This document shows positions 1 through 64,000 of a DNA stretch of 64,000 bases, piece by piece (the stretch's first letter is position 1; the number at the start of each line of letters is the position of its first letter). The stretch covers positions 496,001-560,000 of the forward strand of contig JAKZZE010000022.1 of NCBI GenBank assembly GCA_024220505.1, read 5' to 3'. A program made the position numbers and the translations under genes. Source of the stretch: Rhizopus arrhizus (taxonomy: Eukaryota > Mucoromycota > Mucoromycetes > Mucorales > Rhizopodaceae). Below the pieces are notes generated by a model. It did no database searches. It was given only the letters and a program-made list of their open reading frames with translations, and had not been told where the DNA came from.

Positions 1-403
1 TTATGTTTATGCTAAACTTTACACTGTCCTTGCTATTTTAAGCTGATTTTTATTCTTTAGATTTATATTTAAATAATATATAGTTATAAGCATGCTTCTG
101 TTTACTGAATCAAGTTAAGTAGGATGTGAAATCCATTCTGCCCCGTGTCATATAGATTATCACATTATATTTTCTTATTGTACTTGTATCAATTATTTTT
201 TTATGAATGCTGTACCTGACATTCTTTAATGGAAATTTCGTTTTTGTAACTCCATTTGTACAAAATAACTAGAGTCAAAAGGAAGAGAGAGAGTAAGAGA
301 CTATGACTTTATGATATCATACAATGCACGTGTTAAAAAGCAGTAAAAGAAATTTATAAATTCAGTCATGCCATAAAGTTATGCAATCATTTATTTATGG
401 TCT
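1..403. other. AT-rich intergenic flank
   Basis: I see no coding frame, RNA gene or clear repeat here. It runs up to the LINE relic that begins near 404. A purine-rich stretch (gaagagagagagtaagaga) lies near 280-300. Confidence 0.5.
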
Positions 404-913
404 AAAATGAGAAAAATTTTGTTAGCTGATTGTCCCAAGCATCCTGATCGCACTCTTTCCAAGAAACATGTCATTCAATGTCTCGATATGAATCAAAGGT
501 TACAAATGCCGGCTACTATTAAAGATCCCTTGTTTTTCCTTTTAGATTTACTTGTCACTCTCAAACCACGCTCCTTTCAATTTACTTCCTCTTGATTTTT
601 CTGCTAGCCCACCATATGTCTGCTTCTTTTTGAGCTCAATCGCCTTCATCGTCAAAAATTGTCTCCTGCACCTCCACTCTCTCCCGGAAAATGACTTGAA
701 TTAGTTGCCTCAGAACTCACACTGGTGTCTATGACACACCTTTCTCTCCCTATTCATTTACTTTCCTTTTATTTTATTTTTTCATCCTTGATCTCAAAGG
801 ATGATTTCTGATTCTCTTATACTCCTTTCTGATCTGGCTTGGGTGATCAAGGTGTATTTAAGACGCCGCGCACTCACTTGAATATTTTTTTTTTGTTGTA
901 AATAAAAATTAAT
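404..913 (+). mobile_element. LINE (non-LTR retrotransposon) 3'-end relic
   Basis: The frame at 407-595 encodes a short peptide with CPKHPDRTLSKKHVIQCL. It closely resembles the better preserved copy at 27083-27635 (CPRHPDQSFTKAHTIHCL), including the following LPxxxKPRS stretch. Both come from the C-terminal end of a Mucorales LINE ORF2, downstream of the reverse transcriptase. Stops follow after 595. The tail at 825-910 contains gatctggcttgggtgatcaa and ends in aaataaaaatta, and the same gatctggcttggg tail occurs at 40682. It is a dead 5'-truncated fragment. No target-site duplication was resolved. Confidence 0.7.
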
Positions 914-2701
914 GTTTAATAGTAGATCGTCACACACATACACACATGCAGATACAGTACTCCTTATATTATTTCATTCCCAGCTTTTTTGTTTCTTTCT
1001 TTCTTTATTATGTCTACTATTACTTTTCAGTGTGAACTTGAGCCCTACTTGGGACGCTTGGGTACTATACCAGAAGGTTAGAAAACTATACATCAAATAC
1101 TGAATATAAAGATATAGACTCATTTTCAAGACAATATTAGATAAACCTTCTTTTGTAAAGGAAGTTTATGCAGTTGATGATATAGAAATACTTCGTCAAT
1201 TGATTATTAAAAAAGAAAGAGAAAGACAAACTATCTCTAATGATCTTGATGTGGCGGCTCGTATTGGACTTGTCATATCAGAAACAAATGAAGCTATTCA
1301 ACTCAAAGTAATAATAGCAGTAATACAGAATGAAATCAAAGAAAACTTATAGCAAAAAAATAAAAAAAGTTAGAGCAATTGGAAAGGGAGAATAAAATAT
1401 TTCATGAAGAATTAAGAACGAGAGGACAGTACAAGAAGGAAAATGAATTTGGTGAAGGAGGAGAAGAGTGTATGTTTTTACAACAGGAACTTGATCAAGC
1501 TAGAAGAGAAATATTAAAGTTTAGAAAAGAAATGGATGGTCTCTCTGCTCAATTAAATGATATGGCCTCAGAAATGGTACATGAACAAAAACCAAATATG
1601 TCTGAACTATGGCGTTTACTTCTCTATAGGTCGATTCTCGTTCAAAAGTGAGCATCTATGCAAAAAGATTAGCTGAAGTAGAACAAAAGTTGACTACAAC
1701 AAGGGATGTGAATACCAAATTACAGTCTTTACTAGATAAAACATTGACCTCACAAAAGCAATCCAGTTCGAATACTTCACAGCTAGTTAAAAACATTCAA
1801 TTGGACTTAGAAAGGGTAAAACACTATTGTATATACAAAAAGTGATGTTAAAGAATGTTGTTATTTTAGGTTATTAATGAAAATGAGCAATTACGAGTTC
1901 GTATAGCTGAATTAGAAGGACAGCAAATAGAAAATGAAGAAAAAATAGCTGCTATGGTGATTCAGGCACAAGAATATGCATCAAGATTAGAACAAGCTCA
2001 AAATACGATTCACAGTCTAAGTGAATCAAAGCAATTAGAAGACGAACTATTTGATTTCCATAGCGGATTAAGTGATAATTCATCTTTTTCTTTTCAAGAA
2101 GGTGCAAAAGAAACAGAAATAACTAAAGTAAAAAAAAAAAAAAAAAAAAAAAATAGTGTTTATAATTTAAACAAGTTTTTTTTTATAGGGCCCTGTATTT
2201 TCAGCAGAATTTAGACAAGAAATGCAAAAAGAAATAGAGCGAAATTTAAATCTAAGGAACGAAATAAGACATCGTATTATTACTGCCGATAATAAAGATA
2301 AAAAGAAGTTTGTAGTAGAAGGATTGAAGTACTTAGTACCAGAGAAAGACAATGTCTCTTTATCTGCCAGTACTGGTAATTCAGCTATATTATCTACAGT
2401 CATGAAAAGAGATATCCATCAGGTTATACATGAAGAAGACCAACAACAACAACAACAACAACAACAACAGCAGCAGCAGCAACCTAAAGCGCCTTTACTG
2501 AGCCCCGCTAGTTTTTTGACTGGGTTTAGTGGATTTAGCTCGGATGGATTGAATATGGGAGGCAATTTTATTACAAGAGGAATATCTTCACGTACCTTTT
2601 CTAGTCTAGGAAGCAATAGAAGTAGTGAGCCCAGCATATCTACTCGATTCTTTCAAAGATTGACTTCAAGACTAGAGGACTATGAAAAAAAAATTGCATA
2701 A
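912..2701 (+). CDS. Coiled-coil protein with HAP1_N-like (dynein/kinesin adaptor type) N-terminus
   Basis: This is a multi-exon gene. A conserved exon near 1031-1076 (CELEPYLGRLGTIPE) joins across an intron at about 1077-1131 to the DKPSFVKEVYAVDDIEILRQ block. That is followed by DLDVAARIGLVISETNEAI, which matches the start of the HAP1/Milton/BICD-related N-terminal domain family of motor adaptors. Exons around 1370-1645, 1630-1815 and 1870-2127 encode long heptad-rich coiled coils. An intron at about 2128-2190 contains a 20-odd nt poly-A run. The last exon continues GPVFSAEFRQEMQKEI, then a poly-Gln tract at 2441-2481 and a Ser/Phe-rich tail ending at 2701. The initiator exon (ATG somewhere in 900-960) and the intron near 1309-1369 are uncertain. 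A role as an organelle-motor adaptor is inferred from the family. A dynein intermediate chain gene lies 20 kb away, which need not mean anything. Confidence 0.6.
2441..2481 (+). repeat. CAA/CAG repeat encoding poly-Gln
   Basis: A (CAA)n(CAG)n run encodes 13 or so glutamines in the last exon of the coiled-coil protein. The antisense frame reads as poly-Cys and is a shadow. It is likely variable between strains. Confidence 0.85.
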
Positions 2702-2788
2702 TAAATAACACCTGCTTTTTTTTTTTGATCGCGGTTTAGCGTTATTTTTTTAAGGCTACTGCTTTTTCATTTTTTTCTTTTGTATAAA

Positions 2789-5396
2789 ATGATGACATCT
2801 CCCGGGGCAGAGGTTGACTCTGACTCCTCTGATGATGAATGGGTTATTACTTCTCTAAATAATAAATCTCTAGCAGCGAATAAACAAACGCAGCAAAAAC
2901 CAGCCAAGCCAAAAGCACTGATCAAAAAGGAGTTTGCTTACCTTCAAACTAATTCTTCTTCTTCTTCTTTATCAAGCATTACTTTATCAACAGCTGCTAA
3001 TTACTCCTCGAGTTCACCATTACTCGAGATGAATTCACCTTCAATAACATCAGCCACAGTTCCTTTACAATATCTATCACAAGAGAAGCTTCAAGAAATA
3101 TGTAAAAATATGGATGCAAATACACTCGTCAGTCAGCTTGTACACGTATACAAAAGCGCAGAAATATTCATAAAGATTAGAGAAATAGAGACAGACTCGT
3201 TGTCTTTGGAAATGAGATTAAGAGAGCACTTGGAAAGCTGCAGTGATCCTTGTACTTTTATTGTTGTAAGGACCTTTTTATTTTGTACATATTGGGTGAA
3301 ATTTTTATGTTGACTTATTTATTAGGACTGTTTGGAATCCCTGTCGATCCATTTTTCGGATAATGCAAAGATAAGAGAGTTAACACCCAAGTTTCGACGA
3401 CTCCTGACTGAGGTGCTCTGCAAAGGTCTATCTTATTTCCTAAATATACCAGCAGAAGAAAGAAAAATAGACAAAGAACCCGACTTGATCTCATTTGATG
3501 ATAATGCAATCATTTCTTCTTCTGTCACCAAAGAAAAGGAAGAGAAAGAAGAAGCAAAAGATTTGATTTCATTTGATGACAATGAATTCTTGGTGGTATT
3601 AAGTGATACAGAAGAAGAAGATTATGAAGAGAGTAGCTCAGATGATGACTCAATTCCTATCATTACGATTGAACCTATTTTTAACAAGTATACTATCTCA
3701 CGCACTCACCAAGATAAATTAATTGCTCTGATTGAAACTATTCCTTCTCCAATTGTTATCTATTATGCAATGGACACGTTCAAATTAGGTCAAGTAATTG
3801 CTTTTGGATGCGAGCGCGAAGAGGAAGGTGTAAAGCTGATAAAAAGATTATTAAAGTATGGATACTATAGCGAAGCAACGAACTGTATCAAGAAGTTAGA
3901 CTTATTCTCTCAATTTCCTATCCCATCTATTGCAACCGAGATGTTTACTGCAAGTCAAGGCATGATGCTGCCCACACTTGTAATCAACAAACCCAGCTTA
4001 CAGCGAGAACTATTGGACTTTATCGATAAGCAATTGCGTTTCAATTTTGCTGGCCCATTGGAGGTTGTGCCTCCCGAGAAATTACAGGGTGTAGATACGG
4101 ATGGAGTACAGCAGCTATCAAGGCTAAAGGAGAGGAAATTTCAAAAGGATCTTGTGACGTGCGGTGTCAAGATTGCACAAGAGATGAAAATCAGCCTCAA
4201 TGAATATTATTTCATTAATCTCTCTCAACGTTATGCTTGCTTACGCTGGATTCTTGCCCAACGCGCTCTTCAACAGATGGAGGATCAAGAGTTGTCGATT
4301 AAAAAGAGCTCCAATTACAATGGTTTGATTGATCTTTTATGCGAAAATGACTCTGCCTTGGCCAGATTAGCCATCAAGGAACTGGTTGATATGGGTGACA
4401 CGGTAGCACCTGCCTTTTTTGCTACCAACTACAAGGAAGAATCCTTTTTTTGCAAGTACAACTCACTTCCGTTCAACGAGCGGTTGTTAAGCATTGTGAA
4501 AGGAGAACAAATGTCACGCCATTGGACTTCCTTGGGTCCCAAAAGACCAAGTAACCCCAACAAACTGCCTTACTATGAATTACCTTCTAATGCACGTTGG
4601 TTATTTGTCAATTCTGAAAAGTCTTTGATATTTATGAAGGATATCTTGTCTCAATCGAATGTATGTGGTATTGATACTGAATGGGTACCTGCTTTTGCTA
4701 CATTAGGGAACCCAGTCAAGACGGCCTTGATGCAAATTGCTTCTGATATTGGTGGATATATCTTTTTGTTAGATCTCAAGACACTTTTATCGTCAGAAAA
4801 CAAGATGTTGTATAAACTTGTTGAAAAGATCCTCCAGTTTTTGTTTGAGGATGAAGAAATATTGAAAATTGGTAAATTAGAATATAATTCACTACATATC
4901 TTTATTCATTGTGTGAGTAGCATTTGATTTTACGGGCGATTTCCAATTGTTATACCAATCAATACCTTCATCAAAGAGTTGGAATGTAGCTAAACTATTG
5001 GATCTCAAATCACTCACTTCACCTCCTAAACCAAATGCAGAGAATGGTCAACCGATCACAGGTGGTTTAGCAGGCGTAGTGACAGCTTATCTTGGATGTA
5101 CTTTAAATAAAAGGCAACAGATCAGTAACTGGGAAAAGAGACCATTGACTGAAGAGCAAGCTATTTATGCAGGTATTCTTTATTTTTTTGCTTTAATTAA
5201 TAAACTCACATTTCTTTTGGCTACAAACATAGCCTGTGATGCTTACTGCTTATTACAAATATATGATTGTCTCTGTAAATTGAACCATCCTTTTCTAAAA
5301 AAATCGTCCAATGCAAGAAATAAGCATCAAATAAAGCATAATAATACCAGTGTGAATAATAACAACAACAACAATAATATCAATCTACTTATTTAA
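2789..5396 (+). CDS. 3'-5' exonuclease, DEDDy / Mut7 (EXD) family
   Basis: Proposed join 2789-3265, 3326-4871, 4921-5172, 5233-5396 gives 2439 nt, 812 residues, with GT-AG borders and frame kept throughout. The start is the ATG opening MMTSPGAEVDSD. Residues 1-100 are acidic and Ser-rich. A helical middle part follows, with a second acidic stretch near residues 220-255. The C-terminal RNase D-like domain shows the DEDDy set: GIDTEW (D and E, about residue 610), FDFTGDF (D, about 678), and Y...CDAYCLL (Y and D, about 758). The FDF and CDAY motifs are each rebuilt by removing an intron, which supports those introns. The protein probably degrades RNA or DNA 3' to 5'. Mut-7 relatives act in RNA silencing and RNA decay, but the substrate here is unknown. 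It lies in tandem 88 nt downstream of the coiled-coil gene. Confidence 0.85.
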
Positions 5397-5537
5397 ATAA
5401 AAAAAAATATATATATCAAGTAAGGTACAGAAACACTACCCGAGTCTGCTTGTGTCACATGTACTGCATGTATTTATGCCCCTTTTTTTCTTGTTCTTTT
5501 CCTATTTTTCTTCTTCTTCTTTGAATTATTAACTTGT

Positions 5538-6963
5538 ATGTCTACTTATAAAAAGATTGTAAGTCTTTATTTATATAATTATAATAATAAAAGGTTTCTA
5601 ATTTTTATAAATTATATAGCGAGAAAGAATCACACAATCGAAATGGATAAAAATATACATCTTTATTGCTTGCCTTCAAGGGATAATCATCATTGCACTC
5701 CAAGCGACAATAGCTTACTATAACACAAGTCAACTTAACAAAGGATTAGAATCAAAAGCAATAAAGACGTATGATTTAGACAGTGATGAAACAGTAGATA
5801 TTACCTTTGCCATTGACAGACTAAAACGTATAAAATGGGAAAATATCGCATTTATTGGCTTCCAATGTTGGTTTGTTGCCATGTCTTTTGATGCTGTAAA
5901 GTAATTTCTCCTTTATCCTTTTCTTTCTTTCTCCTTAGATTACTCTCCTGACAGTATGATTCTTAGGCAGTGTATCAGAATACAGCGGAAGTGATTTCTT
6001 TGGCCGTCATCAATTTTGTATGTGCTATATTTGGAGCATTGGAAGTGATAGATGGGAAAAGATGGCTAAGGATATTAACAGATATCAAATACAAACATAA
6101 AATCCCACTAGACATTACTGCTATTCAAATAGCCTATAAAATAGAAATTGTGCTGTCGACTTGTGTCGCTTTATTTGCTATTGGATTCGCTTACTTATCT
6201 TATGCAGTAGTAAAGGAATTTGGATGGAAGACTTACAAGAAAATTGGTGCTGATATTTCAATACAACGTAAATTACTCTTTTTTTTTTTTCTCGGAAAAA
6301 AAAAGAACTAATGCAGAACCAAAATAGGAATGTATAGGACATCACAGTTCTTTGTATTGGCATTAAAAATTGATATTTTCATTGAATTCTTGGTTTCTGT
6401 ATTTTACTTGATTCAATTTGCATTAAAGCAAGGATTTAGATCTTGGCTAATGTTTGTATTTGTAATCATCACTATCCTCATGTTGCCTATGCTCTATTTT
6501 GGACGATATGCTGTAAGTTTTGCTCTGTTTGTGAGATGATAAAACTAATACTCAACAGGTCGCGAATGAAAATTTATATCAAATGATGCTCTTTATTCTT
6601 TTTCAGATTTGTATTGTATTTCAACTTGTTTTAATCGCAATAGAGGCTATGCGACCAGAGGATCATTGGTATATTTGGATATGCTTTGGTAAGTGGCACG
6701 TATGCAGGAAATTCCCTTTTATTAATCAAAAGTATCAGTTATACTTGGTATGATATTAGCTCTAGTAAGTTTCGGAAGTTTTTGCAAGATCTTCTTTTTT
6801 CCTTAATACATCTTTGTAGACCACGTCAGCTCTTGGATTTGTTTGTATGACAAATTTTGGAAAGGGATTAAAACCTTACATTCAAAGAGGAGAGAATAAA
6901 GAGAAAGTGGATATACCAAAAAAGAATAGCATTGACGAACCATGGACAATAGATGAAGATTAA
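5538..6963 (+). CDS. Multispanning membrane protein, UPF0658 Golgi-type
   Basis: Seven exons (5538-5558, 5620-5895, 5967-6267, 6328-6512, 6559-6688, 6739-6764, 6820-6963) sum to 1083 nt, 360 residues, all with GT-AG borders. Exon 1 codes only MSTYKKI. The product has about seven hydrophobic helices, for example around FIACLQGIIIIALQATIAYY, the AVINFVCAIFGALEV region, the IEIVLSTCVALFAIGFAYL region, and the stretches after MYRTSQFFVL and in the last two exons. The cytosolic C-tail is charged (ENKEKVDIPKKNSIDEPWTI). Layout and length resemble the fungal UPF0658 Golgi membrane proteins, whose biochemical role is not known. Introns of 46-71 nt are typical of the window. Confidence 0.7.
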
Positions 6964-7417
6964 TTTCTTGAAGAGTAATAAAATGCTTTCATCTTTTCTT
7001 CTTCTCTCTTTTAGAGTGCTAAAGAGAGAAATACCCTGTAATAATGACCTTGTTTATCACAATTATATGCTTTGATAGGAAGGAGAATAGTCTACCCTTT
7101 TCTTCTCGTCTATGTAAACTGCTTTATATATATATATATATATATTCAACTGTAGTTTCGACACGTTTCTTTTGGATATACAGTAATTGTTCTCATTAGC
7201 TTGCCTTTTTTCTATATCATATCCTTACTTGTAATAATAAAGATGCGTTGTGTTTATGTAAGACGATTTTTCTTTTACATAAATTTATCTTGAAAATATA
7301 TTAGATACATTAATGATAAAATTAAGGCTTCGTATCAATATAAAAATTTCAAGATTATGTCACTAATAAATCAAAAGGTTCCACCTTCTTTCTCTCTCTT
7401 TCATCTGTACTTAAATC
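6964..7417. other. Intergenic region with (TA)n microsatellite
   Basis: This separates the membrane-protein gene from RPA1. It contains a TATATATA run at about 7125-7144 and T-rich stretches, with no coding frame. It presumably holds the upstream gene's 3' end signals and the RPA1 promoter. Confidence 0.5.
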
Positions 7418-9747
7418 ATGTCCCAATTACTTTCTTCAGGAGCAATTGAAGCTATTTATTTTGACGAGGTTACTAATCCACTTACAAAAGATCCTATCCT
7501 CCAATTGATTAATTTCAGAGTTGTTCTCTTGAATGGTCATGCTCGTTACAAGTAAGCTACCTTATTTCTTTTGGTAAACGATCTTACCGAGTAACTTTAT
7601 TTAAATATAGAGCTATTGTATCTGACGGTATTCATTTTATGCCAGGTAAGGAAAAATGTATTATTGGTGAAAAATAATGTATTAGGTTAATGAAAACAAT
7701 ATTAGGCTGGCTGTATGTATGTCTTGGTGTTTTGATTGAAAATGGTCAAATAAAAAAGAACAGCATAGTTCGCATAAAAGAATACAGCTGCAATTTAATT
7801 TCTAACAAAAAGTAAATAAAATATGAACGCAATGTTTTCATCAGTCTCTTATGTTTTATAGATGGATGCTTATTCAGAAGGTTGATTTTTTGTATACGGA
7901 CGTACAAGAAAAAGTCGGTAAACCGATTAGTATTGAACTGAGCTCTGCATCAACAATGATTACCAACGTACAGCAATGGGGATTGAAACGACACGATTTC
8001 CCCGAATGTCAATTTCAGAGAGAGATGAGTATATTTGAGTCTAAATCTTCAGCAAGCGATATTACCAGAGCAAGTATGTCACTTCGTGCTCTTCCAATCA
8101 CCCCTATTAAGCACCTGAATCCTTACCAATACACGTAAACATACATATACAAGTTCATCCTTACTCATATTCTCTCTTTCATACAGATGGACAATAAAAG
8201 CAAGAGCAGCCCAAAAAACATCTATTAAACAGTGGTACAACAATCGAGGTGAAGGAATTTTGTTTAATATCAATTTTTTTGATCAAAGTGTACGTAGTTT
8301 TTTCGCATCACATTTATCTTTTCCTTCGCTCAAAATTTATTATAGGGTGAAATAAAAGCTACTGCTTTTAATGGCCAAGTAAACCGCTTTTATCATCTGC
8401 TTGAAGAGGGCAAAGTTTATTATGTTTCTCAAGCAAAAGTAACTATAGCCAAAAAACAATTTTCTAACTTGAACAATGAATATGAACTAACGCTGAACGC
8501 TGATACACAAATCCAAGCTGTAAGAAGATGTTTATGTCTATTGTTATTAATTTGCTAACGGTTTAATAAAGTACGACGTTGATTCTGCTATCCCTCAAAC
8601 AAACTTTTCCTTTGTAAAAATCATCGATTTGGAAAAGACTGAAAAAGACGAAACTGTTGGTAAAAATTAGAAATGTGTTCATTCAGCATAATGTTTAAAC
8701 GTTTTATTAGATGTTATTGGAGTTGTTATTAAAGACTATGGTATTAATGAAACAGTTGCAAAAACAACTGGAAGACCTGTAAGCCATTATTTAATTATGT
8801 ATAAAAGAGAATAACATGACTGGCTGGCAGATAAATAAAAGGAGTTTATTAATTGTCGATGACACTGAACATCCTATTCAATTGACCGTATGGGGTAGTG
8901 TTGCAGAAGAATTTGATTCAAACAATACACCTATTATTGCATGCAAAGGTCTTCGTGTGAATGAGTATAATGGTAGATCTTTATCCTTACCAACTTTTGG
9001 TACTTTGACGAAAAACCCTTCTATTCCAGAAGCCCATCATCTTTATCAATGGTATAAAAAACACATTGGGCCTTTTGCGATGAGATTTAACGTTAATATT
9101 GGATAGGTTTAATTTTAAAAAGCAGAATATTCAGCAGCTTATTAGCTTAAAGTCATTGAAAGGCGACAAAGACAATTTACCGTGGATAAACCTCATACAG
9201 CTCCAAAATGAACGTTTGAACACGAATTACACTTTAGACTACTTCATGTTTAGAGGAACTATTTCCTACATCAAGCATGACACGATCGCTTATCCTGGCT
9301 GTCCTACATGCGCAAAAAAGCTCCAGAAAAAAGAGAGCAGCTGGGAATGTGAGCAGTGCAAAAAGATATTGAGTGTTCCTGATTGGAGATATGTCTTGTT
9401 TGCTGGTATAAGTGATTTCTCTGGTCAATCATTCTTTACCATATTTGATAACGTTGCAGTGCATATCATGGGAATGACTGCAGCTGAGCTTTTGAAAATC
9501 GCGGATCGCAGTATGGAGATCTTTCAGAAAGAGTTCAGCAAGGCCTTGTTCAAAACTTATAACTTTAAAGCAAAAGCAAAGGCCGTTCAATATAATGTAA
9601 ATTAGCCAATTAGAAATATTCCCTTCAACTGATACCCATTCTTTGTAGGATCAAAATCGAATGCAATATACAATTATGGAGGCAGCTCCAGTTGATTATA
9701 TCAATGATTCACATAATTTGATTGATTCAATCGAAAAACATATTTAA
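7418..9747 (+). CDS. RFA1: Replication protein A 70 kDa subunit
   Basis: This is the large subunit of the heterotrimeric single-stranded-DNA binding complex used in replication, repair and recombination. Proposed exons: 7418-7551, 7611-7645, 7706-7811, 7862-8134, 8187-8289, 8346-8519, 8572-8659, 8711-8778, 8831-9091, 9135-9596, 9649-9747. They sum to 1803 nt, 600 residues, close to the usual 600-620. The order is RPA-N (GVLIENGQIKKNSIVRIKEY), then DBD-A (WTIKARAAQKTSIKQW), DBD-B (INKRSLLIVDD) and DBD-C. DBD-C carries the zinc ribbon CPTC...CEQC and WRYVLFAGISDFSGQ. The intron at 9092 is the least certain; three acceptors within 12 nt keep the frame. The gene is convergent with glutamine synthetase, whose stop codon is 282 nt away. 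Confidence 0.93.
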
Positions 9748-10028
9748 TGGTGCTTTTAATTTTATACATGATCGGAACTATATCAAAGGAATGGCTACTT
9801 GCGATTTTATTTAAAAATAAGGACATTGTGTAATAAAAATTACTTTTCTATGAAACTAACGTGTTTGATGTAATTGGTGTCAATAGTTTCTAATTAAAAG
9901 CATAGCTTATATGGTAAGAAAAAGGATAAAAATTGGATTTCTTGGGCTTTTATTTTGAATACAAATTTTTTTTTTTTCAAATGATTGATAACAAATACGG
10001 TTATGCAAGTAGTAAAAAATGTGACATC

Positions 10029-12451
10029 TTAAATATTCAAGAATAACTCAGTGTACTTAGGGAATGGCCATAGCTTATCAGCTACATTACGTTCCAATTT
10101 ATCTGTCAATTCACGGATAGCTTCCATTTTGGGCAAGACTTGGTGACAACAAGCGTCGGCCAATTTAACAGCATCTTCTTCCTTGTTGAGTTCGACCAAA
10201 AGGTATTTAAGAGAAGCAGTATCCTTTTGAATAGAAGAAACAATTGGAGTCAATTCATTCAACAAGTCAATTTCAGGTAATGCTTCAACACCAATGTTTT
10301 TCATGGATGAAGCAGATTCAGCCAAGTCGTGTCTGTATTGATAAGCTGCAGGCAATACTTGTTGAATGATCATGATGATCATGGCTTGTGCTTCAATAGT
10401 AATTTCCTTGGCATATTTTTCAATCAAGATGTGGTAACGAGAGTGTAATTCAACGTCAGAGAACACGCCCATATTCTTCAACATGCTTGCATTTTCTTTT
10501 CTCAATAGCCGGGCAAAGGCTTCGGGACTCTTGGTGATATTGGGCAATCCACGTTTAGCAGCTTCTTGAACCCATTCATCCGAGTAGTTGTCGCCTTCAA
10601 AACGAATATTTTTGGTGAGAATAATGTACTTACGAATCACCTTCATTTGGTCCTCAGGAGAGGCAACTGGCTTATCACCCTTCTCCTTTTTCAAATCAAC
10701 CAAGATTTCGGTCAAGGTCTTTGCGACAGCAGAGTTCAGCAAACTGACAGGGAAGGCGGGTGATTGCTTGGAGCCAACAGCTCTGAACTCGAATTTGTTG
10801 CCAGTGAAGGCAAATGGAGAAGTACGGTTACGGTCTGTCAAATCACGAGCAATGGGTGGCAAACTAGCTACCTTGAGATCTAAGACAGTGCCCTTGACAC
10901 GAACATTCTTAAGATCTACACCGGAAAGCTCATGATTAACTGGGCGATTCTCTTCAATTGAATTCAATACCTCAGTCAATTGAGATCCTAGGAAGACTGA
11001 AATGATACCTGGAGGTGCTTCTTGAGCACCAAGTCTATGGTCATTGGAAGCAGAAGCAACACCAGCGCGAAGAAGATCGCCGTGATCCAAGACAGCCTTG
11101 AGTACGGCAACCAAAAAGATTAAGAAACGATAGTTAGTTTCAGGAGTGCTTGAGGGATCCAAAAGATTATCACCAGTGTCAGTAGATAAGCTCCAGTTAC
11201 AGTGTTTACCAGAACCGTTGACACCACGGAAAGGTTTTTCGTGGAAGAGAACCTTAAGCTTGTGGCGATGAGCAACACGGTGGAATACGTCCATCGTAAG
11301 CAAATTGTGATCAACAGCAGATAAAACATCCTCAAAAATGGGAGCAACTTCAAATTGAGCAGGAGCGACTTCGTTGTGGCGGGTCTTAATAGGAACACCT
11401 AATTTAGCAAGTTCAAGCTCACATTCACTAATAGCAGACAAGACACGAGTAGGAATTTTTCCAAAGTAGTGATCCTCTAGTTGCTGATGACGAGGGGGAA
11501 GACCACCGATTAAGGTACGCCCGGTAATCTTGAGATCTGGACGAAGTGTGTACAGGGCACGGTCAATTAAAAAGTATTCTTGTTCAGTACCCAAAGTTGT
11601 GTAAACAAGGTCAGCGCGTTTTTCTAAAAATGGAAATTAGCATTACCCACGAATCGCGGCTTTTTTTTTTTGTACCCCCTTCTTGTGGTGTGATTGTTTG
11701 AAGGACATCCAATGCAACTTTTTCTATGGCTTCACAGGATCTCAAAAGTACAGACTTTTCGTCCAAAGCTTCACCATTATAAGAGATAAAAACAGAAGGA
11801 ATGTAAAGAATTGAAGTACCATGGGGACCCTCTTGAACAAACATTGGACTATCATTATAAGCTTTAGCAAGCAGTCTAACTTTGGTTTTAATTTTACCTC
11901 TTTGTGTCCCAAACGGTGTAACCGCGGGCTTCAAAGGTAGTACGCATTCCACCGGATGGAAAAGATGAAGCGTCAGGTTCGGATTGTAACAATTGAGAGC
12001 CAGAAAAGGTGTCAATAGCAGTGACCTAGGACGATTTTAGCTAAAAAGAAAGCCTGTATTATATGATCTACTTTTTTACCACTTCAGAACCATCCACAAA
12101 GGAAGATTTGAGAGTTAAGAATGAATCATGTTTTTCAGCAGTACCGTCATTTTGAGGTTGGAACCAATGTGTAAAGTGAGTTGCACCGCGTTCAATAGCC
12201 CACACTTTAACAGCATGTGCAATAGCATCCGCTGTAGTTTTATCCATACTTGTTTTGCCTTTCATAATTTCAATAAATGTCTTATAGACAGGTTTTGGTA
12301 GCATTTTAGACATTTCGTTGCGCGAGAACACGTTCTTTCCAAATATTTCAGAAATAGGTAAAATTTGACCATTCTTTGAAGGAAATTGAACATATCGAGG
12401 TGCTTTAGTAAGTGATTCAACCACAGTGTTAACACGAGCTTGATGAGCCAT
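10029..12451 (-). CDS. glnN: Glutamine synthetase, type III (GSIII)
   Basis: This ATP-dependent enzyme makes glutamine from glutamate and ammonium. Exons 12451-12080, 12025-11898, 11848-11676 and 11623-10029 give 2268 nt, 755 residues, in line with the long GSIII class (about 700+) and far longer than the roughly 360-residue GSII that most fungi use. Visible GSIII blocks: [73 protein letters not shown] ([20 protein letters not shown]) and [12 protein letters not shown]. Three short introns (54, 49 and 52 nt) were placed by frame and by these motifs. Frame appears intact, so it is probably active. The deep origin of GSIII in fungi (ancient inheritance or transfer) cannot be told from this sequence. 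Confidence 0.93.
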
Positions 12452-13556
12452 TTTTGTTGAGTTGAAAAGAAAAAAAGAAAAACAAAAAGGAAAAGGAAAA
12501 AGAATAAAAGGAATAGTTAAAAAGGAATGACTGCGTTTTTATTTGTGCATGTTCAATTGGTACAATGCTCACGGTACTAATTTGCTGTTTTAGGTTTTCA
12601 TTTTGCGCAATTTTACTGATCTATTTTGCACTCTTAGCATTGCTCAAAATGAAATTTTGTACCAGCTTAGTTTGGGGCTCTTTATAACTCTCTGCAGGAG
12701 CTTTTAATATAAACATTTTGCTTTTGCATACTTTAATTTTGGCTAGACTTGTTCTGACTAAAATTTTTATTTTGAGAATGTCCAAGACAGCGTACTTGGC
12801 GAATGAGGGTATGAAGTGATATATTAAGAAGAAGAGACTGCTTCTTATAACTTAGAAAATTTGCTGAAATTTGTTCGAAGCAAAGAAACACATGTAGCAA
12901 CTGTTCTCTACTGGAAATGATCTGATTAATTGAAGATGGTTTTTTGATAAATGATCCTTAAGAAAGTGCGAAATCGCTTTCACTGATTTTACACATTAAA
13001 TACTTTGAAAAACTTGAATATATGTTATTTACAGCCATTGATGAAGCGAATTCATGTTATAGCTGTTGTATCTACGCATAAAGTGACAACCATTGACAAT
13101 TTATCAAATAAACATCAATTTTATGCGCTGGCATTTATGACTTGATAATCGAGGTTAGTTTATTGTATTTCATTGTTATCATGCAAATATTTTATATGTC
13201 ATTTTTCTTTAGTACCTATTTAATATAAAATACGCGGTAAACCAAAGACATACGCTTTCACTATAACAATAAAGTAGTATTTACTCAATATTATGTATTG
13301 GACCGTAATAAAAGTGAATCTGTCAACACTGTATTATTACAATAATCATCTAAGTATCACTTTAGTTTTAAAAAAAATAGGAAAGATTCTTTGTTTATTG
13401 TCAACTTTTTATGTCTGTGTAAATATTACTTTGTTAATATTTTTATTTAAGCACATCTATTGTGTGACTGTATTCGTGAAAATCCTGCACTGTTTGCTTT
13501 CCACAATTTTCTTTTTCCTTTCTATCTCTTTTTATTCCATCAATAATACTGATAAA
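12452..13556. other. Divergent intergenic region between glutamine synthetase and NUP159
   Basis: About 1.1 kb with no supported gene. The part next to the GS start has A/G-rich stretches (about 12460-12520). A weak inverted similarity between about 12585 (tttcattttgcgc) and 12645 (gctcaaaatgaaa) might be an old MITE, but I am not convinced. It should contain both promoters. Confidence 0.5.
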
Positions 13557-16500
13557 ATGGATAACCCGTATTCTGTACTAGATCAAGAAAATACTGAAGA
13601 ATACATTGAGGTAAGGACCACACCAAAAAAGATCCTTATTGATATAAGTTTAATCGCTTAAAAATACATAGTTTGTTCGTTTTAAAAGTTTAGTACCAGA
13701 CACCAAAGTTAAATTACCAGAACCACCTTTTCATGAGCCAATCGATAAAAGTTCAACCAAAACCTTTTTTTCTCAGTTGATTACTTCCAGTAAATATGGC
13801 TATTTTGTTGCAGCTTGTCAATCAGGTAAATAGTAAAGAAACATTATGCATTGCAATTCTAAACTTCTAAACCTATATTTCAAAGGCTTCGTATGCGGTC
13901 AAACCGAACAGCTATATGACTCAATCTATGCCGCGGAAAAAGGAGAAACAGTGCTTTTGGAAAATTATTTCTTAATTCCTGTTAAGGAAGGAGGAGTCAA
14001 ATTTTTAAACTTGTCACAGGATGAACGCCAACTCATTGTTGGTGTGACTAAAGGGTTATTGTTAATATATCACGTATCTGATATTGTTAAAAAAGTAAAA
14101 CTAAATTTATTGCTCGTGATTTTTTACTTAACAAATGCTTCTTAGCGTGCAGACGCGTTACCTGTTCGATCAGTACCACTTAATAATGAGATCATTAGTA
14201 TTCACCCAAATCCAGAATCATATACGGACATTATTGCTGTTTGTGTACAGAACGAAGGATGCAAACTTGTTCAAATCACAACAGGCCATGTAATTCAAAC
14301 TATTCCATACGCAATTGCAGCTTCTTGGTCACCAAAAGGCAAACAGATTGTATGCGGATATAAAGAAGGTGGTATCCAGGCGTTTGATATTAACGGTACC
14401 ATAAAAGATGATATTCCTCCCCCAGATCATGTGAAGAATGCTGAAGGCATGTTATTCATATATTATTTTGTATGAATATTAAACTAATAGAAACATAGTC
14501 AGAGCTCTATTATGGGTTGAAAACCATACATTCTTTGTTATATACGGAAGCACACAGTCACCCGATGCAGAGCATTATCCATACATTATTGACCGCAAAG
14601 CATCCAGCGAGGAAGAAAAATATCAGTTATTAGAAGAGATCACACCAATTTACAATTCTGAAAATTCTGACAATCAGTTTTACATGTCACTCATTCGCGA
14701 CTTCGGACCTGAAGCAAAAACAATGATTATTGTAGCAAATGCTATTGCTAGTGATTTAGCTGTAGTTGGACAACATGAGAATGGTACCTGGAAGACGTGG
14801 GTTTTTGAAGAAGGATGTATCCCTTCTTTACCTCTTTCAGAAGACGAATATGCTGACACTTTGCCTGTTGGTATCACTGTTGATTTCTCTGCTTCAAAAA
14901 ATCTACCTCCATTTGACGAAGCAGAAAGTGAAACACCAGTTGCACCCATGCCCATTTTATTATTTTTAACAAATGAAGGGTCTATCTGTGCCTACCATAT
15001 TTATAACATGAACTTTGCCAAGTCTGCTGAACGTTATCCTGGGATGATCACAGCCCAAGATGTCTTTTCTATTCAGCCTCCTTCTGAGGAACCAATTGAA
15101 TTTTCTCAAAAGACTTCTGTCCCTGTACCACAAGCGACAACGCCTGGCCCATTTGGTGCTGCATTGAACAATGCAAACAGTACATCTGCATTTGGAGTTC
15201 CTGCTAATGTAAAGATTCCTTCATTTAGTGATATGCGTGCCAGTGTCCCTAGTATTAAACCAAACACGTCTGCCTTTGGCGCCGCACAATCTTCAGCACC
15301 TGTATTTGGATCAGGAGGCGGAGCAGGAATGACACAAAAAACATCATTCGCAGCTCTAGCAAAAACTTCTATCCAAACAGGCCCTAAACCTGCCACAGGT
15401 AATGCATTTGGAACCACTTCTAGCTTTGGAACCACTTCTAGCTTTGGAACCGCTTCTGGATTTGGAACTATCTCTCAACCTACCTTTGGCAATTTCTCTA
15501 CTACAGAAACTACTAAAAAACCTCTCTTTAGCTCCGGAACTACAAGTATCCCATCTGCTCCTGAGGGCTTCAAACAGCCTATCTTTGGTAATACGTCTAC
15601 TTTTGTTAGTAGCCCTCAAACATCTTTTGCTACGATTTCAAATGTACAAAGTGATCAAAAGCCTGCTTTTGTTAACCCTCCTGTATTTGGCGAAAAGAAA
15701 GAAATTACTCCTGCTACTTCTGCTTTTGCTCTACCGTCTTCAGTAATGTCGGATAATGGATTTGATAATACCACTCAAAGAGTACCAACAAGAGCCTCAT
15801 TCCATAGCGGCGGCTTCGCTAGTAAATACGCTACATCAACTGAACAACAGAAGGTGCCTGAACTTGTAAAAAAAGCAGAGCAGTCTATTGAGGCAAAAGA
15901 AGCCCAGCAAACAACGAAACCCAACGAGGCCGAACAGTTCCCTATTGAAGCCCTGTCAATTAAAAATAGAGTAAAGGAGCCATTTGCTGATGATAAACCA
16001 AAAGTATCAGCACCTGAACAAGGACAACCGATTTTTTCATACTCTCCTTATGATGAACGTAATGAGAATGAGTCAGAGGAGGAAGAGGAAGAGGAAGAGG
16101 AAGAAGAGGAGGAAGAAGAAGAGGAGGAAGAGGAGGAAGAAGAAGAAGAGGAAGAGGAAGAAGAGGAAGAAGAGGAAGAAGAGGAAGAAGAGGAGATGTT
16201 AGTGAAAGACAAAAAGGAATTAGGAAAGCTACAAGAGCAGAAGCTAGAAGAAAGAAAAGAGCATAAAATAGAAGAGAAAAAACAAGAAATACCCGAAGTA
16301 GAAGTAAAGGAAGAACCTAAAGTAGATGAAAGAGAAAAAGAAGCTACACAGCAAGAATCTGCTATAAAGAAACCTTTTGAAGATAAGCCAAAGAAATTCG
16401 GACTTCCTGTTCAGCCCAGGATTACCCCGCTTTTTGCCAAACTGCCAAAGAAAGCAGAAAAGGAATCTATAATCCCTTCTAGCTTAACTGCTACTCATGT

Positions 16501-17528
16501 AGGTATCCTTTTAAAGTAGACGATAGATACTAATGTTTAAAATTATATTTTTATTAGCCTACCTCAAAACAATTTGAAAGTACTTATTTTGAAACAAATG
16601 ACTCAGTTGAGACTGTAAGTGATTTGTATAAATGGAATTGTATTTATTTAACGATGTGAATAGACTTCCAGTGTTTTATCAGAGATTCAAGAAGAGCTGG
16701 ATTTTTATTATGATAAGAGTTTAGGATTAAAAGATGAAAAATACCTTGAAGATCCGCAATACAAATGGAAACGTAGCGACACAACCAGCATCAGCCGCAT
16801 TTTGGATAATATGAATACTCGTATGCCAATAGCAGAAGATGAATCTGAGACGCTAAGGACGACTCTAGAAAACCTTTTAACATCTACAAATAATCGTAAG
16901 CTTATTATAAGTCTTTAAGTGACATTACTAACAATAGAATATCATAGTTATTGAGGAAGCAGAAATGCTGAATAGTATGGACCCAGAAAAGGATACTGAA
17001 ACCAAGTTTAATCCTAAAGATTTGGAAGAAATGAAGAATATTAGTGCAACTATTCGATATGAAGAGATAATAAATATAACAGAAACTAAAACCAGCGCAT
17101 TTGAAGATACGATATCAAAGTATGATGAACGTATAAAGGAATTGAGAGAGAAGCTAAGCATTGTTTCTGATCCAAGAAATCCTGAAAAGTGAGTAAAAAC
17201 AATTCAACTAAATTACATGAATAATTTACATTTGTTCTACAGGAAACTGACAACATATACCTTGCGACGTACGGTTCGTGATTATAACTCTTCTATCAAA
17301 GCTGTAGAAAGTCAAATTGAATCTTTGGAAAAGAAATTACAAGAACTTCATCAAAAAGCAAAGAAAAACCAAAACGCTTTATTGATGGATGCCAACGGCT
17401 CACCAAAAACTGAAACAAATGATTCTGAACAATCTTTTGATGATGATCGGTTAGAAAGACAGTCCTTATTTGCACAATTTTTTTCTAGTGTACAGGGAAG
17501 GGCCCCTTTAAGTAGCACTTACGTTTAA
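13557..17528 (+). CDS. NUP159: Nucleoporin of the Nup159/Nup214 type
   Basis: This is a cytoplasmic-side nuclear pore subunit. In the family, an N-terminal beta-propeller docks the DEAD-box helicase Dbp5 for mRNA export. The start is MDNPYSVLDQENTEEYIE. Several exons up to about 15050 form the propeller (for example ESYTDIIAVCVQNEG, AASWSPKGKQIVCGYKEGGI, KTWVFEEGCIPSL). From about 15140 to 15800 there is an FG-rich region with AFG, PVFG, SFGT and PIFG repeats. An almost pure Glu run follows at 16076-16196. The final exons (16660-17528) encode heptad-rich coiled coil (DTISKYDERIKELREKL, VESQIESLEKKLQELHQ), the part that binds Nup82 in yeast. The order propeller-FG-coiled coil is diagnostic. 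Exact splice sites in the 5' exons and near 16518-16670 were not all fixed. Confidence 0.85.
16072..16196 (+). repeat. GAG/GAA tract encoding poly-Glu in NUP159
   Basis: About 40 consecutive Glu codons (mixed GAG and GAA) lie between the FG region and the Lys/Glu-rich linker. It is imperfect at DNA level but very homogeneous at protein level. Other frames read as Lys/Arg-rich and are shadows. Confidence 0.9.
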
Positions 17529-17647
17529 TATGAATTCTTTGTGTACTTACATTTCTTTTTTTTATGATAACCAATAAAGTTAAAGCTCTTTTATATTATG
17601 ACATAACAAAATAGCAAGACACTATTTTTATTTTATTTTGTCAAATA

Positions 17648-17851
17648 CAGTGCGTCCACCCTCAATTGGACATTTTTTTGAGAACTTTGGTCAGATTTTA
17701 GAAAAAATCTTACCACCATTTTGAATTTCATTTGGACATTTTTATGAGAATCAATTGGCCACTCTTTGGAAACTCAGTTGGTCACTTTAGATCTTAAGCA
17801 TCATCATATAGGTTATATATACAACATAACCGAAGTCATAGTCGTAGTCAT
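17648..17851 (+). repeat. Left TIR of element 1
   Basis: Begins CAGTGCGTCCAC and contains about five TTGGNCA-type motifs, ending near the CATAGTCGTAGTCAT stretch. The inverted partner is 21848-22036. High identity suggests recent activity or conversion. Confidence 0.9.
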
Positions 17852-17877
17852 TCCTTTTCTTTTTTTTCATCAAAAGA

Positions 17878-20742
17878 TGTCTGATAAAGGTATTGATTTC
17901 GTTTTGGTAAATGCACTAACAACTAACGTTTCTCTGTCAAGATCTGAGCATAGCTCGTTTGCCATTGAACTGGAAACCTGGTTCAGATTTGATGAGTAAG
18001 CTGTTGTTTAACGATCCCATGTGAAGTGTTTTAAGTATTAAAGATAGGATAAAGAAGAATTAACGAGACCGAACAATAGCTCTAAAGTCGAATACTTTTA
18101 TTAAAGAAAGATTTCAAGGCTATTTATATTAGTTGAGCAAGACCTGAGACTAGATGACAAAAGATAGTTACGACCGATATGATTTGACATGTATAAGAAA
18201 AATTTTATAAACGATGTTAATAATCAATTGTTAAAATGAAAGTGAAACTTGGCTGTTTAGGGCAGTGATAATTATCAGGATCTATTCTTATTCAAACTCA
18301 TTTGTAAAGGTTTGGTCCATAATGATAAGACTGTATCTTATTGACATGTCAAAACATGACACCATGGTTGTGAAATTGGTTGTACAATCACTATTAGGTA
18401 TTTTATACTTGTTTATATAAATGTACTATGTAGTTCTTAACGCACATATTGCTATGTAGACAAAGAAATTCCAGCAGATAGTTATAAAGTAGCTGCAAAC
18501 GAGTGGGCCGATGGAACTAGGTCTGATGTTGTATACTCGGTCAGGGACATATCAACAGTAGCAACACCCCCTATCTTGATTGAGTTTCAGAGTAAAGTTT
18601 CTCACAAGTTTATGAGTAGACTTATTCGATATTCACTCTCTTGCAAAAGTCGATATGATGTATATCCAATTGTGATCATTGTCGTGTTTGGTCATTAATG
18701 ATGTCTTTATTTATTATTTTATTGTTGATCTCAGTCCAGCCTATGTCAGACTTACAATTGATAGTCAGACGATATAATCCAGGGTTCATTCTAAATTATT
18801 AGTTCCTGGGGGCAAAGTCCCCTAGCGAAGTGGTCAAGTTCTTTCTGCTGGATTAGTCTCTCGTCTGGTGGCACTAGTTCCAATCTCCATGGTCGTTTTC
18901 TGTTTGTTTGTTCGTGGGTTTAAGCCCTGTTATTAAAAAAATGATTCTTATGCTGACCAGTTAAAAAATGAGGCATCGGAATAAAATTCTCATACAAAAA
19001 AAAAAATTTATTAGTTCCTGTCCTTTTTCTTACTTAATAAATAGTAGTTGTTAGCTATTGACTTCTTACTATTTTTATATTATAAGTACTAAATATCTTA
19101 GTCATCTTTGCCACTAATGGCTTTTCAAGCGTTGAAGTGGAAAAAGAGTTTGCTAGTGTTGATGGAAGCCCATTCTTCAAAATCGATTCAAAATTCTGGG
19201 TCAAAAACTGCCTATTTGATTTCGCAAAGATGGATCAATGCTCACTTATCATTCACGCCTATGGAACCTATTGTAGCATTGGGCTATTTCCTTACTTCAG
19301 GCAGCTTGTCTTTAAACGCATTAAAATACAAAGAAGATCAAACAGTGCAGCAACTTTATGAAACTTTCCATAATTTAGTAATGGAAGAGTTAAAGCATAA
19401 AAGCAAATCAGTAGAACCTTTACAATCATTTCTTGCGCAGGTGAAAAGAAAAATCGACATCATGGACCAAGAAATTGCAAAGAAATTGAAAGACTGTGTG
19501 CATGAAAGTCTTATGATCAGCGAACAAAACAAGCTTTTGTCAACAGCTTCAAATCAAGACAACATCAATGACAACAAGTATACTGAAGAAGACATCTTGT
19601 TCATTGAGCCAAGCAGCACAGTTGGTAAGAATAAAAATTGGAATAAGCTTAAGCTTGCGTATGAATCGATAATGGCTACCCATGAACGAACTGCTGATGA
19701 TTCGATTATCAACTCTATTCTGGCAGCTGTGAATAGTGAGCGGGCTGACAGCTCGAATAGACACTCCCATCTTTGGAAAGTAGAATACAAGCTTTCGGGA
19801 ACATTGATAAACCCGATCATGTATAATTCAGCGGAGCATGTACATGGTAATTATGATGAGAAGTGGGTTAAGAAGAAGATTCACTATTACGTGAAAGGCA
19901 AGGGGGCCAACAGCATTAAAATTCTGTTACAAAGAATCCAGCCTGACATGTCGGATTTGTTAACAGAATTGCAATTCACACATGTTGCTGACTTGATAAC
20001 GATGCACGTAGAAGGAAGTAAGAAGTCTTTGTTGGAAAGAATGAACTGTGTGGATCGTGAAGAAGGCGTCATTGTTGTTACCAATATTCTGAGTACGGAT
20101 AAGTTAACCAGTGAATCGAAACTTATTTCTTCACTTGGTAAATACTATGATTTGATATGTTATTTGGATTACCAGTTATATAACATGTATCCAAACAATG
20201 GTGTGACTTCAAGATGGTGGGAGTTTCGGCAGCGGTTTGAATTGGGATCGAGTAACAGATCCATCAAGAATGAGGGGATGAAGATGATAGCAGCAGTATT
20301 CGACTTAGTTGGTGCCACTGTTAATACAGAAGATGAGAAGTTTGCGTTGACAGAACGAAGATGGAATGGTGTGGTCAATGCTAAACAAGTAATTAATCTT
20401 ATAAGAGATAACAACTGGGAGAATGCCTACGCGCTTTTGTTCAACCGCAAGAACAATTTGAACAGTGATGAGCATAAGTATGGTGGTAGTTTAGCTGGGG
20501 CAAGTTCAAACAGATTTATTTCCAAATTTGTTGGGAAAATCGGTTTGAAGTTGGATCTTAAAAACACAAACGTGCCAGCATTTAAGGATGTCGCTAGCTC
20601 CATGTGTGTTGTCAAAGCGCTTGTATCTGAAGATCATTATATCCAATTTGAATATATCATCCCCTTTGACATTAGACAAAAAGTAGAAGGATTATGGGCC
20701 AGTTATCGTCAAGCCATGCCACTTCCATCTGAAACGAATTGA
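17878..20742 (+). CDS. Rpn-like / PD-(D/E)XK nuclease-family protein, probably now broken
   Basis: I read one gene in pieces. Exon 1 starts MSDKGIDFVLVNALTTNV. After an intron (about 17998-18459) comes EWADGTRSDVVYSVRD, then PPILIEFQSKVSHKFMSRLIRYS and YDVYPIVIIVVFG. The D ... (I)EFQS spacing and the YPIVI block look like the Rpn/PDDEXK_2 fold of recombination-promoting nucleases. Downstream, SPFFKIDSKFW and AYLISQRWINAHLSFTPM..PIVALGYF resemble the same class. The long frame 19108-20742 (544 aa) supplies the C-terminal region, which I do not recognise. Two faults are visible: the frame changes between SKFW (about 19200) and KTAYLIS (about 19210), and a SINE sits between exons. The activity assignment is inference. 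Confidence 0.5.
18000..18459. other. Long intron-like stretch in element 1 gene
   Basis: About 460 nt between the first exon and the DKEIPADSYK exon, much longer than other introns in the window. I see no ORF. Its opening (TGTTGTTTAACG) and an internal AATACTTTTATTAAAG...CTATTTATATT are LTR-like, but no matching end or target duplication was found. Confidence 0.35.
18809..19007 (+). mobile_element. tRNA-derived SINE with target-site duplication
   Basis: A 199 bp insert is flanked by a perfect 13 bp duplication TTATTAGTTCCTG (18796-18808 and 19008-19020). Its head contains a pol III A-box-like TAGCGAAGTGG at about 18833 and, about 50 nt on, a B-box-like AGTTCCAATCTCC, as in tRNA-derived SINEs. 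The tail ends in a run of A. It was inserted into TIR element 1 after that element formed. Confidence 0.85.
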
Positions 20743-21331
20743 ATTACTTTAGTTCGACAAACAGTGATAATAAAAAAAATGTATTTTTGTGTGTGTGTTT
20801 TTTTTTTTTGATGATTTTTCACCCTCCTGAACATTTTTCAGTTGTCCAAACTTGTGTTTCTTACATCTTTTTGTAGTTCATTGTATACTCTATTGAGTGA
20901 TATATATGTCATTGCTGTACCGTGTCAGTGCATTGAAGAATGGGCGTTTGACGCTTTTGCGTAAGCTGTGTGTAACCATTAAAAATGATGAAAATGAATC
21001 TAGTTAAGCATGTATCGGTCCTATCATTAATCGAATAGTACCATTGCAAAGGGAATATAAAGTTGTATATATTTCAATTTTTTACTAAAAAAAATTAAAA
21101 AAAAAGAAAACGGTGTATTTCCCCTACACATCTTTTATCCCATAAATTGTTGTCAATATATATAGCCAAAATTGATTCGTTTCAAGTCGTATAGAGAAAT
21201 AGTTACTCAATTATAGCATTTATTTGTTAACGATTCAAGAAAAGAAAACAGAACAATGTGAAAACAAATACCCAACATCTAGTTAATACAAGATATACAT
21301 ACGATTCAAGGGGGTAAAACAATAAATGATT
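20743..21331. other. Non-coding part of element 1 between its two genes
   Basis: Contains a GTGTGTGTGT plus T-run at about 20790-20810 and A-runs near 21088-21110. No ORF of note. It lies between the 3' ends of two convergent genes. Confidence 0.45.
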
Positions 21332-21814
21332 TTATTCATTTTGGTCTTGATGACCACGACCACGAGCAAAACGCCCAGGACGCCAAACAGCAGCACGCGC
21401 AAACTTCATCTCTTCTTCTTCTAATTCTTGTGCATCGGGTCTGTACACTGATTTTTTGAAAATCACTAAGAAAAAGAAAATAACAATGCTCTGCCTTGTT
21501 GTCCTGGAGGCAGAGTCCAAACCATAGCGCAATTCCTCATCAACAATTATCTCGTCTAAGTTGAACTCAGATGAGTCCACCCGCAAAATATCGACAATGA
21601 TTTGCTTTGCTGGATACCGGATGTCGAAGCTGTAGTCTGCCAACTGGTAGTACTCTTGAAGTATGTCATAACAGTACTTCAAGAGTAGTGTCAACGTCAA
21701 ATCCAAACCATCAGCTCTCAACAATCGAGCGCGCACACGACCAAACTGCGCGACCATCTCGTTCATCTGCGCATTATACTCATCATGAGTGAGAACGTCA
21801 GTTGAGGCTCTCAT
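21332..21814 (-). CDS. Small unrecognised protein encoded in element 1
   Basis: Starts MRASTDVLTHDEYNAQMNEM just inside the right TIR and ends FARGRGHQDQNE. The middle is acidic and probably helical (LLKYCYDILQEYYQLADYSF, SSEFNLDEIIVDEEL). The C-terminus is RG-rich. A hydrophobic SIVIFFFLVIFKK stretch in the open frame is more likely an intron of about 40 nt (gttatt...aatcag, around 21450-21490) than a membrane helix. I do not recognise the family. Its place opposite the nuclease gene suggests a helper such as a DNA- or RNA-binding protein, but this is a guess. Confidence 0.45.
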   Translation of the reverse strand: MRASTDVLTHDEYNAQMNEMVAQFGRVRARLLRADGLDLTLTLLLKYCYDILQEYYQLADYSFDIRYPAKQIIVDILRVDSSEFNLDEIIVDEELRYGLDSASRTTRQSIVIFFFLVIFKKSVYRPDAQELEEEEMKFARAAVWRPGRFARGRGHQDQNE

Positions 21815-21847
21815 TAAATCCCTCAGGTACGATTACGCCTACGCTGA

Positions 21848-22036
21848 TGACTACGACTACGACTTCGGTTATGTTGTATATATAACCTATATGATGATGC
21901 TTAAGATCTAAAGTGACCAACTGAGTTTCCAAAGAGTGGCCAATTGATTCTCATAAAAATGTCCAAATGAAATTCAAAATGGTGGTAAGATTTTTTCTAA
22001 AATCTGACCAAAATTCTCAAAAGTGTGGACGCACTG
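21848..22036 (-). repeat. Right TIR of element 1
   Basis: Inverted copy of 17648-17851, ending GTGGACGCACTG before TA. It lacks the 17 bp insertion seen in the left arm. Confidence 0.9.
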
Positions 22037-22065
22037 TATCAAAGGTATATCAAAAGAAAGGGAAT

Positions 22066-24579
22066 TTATTTTGTTGTAGGATTTTCTTGATTGGAGATCA
22101 TTTCAGTAATATTCTTTTGTAACAAACTCCAATCGTCTTGTTTAGGATTAGCCAGCTATAAAGAAAGTTTAATAAATGAATATATAACATTTTATATAGT
22201 TCTACCTCTCCGACATCATAAACATAAACATGACCATCGCTTGATCCAATAGCTGTTTTCCTTCCTTCTTTATCCCAAGCGAGCTTATTCAAAGCTTTAC
22301 CTGATCCTACTTGCGTACTAGCAAACGGCTCCTCTGTATCTGCATTCAAATTCCATAAATCAAATTGACCTGCACCGTCCACTGTGCCGAACAAAGCAGG
22401 ATGAGTTGGTGACCACTTGACATCGTATATATAGTCATCTGCATGTTCAAATGAGTATAAAGGAGTGATGGGTGTGGGCTGCGTAGAAGTTTTTGATATA
22501 GACTTTTTACAAATTATCAATGAATCCTCATATGATACCATACTAGTTAAATTACCTTTGCTCTCCAAAGTTTTACGGTCCAGTCCACAGACGAAGTTAA
22601 ATACAGGTCAGAAAAATCAACTGGACCATGCAATGGATGAAAGTCAAGACCGGTAACCATACCATGATGACCGCGATAAGTATCATGTTGATTTATACCT
22701 GCTTTGCTATAATAAACATTTAGTTTTCTTTAGGTTAATGATATTATGTTTATTCTTACCTTCCAGCTCTATCATATCTATTTGCTTGGTAAATATTACC
22801 TTCTTCTGTACCAGCCCAAAAAGCGGTTGTTTCATTGTCAGGGAAACCTAAGCAAGTAACTGATACTTCATCTGTCTTATTATGAGAAGAGTGAAGTAGT
22901 TCCAAATAATCCTGTGGTTGAGCAAGCATATCCAATTGCCAAGAGCATACAAATCCATCTGTACTAGCAGATATTAAGTTATGGGCATTTTGAGTACCGA
23001 CCATTTCAATAGAGTACACAGGATGAGTATGTCCACCAGCAGATAATGGAGTCTTTAAGACAGGAAGGGACTTTGCACGAGTATCCCAAAGAACAATTTG
23101 TCCAGAATACGTGCCACCAATAACATAGTTTGGATGAAACTTACTGAACATCACACTGAGGACATCAGACTATCATAGAAAAATGCGTATATCAGATATA
23201 TGAGCTATACAGTTGACTTTTTTTTTGCTCTTTTTACCTGAGAATGAAATACAAACTCAGGACGATCTAATAAATGCAAGTTCCAAACAAGTACAATACC
23301 ATCAGGTTCATTAGGGGCAAGTGGATTTTTGTTATATGAAGACACAACCAATTCAGGATACTTTAATAAGATATAAATATGATATGCTTCTATTGTAGAA
23401 TCTTATCTTTACCTTGAGAGACCAATTGACATCTGTCACAGATCTATTTTTACACCATTTTTCATCCCAAAATTCACATACAAACTTGATATGTTTGCCT
23501 GAATTCTCATCACTGCAACAAAGTGTTATTTTGATTTTCAATAGTAAAGTACAGCTCCTTACTTTTCAACATCAATGCCGAGGGTATAATCTTTCATAAA
23601 GTCATATTTTTCACTTAAGGCTCTTTCAACGAGTTTTGTAGAAGTATCAACAAATTCGATAAACTCTTGTGATTTCTGAATGCTCTTTGCTTCTTCATCC
23701 GTAAGCTCTAACCAAGATATATAGTTGAACTCCTTACTCATTAATCATTCAAATGATTTAACTCAAACCTTTTACTTCTTCATTTTTCTCTTGTTCAGCT
23801 TTTCGTATCTCCTCTTCTAACTGTGCTATTTTTTGCTTCTCTCTCAACTCAAATTCTTCAGTTATTTGTCTTCGAATTTCTTCCTCATCGATTTCGGGTG
23901 CTTCTAATGATCCATCCGTTGTCTGAATTTCTTTGCTATATACGACTTGTTCCTAGTTTTTTCGGAACACATTTAGTATACAGAAAGTAAACGCACAAAA
24001 AATATATTACAAGTGGAGGAATATCAGCAATAAGATTCTGTGCTTCAGTTAGCTCAGCTACATAATGAGGTGTAGATTGTGTTGGTTGGGAAACAGTTGA
24101 CAGCATAGATAACCTAGCATCTGTTCTATATTCATATGATGCACATATGCAGTCTTTAGAGCCTTCCATTTCTTTATTTAGATTTTTGCAATACTTACGC
24201 ACTAATAGGCGTTCCAGGAGAAGAATATCCAAAATTGGCAGATGTTGGACGTGAGTTTGAGAATTCAGAACCTGCATCAGAACCTCGATCACTACTACTA
24301 GCTACTGTAGCGCTAGGAGTAGAAGGCCGCTCTCCCAAAACTAATGCAACAAGATCATCTATAGCTTTTCTGTCTCTTCCAGCAGAAGTAGTTGTAGTAC
24401 TCTAGATAACAAAAAAAAAGAAGTCAAATACAAAAAAATAACGTTGTTTGTTTGATTATTTTTACTGAGTTAGTTTGGGTAGATTGACTCTCAAGTAGTG
24501 CCCTTCTTTCTTCTCGTGCACGCCTAAGCTCAGCTAGCTTTTGTCTCTTTTTTTCTAATTCTTCTTTTCTGCGATCCAT
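22066..24579 (-). CDS. DYNC1I: Cytoplasmic dynein intermediate chain
   Basis: WD40 subunit that builds the dynein complex and links it to dynactin. The N-terminus [26 protein letters not shown] is the charged helix used for dynactin p150 binding. A Ser/Thr-rich linker follows, with [12 protein letters not shown], a likely LC8 light-chain site (QTT core). Then come a Glu/Lys coiled coil, [20 protein letters not shown], and a WD40 domain in several exons ([83 protein letters not shown]). The C-terminus is [19 protein letters not shown], with stop at 22066. About nine short introns are present. I chose the internal ATG at 24579 because upstream residues are not family-like. The stop lies 28 bp from TIR element 1. 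Confidence 0.9.
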
Positions 24580-25156
24580 CAATTTATGTCTTGAGTGAAA
24601 GAAGCACAACCCCTAAAATGAAAAAAAAAAATTAAAAACACGAAGCTGCTGACGTTCAAATAAATGGCCATGATTGGTTGAATAGATTAATACAGGAACA
24701 GGTTTCGTGTTAAATAAATGTAATCCTTCTTTAAGTTGGGTAATTTGAGTACTGTTTCCACAGCAGCCAAATTAGATATTATAATATCATTGTTAGATGT
24801 GTGTTGTAATCTAGTTACTTAAGCTGTTAAAGCGGGATACGCAGAGTAAATACAGTGACAACGAATAAAGAAAGGGATTTGCATAATTTATACTGTTAAC
24901 TTGATTGCGTGATCAAAGCAAGACTTATAGCATTTAGATACACCAAGTACTTTTCTTTTTAGCTTTCTATAATATTAGTTTTCGATAAAAATGACCAGGA
25001 GCTTCGGTCAATACTAGACTATTTAATATTTTCGATGGTTCATCTGAAGCATTGAAAGAATATTACAAGTGTATACAAGTTGAATGTTTAGTCATTACAT
25101 ACGTATTGTCAAAAGAAAAAAGTCTTTAGAGAAGAAATGTAAACTGTGATTTGTTT
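24580..25156. other. Intergenic region upstream of dynein intermediate chain
   Basis: About 577 bp between the dynein start and the 3' end of the DUF89 gene, both on minus. No frame or repeat worth calling. Probably the dynein promoter and the neighbour's 3' end. Confidence 0.5.
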
Positions 25157-26607
25157 TTAGTTATATTCTACAACGGCATATTTTCCACTAAAGCAGAGAA
25201 CCTCCTTAGCAATCCCTCTATTCTCTATGTCTTTCTTCATTTGTTCAGAAACACCAACCAGGACATCAGCCTTGTTTGTGCGCAAAGAAACAATATTTGT
25301 AAAATCATTAGCCATATCAGATCCAATAGCATCTCTAAATGGTGTTGTCATGGGCCATTCACAATCAAAACATAACTTTCTATAATTCAAGTCCCCTTTA
25401 TAAATAACAAGATCAGACTTCTTCATGCTCTCAAACAATTGGGGTGCATGAGATTTCATGTACCAGTAAGACAAACCAGAGCACCAAAAATCATCTGAGA
25501 CAATCTCAAGTTGATTATTCTTCACATATTGCTGCCATCGATGAACCATAGTTTCTAAGGCATCAATATCTTCTTGAGATTTTTCTCCAGGGAAGAAGTC
25601 TCTGTCAAGACATTTTTCAAACATCATGGGCATATCTTTAGGCATCACATCAGATACGAACCAAGGGATTGTTTTACAGTGGAAAACGACTTTAGAAGCC
25701 TTCTTAGATTGTAATAACCAGTCAGCAAGAACCATATCCACAAATACCTCGAAGCCTATAAATAAAAATATAAAACTAAGTTTGCTTGCTCTCTAATTAA
25801 ATATAAAAACATACCTGAATTATCCAATACAAAATCAATGCGTCCTTGATCAAGGTCCTTCAATTTAAACCACAGCTTATCAGTATCATCACAGACAATA
25901 AACTTCTTCCTCTCCGCTAATTTATCTTTTTCAATTGCTTGAAGACGTTGGATATCCTCTTGTGACATATTTGTTAGCAAGCTCAAATCGGTTGCATTTC
26001 CCCACAAACAGACTTCAATTAATTCATTATATACAATTTCCAATTTCTCTTGTGACATCTCGCGTATCAGTTCGGGCATCTTGCGTGCTAAATCATATAC
26101 AGCGCTGTGAGAACCCTTGAAAGTGGCAAGTTTCTGGCTTTCGAAGCAGTCGTAGCCGACCCAGTATTGAGAATTTTGGAAAATTTCCTCGAGTCTTCGA
26201 TAAATGTAGCATTCGTTGAATAACCAGGTACCAGTGAACCATGTGCATCCTTCAAAATGCTCCTTCAAAATAGTGTTCCAAGCTTCACAGTCTTTGCGGT
26301 TGTCTTTAATAGGTCTACAGTTTTATTAATAGGGGTACTATTGATTTTTTCACGCGGTTGTATATAATTACCTTAAAGGTTTATCATCCAACAGTTCTTG
26401 CTTTATTTCTTCCACTGCTTTAATAATATTTTTGCCTTCTTCTTTGCGAGCTTCATTGTTTTCACGACTAATAGTCTCTTGTATATCTTTGATAGCACTA
26501 TTGAGAATAATAGGCCATCTTCTTACAGTCGTGTCATAGGCAAAACTTTCTTTGTTTGTTGCTCTATAGGCGGGAAAAGGTGGGTTATTAGGTGAAATAT
26601 TTGACAT
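25157..26607 (-). CDS. DUF89 / ARMT1-like damage-control phosphatase
   Basis: Three main exons: 26607-about 26370 (start MSNISPNNPPFPAYRATNKE), about 26315-25815, and about 25756-25157. Family hallmarks: PAYR plus SFAYDTTVRRWP near the N-terminus, TWLFNECYIYRRL, GRIDFVLDNSGFEVFVDMVL (metal-site Asp and Asn; rebuilt across an intron), FHCKTIPWFVSD and VIYKGDLNYRKL. DUF89 proteins are metal-dependent phosphatases that remove damaged sugar-phosphates such as fructose-1-phosphate. The human relative was described as ARMT1 and the yeast one as Ymr027w. Length is about 440 residues, as expected. A 26 nt poly-A run (26622-26647) lies just upstream of the start. Confidence 0.88.
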
Positions 26608-26966
26608 ATTTTAATACATGTATAAAAAAAAAAAAAAAAAAAAAAAAGGCAAAAACTCGAGATATTAAATGTTATTTTTAGATGGCGACTTGTTAGTCAT
26701 TATTTTTTTCCCGGCCTGGCTAAAACAATTTGAATAACGATCACTCTACAATGCAGTAACAAACCGTGGTATTTATTTGAAAATAAGCATGTTTCGCGCT
26801 AAGCAAACTTCAATGAATATAACAATAGAAATAGAAATTCCAATAATTTTTTGCTATTAAATTTATGAAATTAGGTCAAAACTCAAAAAAAAGCAATATA
26901 TTTAAAATTGAAACATCTCCATTAAGCTCTGTCTTTCAGTTGGTGTTAGCCTTTTTTCTGCTAAGC
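26608..26966. other. Upstream region with poly-A tract
   Basis: A-run at about 26622-26647, then AT-rich sequence without a coding frame, up to the MITE. Probably the promoter of the DUF89 gene. Confidence 0.5.
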
Positions 26967-26968
26967 TA

Positions 26969-27068
26969 CACTATTTCCAGAAATTAATGTCGCTGTGACT
27001 TGTCGCAATTACATATAAATTGTATTATAAAACTTTACAAAATGCGACTTTAATTTCTGGAAATAGTG
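26969..27068. mobile_element. 100 bp MITE with TA duplication
   Basis: Perfect-looking inverted ends: CACTATTTCCAGAAATTAA on the left and TTAATTTCTGGAAATAGTG on the right, flanked by TA at 26967-26968 and 27069-27070. The core is about 50 bp and non-coding. The end sequence resembles the CAGTATTTCCAC terminus of elements 2 and 3, so it may be a short non-autonomous relative. Confidence 0.85.
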
Positions 27069-27082
27069 TAGTGTATGCGCAA

Positions 27083-27635
27083 CCTATGTCCAAGTCTGAA
27101 AGAAGTCGTTGCATACGTTGGCGTCTTGGCTGGCTCCCTGGTGGTCGATACAAAGCCTGCCCTCGACACCCTGACCAATCCTTCACAAAAGCCCATACCA
27201 TTCATTGTCTCCAAATGCACCGTAGACTCATGATGCCCGAAACGATCTCTGACCCATTGTCCTTCCTTTTAAATATGCTACCTACCAAGAAACCTCGCTC
27301 TCCTAACACAACACTCTCGTGGACCATTCGCTGGCCAACTATATGCAGAATCCTATATGAACTCGATTACCTATATCACGCTAAGATCCCACCTACTCCG
27401 CCCACTCACCTTGGGCAAAGACTCTTAGAATGGCTACCCTCTTTTCCTTCTCACTAGTGTGTTTTACACTTGATCCCATTCACTTTTTCCAAAGCATTTT
27501 TACCCTTGATCCCAAAAGGGTTTTTTAGTCACCACTATCCTTTCTTTATGAACTGCCTCGGGCGGAAAAGATGTAATATTACAATCGTGCGCCCAATAGA
27601 GGTTTAATTATTTATAAATAAAAATCTGTTTAATC
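27083..27635 (+). mobile_element. 5'-truncated LINE fragment with 15 bp target duplication
   Basis: Flanked by perfect GTAGTGTATGCGCAA duplications at 27068-27082 and 27636-27650. The left copy overlaps the last base of the MITE and its TA, so the LINE landed on the MITE edge. The insert codes the C-terminal end of ORF2 (RWRLGWLPGGRYKACPRHPD, HCLQMHRRLMMPETISDP) up to a stop at 27457, then a 3' UTR ending aataaaaatctgtttaatc. Same family as 404-913 but better kept. Confidence 0.88.
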
Positions 27636-27650
27636 GTAGTGTATGCGCAA

Positions 27651-27962
27651 ACAAGGAAAGCAAAAAACTTGTTGATTTTGAATCCCCGGTTATGTTACGT
27701 AATGCAGGCAAATAAAATTCTCCTATAGGCGTTTAATGGCTATAGTTTTTTTTGTGCAACTTACAAATTACTTTATCTATTCATATTCTATATGACCGCT
27801 GTATGCACACAATGTCTAATATCACATCTTTCATCAGGGCCGAATAATAAATCAAAAAGAAGCTAAAAAATATCATGTAGTATCAAGGGTCTTCTCGGAT
27901 ATTACCTCTGACGACTTTATACAAATTATTATTACCTTTTTAAAAAGGTTTAATCAACTGTT
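27651..27962. other. Spacer between LINE fragment and TIR element 2
   Basis: About 310 bp, AT-rich. I see no gene or clear repeat. Confidence 0.45.
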
Positions 27963-27964
27963 TA

Positions 27965-28946
27965 CAGTATTTCCACTCTCAATTGGTCACTTTACCGAAA
28001 AAATTAGTCAGGTATTTGAGTCTAATTGGCCATATTTTTGGACCCAATTGGTCGAATTTTTGAAGCCTGTTTGGTCATCTTGCTGAAATAAATTGGTCGG
28101 CTTTTTGAAAACCAATTGGTCACTTTCTGGAATTAAGTTGGTCAGGGTCAAAACTGTACTGTACTTCTTCAAAGTGGTAAAGACAGATGACTTTATTAGA
28201 TCGGCTATTTGTTTTTGCAGTTTTCAAATCTTTTAATGGAATGTTGAATGAAGTTCTGAAGATGTTTCAGGGGAATAGCTTCACAGCCCTCAATAATCCT
28301 TGTTGTCAAATTTTCAGTATCTTTTAAGGCATGACTTAAGAACAGTACGATCTCATGAAACATCAAAGTAAGATTTTATTATAAGAAAATACGCCCTACT
28401 GGCGTATCGACTTGACGACATAGAGCATCAATAATCTTCCTGCAAGTTAAAAAGTCTTCCAGGTTCTCTAAATTATGAAAGGCCAATCAAATGTTTTTCC
28501 CTGTAGAAAAATCAAACTTACTCAAAATTCTTATTCATTAGGTCTTAGTGTAAGCAAATAAGAATTATCATTGATTTGAAAGCTCAAATTCTCTTTCTCC
28601 TTTAACTGTGCAGCAGTTAGTCTTACCTAAGGACTTTAGTATTTTGGTTTTGATGTCTATAAGATCATACCATACCTTTAACAAAGCTAATTAAGTTGTT
28701 CTTAAGATAAATGCTCCAAATACCTTAATCAATAAATGTGATATTTATAACTAAAAGAGAAATTCAGAAAGTCTAAACAAAAACGAATTGTAGTCAACCG
28801 TGTTGAAGAGGGAGCAAAAACAGTTAGCTACAATGGAAAACTGTAGGGGATGGATCTATCACTCCCCAAAAAAAAATCCGACTGTACGGATGTATGGCTG
28901 CGTTTATGCCTGCGTTTATGCCTGCGTTTATGGCTGCGTTTATGGC
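27965..28946 (+). repeat. Left TIR of element 2 with TTGGTCA iterons
   Basis: About eight imperfect copies of (A)ATTGGTCA plus T-rich filler lie at about 27982-28150, spaced 20-25 bp. About 650 bp of unique non-coding sequence follows, then an ATG-led frame (28828, MENCRGWIYHSPKKNPTVRM) that runs into the 12-bp minisatellite. The inner border is where the minisatellite diverges from the right arm. Confidence 0.9.
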
Positions 28947-29150
28947 TGCGTTTATGGCTGCGTTTATGCCTGCGTTTATGGCTGCGTTTATGCCTGCGTT
29001 TATGCCTGCGTTTATGGCTGCGTTTATGCCTGCGTTTATGGCTGCGTTTATGGCTGCGTTTATGGCTGCGTTTATGGCTGCGTTTATGCCTGCGTTTATG
29101 GCTGCGTTTATGCCTGCGTTTATGCCTGCGTTTATGCCTGCGTTTATGGC
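28899..29150 (+). repeat. 12-bp minisatellite, 21 units
   Basis: Exact 12-mers TGCGTTTATGCC or TGCGTTTATGGC, 252 bp in all. The two variants differ at one base. All frames stay open because 12 is a multiple of three and no unit has a stop. This makes long but artificial ORFs on both strands. The matching site in the right TIR (35537-35584) has four units in the same variant order as the first four here (C, C, G, G). Confidence 0.97.
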
Positions 29151-29592
29151 TGTGTATCATGAATTATAATAAGCTGTGCTTCCTTTTGCACAATTACTCT
29201 TTAGAATTTACCTTACAATTATTGATATCAAATATATTTGGAGAATTGCCTTTTATATCTTCAACTCTAGAAGTTTGGAATAAAAAGGAAGCTGGTTTTT
29301 ATATTACAAACACTATAGATGCCAATTTTCGAAAATAATAATAAAGTCTGTGCTTAAAACCTTAATGTTGTGTTCTCCTTTTTCTGTCTTACTTAAGGTA
29401 GAGTTATATATTCAATTAGCATCTCCCTGTGTTATCCGTTAAGCTAATTGCCTGTTAACCCGTCTCTGTCCCTGACATTGTGTTTGTGATTAATATGCAA
29501 TTACATTTCAGCTAATGATTAATTAGGATGTTGGTAAAGCATATTTGTTCTCGCAGTTATTTATTGAAGTAAGGTAAATTGTTACAAGCTAT
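29151..29592. other. Non-coding spacer inside element 2
   Basis: AT-rich stretch between the minisatellite and the 3' end of the nuclease-like gene. A short frame continues from the minisatellite to 29338 and has no recognisable content. Confidence 0.45.
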
Positions 29593-30318
29593 CTATTTAT
29601 GAAATGGGGTTTCTGTTGAAGTAGAAGTAACTGGGGTTATGATGCCTGATATATTCTTGATGCAGTTATCCAACCAATCGGATTCATTGGCTTTGTTTTT
29701 GCTCTTCTCTTTTACTAAATTATATACCTTTTTTACATGAGTTTTAATCTTGTAAATTTGGATTAGTACAGGTAAAACCTGCTCTCCAAAACCAGTAATA
29801 TCCGTAGAAAGCCTAAGTTCTTTGTAACTGGTAACTCTTGTAACGTATCCCTTTGGTCTATCAGCTAAGATTACTCTCAAGTGAAGACCTATGAATTATC
29901 AACCATATAGTGTATGTCAGTCGATCATTAGACATAATATAAAGTTATCTTTAATTTTACCTGAGTGAACTATGCCTACAGTGCTTAAGTCGTCGCAATC
30001 ACCTTGTTTTCTTTCGATCAATAGATCAAGCATATCTTTCAACACTTTAGGAAGTTTTTCCCCTCCTTCTTTAAGAACTTTGTTTCCATTAAGCTCAAGA
30101 TCTTTTGCAACTTCTGATGCTCCATACTCCAGGCTACAAGTGCTCTTTGGATTACTTTCTCGGATAAGGAAGTCAAAGCGATGACCCATGGGCTTTCGAA
30201 CCTTACTGTTGACATCTTGGATCGTTCTTTTGCGACTTTTTCTGATTGAGCTAGCCAACGAACTCCCTTCTCCCCTGGAAATAATTGACTTTTGTTAATC
30301 CAAAAGAACAAATATACA

Positions 30319-30350
<32 letters not shown>

Positions 30351-31396
30351 ACAAAGCTTACCTAATAATCTCCAGCTCCTCCAAGTCATCAAAAGCAGAA
30401 TCAATGATTGACCAGATATGAACATTGTACCAATTCTCAAGGTGATCCTTCTTTAGACTGCCGCTTTCATATTGTCTCAATAAAGTGTAGACAGAATGTT
30501 TGATCCAGTCTAAGTCAAAATGCTGATCTCGTTGATAGTTTTCTTCCCAACTTTGTTTTTCGTATAGGACTGATCTCAAAGCATTCGTCGACTGACAATT
30601 GAATTTGTTGAGATATTCCCTTATTTCGTTAGGTAAACGTTCAAATTCTTTGGGCTTAAATGCTTCGATTTCTTGTATTTCTTCGAGAGTAAACACGTTG
30701 TTCTCGATATATGAAGCGGCATTTTCAGCATCGAAAATCAGTGACTGAGAAGGATGATCGGCAATATGTAACTTTCCGAAAGTATATAGACTGTCTTCTA
30801 CTATTTTACCGGTAGATAGCATCCATTTATCGTCATTCCTTAGCAATTTGAAGCCTTCTTCTACTTCGGCTCTTTCTTTTACGGCTATTAAAAGGTATAT
30901 AAGTAAACATCAAAATATCATTATGCTCTTATTACTTACTATGCTTTTCATCCAGGTGAGTTCCAAGCTCAACCATTGTATCGAAATGTGATGTGCAGCT
31001 TATGCAACCAAAGTTTACGAACACATTTAGCTATTTAGGAAAAAGCTGTTAGAGAAAAAAGTACGAGCCAAATTGTTCAATGACAGGAATTTACTCTTGA
31101 TTTAGCTAAAGAAGCAGAAACGTATTTTTTGCTAGTGTGAAAGGTTAGATACACAGAAAACCTTATGTTCATATAATTATATTTACGCCTTTGTGTTGTA
31201 TCTTTTACTTTTTGTACTTGAATATTTAATTCCTAGAATAACAAGCATGTTATAGCAAAGTCTTGATTTGAAAGGGAGCTTTCTAAATACCTTCATAGAT
31301 TTCATAGTGGTCTCTTAGATTTCGAGCATTAGCAAACTTAGGACATTCACAGAGGTGGCATGCATATACTATTGTATAGTACTTTATCGAAGACAT
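29593..31396 (-). CDS. C2H2 zinc-finger plus PD-(D/E)XK-like protein of Mucorales type
   Basis: Starts MSSIKYYTIVYACHLCECPK (31396). The first part has CHLC...ARNLRDHYEIYE, a partial C2H2 finger. A later exon (about 31020-30950) has CISCTSHFDTMVELGTHLDEKH, a full C-x2-C-x12-H-x4-H finger. The next exon (about 30885-30361) reads WMLSTGKIVEDSLY, then FTLEEIQEIEAFKPKEFERLP. The next (about 30277-29960) has GHRFDFLIRES, then SLEYGASEVAKD, then GEKLPKVLKDMLDLLIERK: the D ... E-x-G-A-S pattern suggests a PD-(D/E)XK-type nuclease core. The last exon (about 29890-29593) has LRVILADRPKGYVTRV and ends TSTETPFHK. Introns look intact with no stops. I recognise the block pattern as a large Mucorales family of unknown role. 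Finger plus nuclease is a plausible DNA-cutting module, but that is inference. Confidence 0.6.
30312..30350. repeat. (TA)n microsatellite in intron
   Basis: About 25-30 nt of TATATA within the intron between two exons of the element 2 gene. Confidence 0.85.
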
Positions 31397-31459
31397 TTTT
31401 ACATTGCGAACAGAAAAATTAGTTATGAATACATTATTTGGTGATATCATAAAAAAACT

Positions 31460-32878
31460 TTGGTACCACGGGGCGCACCTAGTGTACCCAACAATTTGAG
31501 TGTTAACCCACAACCAACCAACCATGAGCTTCACTCATCGCCAACTTCGAGTTTTATTGCAGCCGCTAAAGGCCAACTTGGACCCACTGCTCCTCGAAAG
31601 TTTATTAATTCGTCTTCAGTCACTCTAAATCTCAACTGTCGACCCTCCGCATCAGCAACTTCTGCCCCAACTTACATTTCCATTATCAATGACCCTCTTG
31701 TACCTTCTATTCCATTGACATACATCACTGGTTCATCAGATTGCTCAGTTACATATACTGTCTCCCCATCTTATCGTCACCTGGACCTAGATTTCTTGTC
31801 AGCTCTGCGTGATGAATTTCCATTTGGTATTGGATTTGCCGTTCAACATAAAGAGGATGGTAATTCTCTGTCTGTCGAGATTGGCCTAGCCTCCGATGAC
31901 TACTGTCAACAAGCCATTAATAAGCCAATCGTACTTAATGATATCAGCTTCCCTGCAACCAGAACTTTTTCCTCCTCTTTGACTCGCTTTAATTTCAGTG
32001 GTATTCCTATGGAATCACCAGTGGAGACAAAGACTAACCTGCTGAACATTTTCTCCAAATACGGAAAGGTTGTTGACATCGTCCTACATCTTGACGATGC
32101 ATCCTCCAAATGGTTCCGTGGAAACGGACATGTACTAGTTGATATCGTTGACTCATCTGATGACCAATTGCAGCCTTCTTATAAGGTTGACTACAAAAAC
32201 CAAACTGCTATACTCGTTAACTGGAATAAGATGCCTGTACACTGTCGTTATTGTAAACAGATGGGCCATAACCGTGACTCATGCCCTGAAAGACCAAAAG
32301 AAAACCGCACATGCTATACTTGCGGAATTAAAGGTCACTTGAGTATCCAGTGCTCGCGTGCACCTCCCTCTGAACCAGAAGCTGCCAAGCGATCCCGCCA
32401 CATTGAACCCGCCTCCAACATCACCACCCGCGCCATTGCTACCCCTCGAGTCAATAAAACTCAGAAACATCTCAGCCAAATTACCACCACGATAACAACC
32501 GTACCTGTCACCACTAATGGCACTCCAGTAGAGGAAACTCAACCAGAGGACGCACCTGAATTTGAGGATATTGACATTCATCAATTGGAGCAGATCTTGG
32601 ACGACCAGGATCAAGGTAATGCCCACTTGGAAGTTGTATGCCGCGATGATAATGTTGATATGCCACATGAAAACACCAACCTCCCAGCATATGACACTCC
32701 GCCACAATTGCCATCTCTCAATCCCAAACCCTCACTACTGCCTCCACCATCACTAATACCACCACCCCTCGATCGAACAACAAACCCACCCCAGCTCCTA
32801 CACGTGTTTCGCCTAGATCCAATAAGGGTAAACGCCCAGTTCGACTGGGTGAAGAGGACTCCCAATAGGAGGCCCTAA
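31460..32878 (+). CDS. LINE ORF1, Gag-like with two CCHC zinc knuckles (5'-truncated)
   Basis: Nucleic-acid-binding ORF1. An RRM-like or Gag-like middle region (ILVNWNKMPV before the knuckles) leads to two CCHC knuckles: CRYCKQMGHNRDSC and CYTCGIKGHLSIQC (about 32255-32350). A Pro/Thr-rich C-terminal tail follows. The left edge coincides with the target duplication, so the true start is missing. The frame is otherwise intact. Confidence 0.85.
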   Translation: MVPRGAPSVPNNLSVNPQPTNHELHSSPTSSFIAAAKGQLGPTAPRKFINSSSVTLNLNCRPSASATSAPTYISIINDPLVPSIPLTYITGSSDCSVTYTVSPSYRHLDLDFLSALRDEFPFGIGFAVQHKEDGNSLSVEIGLASDDYCQQAINKPIVLNDISFPATRTFSSSLTRFNFSGIPMESPVETKTNLLNIFSKYGKVVDIVLHLDDASSKWFRGNGHVLVDIVDSSDDQLQPSYKVDYKNQTAILVNWNKMPVHCRYCKQMGHNRDSCPERPKENRTCYTCGIKGHLSIQCSRAPPSEPEAAKRSRHIEPASNITTRAIATPRVNKTQKHLSQITTTITTVPVTTNGTPVEETQPEDAPEFEDIDIHQLEQILDDQDQGNAHLEVVCRDDNVDMPHENTNLPAYDTPPQLPSLNPKPSLLPPPSLIPPPLDRTTNPPQLLHVFRLDPIRVNAQFDWVKRTPNRRP

Positions 32879-32905
32879 CTAACATATATTTATTTTCTTA
32901 TACTT

Positions 32906-34546
32906 ATGATTATGCCCAATATGAATACGAATATGACTGATATAAATCTAAACAACCCTATTAATTTTACATCTTATCCTACTACTGTCCCCGAATCAAG
33001 ATCCTTTTCTCAAGCCGAAAACCAATACGACAGTCCTTCATCCAGAAACAAACAAGTCAACATTAATGTTGGATCTCTTAATTGCCGTAGCCTCATCAAA
33101 ACCAACCAACCCACCACCAGTTCCGAATTCATCCGCTTCCTTCGATCACAATCACTGGATCTGCTCACCCTCCAAGAAACACATGCATCTGACCCCGAAC
33201 AACAACAAATTCTTGACATGAAATTCCAAACCAAGTCCTCTGTCTGGTCTCATTATTGCGGCATTGTGAGTTTGAATCCTTCACTAGTTTTATCCTCTGC
33301 CTTTGTCGATAGAGATCAAAGACTTATAGCTTGCACTGCATCCCACATGAATCACACTTTTGAACCCTTTACCATCGTTACTATTTACGCACCAGCCTCC
33401 TTATCGCCACGTCGTCAATACTATTATAACATCATGCAGCTACCAATTTTTTCGTTAATTCGTGACCCCCCTATTGATGACATAGATACGACTGATTTCA
33501 ATCAATGTTATCACCTCAACCATCGATTACTAATAACTGGCGACTTCAATTATAGCCCTTCCTTTTATCATAACCATACTAACCTTCCTACACAGACTCC
33601 CCTCCATGTGGCTCAAAAAGATTGGCATGAATTCCTCCTCACCAATTTTACTGAACTCACGCATCCATCGCTTGATGCTCCTCTACCAACTTTTCAACGT
33701 GGCTCTAGTTCATCAACCCTCGACTACATATTTGGTTCTTCGTCTACCCATGACTGTATTCAGACTTCCAATATTGAATTCATCAACACTACTTGGAGTG
33801 ATCATGCCTTACTTTCTGTTCGTCTTCGCTTTGGTAGTGGTCAACATGGCAAAGGCCTATGGCGCGCTAATCCCCATCTGGCACGTAATTCATACTTTGT
33901 GAAATCATTGTATCAATCTTTGGATTGGTTCTGCTCCTCTCGTCTGTTCCCTCCTGTTGACCTTACTAACAATGATCACTGTACTCCCATCGAATCTACC
34001 CAATCTTTGTGGGAAGATATCAAATCTGAAGTTAAAAGAGTTGCCCGATCCTTTGGCCGTCGACAGGCTTCCTGGAGACAAGCCCATCTTACACGCCTCC
34101 AAAACAAACGCACCCGCCTGTTAACGTCGGCAGAATCCAATGGAAAGCTACACATCCAATTAGCCAAAACTGAAGCCCTCATAGGTAATTTACAAAAAGA
34201 CTTTGCTAACAACCAAATTTTGAAAGCAAGTAAACACTGGCGAGAGCATGGCGAGACATCGGCAGGCTATCTAAAACGATCCATTACCACTCGTGCTTTT
34301 CAACGATACATTTCCAGTCTACAACATCCTATTACTGGCCAACTTTGTACTTCATCTCTAGACCTTCAAGATGCAGCCAAGACATTCTACCAACAATTGT
34401 ACCAGTCAGATCCAACCAGTGATGCTAATGTCTCCATTCTATTGGACACTATCCCTGACAGCGACATCATCCCTTCTGATTCAATACCACCTCTCCTGGC
34501 TCCATTTATCATTCACGATCTTATCTCAGCCTCCTCCAGATCTCCT
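32906..34546 (+). pseudogene. LINE ORF2: APE endonuclease and start of reverse transcriptase, interrupted
   Basis: APE/exo-endo-phos motifs in order: LNCRSL (N), LLTLQETHAS (E), LITGDFNYSPS (D and N), STLDYIF and WSDHALLS (D and H). A helical linker (KASKHWREHGETSAGYLKRS) then leads to the first reverse-transcriptase region. The frame runs out when the solo LTR begins at 34547. The part after the LTR (RKSSPGIDGIPYEIL, from 35114) is in register after the duplicated CTCCT. The protein is therefore broken twice, by the LTR and by the missing 3' end. Confidence 0.88.
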
Positions 34547-35113
34547 TGTTGTATAATGGTTAATGTAATAAAATAAAAGGTAGAAACAAAGATCAAGAAA
34601 CAGTTTGAGTACTTTTTGAGACTGATCTTTATTTCAGTTTAAGTTAAAGTAAAAATTATTCTAATTGAAGGCAGGTATTTATATCTTATTGAGTGAGTGG
34701 CTTGATATCTTCTATTGTAAGCGTTCTTCTAATATTTAGGTACTTTAACAAGTGTCATCTATAATTATGATTATGAAAACTTTTCATTTGTTCTTTTGTA
34801 TGTCTGTCATAGATTATCTTTTATTCTGGGAATTCCTCACTGATTTGAATAAGGTTATTTTACGCGTTATTTCAATTATGTGAAAGATTAGCAATATTCC
34901 TGATATTGGATTGGATCTTGTTATTTTAGTTGATACTTCTTCTTATCAAAGAACTCTCATTAATACAAAACATATTCTAAAAGAACATGTTTAATTGGAA
35001 CTGATTGTATGATCTTATTTAAATAAACTTATATTTTATTTTATTTAATTATGATCTTGTATTAAGACTTATATTTATGAATGTCAACTACGATCAGTTA
35101 CTGTTCTACAACA
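34547..35113. mobile_element. Solo LTR (567 bp) inside the LINE
   Basis: Starts TGTTGTATAATGG, ends TTCTACAACA, with TGTTG/CAACA inverted tips and a perfect 5 bp duplication CTCCT (34542-34546 and 35114-35118). No internal coding region, so it is what remains after recombination between the two LTRs of a retrotransposon. LINE coding sequence continues directly on the other side. Confidence 0.93.
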
Positions 35114-35254
35114 CTCCTCGCAAAAGTAGCCCTGGTATTGATGGCATTCCATACGAGATTCTCTCGCTAGTTTTCAAACACCCTGGGGTTGCCCCACTGG
35201 CTGTCAAAGTGTACAATGAAGCTCTGCTTCAAAGCGCTTTCCCTTCATCTTGAT
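35114..35254 (+). pseudogene. LINE ORF2 continuation (reverse transcriptase motif)
   Basis: Codes RKSSPGIDGIPYEILSLV, the conserved N-terminal reverse-transcriptase motif, then LAVKVYNEALLQSAFPSS. A TGA stop follows where Trp is expected, and the copy soon ends in poly-A. Confidence 0.85.
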
Positions 35255-35279
35255 GATGACATTTGACAACAACAACATT

Positions 35280-35282
<3 letters not shown>

Positions 35283-35347
<65 letters not shown>
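35283..35347 (+). repeat. Poly-A tract (65 nt) at LINE 3' end
   Basis: Uninterrupted A-run directly after an RT coding fragment and a short ACAACAACAACATTAGC stretch. Its purity suggests a young insertion. The last A residues also belong to the target duplication. Confidence 0.95.
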
Positions 35348-35349
<2 letters not shown>

Positions 35350-35536
35350 TCCATTTTTATTTTACTTTTATTATATCTTAATATAGTCACTTGACTTCAA
35401 ATAAACCGGAGTTCTCACTAGAGATATCCCCTATAAACAAAAGAATTATTTGGTGATATTTTGATAACGTTTTAAATAGCAAAAAAAAAAGCAAGTTGAA
35501 ATGCAGATGTGTCACGGAGAAGGCTGAACGGTCACA

Positions 35537-36519
35537 GCCATAAACGCAGCCATAAACGCAGGCATAAACGCAGGCATAAACGCAGCCATACATCCGTACA
35601 GTCGGATTTTTTTTTGGGGAGTGATAGATCCATCCCCTACAGTTTTCCATTGTAGCTAACTGTTTTTGCTCCCTCTTCAACACGGTTGACTACAATTCGT
35701 TTTTTGTTTAGACTTTCTGAATTTCTCTTTTAGTTATAAATATCACATTTATTGATTAAGGTATTTGGAGCATTTATCTTAAGAACAACTTAATTAGCTT
35801 TGTTAAAGGTATGGTATGATCTTATAGACATCAAAACCAAAATACTAAAGTCCTTAGGTAAGACTAACTGCTGCACAGTTAAAGGAGAAAGAGAATTTGA
35901 GCTTTCAAATCAATGATAATTCTTATTTGCTTACACTAAGACCTAATGAATAAGAATTTTGAGTAAGTTTGATTTTTCTACAGGGAAAAACATTTGATTG
36001 GCCTTTCATAATTTAGAGAACCTGGAAGACTTTTTAACTTGCAGGAAGATTATTGATGCTCTATGTCGTCAAGTCGATACGCCAGTAGGGCGTATTTTCT
36101 TATAATAAAATCTTACTTTGATGTTTCATGAGATCGTACTGTTCTTAAGTCATGCCTTAAAAGATACTGAAAATTTGACAACAAGGATTATTGAGGGCTG
36201 TGAAGCTATTCCCCTGAAACATCTTCAGAACTTCATTCAACATTCCATTAAAAGATTTGAAAACTGCAAAAACAAATAGCCGATCTAATAAAGTCATCTG
36301 TCTTTACCACTTTGAAGAAGTACAGTACAGTTTTGACCCTGACCAACTTAATTCCAGAAAGTGACCAATTGGTTTTCAAAAAGCCGACCAATTTATTTCA
36401 GCAAGATGACCAAACAGGCTTCAAAAATTCGACCAATTGGGTCCAAAAATATGGCCAATTAGACTCAAATACCTGACTAATTTTTTCGGTAAAGTGACCA
36501 ATTGAGAGTGGAAATACTG
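35537..36519 (-). repeat. Right TIR of element 2
   Basis: Inverted copy of 27965-28946. It carries the same iteron array (on this strand TGACCAATT) and only four 12-bp minisatellite units at its inner edge. Confidence 0.9.
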
Positions 36520-36521
36520 TA

Positions 36522-37640
36522 GTGTAAAATGTGCTAAATTGGTTTTCATACAAAATAGCTATTTAATATCAAAAATGAATATCTACAAAATCCTTGAAAC
36601 TACTAAGATAAACAAGTTGCAAGCGCCACATATTCTTGAAGAAAGCGTTTCTTTTTTGAAGAACTTTTTCGTTTTAACTTGATCTTGACAACGGACTAGA
36701 GATTTTCAACTGGATTAAGTTCAGACAAATATGGTGGAAGATAAATACGATACTCAATCTCTTTTGCAATTTCGAAAGTAGCATGTATAGACGCATTATA
36801 TATTATAATGTAACAGCCCTAAAATGTTTATGCTAATCCAAGGTATCTAATGTACTTTTGATAAAACTGATGTTGTGGCTGGTTACTGCACCTAACATAA
36901 TTTTTATTCTTGATCTACGCATTACTTTTCTCTTTTTTGAAGGGACCAATGATCGACTTACACATCTGTCGATAATGCTACAAGATGAAATACATCTCAA
37001 AATTATGCTGGTCCTAGCTCTTGTTTCTAGTACAACCACTGAGACGCGATCTCCTTTCTTTGACCATGATATTGTCTTGTTCAAATTGATATGAAAAGCT
37101 GACCCATTAACGAAAATACGATCACTCATACAGTTCACATCCGCTACTTGCAACTTATTAATATACTAATATCTTTTCTCAAATAGTTTCTGGTGCATTT
37201 CTTATTTTAAAATAAAAATGAGCTTATTTGAAAGTAATGCGGCATTTTTTATGTCAAAAGATTATGCAATACCGATCTCTTTATACTAAGATCCTTAAAG
37301 TCATTGATAATACTTTTCCATTGCTTGGTCTAAGACAGCTGAAAAATTTTCGTCGATGTAATTTACTAAGTAATATTTGTAAACCTCAGTAAAAATTACT
37401 GGCCTATCTAGCGTTTTTGATGATAACACTGGCTGAATCACATTCAATAGTTTTCTTAGTCGTTTCCCATCCAGATTTTCTCTATTCAAATTTGGACAAG
37501 CCGCATCTTTTTTTTCGTATACTATGAAGAACATATGTTTCTTTTGTTCTTCTGTGTATTTCTTGTTTGGATTTCCACTTTTCTGATTTTCCAATAATAA
37601 TTCGCCAAAGTCTCTTTTTTTCATTTTTTATTCCATCTTT
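36522..37640 (-). pseudogene. Decayed Tc1/mariner-type transposase, copy A
   Basis: On minus, a 107-residue open frame at 37624-37301 may be the N-terminal part (MKKRDFGELLLENQ; the family match is not certain). The 37153-36833 frame has RIFVNGSAFHINLNKTISWSKKGDR, matching the first catalytic block (usually VDE.AFN) but with N for D. Further on, YRIYLPPYLSELNPVENL (about 36755-36700) is the third block with its Glu. The second block reads YNASIH where DNA.IH is expected, so two catalytic Asp are lost. Stops and frameshifts occur throughout. Confidence 0.65.
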
Positions 37641-38253
37641 ACTTGCTTCTCTGGAGGTTTAAATCCAAGTATATGTTATATTAGTGACAATGTCCAGGAG
37701 TAATGGTTCCTCATTAACTTCTATATTGAGAAGAACCTGTCCATTCTCATCAATTATGTTATCCTGATCATCTTTATAGAAAAAAATGTTGCCCTTTTGT
37801 CTCTGCATGAACTTTTTTTGAAAGGTACACTAATGATTTGTGAAAAATGTATATATGGAATAAATTAAATAAGCAAGCTCAAGTCTTTGGTTTCAAAGAA
37901 CCGATAATTTTGAATTGAAGCTACACACTAACTTGATAAACTATTCTCACGTTTGGAAAATAAAATTTAGGCATCTTTAGAAAAAATGATGATTCTGGCG
38001 AAACTCAGGCGAAAGATGTGGTTATATACACTTAAGCCGCACCTTTGTCCTTAGTTTACATATAATAAAAAAAACTTAGACTTCATTTCTTCATATCAAA
38101 GAAGGCGTGCAAACAAAGGTTTCTGGTAGCTGTGCTATAGGAAGAAAATCACTGCAGCCAACGATAATAGCAAAAGGCGGGTCGCCACCACATCCTTCAT
38201 TTTCATTTCACTAATATTATTATTCATTTTGCAGTAATAAACAAGTCAAAGTA
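37641..38253. other. Spacer between two mariner relics
   Basis: AT-rich with no supported gene. It may include decayed ends of copy A, but I could not define them. Confidence 0.4.
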
Positions 38254-38283
38254 AATTTGATGGATTGCGAGGTACTAAATTAA

Positions 38284-38314
<31 letters not shown>

Positions 38315-39628
38315 CAATTTGGTGGATTGTAGTAACATGAGCAGCAAAATGAAAGAAGACAATCTTCTTGATACTTATTTCAAGCTTTATTAGTCTGATG
38401 TTCAATTAGGAATCCTATTCAAGCAATTAGAAAAGTGATCTTTTGAATGTTGAGTAATATTTTCTAGGTGTTGAATAGAAATTTCATGGGAGGCGTCAGC
38501 AATTCTAGTTTCAATAGTATCGGTGCCCTTCAGCTTATGCGCTTAGTTTTACCTTTGAATAATGTCCAAAATTGCTCAATTGGGTTGAGCTCTGGCGAAT
38601 AAAGGGAAAGATAAATACATTTATAATCCCTATTTCTTCCTTTAACTATCTCCTCTATTTGATTTGAAGTGTGATTTGGCACGTTGTCCATAATAAGATA
38701 AAATCCTTTCATGTAACAGCTTTTATCCATGATGTCTAAGATTTCGTTTAATAATCTTAAATGGTAGCCAGTAGTTGTTCCCCTAAGTTCTTTCTTCCTG
38801 GAAACTTTGTCTGGGGATTTTATTTTCTTGCCACCCTGAATTCGTCTTACTTTTGGCGGTACTTTAGGAACCCGTATACTTAAGTTGATTACACCAATGG
38901 ATGAAATGGCTCCAATAACTGAGTGCGAGGGTGTCTTTGTTAATGGGTTTGTCTCAACTGCTGTTTTTCCTTTAACTGACCATGCTCTGCTTGATCTAAA
39001 ATCAATATTAAAACCAGATCCGCCAATGACTGCACAATTTCTCAACTGCATCTCGAATCGTATCTTGAGGATTCTCGTAAAAAAAAAAAAAAAAAAAAAA
39101 TAGAAAAAAAAGTCAGATGCTGTCTATGCTTTTCTTATGATGCTACTGGCTTGTTTTGTTGATTGGCTTTCTTGCCAATAATAAAAGGATCAGAATTCTC
39201 TTCGTACTTTTTCTACTTGTTACGAGCTGTATTCCCTTTCACGCCAGTCTTTAAAGCAGCAGCTCTAACTGATAAAATATGGTGCAGGTTATATTGAAAA
39301 AATAATTTTCTGGGTGCTAATCATAATCGCTATATTTTATTGAACTGGTAGCATCCTTCTTTAGTAAGGTCCCTTCCATTTCCTGATCTTGCTTATTAGC
39401 TTTTGTAATAGAAGCTGATGCGCTCGAATTTTTAAGGCAGGACTCAAGAGTGACTAATTGTTTCAAGACATAAGGGTCACCTTCCTCATCTACAATGTCC
39501 TAGCTTCAACGCTACTTTCATCATATATGCTTCCGCAACCATTCTCATTTAAAAATACTATTGAGAACATCCCTTACTTTCTTTTTTTAAAAAAAGCTTC
39601 AATTTAGTTCTTCGCAATCCACCAAATT
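38254..39628 (-). mobile_element. Degenerate mariner/Tc1 element, copy B, with TIRs
   Basis: Inverted ends: AATTTGATGGATTGCGAGG at 38254 and, on the other strand at 39628, AATTTGGTGGATTGCGAAG. Similarity continues through actaaatt. A second, diverged copy of the left end lies just inside (38315, AATTTGGTGGATTG), next to a 32 nt T-run. The element is about 1.37 kb, typical for mariner. Transposase remnants run on minus at 39300-38530. Confidence 0.75.
38530..39290 (-). pseudogene. Mariner/Tc1-type transposase pseudogene, copy B
   Basis: The N-terminal helix-turn-helix remnant reads VRAAALKTGVKGNTARN, then a stop, then KKYEENSDPF (about 39260-39160). The long frame 39051-38530 holds GSGFNIDFRSSRAWSVKGKT (first block, where DE.GFN is expected, so the first Asp is lost), FYLIMDNVPNH (second Asp intact) and LYSPELNPIEQFWTLFK (Glu intact). 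There are 36 residues between the second Asp and the Glu. A poly-A run (39079-39100) interrupts the gene. Not functional. Confidence 0.85.
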
Positions 39629-39804
39629 AAGTTAAAAAAAAACATGAACCTATTGTTAGAACTCAATAAAAATGTTTTCAAAAATCCTCAATTTGAAAAT
39701 GAAACGATTATATGAAAGCAATATGCTTCTCATCTCTTTCTACAGATTTTTGCCTTATTTGGAAAAGTATCCACAACACCAGACCTGAATACATCTACTA
39801 TAAA

Positions 39805-40765
39805 GTAGTTACAAGCAGAACTCGTTGTAGCCAAGGCTGAAATCAATCGACTACAGCAACAAAACACTTCCCTTCTTGAGCAGTTAGCTCAAGCTTCCAC
39901 CACCACCGTACCCACGCGTGCCACTACTGCTACCGTTTCCTGTTCACATGCTTCCCTTCGTCATGGTAACTTAAAACGTCTACCAAACGTCCTCACCCCA
40001 GAGCGTGAATTCCCTCCCCTCCAAAATACTTCCAGACCTAAACGCGCTCCATCCCTTCCCATCCAAACGGTTGCTGCTCGTACTTTCAGTCCTTCTTCCA
40101 CCAACCAAGGGCTTAAATACCCCATTTCCCTGTACAACGTCGCCTTCCTATTACCCATCCATGCTCCTTTCTTCGACGATTGCATATCAACAGCAGTTGT
40201 ATCTTCGACATTTATTACCCTGACCGTCATCTCGTTGCCCTCCTCATTCATAACTATTATGAAGCTGAAGTCCGCTCCCAATTGAAAAATTTGAGATCCC
40301 CTTACGTGAAGATTACAGTCCTCTGGATCCAAACAATCTTCGAAACCCTTACTATGACCACTAAAATCAAGATAAGAAGGAGTGCGCTGTATGTGGTCTA
40401 TTCGTCCAACGTGTCATTCATGCTATCCGTCGCCTCAAAGGTCCTGTCCAGCACGCTGTTGCCCGCTTTTTCGTTGACAAAGACATCATGAGTACCGTTG
40501 TACTTAATGAGCTCTTCACAGACAAACAGCCTTGAGCTCAACATTTATCATATCGCTACCTTTTCTGAAACTCATTTTTCAGACAGTCATTTCTTCACAA
40601 GTTACTTCTTACTTCCCCTCTATCTTTTTTTTTTTGCCCTTGCCCCATAAGAGATTTTTCAGTTTCTTTTACGTTTTATTTGATCTGGCTTGGGCAATTA
40701 TGGTATTTTGCAACACTGCATGCTCATTTAAGCCTTTAAATAAAAGTGCTTTTTAATCATATAAA
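39805..40765 (+). mobile_element. LINE-related relic: ORF1 pseudogene and 3' tail
   Basis: A first frame encodes LQAELVVAKAEINRLQQQNT (coiled coil), then LTPEREFPPLQNTSRPKRAP. A second (40180 on) has FDIYYPDRHLVALLIHNYY. After a frameshift it continues VIHAIRRLKGPVQHAVARFF and ends NELFTDKQP at 40533. The order matches an ORF common in Mucorales retroelements. The tail (40620-40760) shares gatctggcttggg with the LINE relic at 404-913. ORF2 is missing, so the copy is internally deleted or non-autonomous. Confidence 0.65.
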
Positions 40766-40907
40766 GCAATATTGCCCCATCAGCGCTTGCATTGTGAAAC
40801 ATTCACCTCCGAAATATAAAACTATGCCTATCTGAGTTGCACAAACATGCTCAAAAATAAAACAAAGCGGATCTTGTGCTTTTTTTTTGTTTTGTTAATT
40901 ACACAAA

Positions 40908-42034
40908 ATGTCTATTCCTGGTATTGCATTTTATTGTATTAATGAAAATGATGATTTTTTTTTGACAAAAGCTTGTTTATTCAGTTGCTTTTAACGACAT
41001 TGGAAAACCATCTAAAGATCTCCTTAGTAAAGACTATCCTATTGACGGTATCAAAGTTGAAGTGAAGACAAGTGCTTTTGATGGCACAGTAAAGTATAGA
41101 TATTAGTGTTAGATACATTTATAGCTTACGATTCCTTAGACTTTCAAAGTCAACGGTCATCGCGACAATAATTTAGGAATTATAGCAGGTGACATTGAAA
41201 CCAAATACGTCGATAAACAAAATGGTATTGTTCTCACTCAAGCTTGGACCACCTCAAACATCCTTAATGGAAAGATTGAGCTTGAAAATAACCTTGCTAG
41301 TAAATACTCTGAACTTTGAAACACTTTTGTAAATGAGGGAAAACTAATAGCAATATAAGAGGGCCTCAAACTTGAACTTTTAACTTCCTACTTACCCATA
41401 ACTCACGGAAAGACGATTAAAATAAACACTATTCACAAGCAGCCTAATGTCCATAGCACTGCTTCTGTCGATTTATCTAAGGTTAGATATAGAATACGAA
41501 CTACATGAAAATAGAAAACTTCCTTACATCATACTAGTTAGTCTTTAGCGCAAATTCTGTCTATGGGCAAGAAGGATTTCTTATTGGTGCTGAAGTAGCC
41601 TACAATGCTAAACTAGCAAAGGTACTCATACTCTATATATATAAAAGAAAACTTAAAAAGTAGAGTAGGTAAGTAATTATAATGCAGCCATTGGCTATTC
41701 TGCAAGGCAATATGCTGTTGCATTACATGCAACAAACAGTTTATCTCGCTATGCTGCTTCTTATTATCAGAGGCTCGATGAATCTTTAGAGGCTACTGCA
41801 AAGGCAGACTGGGATAAAAAGACCAATACTATAGGACTTGAAGCAGGCGCAAAAATGGTTCTTGATAGCACTTCTTTTGTGAAGGGAAAAGTAACAAATA
41901 CTGGTATTGTTGGTATTTCATATACACAGCTCATTCGTCCTGGTATCAAGGCCAATCTCGGTTTTGCTGCTGATTCTGCCCGCTTGAATGAAAATGCGTA
42001 TAAAGTAGGGCTCACTCTGACGTTTGAAAATTAA
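40908..42034 (+). CDS. POR1: Mitochondrial porin (VDAC)
   Basis: Beta-barrel channel of the outer mitochondrial membrane for ATP, ADP and other metabolites. Six exons (40908-40920, 40985-41088, 41140-41299, 41360-41481, 41538-41621, 41669-42034) total 849 nt, 282 residues, the usual VDAC length. Exon 1 is only 13 nt (ATG TCT ATT CCT G). Joining it to the acceptor at 40984 restores MSIPVAFNDIGKPSKDLLSKDYP, the typical helix and start. Further family blocks: LAKGLKLELLTSYLP, LVFSANSVYGQEGFLIGAEV, and the C-terminal strand YKVGLTLTFEN. The tiny first exon is conserved practice in many fungal porin genes, as far as I know. Confidence 0.93.
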
Positions 42035-44440
42035 GTTTTTGCTATTTAATAAATGTAACAAATCGTTCTTTGCAAATTGAAGCAAATAAGATTTAATTAA
42101 CTCTAAAGCAACTTTAAAGGGCGGCCTCAATGCTGATATCTGTATCAGTAAATTTTCTTGCAACATATTTTGGGCATATGTACAAAAGCTACGAAGTCTA
42201 TATTATTAAATAATCTAAAAAAAAACGAAATTTTGCTAGAGTGGTTGTTAATACAAGTGTTACCGTAATATACACCCATCGATTCCTCGTCATGTTATAA
42301 AGTCGAAACTTGAGTTTAATTTGTGAAATAATAATAAAAAAAACACAAGACTCTATTGGATGCATTATGAAAAAGAAACTATAGTGTAATAAGTCGTAGC
42401 ATTGTGCCAGTTTCCACTTGTGAAATCTTTTTGCTCCCCCCCCCCTTGTTTTTTATCTTAGAAGATTCATAAAAGTTTGTGATTTGTCTGTTTGTACTTT
42501 CCTACAAATATCAGTATAGGTGAGCTGCATTCAACTAGGTCAAGTATTATAAGCTAACCATGTCTAAAATCATATAATTTATCATTAAAAATATAGATCT
42601 AATCTAAGCAGGTTTTCTGCATATCCCAAACATGAAAATACTTGATGTAAGCAAGGGCAAACGCTGATTGGGTCTTCCATTTGTGCACATCAAAGCTGCA
42701 GCTTTCGTGTTTTTAACATGGTTTTGTACTATCCTGATTTATATTAAAACTTACCGGGTAACATGATGGACGTAATAGGTAAAGAACTCAGCAGCCTATT
42801 TTTTTTTCTATAATCGTAACTAATAACTGCTGTGAAACAAATAACAAGAAAGCAAAAAAGGAAACATTAGTATTCATCTTTAATGCTATTCTGTAGATAC
42901 ATCTGAGCTGAGGAATATCTTGAGGGTAAACTGATATATGAAATATTATTATATTTAATGTGATTCAAAAATAATAAACGACGCTTTAGTTGGTGATTCA
43001 ATTTGACAATCCTTACGTTCACCAACGATCTGAACCTAATCGAACTCAGCACAAGTCCTATAACAAACAAACGTAAGCAGATCGGATTTTTGTAAGGGGT
43101 CTACAAAGTGGTTAAGGTTTTGCTCATGAAGAAGGTATACGGTATATAGATATGACTTGCTTATAATGGTAAGAATTACTTAAAATAAACGACGACATTA
43201 ATATACGTTTTGAATAATAGACATACTTTTCTTACAAAAGTACATTAAACTGAAAAGAAAAGAGCAAAACTCATTGACTTTGTTATGATAACGAAAAGAA
43301 CGTTCAAAAGCCTAAAAAAATATAGATATTGAAAACCGTTTTCATTTTTCGCAATGCCTTAACAAATAATCACAATTCAATGTAAATAATTCGTTTTATG
43401 AAATTAGAAATATTTCATTTCCCTCAATGAATGTATAAACATCTTTTGTCTATTTAAACAAGATAGATTACTGTGCTATCCACGTTTACTTTAATTTACA
43501 AGTAAGGCTGAAAGAGGTGGAAGCATATGGCTTGATTTTATGTCTTTAATAATATAAGTAGCTGCTAGAGACAGCCTCTAATCGCTTAGGAGTAGCAGCT
43601 TTTTGGGGACAATCAAGCTTTTACATCCACTATGACCAATTCTCTTTGGCTTATTGAGATCTTAATAGAGCAAGCGAAATTGAGTATAAGCATGATGTTA
43701 TAAAAAGTAAAAGTATACCGACTGATTCAACTGTGTTTACAACCATAAAATAAAGAATTTGTTTGATTTGATAAAAAACAATGCCAAAAAGCTATTCTTT
43801 GTCTGTATTGGTATGGTAAATAAAAAAAAACACCCACTTGAGAATATCTTTTGTATTAATATTGATTCAAATAACGCAGGAATAACAAATGATTACTTGC
43901 CTTAACCAATTTTATTATTAAAGTTTTTCTGCTTTCGTTTATCTTGAAATTTTAGCAATTTTTATAAGAAGCATAATATTCTTAACATTCCTTAATTCTG
44001 GGGCTGTGTGATTTAATTAAATTAGCGCATATTACAGGAATCAGAGAGAAAGACACAAAAGAGAGAGAAAGAAAGATGGATATACAAGTAGTGAAACACA
44101 TGTTATGTGTAGAAAAAGAAAATTTGAAGAGGAAGGAATCACAACTTTATCATTGCAAATAATTACAAAAAACGAAAAAGATCATTTGAGTGTGTAGTGA
44201 TTTTTATTTTCGTGACAAGAATTAACTACTTTAAAGTTTTTGAAAATAGCCTTTGTTATAATTGTACGTTTGTGTAAACCTAATCCTTTCCATTTGTGAC
44301 TTTAAAAAAGTCAATAGTGTTACAAAATTAATGAAGGAAACTTTTTGCATGTTGTAGATCAGTGCACATTGAGCCACCAAAAGATATATAAAGGTGCCTT
44401 GAGTTTTGTCTCCATCTGTTTTCATTACATTTAAAATATA
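42035..44440. other. 2.4 kb AT-rich region with no supported gene
   Basis: Open frames are short and unconvincing. A nine-C run lies near 42437-42445. A hairpin-capable sequence at about 43558-43605 (AGCTGCT ... AGCAGCT, followed by TTTTT) could be a small structured RNA or chance. Purine-rich GAGAGAAAGA repeats occur at about 44045-44075. It probably includes the promoter of the secreted protein gene, with a TATA-like ATATATAAA near 44382. Confidence 0.5.
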
Positions 44441-44800
44441 ATGCGTTTCTCAATCTTGGCTATTGTTTCTGCTGCTTTCATGATGCAAGCTACTGAAGCG
44501 GCTTGGTCTTTCCGAATTTATGAAAATGCTGGCTATGGAGGCAAGACTCTTCGTTACAGTGGCAAGTCGCCAGTACAATCCTGCCATGAAGTTGATTCCC
44601 GCTTGGATAACAAGGCTTCTTCTTTCAGATACTCTACTAGCTGCTGCCACTTGAAGATGTATGCTGGTCATGGTTGCAGTGGAAAGATGTTGGGCAGTAC
44701 CACTGATAACTGGAATGTTCGTCAAATCAGTAACGAAAATAACGATAGATTGTCCTCTTTCCACATTGATTGTCGTAGAGAACTCTCCGCATGCATTTAA
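44441..44800 (+). CDS. Small secreted beta/gamma-crystallin-like protein
   Basis: 119 residues without an intron. Signal peptide MRFSILAIVSAAFMMQATEA with likely cleavage before AWSFRIYENAGYGGK. The mature part, about 99 residues, has two Greek-key-like halves (FRIYENAGYGGKTLRYSG and HLKMYAGHGCSGKMLGST) with RLDNKASSFRY and NDRLSSFHID, the N/D-x-x-S-S motif type of beta/gamma-crystallin Ca-binding sites. Six or more Cys could form disulfides. Such proteins occur as abundant cell-wall or spore proteins in some fungi, but the function here is unknown. A TATA-like box sits about 50 nt upstream, suggesting strong expression. Confidence 0.75.
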   Translation: MRFSILAIVSAAFMMQATEAAWSFRIYENAGYGGKTLRYSGKSPVQSCHEVDSRLDNKASSFRYSTSCCHLKMYAGHGCSGKMLGSTTDNWNVRQISNENNDRLSSFHIDCRRELSACI

Positions 44801-45559
44801 TTTGCTCTTTTACTTTATGTTTTTCTTTTTTTTAAAAAAAAAATCTAATTACAAGAACGGCGGTAGCATACGTGAAATTATAAATAAAATTAATTTGTTC
44901 ACAGATTCAGGTCTTTTACTAGATGTAACTTAAAACACGATACACGTTCTACATTCCACCATTTTGGAGAAAGCAGTTTAGTGAATGAGTAGTTAAAGTA
45001 CACATAAGTTTAATATTAATAATAAATTCAAACATGTATATTTACATGAAAATTTAGTACATATTCATACAAAAAAAAAATCTGAACTTGTTTTCTCTGT
45101 CGCGTTTTTTTTTTTTTTTTTTTTTTTTTCAATATTACTTTACGTGATCTTCTCTGATCATTAACGTTATTTTAATTATTAATTATTAATTGATTTTTTT
45201 TTAAAAAATGTAAACTAATGCTGACAGCACTCGCAATAATGTTTTTTTTTATGCGATACAAACAGTAGATGTATAGTCCTAGCCAAGGTTCTGCAAACAG
45301 CAATGCAGCTTGTACTTTATCTAGAACTTATACCGATCAGTTTTTATGAAGCCGCATATAATTTTATATCATAAAACAAGATTTGCTCTAAGTTGAACCA
45401 AATTTATCACATTGATTTATCGCTTTATCGTAAGTTTACAAACATTAATAAAAAACACAACAGATGTTCCAATTTTGGATGTTATTCATCTTGTGTCTTT
45501 CAATGATTTCTCAAATCTGTGCTTTAAGATTTATTTTATAAAGTAAAGAGTGAATTTAT
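44801..45559. other. Intergenic region with T-run
   Basis: Contains a T-run of about 27 nt near 45104-45129 and A/T homopolymers. No gene seen. Both flanking genes end here (convergent). Confidence 0.5.
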
Positions 45560-46539
45560 TCAATCATCATTACTGGTCAAACTTAATATCTCCAAGATAC
45601 GGAGGAAAAGGTTAATAACGTCCACATACAAGCTAACAGATGCAGCGATATAATCCTCAGGTGAATACTGATTAAAAATAAGGTATGTATCAAAGAGGAT
45701 ATATCCGCAAAAGATAATTACAGCGCCAATAGCAATAGCTAATTCAAAACCTTTTGAGAATGGAAAAAACATCTGTACGATGCCTACAATGAGTAAAATC
45801 CATATTCCTGCATATAAACTATATTAGAATGTTAGTTTGCTTTCCTGCAATGTATTCATCAAGATGTATGCTTACAATGGACCCAAACCACTAAAGTCCC
45901 ACTTTGATTGTAAAGTAAATAAGGTAAGTCCTATAAAAACACCCAGTGTGATCACCAACGCTTCAAGGACAAGTGTCTGACTGTAGAAAGTGACTGGATA
46001 AAATGTGAGAAAAAATATGTTTATGTTTGTTACACTAACCTATTGTTCCTACTGCATGGGCTTCCAGCAAAGTAAACAGTGCCAATAAGCCATAATTTAA
46101 AGGATAAGATCTCGATTTCCAAAGTAAAGCAAATAAGACACCGATTGCACCAAGTGAAGATACTAAAACAAGCCATTGACTATGCAAGTACTTTGTGTTA
46201 ATTTATCTGTTAACTGCGCATGTTTTGTACATTACCTTGATTGCACCCAATGTTTAACGGGATCGTTAAACATGTATACAGCTGACAGTGCACTTGTTGC
46301 AAATAACTGTGTTGCTAAAATAGAATAAACCTTCCTAACAAATTCTATATGAAAAAAAGAAGTTTAGAAAATGAAGGCATTAAAAAAAAACTTCTAGAAG
46401 ATTTACGAAGTCTAATTTCCAAAGAGCTGTTTGAAACTGTTTCCTTGTACATGTCTTCACCAGGTCCCATTAAAGGTTGACTGGCTTCTTCATCATATGC
46501 AGGTGGCGGGTGAGGGTAAGGAGTACTTCCGTAAGACAT
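45560..46539 (-). CDS. Bax-inhibitor-1 / Lifeguard (TMBIM) family membrane protein
   Basis: Start MSYGSTPYPHPPPAYDEEAS: a Pro-rich cytosolic N-terminus, typical of the Lifeguard (TMBIM4-like) branch. About six exons follow, each with one or two membrane helices: FVRKVYSILATQLF-type start, VQSQWLVLVSSLGAIGVLFAL, YGLLALFTLLEAHAVGTI, ALVITLGVFIGLTLFTLQS, AGIWILLIVGIVQMFFPF, LAIAIGAVIIFCGYILFDTY. The closing IAASVSLYVDVINLFLRILEIL is the family signature. The family controls Ca2+ leak and cell-death or ER stress responses. The start is set at MSYG because upstream residues derive from a T-run. About 50 nt separate it from a possible divergent gene. Confidence 0.9.
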
Positions 46540-46590
46540 TTCTTTATTGTCAGTAAAAAAAAAAAAAAAAAATGGCCAAAAGCAATTTGT

Positions 46591-47159
46591 TAGAAAAATG
46601 CATAAGGACAATTCAGTCTCAGACACGAATATCGTAATATCCCCCTTTCTTCATAAGTCATCTAGAATAAGTAATGCTAAAAGTAAAGTCTCAAGTAGTG
46701 ATGAAGTTCAAAATGAAAATGTTCATCGTCTGAAAAAACAATTAGCTAACAAGCAAAAGCTTTGTTTTATAAAACTTATCAATGTACTCTTCTGAGACTA
46801 TAAAGACTTTACTGTTTCCTAATATCAACTTCAAAGCTTTATTTGATTACCTTAATTCAAAAAGAAAGCTTACTATTGTGCAATTGGAGCATTATGTAAA
46901 TGTTCATGTCCAAAAATCATGCCGGTCTCTGTTGAACAAACAAAGATAACGCGTGATTTTCTTTTTTTTTTCCGTTGAAACAAAAAAAAAAAAAAAAAGC
47001 TTTCTATTCACTACTTTTGATGATAATATGCTTAAAAACGATGCAATTGTGCTCAAAGCCGATCATAATGATGTTACAAATATATTCATAGAGCGATTAA
47101 GTAAAGTGAATGTGATTATTAGAGAAATAAAGAAATTCAAAGGCTTGCATCTATCATAA
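46591..47159 (+). CDS. Possible small hypothetical protein, gene model unsure
   Basis: Two coding-like pieces: MHKDNSVSDTNIVISPFLHK (from 46591) with ENVHRLKKQLANKQK, and then LFDYLNSKRKLTIVQLEHYV, which after a likely intron (about 46924-46999) joins FLFTTFDDNMLKND and ends KKFKGLHLS at 47159. The second part looks helical and protein-like. I could not find a frame-keeping splice between the two pieces, so they may be two fragments or a decayed gene. No family recognised. Confidence 0.35.
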
Positions 47160-47389
47160 CACATGAGCAAAGGAATATAAAATAGAGAGATACACAAGTG
47201 ATATAAGATTAATCTGGCGTACATATCTCAACTTAATAACAGCCTAAATGTTTAATCTTTTTTTCCTATCTTGAATTTTGTGTATTAAATCAGATTGCAT
47301 TAAAATGTCGAAATCTAATTTAAAAAGCAGCCAATTCAAACTAACACACTTTTTCATTTCGCTTTTACTTTGGTCTCTCATTACTGCGA

Positions 47390-48835
47390 ATGACAAAATC
47401 CTTTATCAACAAACATATAAAACGAGTAGCAGTAATAGGGGCTGGTCCTGGTGGAATAGCTGCTTTAAGGGCTCTTTCTAAAGAAGGAACATTCGACACA
47501 ATTACCGTATATGAAAGAAACGCGCAAATAGGAGGGACTTGGTAAAGCAGAAAAGCAAACACTTTTAATGTGTACCGTTCTAACTTTTATAAAAGGATTT
47601 ACGATTCAAAAGTAGACCCTCCACCAGCTGTTCCTTCGACTGATGCTTTAGAAGCTGACTATACCCTTAAAGTTGACAAACTTTGTTCACCTATTTATGC
47701 TAATTTGCGTACTAATTTACCAAAAGATCTCATGTGTTTTAGAGATGCCCCATTTAGCAAGAGCTTACCTTACTTTCCTTCTCACGAGCAAGTTTTGGAC
47801 TATGTCAAGTCGCTAGCCGTTTCAGAAGGCTTGTTACCGATGATAAAGTTATCAACAAGAGTAGATAAGATAGACCATCAGGATAATAGTTGGAAAATTG
47901 TTTCTACAAATCTAGAAACCGGTGAGCAATTTGAAGATAAGTTTGATGCGGTTGCTGTAGCAAATGGTCATTACAACGTACCTTTTATTCCAAACATACC
48001 CGGTATAGAGCAACTTAATCAAAACAAAAATATTCAAGTTATGCATTCAAGAGACTATCGGACCCCAGATGTATTTAAAGACAAGGTAAGGATATTCGTA
48101 GACAACAAAAAAAATTATAGTTCAACACTAGCTAAAAAAAAAAAGACAATTCTTGTTATTGGCGGTGGCCATTCTGCCCTAGATATTGTAAGAGAGGCTT
48201 CTGGTGCGGCACGCAAGGTATATCAGTGCATCCGAACCCAGACTGAGTTATCTCAACAAGCAGTGGAAAGAAACACCTCGAATGTAGAGCAAATCGGCCT
48301 ATTAAAGGAGTTTGTTCATACTAAAGATACATCCATTATTAAATGTGAAGATGGAAAAAGCTTAAATGATGTAGATATTATCGTGTTTGGAACTGGCTAT
48401 TTATTTAGTTATCCTTTCTTACCATTTCAAAAGGGAAATTTAATTCAGACTGGTCAAAAAGTACATAACCTATTACATTACATGTTTTACAAGCATAATC
48501 CAACTCTGTGTTTTATTGGCTTACCTATGAGAGTCGTACCATTCCCCTTGATGCAACTCCAATCTACAGTTATGGCAAGGTATTGGTGCCATAAAATTCC
48601 TATGCTTCCTTTTGAAGAATCAGCTAAGGGAACCGATGACAAAAAGGATTTTATTATGAGCCTGGAACAAGAATTTCACTATAGTGACATGCTAAGCGCC
48701 TGGTCAGAAGGATGGTTGGACCGACCCTTAGAAGAATGGCAATCAAACGATGCAGTCACTGGCAGATTGTCAGACAAATGGAAATACTTGAGAGAAAATG
48801 CTTTTAAAATAAGAAAAGAACACTTAGGATATTAG
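47390..48835 (+). CDS. Flavin-containing monooxygenase
   Basis: FAD- and NADPH-dependent monooxygenase. Exons 47390-47541, 47596-48085 and 48146-48835 give 1332 nt, 443 residues. FAD site: VAVIGAGPGGIAALRAL (GxGxxG) near residue 12, then IGGTW. The FMO region holds FPSHEQVLDYV and AVANGHYNVPFIPNIPG. NADPH site: ILVIGGGHSALDI. Then FGTGYLFSYPF (the FATGY-like motif) and FIGLPMRVVPFPLMQLQS. The second intron is exactly 60 nt without a stop, so unspliced RNA would add 20 residues just before the NADPH motif. The enzyme may oxidise small N- or S-containing compounds; the substrate is unknown. Confidence 0.9.
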
Positions 48836-50609
48836 ATATTTTATTATTAGTGTGCTATTCACTTGTACATTTCTTACATTGACAAATAAAAGAATGATTT
48901 TTACGCTTTCAGCGACACAGCCACGGAATATTATGTTTTCTCATCTCTTTTGAATATCACATTTTGAGATGAGCTTGACTATAATGTCGTCTCTTATTCT
49001 AATTACATTTACATTGCATGAATAATAAAAAATGGACACCTGGAAGATAGACTATCTTTCGATTCCTATTGCTTTTCATTCTTCTACAGGTCAAAACTTT
49101 GTACTTTTACAAAAATAAGTTGATATAAATATCTTGATGTAAATGTGGCAAAGTAGGAGCTTGCTTATTATGGAACAGTAAACATATATCGATGAACAGC
49201 AAAGCCCAGTGCTATTGAATACTTTTCCGCGATTCAAGAAAGATAGAAATCCTTGTCACAGGCACGGACGGTTGGTGATTGATTTAGGTGATTAGAATAA
49301 GTACCAAAGTGACTTGCAAAGTAAAATTAATGTGATTTTAATAATAAACAAGCTATAAAACTAGATCAGGTCTTACTTTTTCTCGTATAAAAAAGATACA
49401 ACTATCTGCTGTATAAACCTATCTACCCATGACATTCGTTTCTTACAGTGGTCAAGAAGTGATTTGATACAAGGTTGTTGAGCAAAATCAATGATTTTTT
49501 TTTTCATGAAAATGCATTCTTTTGGCTTCTCATCTGTCACTGTCTTTTTTTTTTTTCTTGCACAAGGAAAAAGGAATAATAAAATGTATGTATCTGGAGT
49601 CTAATCCTAAGAGACGATGATTGCCTATGGATTAGACAAGTGGATGGTTGTTCTTTTAGTATATCTTGTGTAGAAATGTAATCTCGGCCTCAGCAAGGTA
49701 GTACAGCTCTTTGAAGCATGTATAATGCAGTAATATAAAAAAAAGAATAGCTAAAAAAGTAAAGGTTCATAGAGATTCATGAAAACAGCTCAAAGAAAAA
49801 TCCATCTGATGATTTTTCCAAGTCTTCCCTTTAATTCAGATAGTCGATTAAGCCAGGATCAAAATAATTCTTGAAACAACTTAAAACTTGTCGAATCAGA
49901 CTATTCTCATGTGCTAATTATATTTTAATATGATTGGAAATTGAAGCAACTTTAAAGAATGTCAATTAACAATTTTTACTGAGCTAAGTGGATGTAGAAG
50001 AAAAAAAAAAAAAGGCGAGGCGTAGAAAGGTTATACTTTTTACTCTTCAGTACGATAAAGTAGTAAAAAATGAAATACGCACAGCTTCTGTAAAAAAAAA
50101 AGAAAAAGAAAAAAAGCCCAATTTCTTATGTTGGTTAAAAAAAGATTTGGTAGTAAAAATAAACTATGCTATTTTAATGAGAAACGCTTCTATCATTTAT
50201 GAAAGAATGTCCATCACAATTGCACTTATATTTTGCTCATTGTTTAATTGCATGTAGTGACACGATTAGTAGGTACATTAATACCCTTTTTTTAAGTTTT
50301 AAACAGGAAATAAACAAGCATTAGTTTAAGCGTTTAATAGCAAAGATGTCATGTAAAAATACCTGATATAAATTCAAGAATCACCATCTTATATCATCAA
50401 GTACTCTTTATTTTTATTTCTCCGAGAGGAGAAACCTAAATTAAGATGCTTGCATTTAAATAGGGCTCTAAGAAAAGAAGAGTAGAGAAACATTTTAGTC
50501 TCTTTTTAATTCATATTCTAAAAAAACAGTAAGGAAAAAAAATATAAAAAGCCTTCTTACTTTTTTAATTTTCTTACTGGTTTATCAATAGGACAAAACA
50601 TAAAATAAA
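48836..50609. other. 1.8 kb intergenic region with no supported gene
   Basis: A lysine-rich open frame at 49988-50257 arises from A-runs and has no family-like content. Homopolymer runs of T (49496-49505, 49546-49556) occur. I see no RNA gene. Confidence 0.5.
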
Positions 50610-51721
50610 ATGTTGCTTATAACGGGTGCTGATCAGTGGATGGGACACGTAGTAACATCTCACCTTGCTAAGTTTGAACATCTTCGTCCACAACTTCGAG
50701 TGCTGTGCGAAACAAAAACAAGATGCCACGGGTTTGCCAAAGTAGGTATCGATGTACACCAAATTGATTATAACCACCCCAATCATATATCCATGGCATT
50801 GCGCGGTGTAGACCATCTTGTGCTAGCTATTGGAAATGAGGCTAACCGTACAGACTATGCTAAGCATATATGTTCGGCTGCTTCCTATTCTGGTGTGAAG
50901 AGTATTATATGTATATCTCATGTTGGTGCTGTATCTAGTAGTCATGCATCTCTGCAAGAATACCATGAAATTGAACAGGAAGTTATAAGGTCCTCTTGTC
51001 AGTATACAATCCTAAGGTAAAAATTATGTATCCTTTTATAAATAAAAAAACGCTAATTTGATTTAGATTGGACTTTGTACAGCAATACTTTCATTTATGG
51101 GCAACCAATGCAGAAAAGACTAGGAAGTTCATGTTGCCCTTAGCAGAAGATGTTGATATTTGTCCAATTGATATTTCTGATGTTTGTCAAGTGATTGAAG
51201 CAATAGTGTTGAATAGTGAAAAACAATTAATGGAGCAAATGGATCAATGCCATGATGGTCAGGTATATACACTGTCCGGACCCGAATCCCTCAACGGAAA
51301 ACAGATAGCAAAGATGATGGCCGATGCTACAGGTTATCAAAACTATAAATTTCATCAAGCACGCGCCATGGATGTATCTTACTATCTAGAAAACCTGGGT
51401 ATGGATATCTGGTTTGATGCACGCCTAAAACAAGAAATGGCCAAAACTTATCAAGAAACCTTTAAAGAAGAGAACTACAGACGAAGAGCTTATGATATTC
51501 CCTCAAGTAAATACAGGCTTTTTGGCTTAATCAAAAGTACTAAACATGTCTATTTCTTTGTAGCTAAACAAGTCCAAACCATGATTGACTATTTTGACTG
51601 GGTTCAAAAGACGTCGAGTAGTGTCTGTGTTCCTCATGCAGCAATGATTACAAATATCCCTTGTAAACCAATTCAATCCTTTTTTATCGAAAATGCCAAT
51701 ACTTTTAAGCCAAGAGTATAA
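50610..51721 (+). CDS. NmrA-like / atypical short-chain NAD(P)-binding protein
   Basis: Exons 50610-51016 and 51067-51721, 1062 nt, 353 residues. The N-terminus MLLITGADQWMGHVVTSHLA corresponds to the TGxxGxxG-type dinucleotide loop (here TGADQWMG, so one Gly differs). Then GVDHLVLAIGNEANRTDYAK and GVKSIICISHVGA, EIEQEVIRSSCQYTILR and DVDICPIDISDVCQVI, as in NmrA-like and isoflavone-reductase-like proteins. These bind NAD(P) as sensors or reductases. The C-terminal 100 residues are not family-typical. No catalytic Tyr-x-x-x-Lys is obvious. Confidence 0.78.
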
Positions 51722-52179
51722 GAATGGTGTCCTCTTTCTTTTTCCTTTCTTTTTTTTTTCCTCATTTCTTTCGATTTTCTTCCCCTTTCATTGATAATAA
51801 AATATCTTTTTGTAAAACATTTCATTTGATACTCTTGTAAGCATAGGAAATAACTTATAGTCAATTGTTTATGTAAATTTATGGTTCTGAGTTGTTTTAT
51901 ATGAAAGTACGAAAACATTATTCTGAGAAAGAAAATACCCTTTGAACCGGATATAGACAAGGCTGTCTCCAGTTATTGATTATAGCAGCTTAACTATAAA
52001 ACATACCTACCTGCACTGTTTGGTTACTTGATGCGTTTTCCAAGATACTGAAAAAAAAAAAATCAGTGTATTCCAGTCTATTTTGGTAGTTGGTGTTTGC
52101 ATTCACAATGTGAGCCAATCAAAAATGATCCTTGTCACTGCTTTCCTCTTCTGCTGCTTTTTTTTCTGCTCTATTTTTT
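51722..52179. other. Intergenic region upstream of WDR82 homologue
   Basis: About 460 nt, T-rich near 51740-51790, an A-run at 52050-52060. No gene seen. Confidence 0.45.
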
Positions 52180-53486
52180 ATGACATCAGGCAAACTTGAA
52201 CTCACAAGGGAATTACTTGGTACTTTAAAAACTTCGAAACTATATGAAGAATATAACGGACCAATATCCTCCATCTCGTTCAGTGATGAAGGTGATGTTT
52301 GCTTGACTACTGCCCAAGACGATAGTTTAAAAATGTACAATTGTATAGAAGGAATGTAAGTACCAAATTGGGCAAATTTATATGTATATACGTATATATT
52401 TTAAACTTGCATCTACTCAAAGATTACAAAACACATTGTTTTCAAAGAAATATGGTGCCACTTTGGCAAGATATACGCATCATAGAAATAACGTGATTTA
52501 TGCATCGACAAAAGAAGATGGTAGGAGAATCAACCAAAGCTTTATTTTCCCGTGTACTTGAATATAAAATAGATACGCTGAGATACCTTTCACTGTACGA
52601 CAATAAATACATTCGCTATTTTCGTGGACATAAGAAAAGGTATGTTCAAGAATATATTAAGAACACATGTATCGTGACTTTGACCCTCGATTAAGAGTGA
52701 CTGCAGTAGAAATGTCACCTATTGATGAAAGCTTTTTGACCTCTTCTTTGGATGAAACTGTTCGTTTATGGGATTTGCGTTCTTCAACTGGGCAGGTAAG
52801 CTTGGGAGGAAATATGCTTTTTTATAACACATACTCATGGGAAAAAAAAACAGGGAGTTATACACGCACAAGGGAAAACTTTAGCAGCATTTGATCCTCA
52901 AGGTTTAGTATTTGCTGTAGGAATAAATTGTAATACAGTATGTATGTATGATTGTAGAGAATATGCAAGAGGTCCCTTTGCTACTTGGAAGGTGGAAGAT
53001 TCATTTTATTCTCGCGAAAATTTACCAGAATGGTCAAGTTTAAAGTTTACACCTGATGGAAAGTACTTGATTATTACTACTGTCGGTAGTATTATCTATG
53101 TCTTGGATTCATACACTGGTAACTTGTTACAACGTTTAGTTGGACATAGTGGGCCAGATAATACACTGTTATCTTGTGGAGAAGAGGTTTCCGTTTCACC
53201 AGATGCAAGATTTGTCATGGCAGGTGGGAAAGACTCTTATCTAAGGTTTTGGGACCTTTATCAAAGAGATGAGATAAATTGTTCCCCGTTCATTACTTTA
53301 TCTACACCACATAAAAAGGGCATTCATGTAGCCTCATTTGCTCCCTCACACGCTGTGATCGTTACTGGTGGCAGTGAGCTGGTAATAGAAAAAAAGGAAA
53401 TTAAAATGATCTGTAAACTTATGATTAAACGCGTTAGGCTATGTGGCTGCCTGGAGCTCAAGCACAACCCCAACAACAGCTATAGT
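52180..53486 (+). CDS. SWD2: WD40 protein of the WDR82/Swd2 family
   Basis: Swd2/WDR82 is a subunit of the COMPASS H3K4 methyltransferase and of RNA 3'-end processing complexes. The start [20 protein letters not shown] is followed by [20 protein letters not shown], then exons with [68 protein letters not shown], the [20 protein letters not shown] block, [39 protein letters not shown] and [20 protein letters not shown]. The last intron (about 53382-53443) joins to [15 protein letters not shown], stop at 53486. The FRGH and NxVxxxS pattern matches Swd2 rather than other WD40 proteins. About five short introns. Confidence 0.88.
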
Positions 53487-53612
53487 AAAAAATTAAGCGG
53501 AGATTTAGAGCATTAATGTAAAATAATGTCCATCTTTTTTTTTTTGTATATAAATCCTGTCTTTTTCTATTTTTTTTTTTTTCTTTCTTTAATAAAGCAC
53601 AAACTTAAACAA

Positions 53613-56600
53613 ATGACGATATCAAAGAAACTCACTATTTGTATTGACCGAGGAGGCACCTTTACTGATTGTATTGGTTTTTTGGGCAAAGCAGGGGATG
53701 ATGATTATAAAGAATATGTGGTGAAGTTATTATCAGAAGACCCTTCAAATTATAAAGATGCTCCAACAGAAGGTATAAGAAGAATTGTCGAATTAGCTAC
53801 GGGTGAAAAGCATCCTCGATCAGAGCCAGTGCCTACCAAACATATTGGTAACTTTATATAAGCTTTGTTTTATATTATCCACTTTATAAACACCTTGATA
53901 TCTAGAAAGTGTTCGCATGGGAACTACAGTCGCAACCAACGCACTGCTGGAAAGAAAGGGTGAGAAAAGCGCGTTGTTAATCACAAAAGGCTTCAAGGAC
54001 CTTTTGACTATCGGTAACCAATCTAGACCTAAAATCTTTGACCTTTCTATCAGTAAGCCAGATGTGCTTTATGACAAAGTGATTGAAATTGATGAACGGT
54101 AAAGTTAAAATAGAAAATTTGTATATCAGCTCGAACTTATTTCAATTTCTTTTTTCCCACAGTATTGTATTACTAAATTCTGCTGCGTCTGAAGTGCAAA
54201 TAACACCCTCTCAAAAAGATGACTATATCAAAAAAGGTATTTCTGGGGAATGGGTAAAGATAGTTCAAACACCAAGTGAGTATTTCAATAAAGGACATAA
54301 AAGGGCTTGAATTAAACTTTTTATATTTTAGACTTGGATCAAGTCAAGACACAACTTCAAGAATTATTTGATAGTGGATATCGAAGCATATCCATTTGTC
54401 TTATGCACGCATATACCTTCCCAGAACATGAAAGACAGATCGGTAACTTGGCTGAATCTATTGGATTCTCTCACGTTTCACTTTCCAGTCAAGTGATGCC
54501 AATGATAAAGATCGTGCCCCGAGGAACCTCTGCCTCAGCCGATGCATACCTTACGCCATGTATTCAAAAATATATTAAAGGGTTCACGAGTGGTTTCGAT
54601 GATGGGTTTGAAAAAGGCACAACTCAGTTACAATTCATGCAAAGTGATGGAGGGTTGGTACCCGTCAGCCACTTTTCAGGCTTCAAGGCTATCCTATCTG
54701 GTCCTGCTGGTGGTGTGGTAGGCTATGCTTTGACAACGTACAACAAAGTGCCTGTCATTGGGTTTGACATGGGCGGCACAAGTACTGATGTCTCTCGTTT
54801 TGATGGTCATTTTGAACACGTATTTGAAACGACGACAGCTGGTGTCACAATCCAAGCTCCTCAGTTGGATATCAACACAGTCGCTGCTGGTGGTGGATCC
54901 ATGCTGTTCTTTAAGAATGGTATGTTTGTTGTGGGTCCTGAGGTAAGAAAAAAAAATCGCGTGCGGGAAAGGAATTAAACTTGGATTCTTTACAGAGTGC
55001 AGGTGCTCACCCTGGACCTGCTTGTTATAGGTAAAATCTAGAAAGAACATAGCACTCCTTTCCTCACTCTAATTTTGTATTTTTACTCTACAGGAAAGGC
55101 GGACCTTTGGCTGTCTCAGATGCCAATCTATTCTTAGGCCGTTTGTTACCTGAATATTTCCCAAAGATATTTGGTCCTAATGAAGATCAATCATTGGATA
55201 GAGCCATTGTTGAAGAAAAGTTCAAAGAATTAGCGAAAACAATCAATGAGTCTACTGGAGAAAGCAAATCCCTTGATGAGGTAGTCTATGGATTCATCAA
55301 AGTAGCTAATGAAACAATGTGTAGACCTATTCGTGCATTAACAGAGGCTAAAGGACATGATACTAGCCATCATATACTGGCAGTTTTTGGTGGTGCGGGT
55401 GGGCAACATGCTTGTGGTATTGCTCGTAATTTGGGTATCAGTAAAATCGTCATGTACCGACATAGCTCTATTCTATCGGCCTTTGGTCTTGCTCTTGCTG
55501 ATGTTGTTTATGAAGTACAAGAACCATGTGCCGAAATACTTAACAAAGAAACCTTGCCTCAAATGCAAAAACGTATCTATGATCTGAAGAAGGCTTGTAA
55601 AGGCGAGCTTTACAAACAAGGTTTCGATGATCAAGATGTAACCACTGAGGTCTATTTGAACCTTCGTTTTGATGGAACAGATTGCGCACTGATGACTATG
55701 CAATCCTCTGAAACTGATTGGAATTTCGAAGAGGCTTTCTGTAAACTTTATGCTCAAGAATTTGGCTTCTTACTTAAAAATCGTGATATTATCATTGATG
55801 ATGTTCGCGTTCGTGGTATTGGAAAGACGATTCAGAGCAAGGACCTTACCCCAGATCAAGAGATTGAGAGATTAAAGACAGCAAATGAAATTAAATCTGC
55901 AGCTGATAGCGTTCAACCAGATAGTCATACTTCGGTTTATTTTGAGCAAGGTGGAAGGGATGATCATGTTCCTGTCTATCGTCTTGGTCAGTTGGCGCCT
56001 GGGTTACTTGTGGACGGTCCTGCGATTATTATTGATGCTACATCCACTGTAGTCATCGAGCCTTCCTGTTCGGCTTTAATCACATCAGGGCACATTATTA
56101 TCACAGTAGGTAAAGGAGAAAAGAAGAAGGTAACGACTGAAATGGAACCTATTCAACTCTCTATTTTCTCTCACCGTTTTATGAGCATTGCTGAACAAAT
56201 GGGCCGTACTTTGCAAAAAACGGCTGTATCAACAAATATCAAAGAGAGACTTGGTAAGGAAAAGGCTTCTATAATGGCAAACAATGGTTGTTAAAGATTA
56301 TGTAGATTTTTCCTGTGCATTATTCGGTGCTGATGGTGGTCTGGTTGCAAATGCTCCTCATATTCCTGTACATTTAGGCTCATTAAGTCATGCAGTCATA
56401 TACCAGTTAAATTATTACAAAGGAAACCTTTTTGAAGGCGATGTTATTATGACAAATCATCCTTCAGCTGGTGGTTCCCATTTACCTGGTAAATCAACAT
56501 AAAAAAGAAAAAAGCATGTATTGATACTAACATTTTTTTTTGAACTAGATATTACAATTATTACTCCTGTTTTCAATAAAGGCGAAATTGTGTTCTTTGT

Positions 56601-57916
56601 AGCTTCAAGAGGACATCATGCAGATATTGGTGGTATCTCACCTGGTTCAATGCCTCCTCATTCAAAAGAATTATATCAAGAAGGTGCTGCTATCAAATCT
56701 TTCAAAATTGTTTCCAAAGGCCATTTTGATCAAAAGGGACTTGAAGACCATCTGTGTACTATCCCCGCTTCTTATCCAGGATGCTCTGGGTCAAGAGCAT
56801 TCAGAGATAACATGTCAGGTATATATACAAGAAAGATAACATCAGATCGTACACTGACAATTTATATAAACAGACTTAAAAGCGCAAATAGCTGCTAATC
56901 AAAAAGGTATTGGGTTAGTCAAGGCATTGATTGAAGAATACTCTATTGAAGTTGTACAGGCTTATATGATGCATATTCGTCGTAATGCTTCAGATGCTGT
57001 CAAGAACTTGTTAAAACAAATTGCTTACAATCGCTCACACAATGAATTGGTTGCAACGGACTACATGGATGATGGAACACCTATTCACTTAAGAGTAACT
57101 ATTGATGCTAAAAAGGGTACTGCTTTATTCGATTTTGAAGGCACTGGTCCAGAAGTTTATGGAAATACAAACGCTCCGGAAAGTGTTTGCCATTCGGCCA
57201 TTATTTATTCTATTCGGTGCCTCGTCAATCAAGACATCCCACTCAACTCGGGCTGTCTGGAACCCATCACAATCAAAATTCCTCCAAGATCCATCTTGAG
57301 TCCATCAGAAAAAAGCGCCGTGGTTGGCGGCAATGTGGTCACTAGTCAGCGATTGGTGGATGTTGTACTTAGAGCATTTGAAGCATGCGCAGCCAGTCAA
57401 GGTTGCTGCAACAACTTGACGTTTGGTAAAGGTGGCAAAGACGAAGAGTCGGGTAAAGTGCGTGCTGGTTGGGGATATTATGAAACAATCGCTGGTGGTA
57501 GTGGAGCAGGTCCCTCCTGGCATGGACAGAGTGGTGTCCATACGCACATGACAAATACTCGCATTACAGACCCTGAAATTCTTGAACGTCGTTATCCTGT
57601 TATCCTTCATACCTTTGGTATCCGTCCTAATTCGGGTGGTGATGGCGAATATCGCGGTGGAGATGGTGTGATTCGTGAAATTGAGTTTTTAGAAGATGAC
57701 ATTCAGGTATCGATTCTATCTGAGCGACGTGTGTTTAGACCTTATGGCATGAAAGGTGGCGAGGATGCCGAAAAGGGTCTTAACTTATGGGTGCGTAGTG
57801 AAGAAAATAAGATTATACGAACTTTGAACCTAACAGGCAAGAACTCTGCATTATTTAAACGCGGTGACCGTATTATTATTCAAACCCCTGGAGGAGGAGG
57901 CTACGGTAAAAAGTAA
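53613..57916 (+). CDS. OXP1: 5-oxoprolinase (ATP-hydrolysing), fused HyuA-HyuB type
   Basis: Cytosolic enzyme of the gamma-glutamyl cycle that opens 5-oxoproline to glutamate using ATP. Start [20 protein letters not shown]. The N-terminal half is hydantoinase A-like ([106 protein letters not shown]). The C-terminal half is hydantoinase B-like ([31 protein letters not shown], [49 protein letters not shown]). About 10 short introns. One near 56253-56305 removes an apparent frameshift and rebuilds [11 protein letters not shown]. Roughly 1,280 residues, normal for the family. Frame looks intact. Confidence 0.93.
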
Positions 57917-58005
57917 AATAAAGTAAACTAGTCTCCACCACTGTTTTTTTTTTTTATGTATAATCAAAATAATAAATGTTTGTTTTCTGAATAATTCTAA
58001 ATTCT

Positions 58006-59429
58006 TTAATCAAGAGGAACCCAATCTCTTGGATTTTTTAAGACTTCTTGTAAATCCTCTTCTTTTGATCCTGGCTCTGGTTCCCTCATATATTCCCATC
58101 GAGAAGTAAGAGGTAAAGACATCAAGATGGCTTCAATACGAGCACCAGGCGTTTGAAGACCAAACTTTGTGCCTCTATCCCAAACGAGGTTGAATTCGAC
58201 ATAGCGACCACGACGAATTTGTTGCCACTCCTTCATTTCTGGTGTATATTTCATGTTCATTCTCTTTTTCATGATGGGAATATAAGAAGCTGTGAATCGA
58301 TTACCCATCTCCTTGACAAAGTTGAATAATTCATCTGCTGGCTTGTCGTCCAAATCGTCGAAAAAGACACCACCTACACCACGGGCTTCTCCACGATGTT
58401 TGATAAAGAAGTACTTATCACACCACTGCTTGAATTGGCTATAATACTTCTTGTCAAACTTGTCACAACCATCTTTAAGTACTTGGTGAAAATGAATGGC
58501 ATCTTCTTCATAAAGATAGGAAGGGGTCAAATCAGATCCTCCACCAAACCACCACATCTTGGGTGTACCATCAGGGTTCTCGATTTCAAAATAACGATAG
58601 TTCAAGTGCACCGTGGGTGCATTGGGGTTGTGTGGATGGATGACAAGCGAGATACCTGCGGCAAAGAAGGGTACAGGCCCATCTGCAGAGATATCCTTTC
58701 CACGGTCATGTCTCATTTGTTCAACAGCAGCTTTGGGTAGTTGGCCGTAAACGATAGATATACCCACGCCGGCTTTTTCAAACACATTACCATCTTGAAG
58801 AACGCAGGTAATACCTTCTCCTCCTTCAGGTCGCTCCCAAGCAGTTCTTGTAAATTGCTTTCCATCCAATTGTTCAATCTCTGAGACAATACGGTTTTGA
58901 AGCCCTTTGATGAAAGCTTCCATACGAAGACGCATAGGGTCACTATCCGTAATGGGTCCTTCTGCTCTCTTTTTTACCAAAGAAAAATCTATTATGAGTT
59001 TTTTCTGTAATAAATTCCCTTCCTGAACTTACACGTTGTTTATCATCAGCTACAGCATCACAATAAGCCTTTTTGAGATGTTAGTGACATTATGGAATTT
59101 GGAGTGAATTCATTACTTGTTTTGATCCCCAGATACCGAAGCCAAGAGTAGCCATAGTTGCAATGGCTGCTTTATTTCTCCAACTGCTGTTGGCAGCAGC
59201 TGCTCTAGCAGTTGCATAAAATCGTTGTTCATTGTTTCTATGATCTAGAAGGTTTAAAAAAAAGTGGTGTTTTCAAGACGTGACATACAAGAATATAGAT
59301 GTTCTAAGAGAACGAGCTGAATGAACTTTTTTAAATAAAGAATTGGAAATATCAGATATCAATATAGAATAATTAAAGGTGTCTGTTCTAACCTATTCTT
59401 CTACTGTTACAAATACTACTTCTAAGCAT
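58006..59429 (-). CDS. HEM13: Coproporphyrinogen-III oxidase (oxygen-dependent)
   Basis: Heme pathway enzyme converting coproporphyrinogen III to protoporphyrinogen IX with O2. The main exon 58980-58006 has FTRTAWERPEGGEGITCVLQ, VFEKAGVGISIVYG, FFAAGISLVIHPHNPNAPTV, MWWFGGGSDLTPSYLYEED, FIKHRGEARGVGGVFFDDLD, RRGRYVEFNLVWDRGTKFGL and SRWEYMREPEPGS, all family signatures. Upstream exons give MLRSSICNSRRIDHRNNEQR plus FYATARAAAANSSW, an Arg- and Ser-rich, acid-poor leader that looks like a mitochondrial presequence, followed by a hydrophobic AAIATMATLGFGIW and AYCDAVADDKQR. The first intron (59392-59245, 148 nt) is longer than most. In yeast the enzyme is cytosolic, so the leader is of note. Confidence 0.93.
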
Positions 59430-59962
59430 GCTGTTGTAAAGAGGGGAAGCACAACCCCCCGGGATTAAAAAATATTCTTAGAGTAAACTCAGAAATGAGG
59501 GTTTTTCGGGTGATATTGAACATAAAAATTCTGATACTATGGAGTTTAAATATATCCATCCTCCACAAACTCTCAAAATTGTTTCACAAAGTAAACCCAA
59601 TATATATCCACAATTCATTTCCTTGCAAAATTCTTATCTAAAGCCAAAGAAACCTTACAAGCAAATACTGTTTGCAATTTAGTACATTTAATCCTGAGGA
59701 GATTTTTTCAGAAATGAAAGTAGAAATAGCAAAGCAGTAGTCCATTTATAATTTTAGTTAAAAGAATAGAAATAATTTTTTCCAAAAGCATTGCTTGATA
59801 TAGTGCTGCTTCATTAATGTATTTTTTTATGTACTTAAAATATTTAAATCATATTTTAAAAGGATCAAGTTTTTTAAAAAAGATGATTTCTTTAATTAGC
59901 CAAAGACAAAGCATGATGCGTATGTGTACAATATGCAAGCAATAACAGCTGCAGTAATGAAC
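59430..59962. other. Intergenic region between HEM13 and eL15
   Basis: About 530 nt. Contains the HEM13 promoter and eL15 3' end. No gene or repeat recognised. Confidence 0.5.
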
Positions 59963-60625
59963 TTAACGATAACGGCGGAGAGAAAGGGTGTTGCGACGTT
60001 TCCAGGTGGCCCGACGACCAGAACCCTTGGTGTTATTGAAACGATGACCCTTTTGGTGACCGCGAGACTTCTTACCAACAGCAGTCAAACCACGAGCTTC
60101 ACGACGCTTGTGAACAGGGTTGACGATCCAGTTGATACGGGCATCGTTACGAATGGCCTTGTGAGAGGGATCGACGAGGATGACTTCAAAGTACTTGTAG
60201 GTAGCGTCTTGGTTGATCCAGTATGAGTTCAACACACGCAAGTTACGGCACTTGCGACCAACACGCTCTTCAGCAGTGGAGCGGAGGGACCGTTGGTATT
60301 TGAGTTGGCTGACACCTTCGTTAACGGGCTTACCATAGGTGGCACCCTTGGGGACAGGTCTCTTACGGCCACCACGACGAACACGAATACGGTAGATAAC
60401 GTAACCTTGCTTGGCCTTGTAACCCAAACGACGAGCCTTGTCAGGACGAGAAGGACGAGAAGCACGGTGAATGACGTTCAACTGTCTGTATTCCCAACAT
60501 CTGACACGAAGCAAGAAGCGAGAAACATCGGATTGCTTCTTTCTAGCAAGTTCCTCAAGATACTTGTAGGCTATTGAATGTTAATTGCTTCGTCCATCTC
60601 TAAAAAAATAAAACCTACCACCCAT
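59963..60625 (-). CDS. RPL15: Ribosomal protein eL15
   Basis: 60S subunit protein. Exon 1 is only 7 nt (ATG GGT G, 60625-60619). A 48 nt intron follows, and exon 2 (60570-59963) continues [15 protein letters not shown]. Together they give 615 nt, 204 residues, exactly the family length. Conserved text: [60 protein letters not shown], the [20 protein letters not shown] block and [17 protein letters not shown]. Antisense open frames are shadows. A short first exon just after the start is common in ribosomal protein genes. Confidence 0.97.
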
Positions 60626-60911
60626 AACTATATAATAATCCAAATGTATAAAAAAACAAATCGTTAGCCCAATTGAATTGAGGATTTCCAAATGTCAAAT
60701 TGAGATGAATAGGCGAATCATTTTAATTGAATTTGTATCCATTTTTTATATGCATCCATCCATTATGAAAACAATCATCACACATTCATCTCGCTTGTAT
60801 CTGGTTCTTTATTACCTAAAATGTATATGCTATTGAAGAGAAGGGATGCTTAGTTTGGTTCTTCATTGTTAGTTTGATTCATCAGATTTCCCTTTCTTTA
60901 CTTCGATTCGT
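60626..60911. other. Upstream region of eL15
   Basis: About 285 nt with T-rich stretches. Likely the eL15 promoter, up to the TA that borders TIR element 3. Confidence 0.45.
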
Positions 60912-60930
60912 TACAGTATTTCCACTTCAA

Positions 60931-61412
60931 TTTTTTTTTTTTTTTTTTTTTTGTAAAATGGTATATTTCATTCAAGTACCGCCAGTTGGCTTGTACTTAT
61001 TAAAGAATATAAAAGAAATAGAAGCATGAAAAAAAAGGTTGCATTAATCTGATCGAAGTGATTTCTGGCTTTCTCTATAGGAGTTTTCGTCATGTATACG
61101 TTTGATTGCTTGCGTTGCTCGTGCAGCAGCTTCGTCGGGCCAGAAGGTACGACCATCGAAGACAAAACGCCAATGGCATCGCCAGATAGCCCAGACAGTA
61201 CAAGCAGTGATTGTATGGCCATCGACACGTAGACCTGAAAGCATTTGTATATCTGTAGACGAGCCTAAAGCCAGATAGTCATAGGTAAATCTTGCAGTTG
61301 GCTATAAAAAATGATTTACAATGCGTGACCAGGTTTCTTTTTTATGCACACAAGACCACAAAAAGTGCTCATCGTCTTCAACGCCTCCACATAGAAGGCA
61401 AAAGGGATCCAA
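60931..61412 (-). mobile_element. 5'-truncated LINE tail on minus, inserted in element 3
   Basis: The T-run at 60931-60952 is the poly-A tail read from the other strand. Flanks CCACTTCAA(TTTT) at 60922 and 61413 form the target duplication. On minus it codes the LINE C-terminal zinc motif CLLCGGVEDDEHFLWSC (about 61405-61340) and then HTITACTVWAIWRCHWRFVF, ending YRESQKSLRSD at 61044. At least one stop separates the two parts. Confidence 0.85.
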
Positions 61413-61595
61413 CCACTTCAATTTTGACCAAACCGGCAACAAAATTCGACCAATAAAAAATAAATCACGACCAAAAGTGACGTCTCATTTCGACCAAATG
61501 AACTTGCTTATGTCGTCCATTTGTGTATCTTTATTTCGACTAAAAATAAAATAAGTTTGACCAAGCTGCAACAAGCTTTCAACTGCATGGCCGAA

Positions 61596-62370
61596 TTAAA
61601 GAAGTTCTTCTTTATTTAAACGACGCTCAAAGAAGGGTTCGGCGTGCCTAATCCAGCCTTGACAGTCCTCAGGATTCACTTGCTCTGCAACCTCTCTTAT
61701 CCTTGCTACTAAGTTATCGCGATCTATCATTGGAGACCTTCGAACAAGTGTCTTTAGCTTGGCCCAAAGCTCTTCTATTGGATTTAAGAAAGGGGGGTAA
61801 GGTGGAAGGTATATTATTCTATACTCCCTCTTGCTGACCTCCTCTGTGATCTTTTCAGGTTTATGGATAGGTGCATTATCCATGACTGAATTGCAACCCT
61901 TCAAGTTGTGTTTATCAAGGACATCTATGACGTATATAAGAAATGCCATGAATTCTTTCTACTTTGTACCAGCTTTAGTTACCTTCAGCCCAACATTGAC
62001 GACATCAAGGGAACAAATTGCGCCTAGTATGGAAACTGACGGTCCCCTGGTGATTGCTGCTACAACTTTTGCGGGCTCACCTTTCTTTGATCTGCCCTGA
62101 CTTCTTACAGTATGAAGATTGAATCTAGCTTCATCAATGAAGATACAGTCTTGCATAAAACTGATACTGGAGTCTTTAATCCACGCCTCAACAGCTTTAA
62201 ATCTTAGTTCAATAACGTCAGGAGAGCTTCGTTTGGCAGGAATCTTTGTAATTCTCTTTAACGTTCAAGAGCAGCTTTCTTTCAGGTAAATATACGTAAA
62301 ATGGCCCGCCCTTTGGCGTTGGAACGACCCTAATTTTCAATCTTTTCTTTTATTACCGTAGATATAAAAG
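61596..62370 (-). pseudogene. Tc1-type DD34E transposase pseudogene
   Basis: Blocks in order on minus: KIPAKRSSPDVIELRFKAV (end of the DNA-binding part), DCIFIDEARFNLHT (first Asp), RSQGRSKKGEPAKVV, ISILGAICSLDVVNV-type core, NSVMDNAPIHKPEK (second Asp), YRIIYLPPYPPFLNPIEELW (Glu), and HAEPFFERRLNKEELL at the C-terminus. There are 34 residues between the second Asp and the Glu, the Tc1 spacing. All three catalytic residues are present. One in-frame TAG (61959-61961) splits the catalytic core, and at least one more frame break lies upstream of 62270. It is recently dead. Confidence 0.88.
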
Positions 62371-62461
62371 TCCTTATAATGAGTTTAGAAAGTTTAGAAC
62401 ATGGTAAACCATTTGCATACACTGAGTATACACAGTTGCTAATATACACTACTTACATGTA

Positions 62462-63390
62462 GAAATCGCTTTTGAATTGTTGAACTTGGCCGGAGAAACA
62501 AAACAAGTTCAGTGGAACAGTTTCTTAGAGAAAATGTCACAATGCATTATCAACAATTACAAAGGCGGCTCAACCAATAAATATCAAACGAATTGGAAAA
62601 AAGCTTTCAAGGAGAATGCAAAAAAATTAGGGCTCAAAATTGTCCGTGATACTTTGCATAATGATGTCTGGACAGAAAAAATAGTTACTAAATTAAAGCC
62701 CTCCATAATTGTCGATAGTAATAGCTCTGCTAGTACGTCAACATCCTCATTGCAATATCAAACAGTTATAACTGAAAAGGACAAGACTTTGATGAAGCAT
62801 ATGTATGACAAACTCAGTGGCAAATGGGTTTTAAAGAGTGGTGTTGTTGTAGAGGATGCAATTTACAACGAAGCAAAAGACTATTCTGTTGAACAGTAAA
62901 TATCTAATTAAGAAAAAGCAGATATAACTTTATTAACCAATAATAATAGCCCTTTGCATTCTTATGTTTTGCATGTTAACGATAGCAAGTTAACAGATAT
63001 GTTTAAGCCAGAGGAAATGAAAGAGATTGAAGAAGAAAGCGAGAAAGCCGATTTAATGAAGGCTTTACCTGAATCACTAGCAAGTATGTTGATGAATTTA
63101 GACGGAAAGGTAAGCTCAAATAGTCATTTTTTATTTATATTCTGGAATCTTACTGTTTATTTAGAATGACTTTGACTCGAACAACAAAGCATTTCAGGGC
63201 ATTTCCTGCAACCGCCGACAGCAACCAGAGGAGTACTGGTGTCGAGAAAGTGTTTTGAATTATCTCAACCTGTTTATTGACAAAGACAGTGTTTCCAGTT
63301 TTCCAACTGAGCAAGATCTCTTGCAGGATATGTATGGATTCACCAAGGCTACAAAACATATCAGTAAAACTACCACTGAGACGTACTCAT
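62462..63390 (+). pseudogene. Element 2-family protein, N-terminal part, truncated
   Basis: Exon 1 (from 62462) has QWNSFLEKMSQCIINNYKGG, then LSGKWVLKSGVVVEDAIYNE. An intron (about 62897-62949) leads to LHSYVLHVNDSKLTDMFKPE, EEMKEIEEESEK and ALPESLASMLMNL. A further intron (63109-63163) leads to EEYWCRESVLNYLNLFIDKD. The KW.L..G..VEDAIY and F..EE..EIE blocks match the element 2 protein (WMLSTGKIVEDSLY, FTLEEIQEIE). The nuclease-like C-terminal half is missing. A 152 bp insert (63391) and LINE sequence follow. No zinc fingers are seen in this N-terminus. Confidence 0.6.
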
Positions 63391-63542
63391 TTGCTTCTCT
63401 TCTCTCTCCTCTTTTTTGGTCCATCAAATGGTCGCTAGGACTTTTTTTCGTATCATGTATATTCTCTTTTTGTACTTTGATTAGCAAATAGTAGCCTAAA
63501 GGTCGATTGCATTAATCTTTTAAATAAAAACATAAATTTTCG
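63391..63542 (+). mobile_element. 152 bp insert with 16 bp target duplication
   Basis: Flanked by ACTGAGACGTACTCAT at 63375-63390 and 63543-63558. The insert is pyrimidine-rich at the start and ends ttttaaataaaaacataaattttcg, like a severely 5'-truncated LINE or SINE tail. It carries no coding sequence of its own. Confidence 0.75.
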
Positions 63543-63558
63543 ACTGAGACGTACTCAT

Positions 63559-64000
63559 GCTCCCTCCTTTCTACTCAGTTCGTCTAAATGGTCCTCCTTC
63601 TGGCGATTGGACATTCCACTTCGGTCCCGAACTATATGATTCAAGATTATCCACAACTCAATCCCACACACCAGTTTCCTGCACCTATGCAACATACAAC
63701 GATTCCCATCTCCTCTCTGTCCCCTTTGTTTGCAGGAACCTGACTCACTCATTCACTTTCTCTATACCTGCAAGAGAATACAACCAGTTTGGACTAAAAT
63801 TTCATCTTTGTTTATTGATAATGCTTGGCAATATACAATCCACCACTTCCCCTCTGATATCTCTGCTGCTGTTACCACCTTGTCACCTTTCCCTCTTCGC
63901 GACCCTCACATCTCCCTGGGCCTTCTCTGTCATCAAGCCAAATTGTTGCCTGTGTCCTACAAGCTATCTGGTCTGCTCGTTGGCAGTTCATCTTTCACTC
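63559..64000 (+). mobile_element. LINE ORF2 C-terminal fragment running off the window
   Basis: Coding-like text NPTHQFPAPMQHTTIPISSL, then CPLCLQEPDSLIHFLYTCKR (the C-x2-C...H...C zinc motif after reverse transcriptase), then IQPVWTKISSLFIDNAWQYT and SLGLLCHQAKLLPVSYKLSG. The frame stays open to the window end. The fragment starts inside the ORF, so it is 5'-truncated or joined to element 3 by rearrangement. Confidence 0.7.

Follow-up and report, generated by a model that had tools for sequence, protein, structure and literature searches.

How does a transposon move when the gene it carries resembles a nuclease and not a transposase? Element 2 of Rhizopus arrhizus raises this question. It occupies positions 27965–36519 of the window, the 64,000-nucleotide stretch of contig JAKZZE010000022.1 analysed here, and the original prediction assigned it to a family in which nuclease genes, not DDE enzymes, travel inside TTGGTCA-type terminal inverted repeats (TIRs). 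Our preferred answer, to which we give a probability of roughly 0.7, is that element 2 is an IS630-Tc1-mariner element without its own transposase that is mobilised in trans and carries an accessory putative nuclease gene as a helper.

The ends of the element are well defined. The left inverted arm (27965–28948, plus strand, 984 bp) and the right inverted arm (35535–36519, minus strand, 985 bp) share 99.9% identity over 984/985 bp, and the sole difference between them is a 1-bp indel within a run of A. A TA target-site duplication flanks the left arm at 27963–27964 and the right arm at 36520–36521. The near-identical arms of about 1 kb that had been predicted are borne out. The first 180 bp of the left arm hold seven TTGGTCA-type 9-mers (at most one mismatch), mostly spaced about 22 bp apart. 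At the inner boundary, arm identity stops within a 12-bp tandem repeat, GCGTTTATGSCT, which has 21 units in the left copy (28900–29151, plus strand) and four in the right; both arms break off inside it. Searched with a 746-bp piece of the inner arm, the genome yielded both arms and two shorter partial matches, but no second full copy. TA stands on both sides of all seven elements checked, element 2 included; for most of them the search pattern already contained the TA, which is not distinguishable from a terminal TA. The terminal 30 bp of element 2 match the end of an element at C10:407529 at 28 of 30 positions, and that element contains a DDE_3 C-terminus (E 1.1e-4, below the Pfam cut-off).

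The arms themselves hold the remains of such an enzyme. A DDE_3 transposase C-terminal tail lies 252 bp from the end in each arm, at 28217–28327 on the minus strand in the left arm, where it reads towards the element end, and at 36157–36267 on the plus strand in the right arm. It shares 60% identity with a related tail (55.8 bits, against 19.6 bits for the best of 500 shuffles). End-directed tails of this kind, about 100–250 bp inside the terminus, occur in both arms of element 2 and of C3:558348-569127, at the right end of C1:2647876-2651260 and at the left ends of C10:407529 and C17:492464; none was found at C2:1300216 or C1:1730261. These tails of about 40 aa, one per arm, are the whole DDE content of element 2, which encodes no full DDE_3 transposase and is thus a transposase-less derivative rather than a full member of the IS630-Tc1-mariner group. 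Among the elements read, none had a full-length intact transposase within ends of the element 2 type, the one at C10, read apart from 1.1 kb of its middle, showing a DDE C-terminus only. The DDE tails in the arms, together with ends shared almost exactly with a DDE-bearing element, speak against the predicted replacement of DDE enzymes by nucleases, which we reject; they point to a Tc1/mariner-type element that has no transposase.

Traces of the same association appear elsewhere. C41:1121066-1127437 is a palindrome with 3.17-kb arms of 99.9% identity, and each arm contains a DDE transposase frame with one in-frame stop along with a short match to the zinc-finger/REase family (34% over 56 aa, E 5e-6). 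The Choanephora protein model P0008 opens with a segment resembling a DDE N-terminus and continues as a protein of this family. Its start matches the N-termini of DDE transposases of the R. arrhizus genome (47% over 34 aa, E 5e-4; 48% over 29 aa, E 0.003). It also resembles a frame that lies close to the end at C1:878716, on its inner side (59% over 44 aa, E 6e-13).

Between the arms, nearly half of element 2 is a LINE retrotransposon of about 4.0 kb (~31448–35444, plus strand) that the original prediction had missed. It comprises a gag with a CCHC knuckle, an APE endonuclease, an interrupted downstream part and a poly-A, and is bounded by a 15-bp target duplication, ATTATTTGGTGATAT, at 31433–31447 and 35445–35459. 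The LINE is a later insertion and did not belong to the original element.

The gene proper to the element lies on the minus strand and was predicted to be intact, which its seven exons confirm: they form a 1413-bp frame of 470 aa with six GT-AG introns and zero internal stops. Exon 1 (31291–31396) carries the start codon and a degenerate C2H finger, exons 2 (31187–31232) and 3 (31095–31131) are two small extra exons indicated by homologs, and exon 4 (30940–31030) carries a canonical C2H2 finger. Exon 5 (30362–30884) encodes a helical region with WMLSTG..VED, exon 6 (29961–30274) the predicted REase-fold core, in which a D and two E residues are conserved, and exon 7 (29593–29888) ends in the stop codon at 29593–29595. 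In the proposed union of C2H2 fingers with a nuclease core, finger 2 has the canonical C-x2-C-x12-H-x4-H, finger 1 lacks the second H, and the nuclease fold of the core is predicted. Pfam zinc-finger matches are below cut-off (E 0.23 and 0.39, from an early, incomplete gene model), as are those of homologs. Judged by comparison with C24:316-319k, in which three aligned pieces give pS of 0.72–0.90 and pN of 0.18–0.31, the gene is under coding constraint. A young copy pair, C23/C5, has a dN/dS of 2.1, which counts against the preferred explanation.

For the core, a fold of the PD-(D/E)XK type is predicted. Structure prediction, the check proposed with the original prediction, gives a nuclease fold for two homologs of the element 2 protein (pLDDT 80.5 and 75.4). 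The fold call rests on structure re-alignments, in which REase chains rank after mitoribosomal ones, since Pfam and a sequence search of solved structures matched the core to no family and no Foldseek E-value fell below 0.001. Among the papers listed by a literature search, none treats mL37/mL65 as REase folds. Of the candidate catalytic residues, D191 is conserved in 26/27 sequences, E206 and E211 in 26/26 each, and K214, the third catalytic position, in only 18/25. Compared with PD-(D/E)XK nucleases such as BpuSI, DrdV, EcoRI and NucC, the family has no sequence match to solved nucleases, and its pattern, D-x14-E-x-G-x2-E-x2-K in P0004, differs in spacing from their plain ExK.

The zinc-finger/REase family has about 43 loci in this genome, merged by hand, of which 22 were read. 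Seven of these, in six elements, lie inside TA-flanked inverted repeats, two have one similar end, one has other inverted repeats and 12 have no terminal repeats, the flanks read often being 1.5 kb on each side. Residence in such TIRs, as expected in the original prediction, is seen at 7/22 loci and not seen at 12/22 within flanks of that size. C1:2647876-2651260 illustrates the former, both its ends being the 23-bp sequence of the left end of element 1 (0 mismatches), the element grouped with element 2 in the original prediction. One of the six elements carries only a short piece of the family gene, and another, at C1:1730261, has ends CAGCCAGTACG, unlike the TTGGTCA type. Among the papers listed by literature searches, none reports this family in transposons.

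Two apparent links between the family and DDE genes were set aside. Six family loci lie within 5 kb of a DDE gene, against a mean of 0.93 under uniform placement (computed for the 35 loci whose contigs have a known length; 0/2000 draws reach 6), but the proportion, 6/43, is not significantly above that of LINEs (11/150; Fisher p 0.22), and for this reason proximity is not used as evidence of two-gene elements. Nesting accounts for part of this proximity: at C23 the end of a DDE element directly adjoins the terminal TA that closes another element; C29, checked for a similar junction, has none. Inverted pairs of DDE matches were also dropped as an indicator of composite elements in general, because the C23 matches at ~1607–1687 kb seem to form a single large inverted duplication, which raises the number of such pairs. 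Arm length provides a lead only: elements with a family gene have arms of 985, 709, 317, 902 and 3172 bp, and 35 bp at C1:2647876, against 158, 19, 151 and 95 bp in those with DDE but no family gene, which are too few elements for a conclusion. The arms of element 1 measure 176 bp and those of C17 51 bp.

Three other explanations deserve weighing. The view taken in the original prediction, that the PD-(D/E)XK protein is itself the transposase, recognising the ends and inserting at TA with no DDE enzyme, could draw on the intact and constrained gene and on the six TA-flanked elements, the short piece and the non-TTGGTCA ends of C1:1730261 among them. TA duplications and CAGT ends, however, are typical of DDE mariner elements, and the DDE tails, the almost unchanged ends of an element that retains DDE sequence and the 12 loci read without ends make this view highly improbable. 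The same 12 loci, and the sheer number of family loci, would suit a fungal host family captured repeatedly by transposons as inert cargo with no role in mobility; so would the R. arrhizus protein P0024, in which an Rpn-like segment, present also next to the C6 family locus, precedes the family core. Against cargo of this kind, the nearest relative in the genome, C24:316k (67% identity), is flanked by inverted copies of element 2's 12-bp unit, so that gene and arms seem to have been together for long, and some copies look broken (C11:1068009 has 6 stops, although introns, too, may show up as stops in that search). Inert cargo is, on balance, unlikely.

A composite transposon, in which two inverted DDE elements around a gene move as a unit through their outer ends and leave unequal arms as leftovers, is compatible with the preferred explanation. 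Both arms of element 2 carry the same (3') DDE element end, and DDE frames are kept in both C41 arms. The element 2 arm has no DDE match beyond the tail, however, and its inner end falls in a minisatellite; we regard this origin as a minority possibility worth keeping in view.

Under trans-mobilisation, the ends of element 2 would go back to a DDE_3 transposon, and the tails in the two arms would be what remains of its transposase. A DDE enzyme encoded elsewhere in the genome would act on the CAGTATTTCCAC end and the TTGGTCA repeats, while the intact accessory gene would supply a helper that binds and may cut DNA, a zinc-finger protein with a predicted restriction-endonuclease-type core. Such a helper would most plausibly cut the emptied donor or an allele lacking the element, after which repair would restore the element by copying, as described for TnpB. 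Template switching or gene conversion between the ends may have produced the long identical arms. Several results weigh against this account: no intact transposase among the elements read with such ends, no DDE tail at C2:1300216 or C1:1730261, no significant closeness of family loci to DDE genes beyond that of LINEs, 12/22 loci read without ends, the partial conservation of K214 and Foldseek E-values all above 0.001.

Known systems offer partial parallels. Element 2 shares with IS630-Tc1-mariner elements the TA target, the CAGT end, the DDE_3 tail and DDE relatives in the same genome, and differs in having no working DDE gene. In the passages of Bao and Jurka (2013; PMC3627910) considered here, some Mariner elements bear Fanzor1 or an endonuclease as an extra gene with no transposase, others combine a transposase with an endonuclease (GIY-YIG, EcoRII-C-like), and the hosts of Fanzor include Rhizopus and Mucor. 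The former resemble element 2 in TA duplications, Mariner ends and an extra gene without a transposase. Their extra protein, as those passages describe it, is Fanzor/TnpB or an annotated endonuclease/methyltransferase, whereas that of element 2 has zinc-finger motifs, a predicted REase fold and a core without a Pfam match; arms close to 1 kb also set element 2 apart from the Mariners described there. For Rpn/YhgA-like nucleases (PF04754), which are of the PD-(D/E)XK type, the text of PMC5350276 drawn on here mentions a proposed role in gene acquisition. The element 2 family gave no PF04754 match; element 1 gave a weak one (E 0.0039, below cut-off).

More speculatively, and in our estimation doubtful, Mucorales mariner-type elements in general may be two-part systems, in which a DDE transposase performs cut-and-paste, while a REase-fold nuclease that evolves on its own line acts on empty sites by cutting them or favours template switching. 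Such a nuclease would prevent loss of the element and build long identical arms, and elements like element 2 would persist on a nuclease gene and a borrowed transposase. Candidate nucleases for such systems are the zinc-finger family, the Rpn-like family and perhaps another one, at C17:493920, whose nuclease-like character is a tentative reading.

Should the element 2 protein prove to be an active nuclease, eukaryotic DDE transposons would have a protein-guided counterpart of TnpB and Fanzor, and engineered zinc-finger nucleases would have a comparable zinc-finger/REase pair in nature. Its activity would also offer an explanation of the long arms that can be tested. If it is inert, one nuclease-like gene family would have been captured repeatedly by one class of transposon.

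Element 2 spans positions 27965-36519 of the window, itself C15:496001-560000 (contig 15) in a genome of 50.26 Mb and 41 contigs, and is bordered by TA at both sides. Its arms are 985 bp long and 99.9% identical, and their inner boundary lies in a minisatellite of the 12-bp unit GCGTTTATGSCT, present in 21 units on the left (28900-29151) and four on the right (35536-35583). The 64-kb window contains four inverted pairs of at least 60 nt: pieces of element 2 make up two of them, element 1 is the third, and the fourth, a 72% match, involves poly-A. The carried gene, on the minus strand, encodes 470 aa in seven exons totalling 1413 bp; its six introns are all GT-AG, and the reading frame is free of internal stops. 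The TA flanks, the near-identical arms and this uninterrupted gene bear out the original prediction, and the element is real and intact. A LINE with a CCHC gag, an APE endonuclease, an interrupted downstream part and poly-A occupies 31448-35444, between the two copies of a perfect 15-bp duplication. It lies upstream of the gene, 52 bp from the start codon and in the opposed orientation; without it the element would measure about 4.5 kb. By eye, one LINE-like 3' fragment also lies just upstream of three different genes of the same family (C23:403459, C24:474578 and C18:487189), at these loci in the orientation of the gene.

In the encoded protein, a degenerate finger and a canonical C2H2 finger are followed by a helical stretch containing WMLSTG..VED and by a predicted restriction endonuclease (REase)-type core. 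This core is 100% and 93% identical to two Rhizopus arrhizus proteins, which makes R. arrhizus or a close relative the probable host. A single-sequence query returned 13 homologs and an alignment query 66, in a search that requires shared 5-residue words, so that distant relatives outside Mucorales could escape. Organisms named among them are all Mucorales (assigned by eye), and many other entries are metagenome proteins. Against C24:316-319k, three aligned pieces of the gene give pS of 0.90, 0.78 and 0.72 and pN of 0.18, 0.20 and 0.31. The family pair C1:2649k and C2:1385k has a dN/dS of 0.18, and the young pair C23/C5 one of 2.1, which may reflect decay after copying.

The suggestion that nuclease genes, not DDE enzymes, travel inside TTGGTCA-type TIRs mis-assigned element 2 in one important respect. 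Each arm encodes the peptide LTTRIIEGCEAIPLKHLQNFIQHSIKRFENCKNK, which resembles the C-terminus of a DDE_3 transposase, and the ends of element 2 match those on C10 at 28 of 30 positions. The tail is 60% identical to that at C1:2650960-2651157, and 57%, 47%, 42% and 39% identical to those on C10, C3, C41 and C11; it scores up to 55.8 bits, and 500 shuffles reach at most 19.6. The C11 protein is DDE_3 by Pfam (5.6e-28), and the C10 piece matches DDE_3 at 1.1e-4, under Pfam's cut-off. The transposase frame on C41, interrupted by one in-frame stop, has the D, D and E residues; the second D and the E are separated by 34 residues, counted by eye. Directly beyond the right arm of element 2, at 36700-37630 on the minus strand, lie decayed DDE transposase pieces (match at 36705-36818, E 1e-5; further frames judged by eye).

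Across the genome, 84 family exon matches were merged by hand into 43 loci, and the DNA of 22 was read. Seven of these have both ends with TA, in six elements: element 2, C1:2647876-2651260, C2:1300216-1302662, C3:558348-569127, C1:1730261-1739625 (two gene loci, 902-bp arms) and C41:1121066-1127437 (a short gene piece only). The C41 element is a near-perfect 6.4-kb palindrome (3172-bp arms, 99.9%) with the interrupted DDE frame in each arm. C23:401125 and C24:477353 each have a single similar end, which at C24:477353 adjoins TG, not TA, and C4:1001540-1003441 has 324-bp inverted repeats lacking the CAGT end. No ends were seen at the other 12 loci read, often within only 1.5 kb per side. These include C24:316k, the nearest relative of the element 2 gene, which has copies of the 12-bp minisatellite unit of element 2 in inverted orientation on either side; the CAGT end is absent from C24 312900-323000. 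At C23:399603-401123, a DDE element from a young family, whose copies are 93-96% identical, stops precisely at the TA that terminates the CAGTGCTTCCAC end of a different element; a similar end at C29:341892 lies near a DDE copy, not abutting it.

Element 1 (17648-22036) is TA-flanked with CAGTGCGTCCAC ends, and its left end sequence equals that of C1:2647876, a carrier of element 2's gene family. It contains a 546-aa frame (19102-20742) and a YhgA/Rpn-like piece (18441-18698; PF04754 E 0.0039, under cut-off). A 2.0-kb element at C17:492464-494489 combines TTGGTCA-type ends and a DDE tail with a different frame, 493920-494207, which has 16 matches in the genome and reads by eye as putatively nuclease-like. 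A frame at C1:1563311-1563775 resembles a putative Fanzor/TnpB C-terminus, and a TACAGTATTTCTAC motif lies about 0.8 kb away. In P0024, an R. arrhizus protein, the family core is fused to an N-terminal Rpn-like part; at C6:410076-411214 the two occur as neighbouring frames.

Proximity searches scored best candidates only, making their counts lower bounds. Family loci within 5 kb of DDE genes (6/43) are in no significant excess over LINE endonuclease hits (11/150, p 0.22). Rpn-like genes lie within 3 kb of DDE genes in 11 of 69 cases against 4/150 (p 0.0007); four of the 11 sit in one duplicated-looking C23 stretch, without which the figure is 7/65 (p 0.02). Seven of the 11 share the DDE gene's strand, and two-gene elements of Rpn-like and DDE genes are possible.

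Element 2 combines the ends and target of a Tc1/mariner transposon with the lack of a working DDE gene, so its mobilisation would presumably require a DDE transposase made elsewhere. We consider it, with a probability of about 0.7, a transposase-less Tc1/mariner-type element with an accessory nuclease-like gene and DDE supplied in trans. It resembles Fanzor1-only elements, described in the literature with Mariner ends and TA duplications, in its extra gene, Mariner-type ends and TA; Mariners carrying both transposase and endonuclease are described in the same source (PMC3627910). TnpB is described as cutting the site left empty by excision, whereupon the element is copied back during repair (PMC11870625), and by analogy the best model would make the carried protein a helper with TnpB-like cutting. 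RpnA, an REase-fold protein, promotes recombination, for which its authors suggest primer-template switching (PMC5350276); such switching would also explain why the inverted arms break off within a minisatellite. That Mucorales mariner-type elements are two-part systems, pairing a DDE transposase with a separately evolving REase-fold nuclease, seems unlikely at present. Both readings are slightly weakened by the Choanephora protein model P0008, in which a DDE-N-terminus-like segment precedes a family protein, by the TG at C24 and by the coverage of 22 of 43 loci. The type of arrangement is already known; new, within the literature searched, are the carried gene family and its recurrence in several elements.
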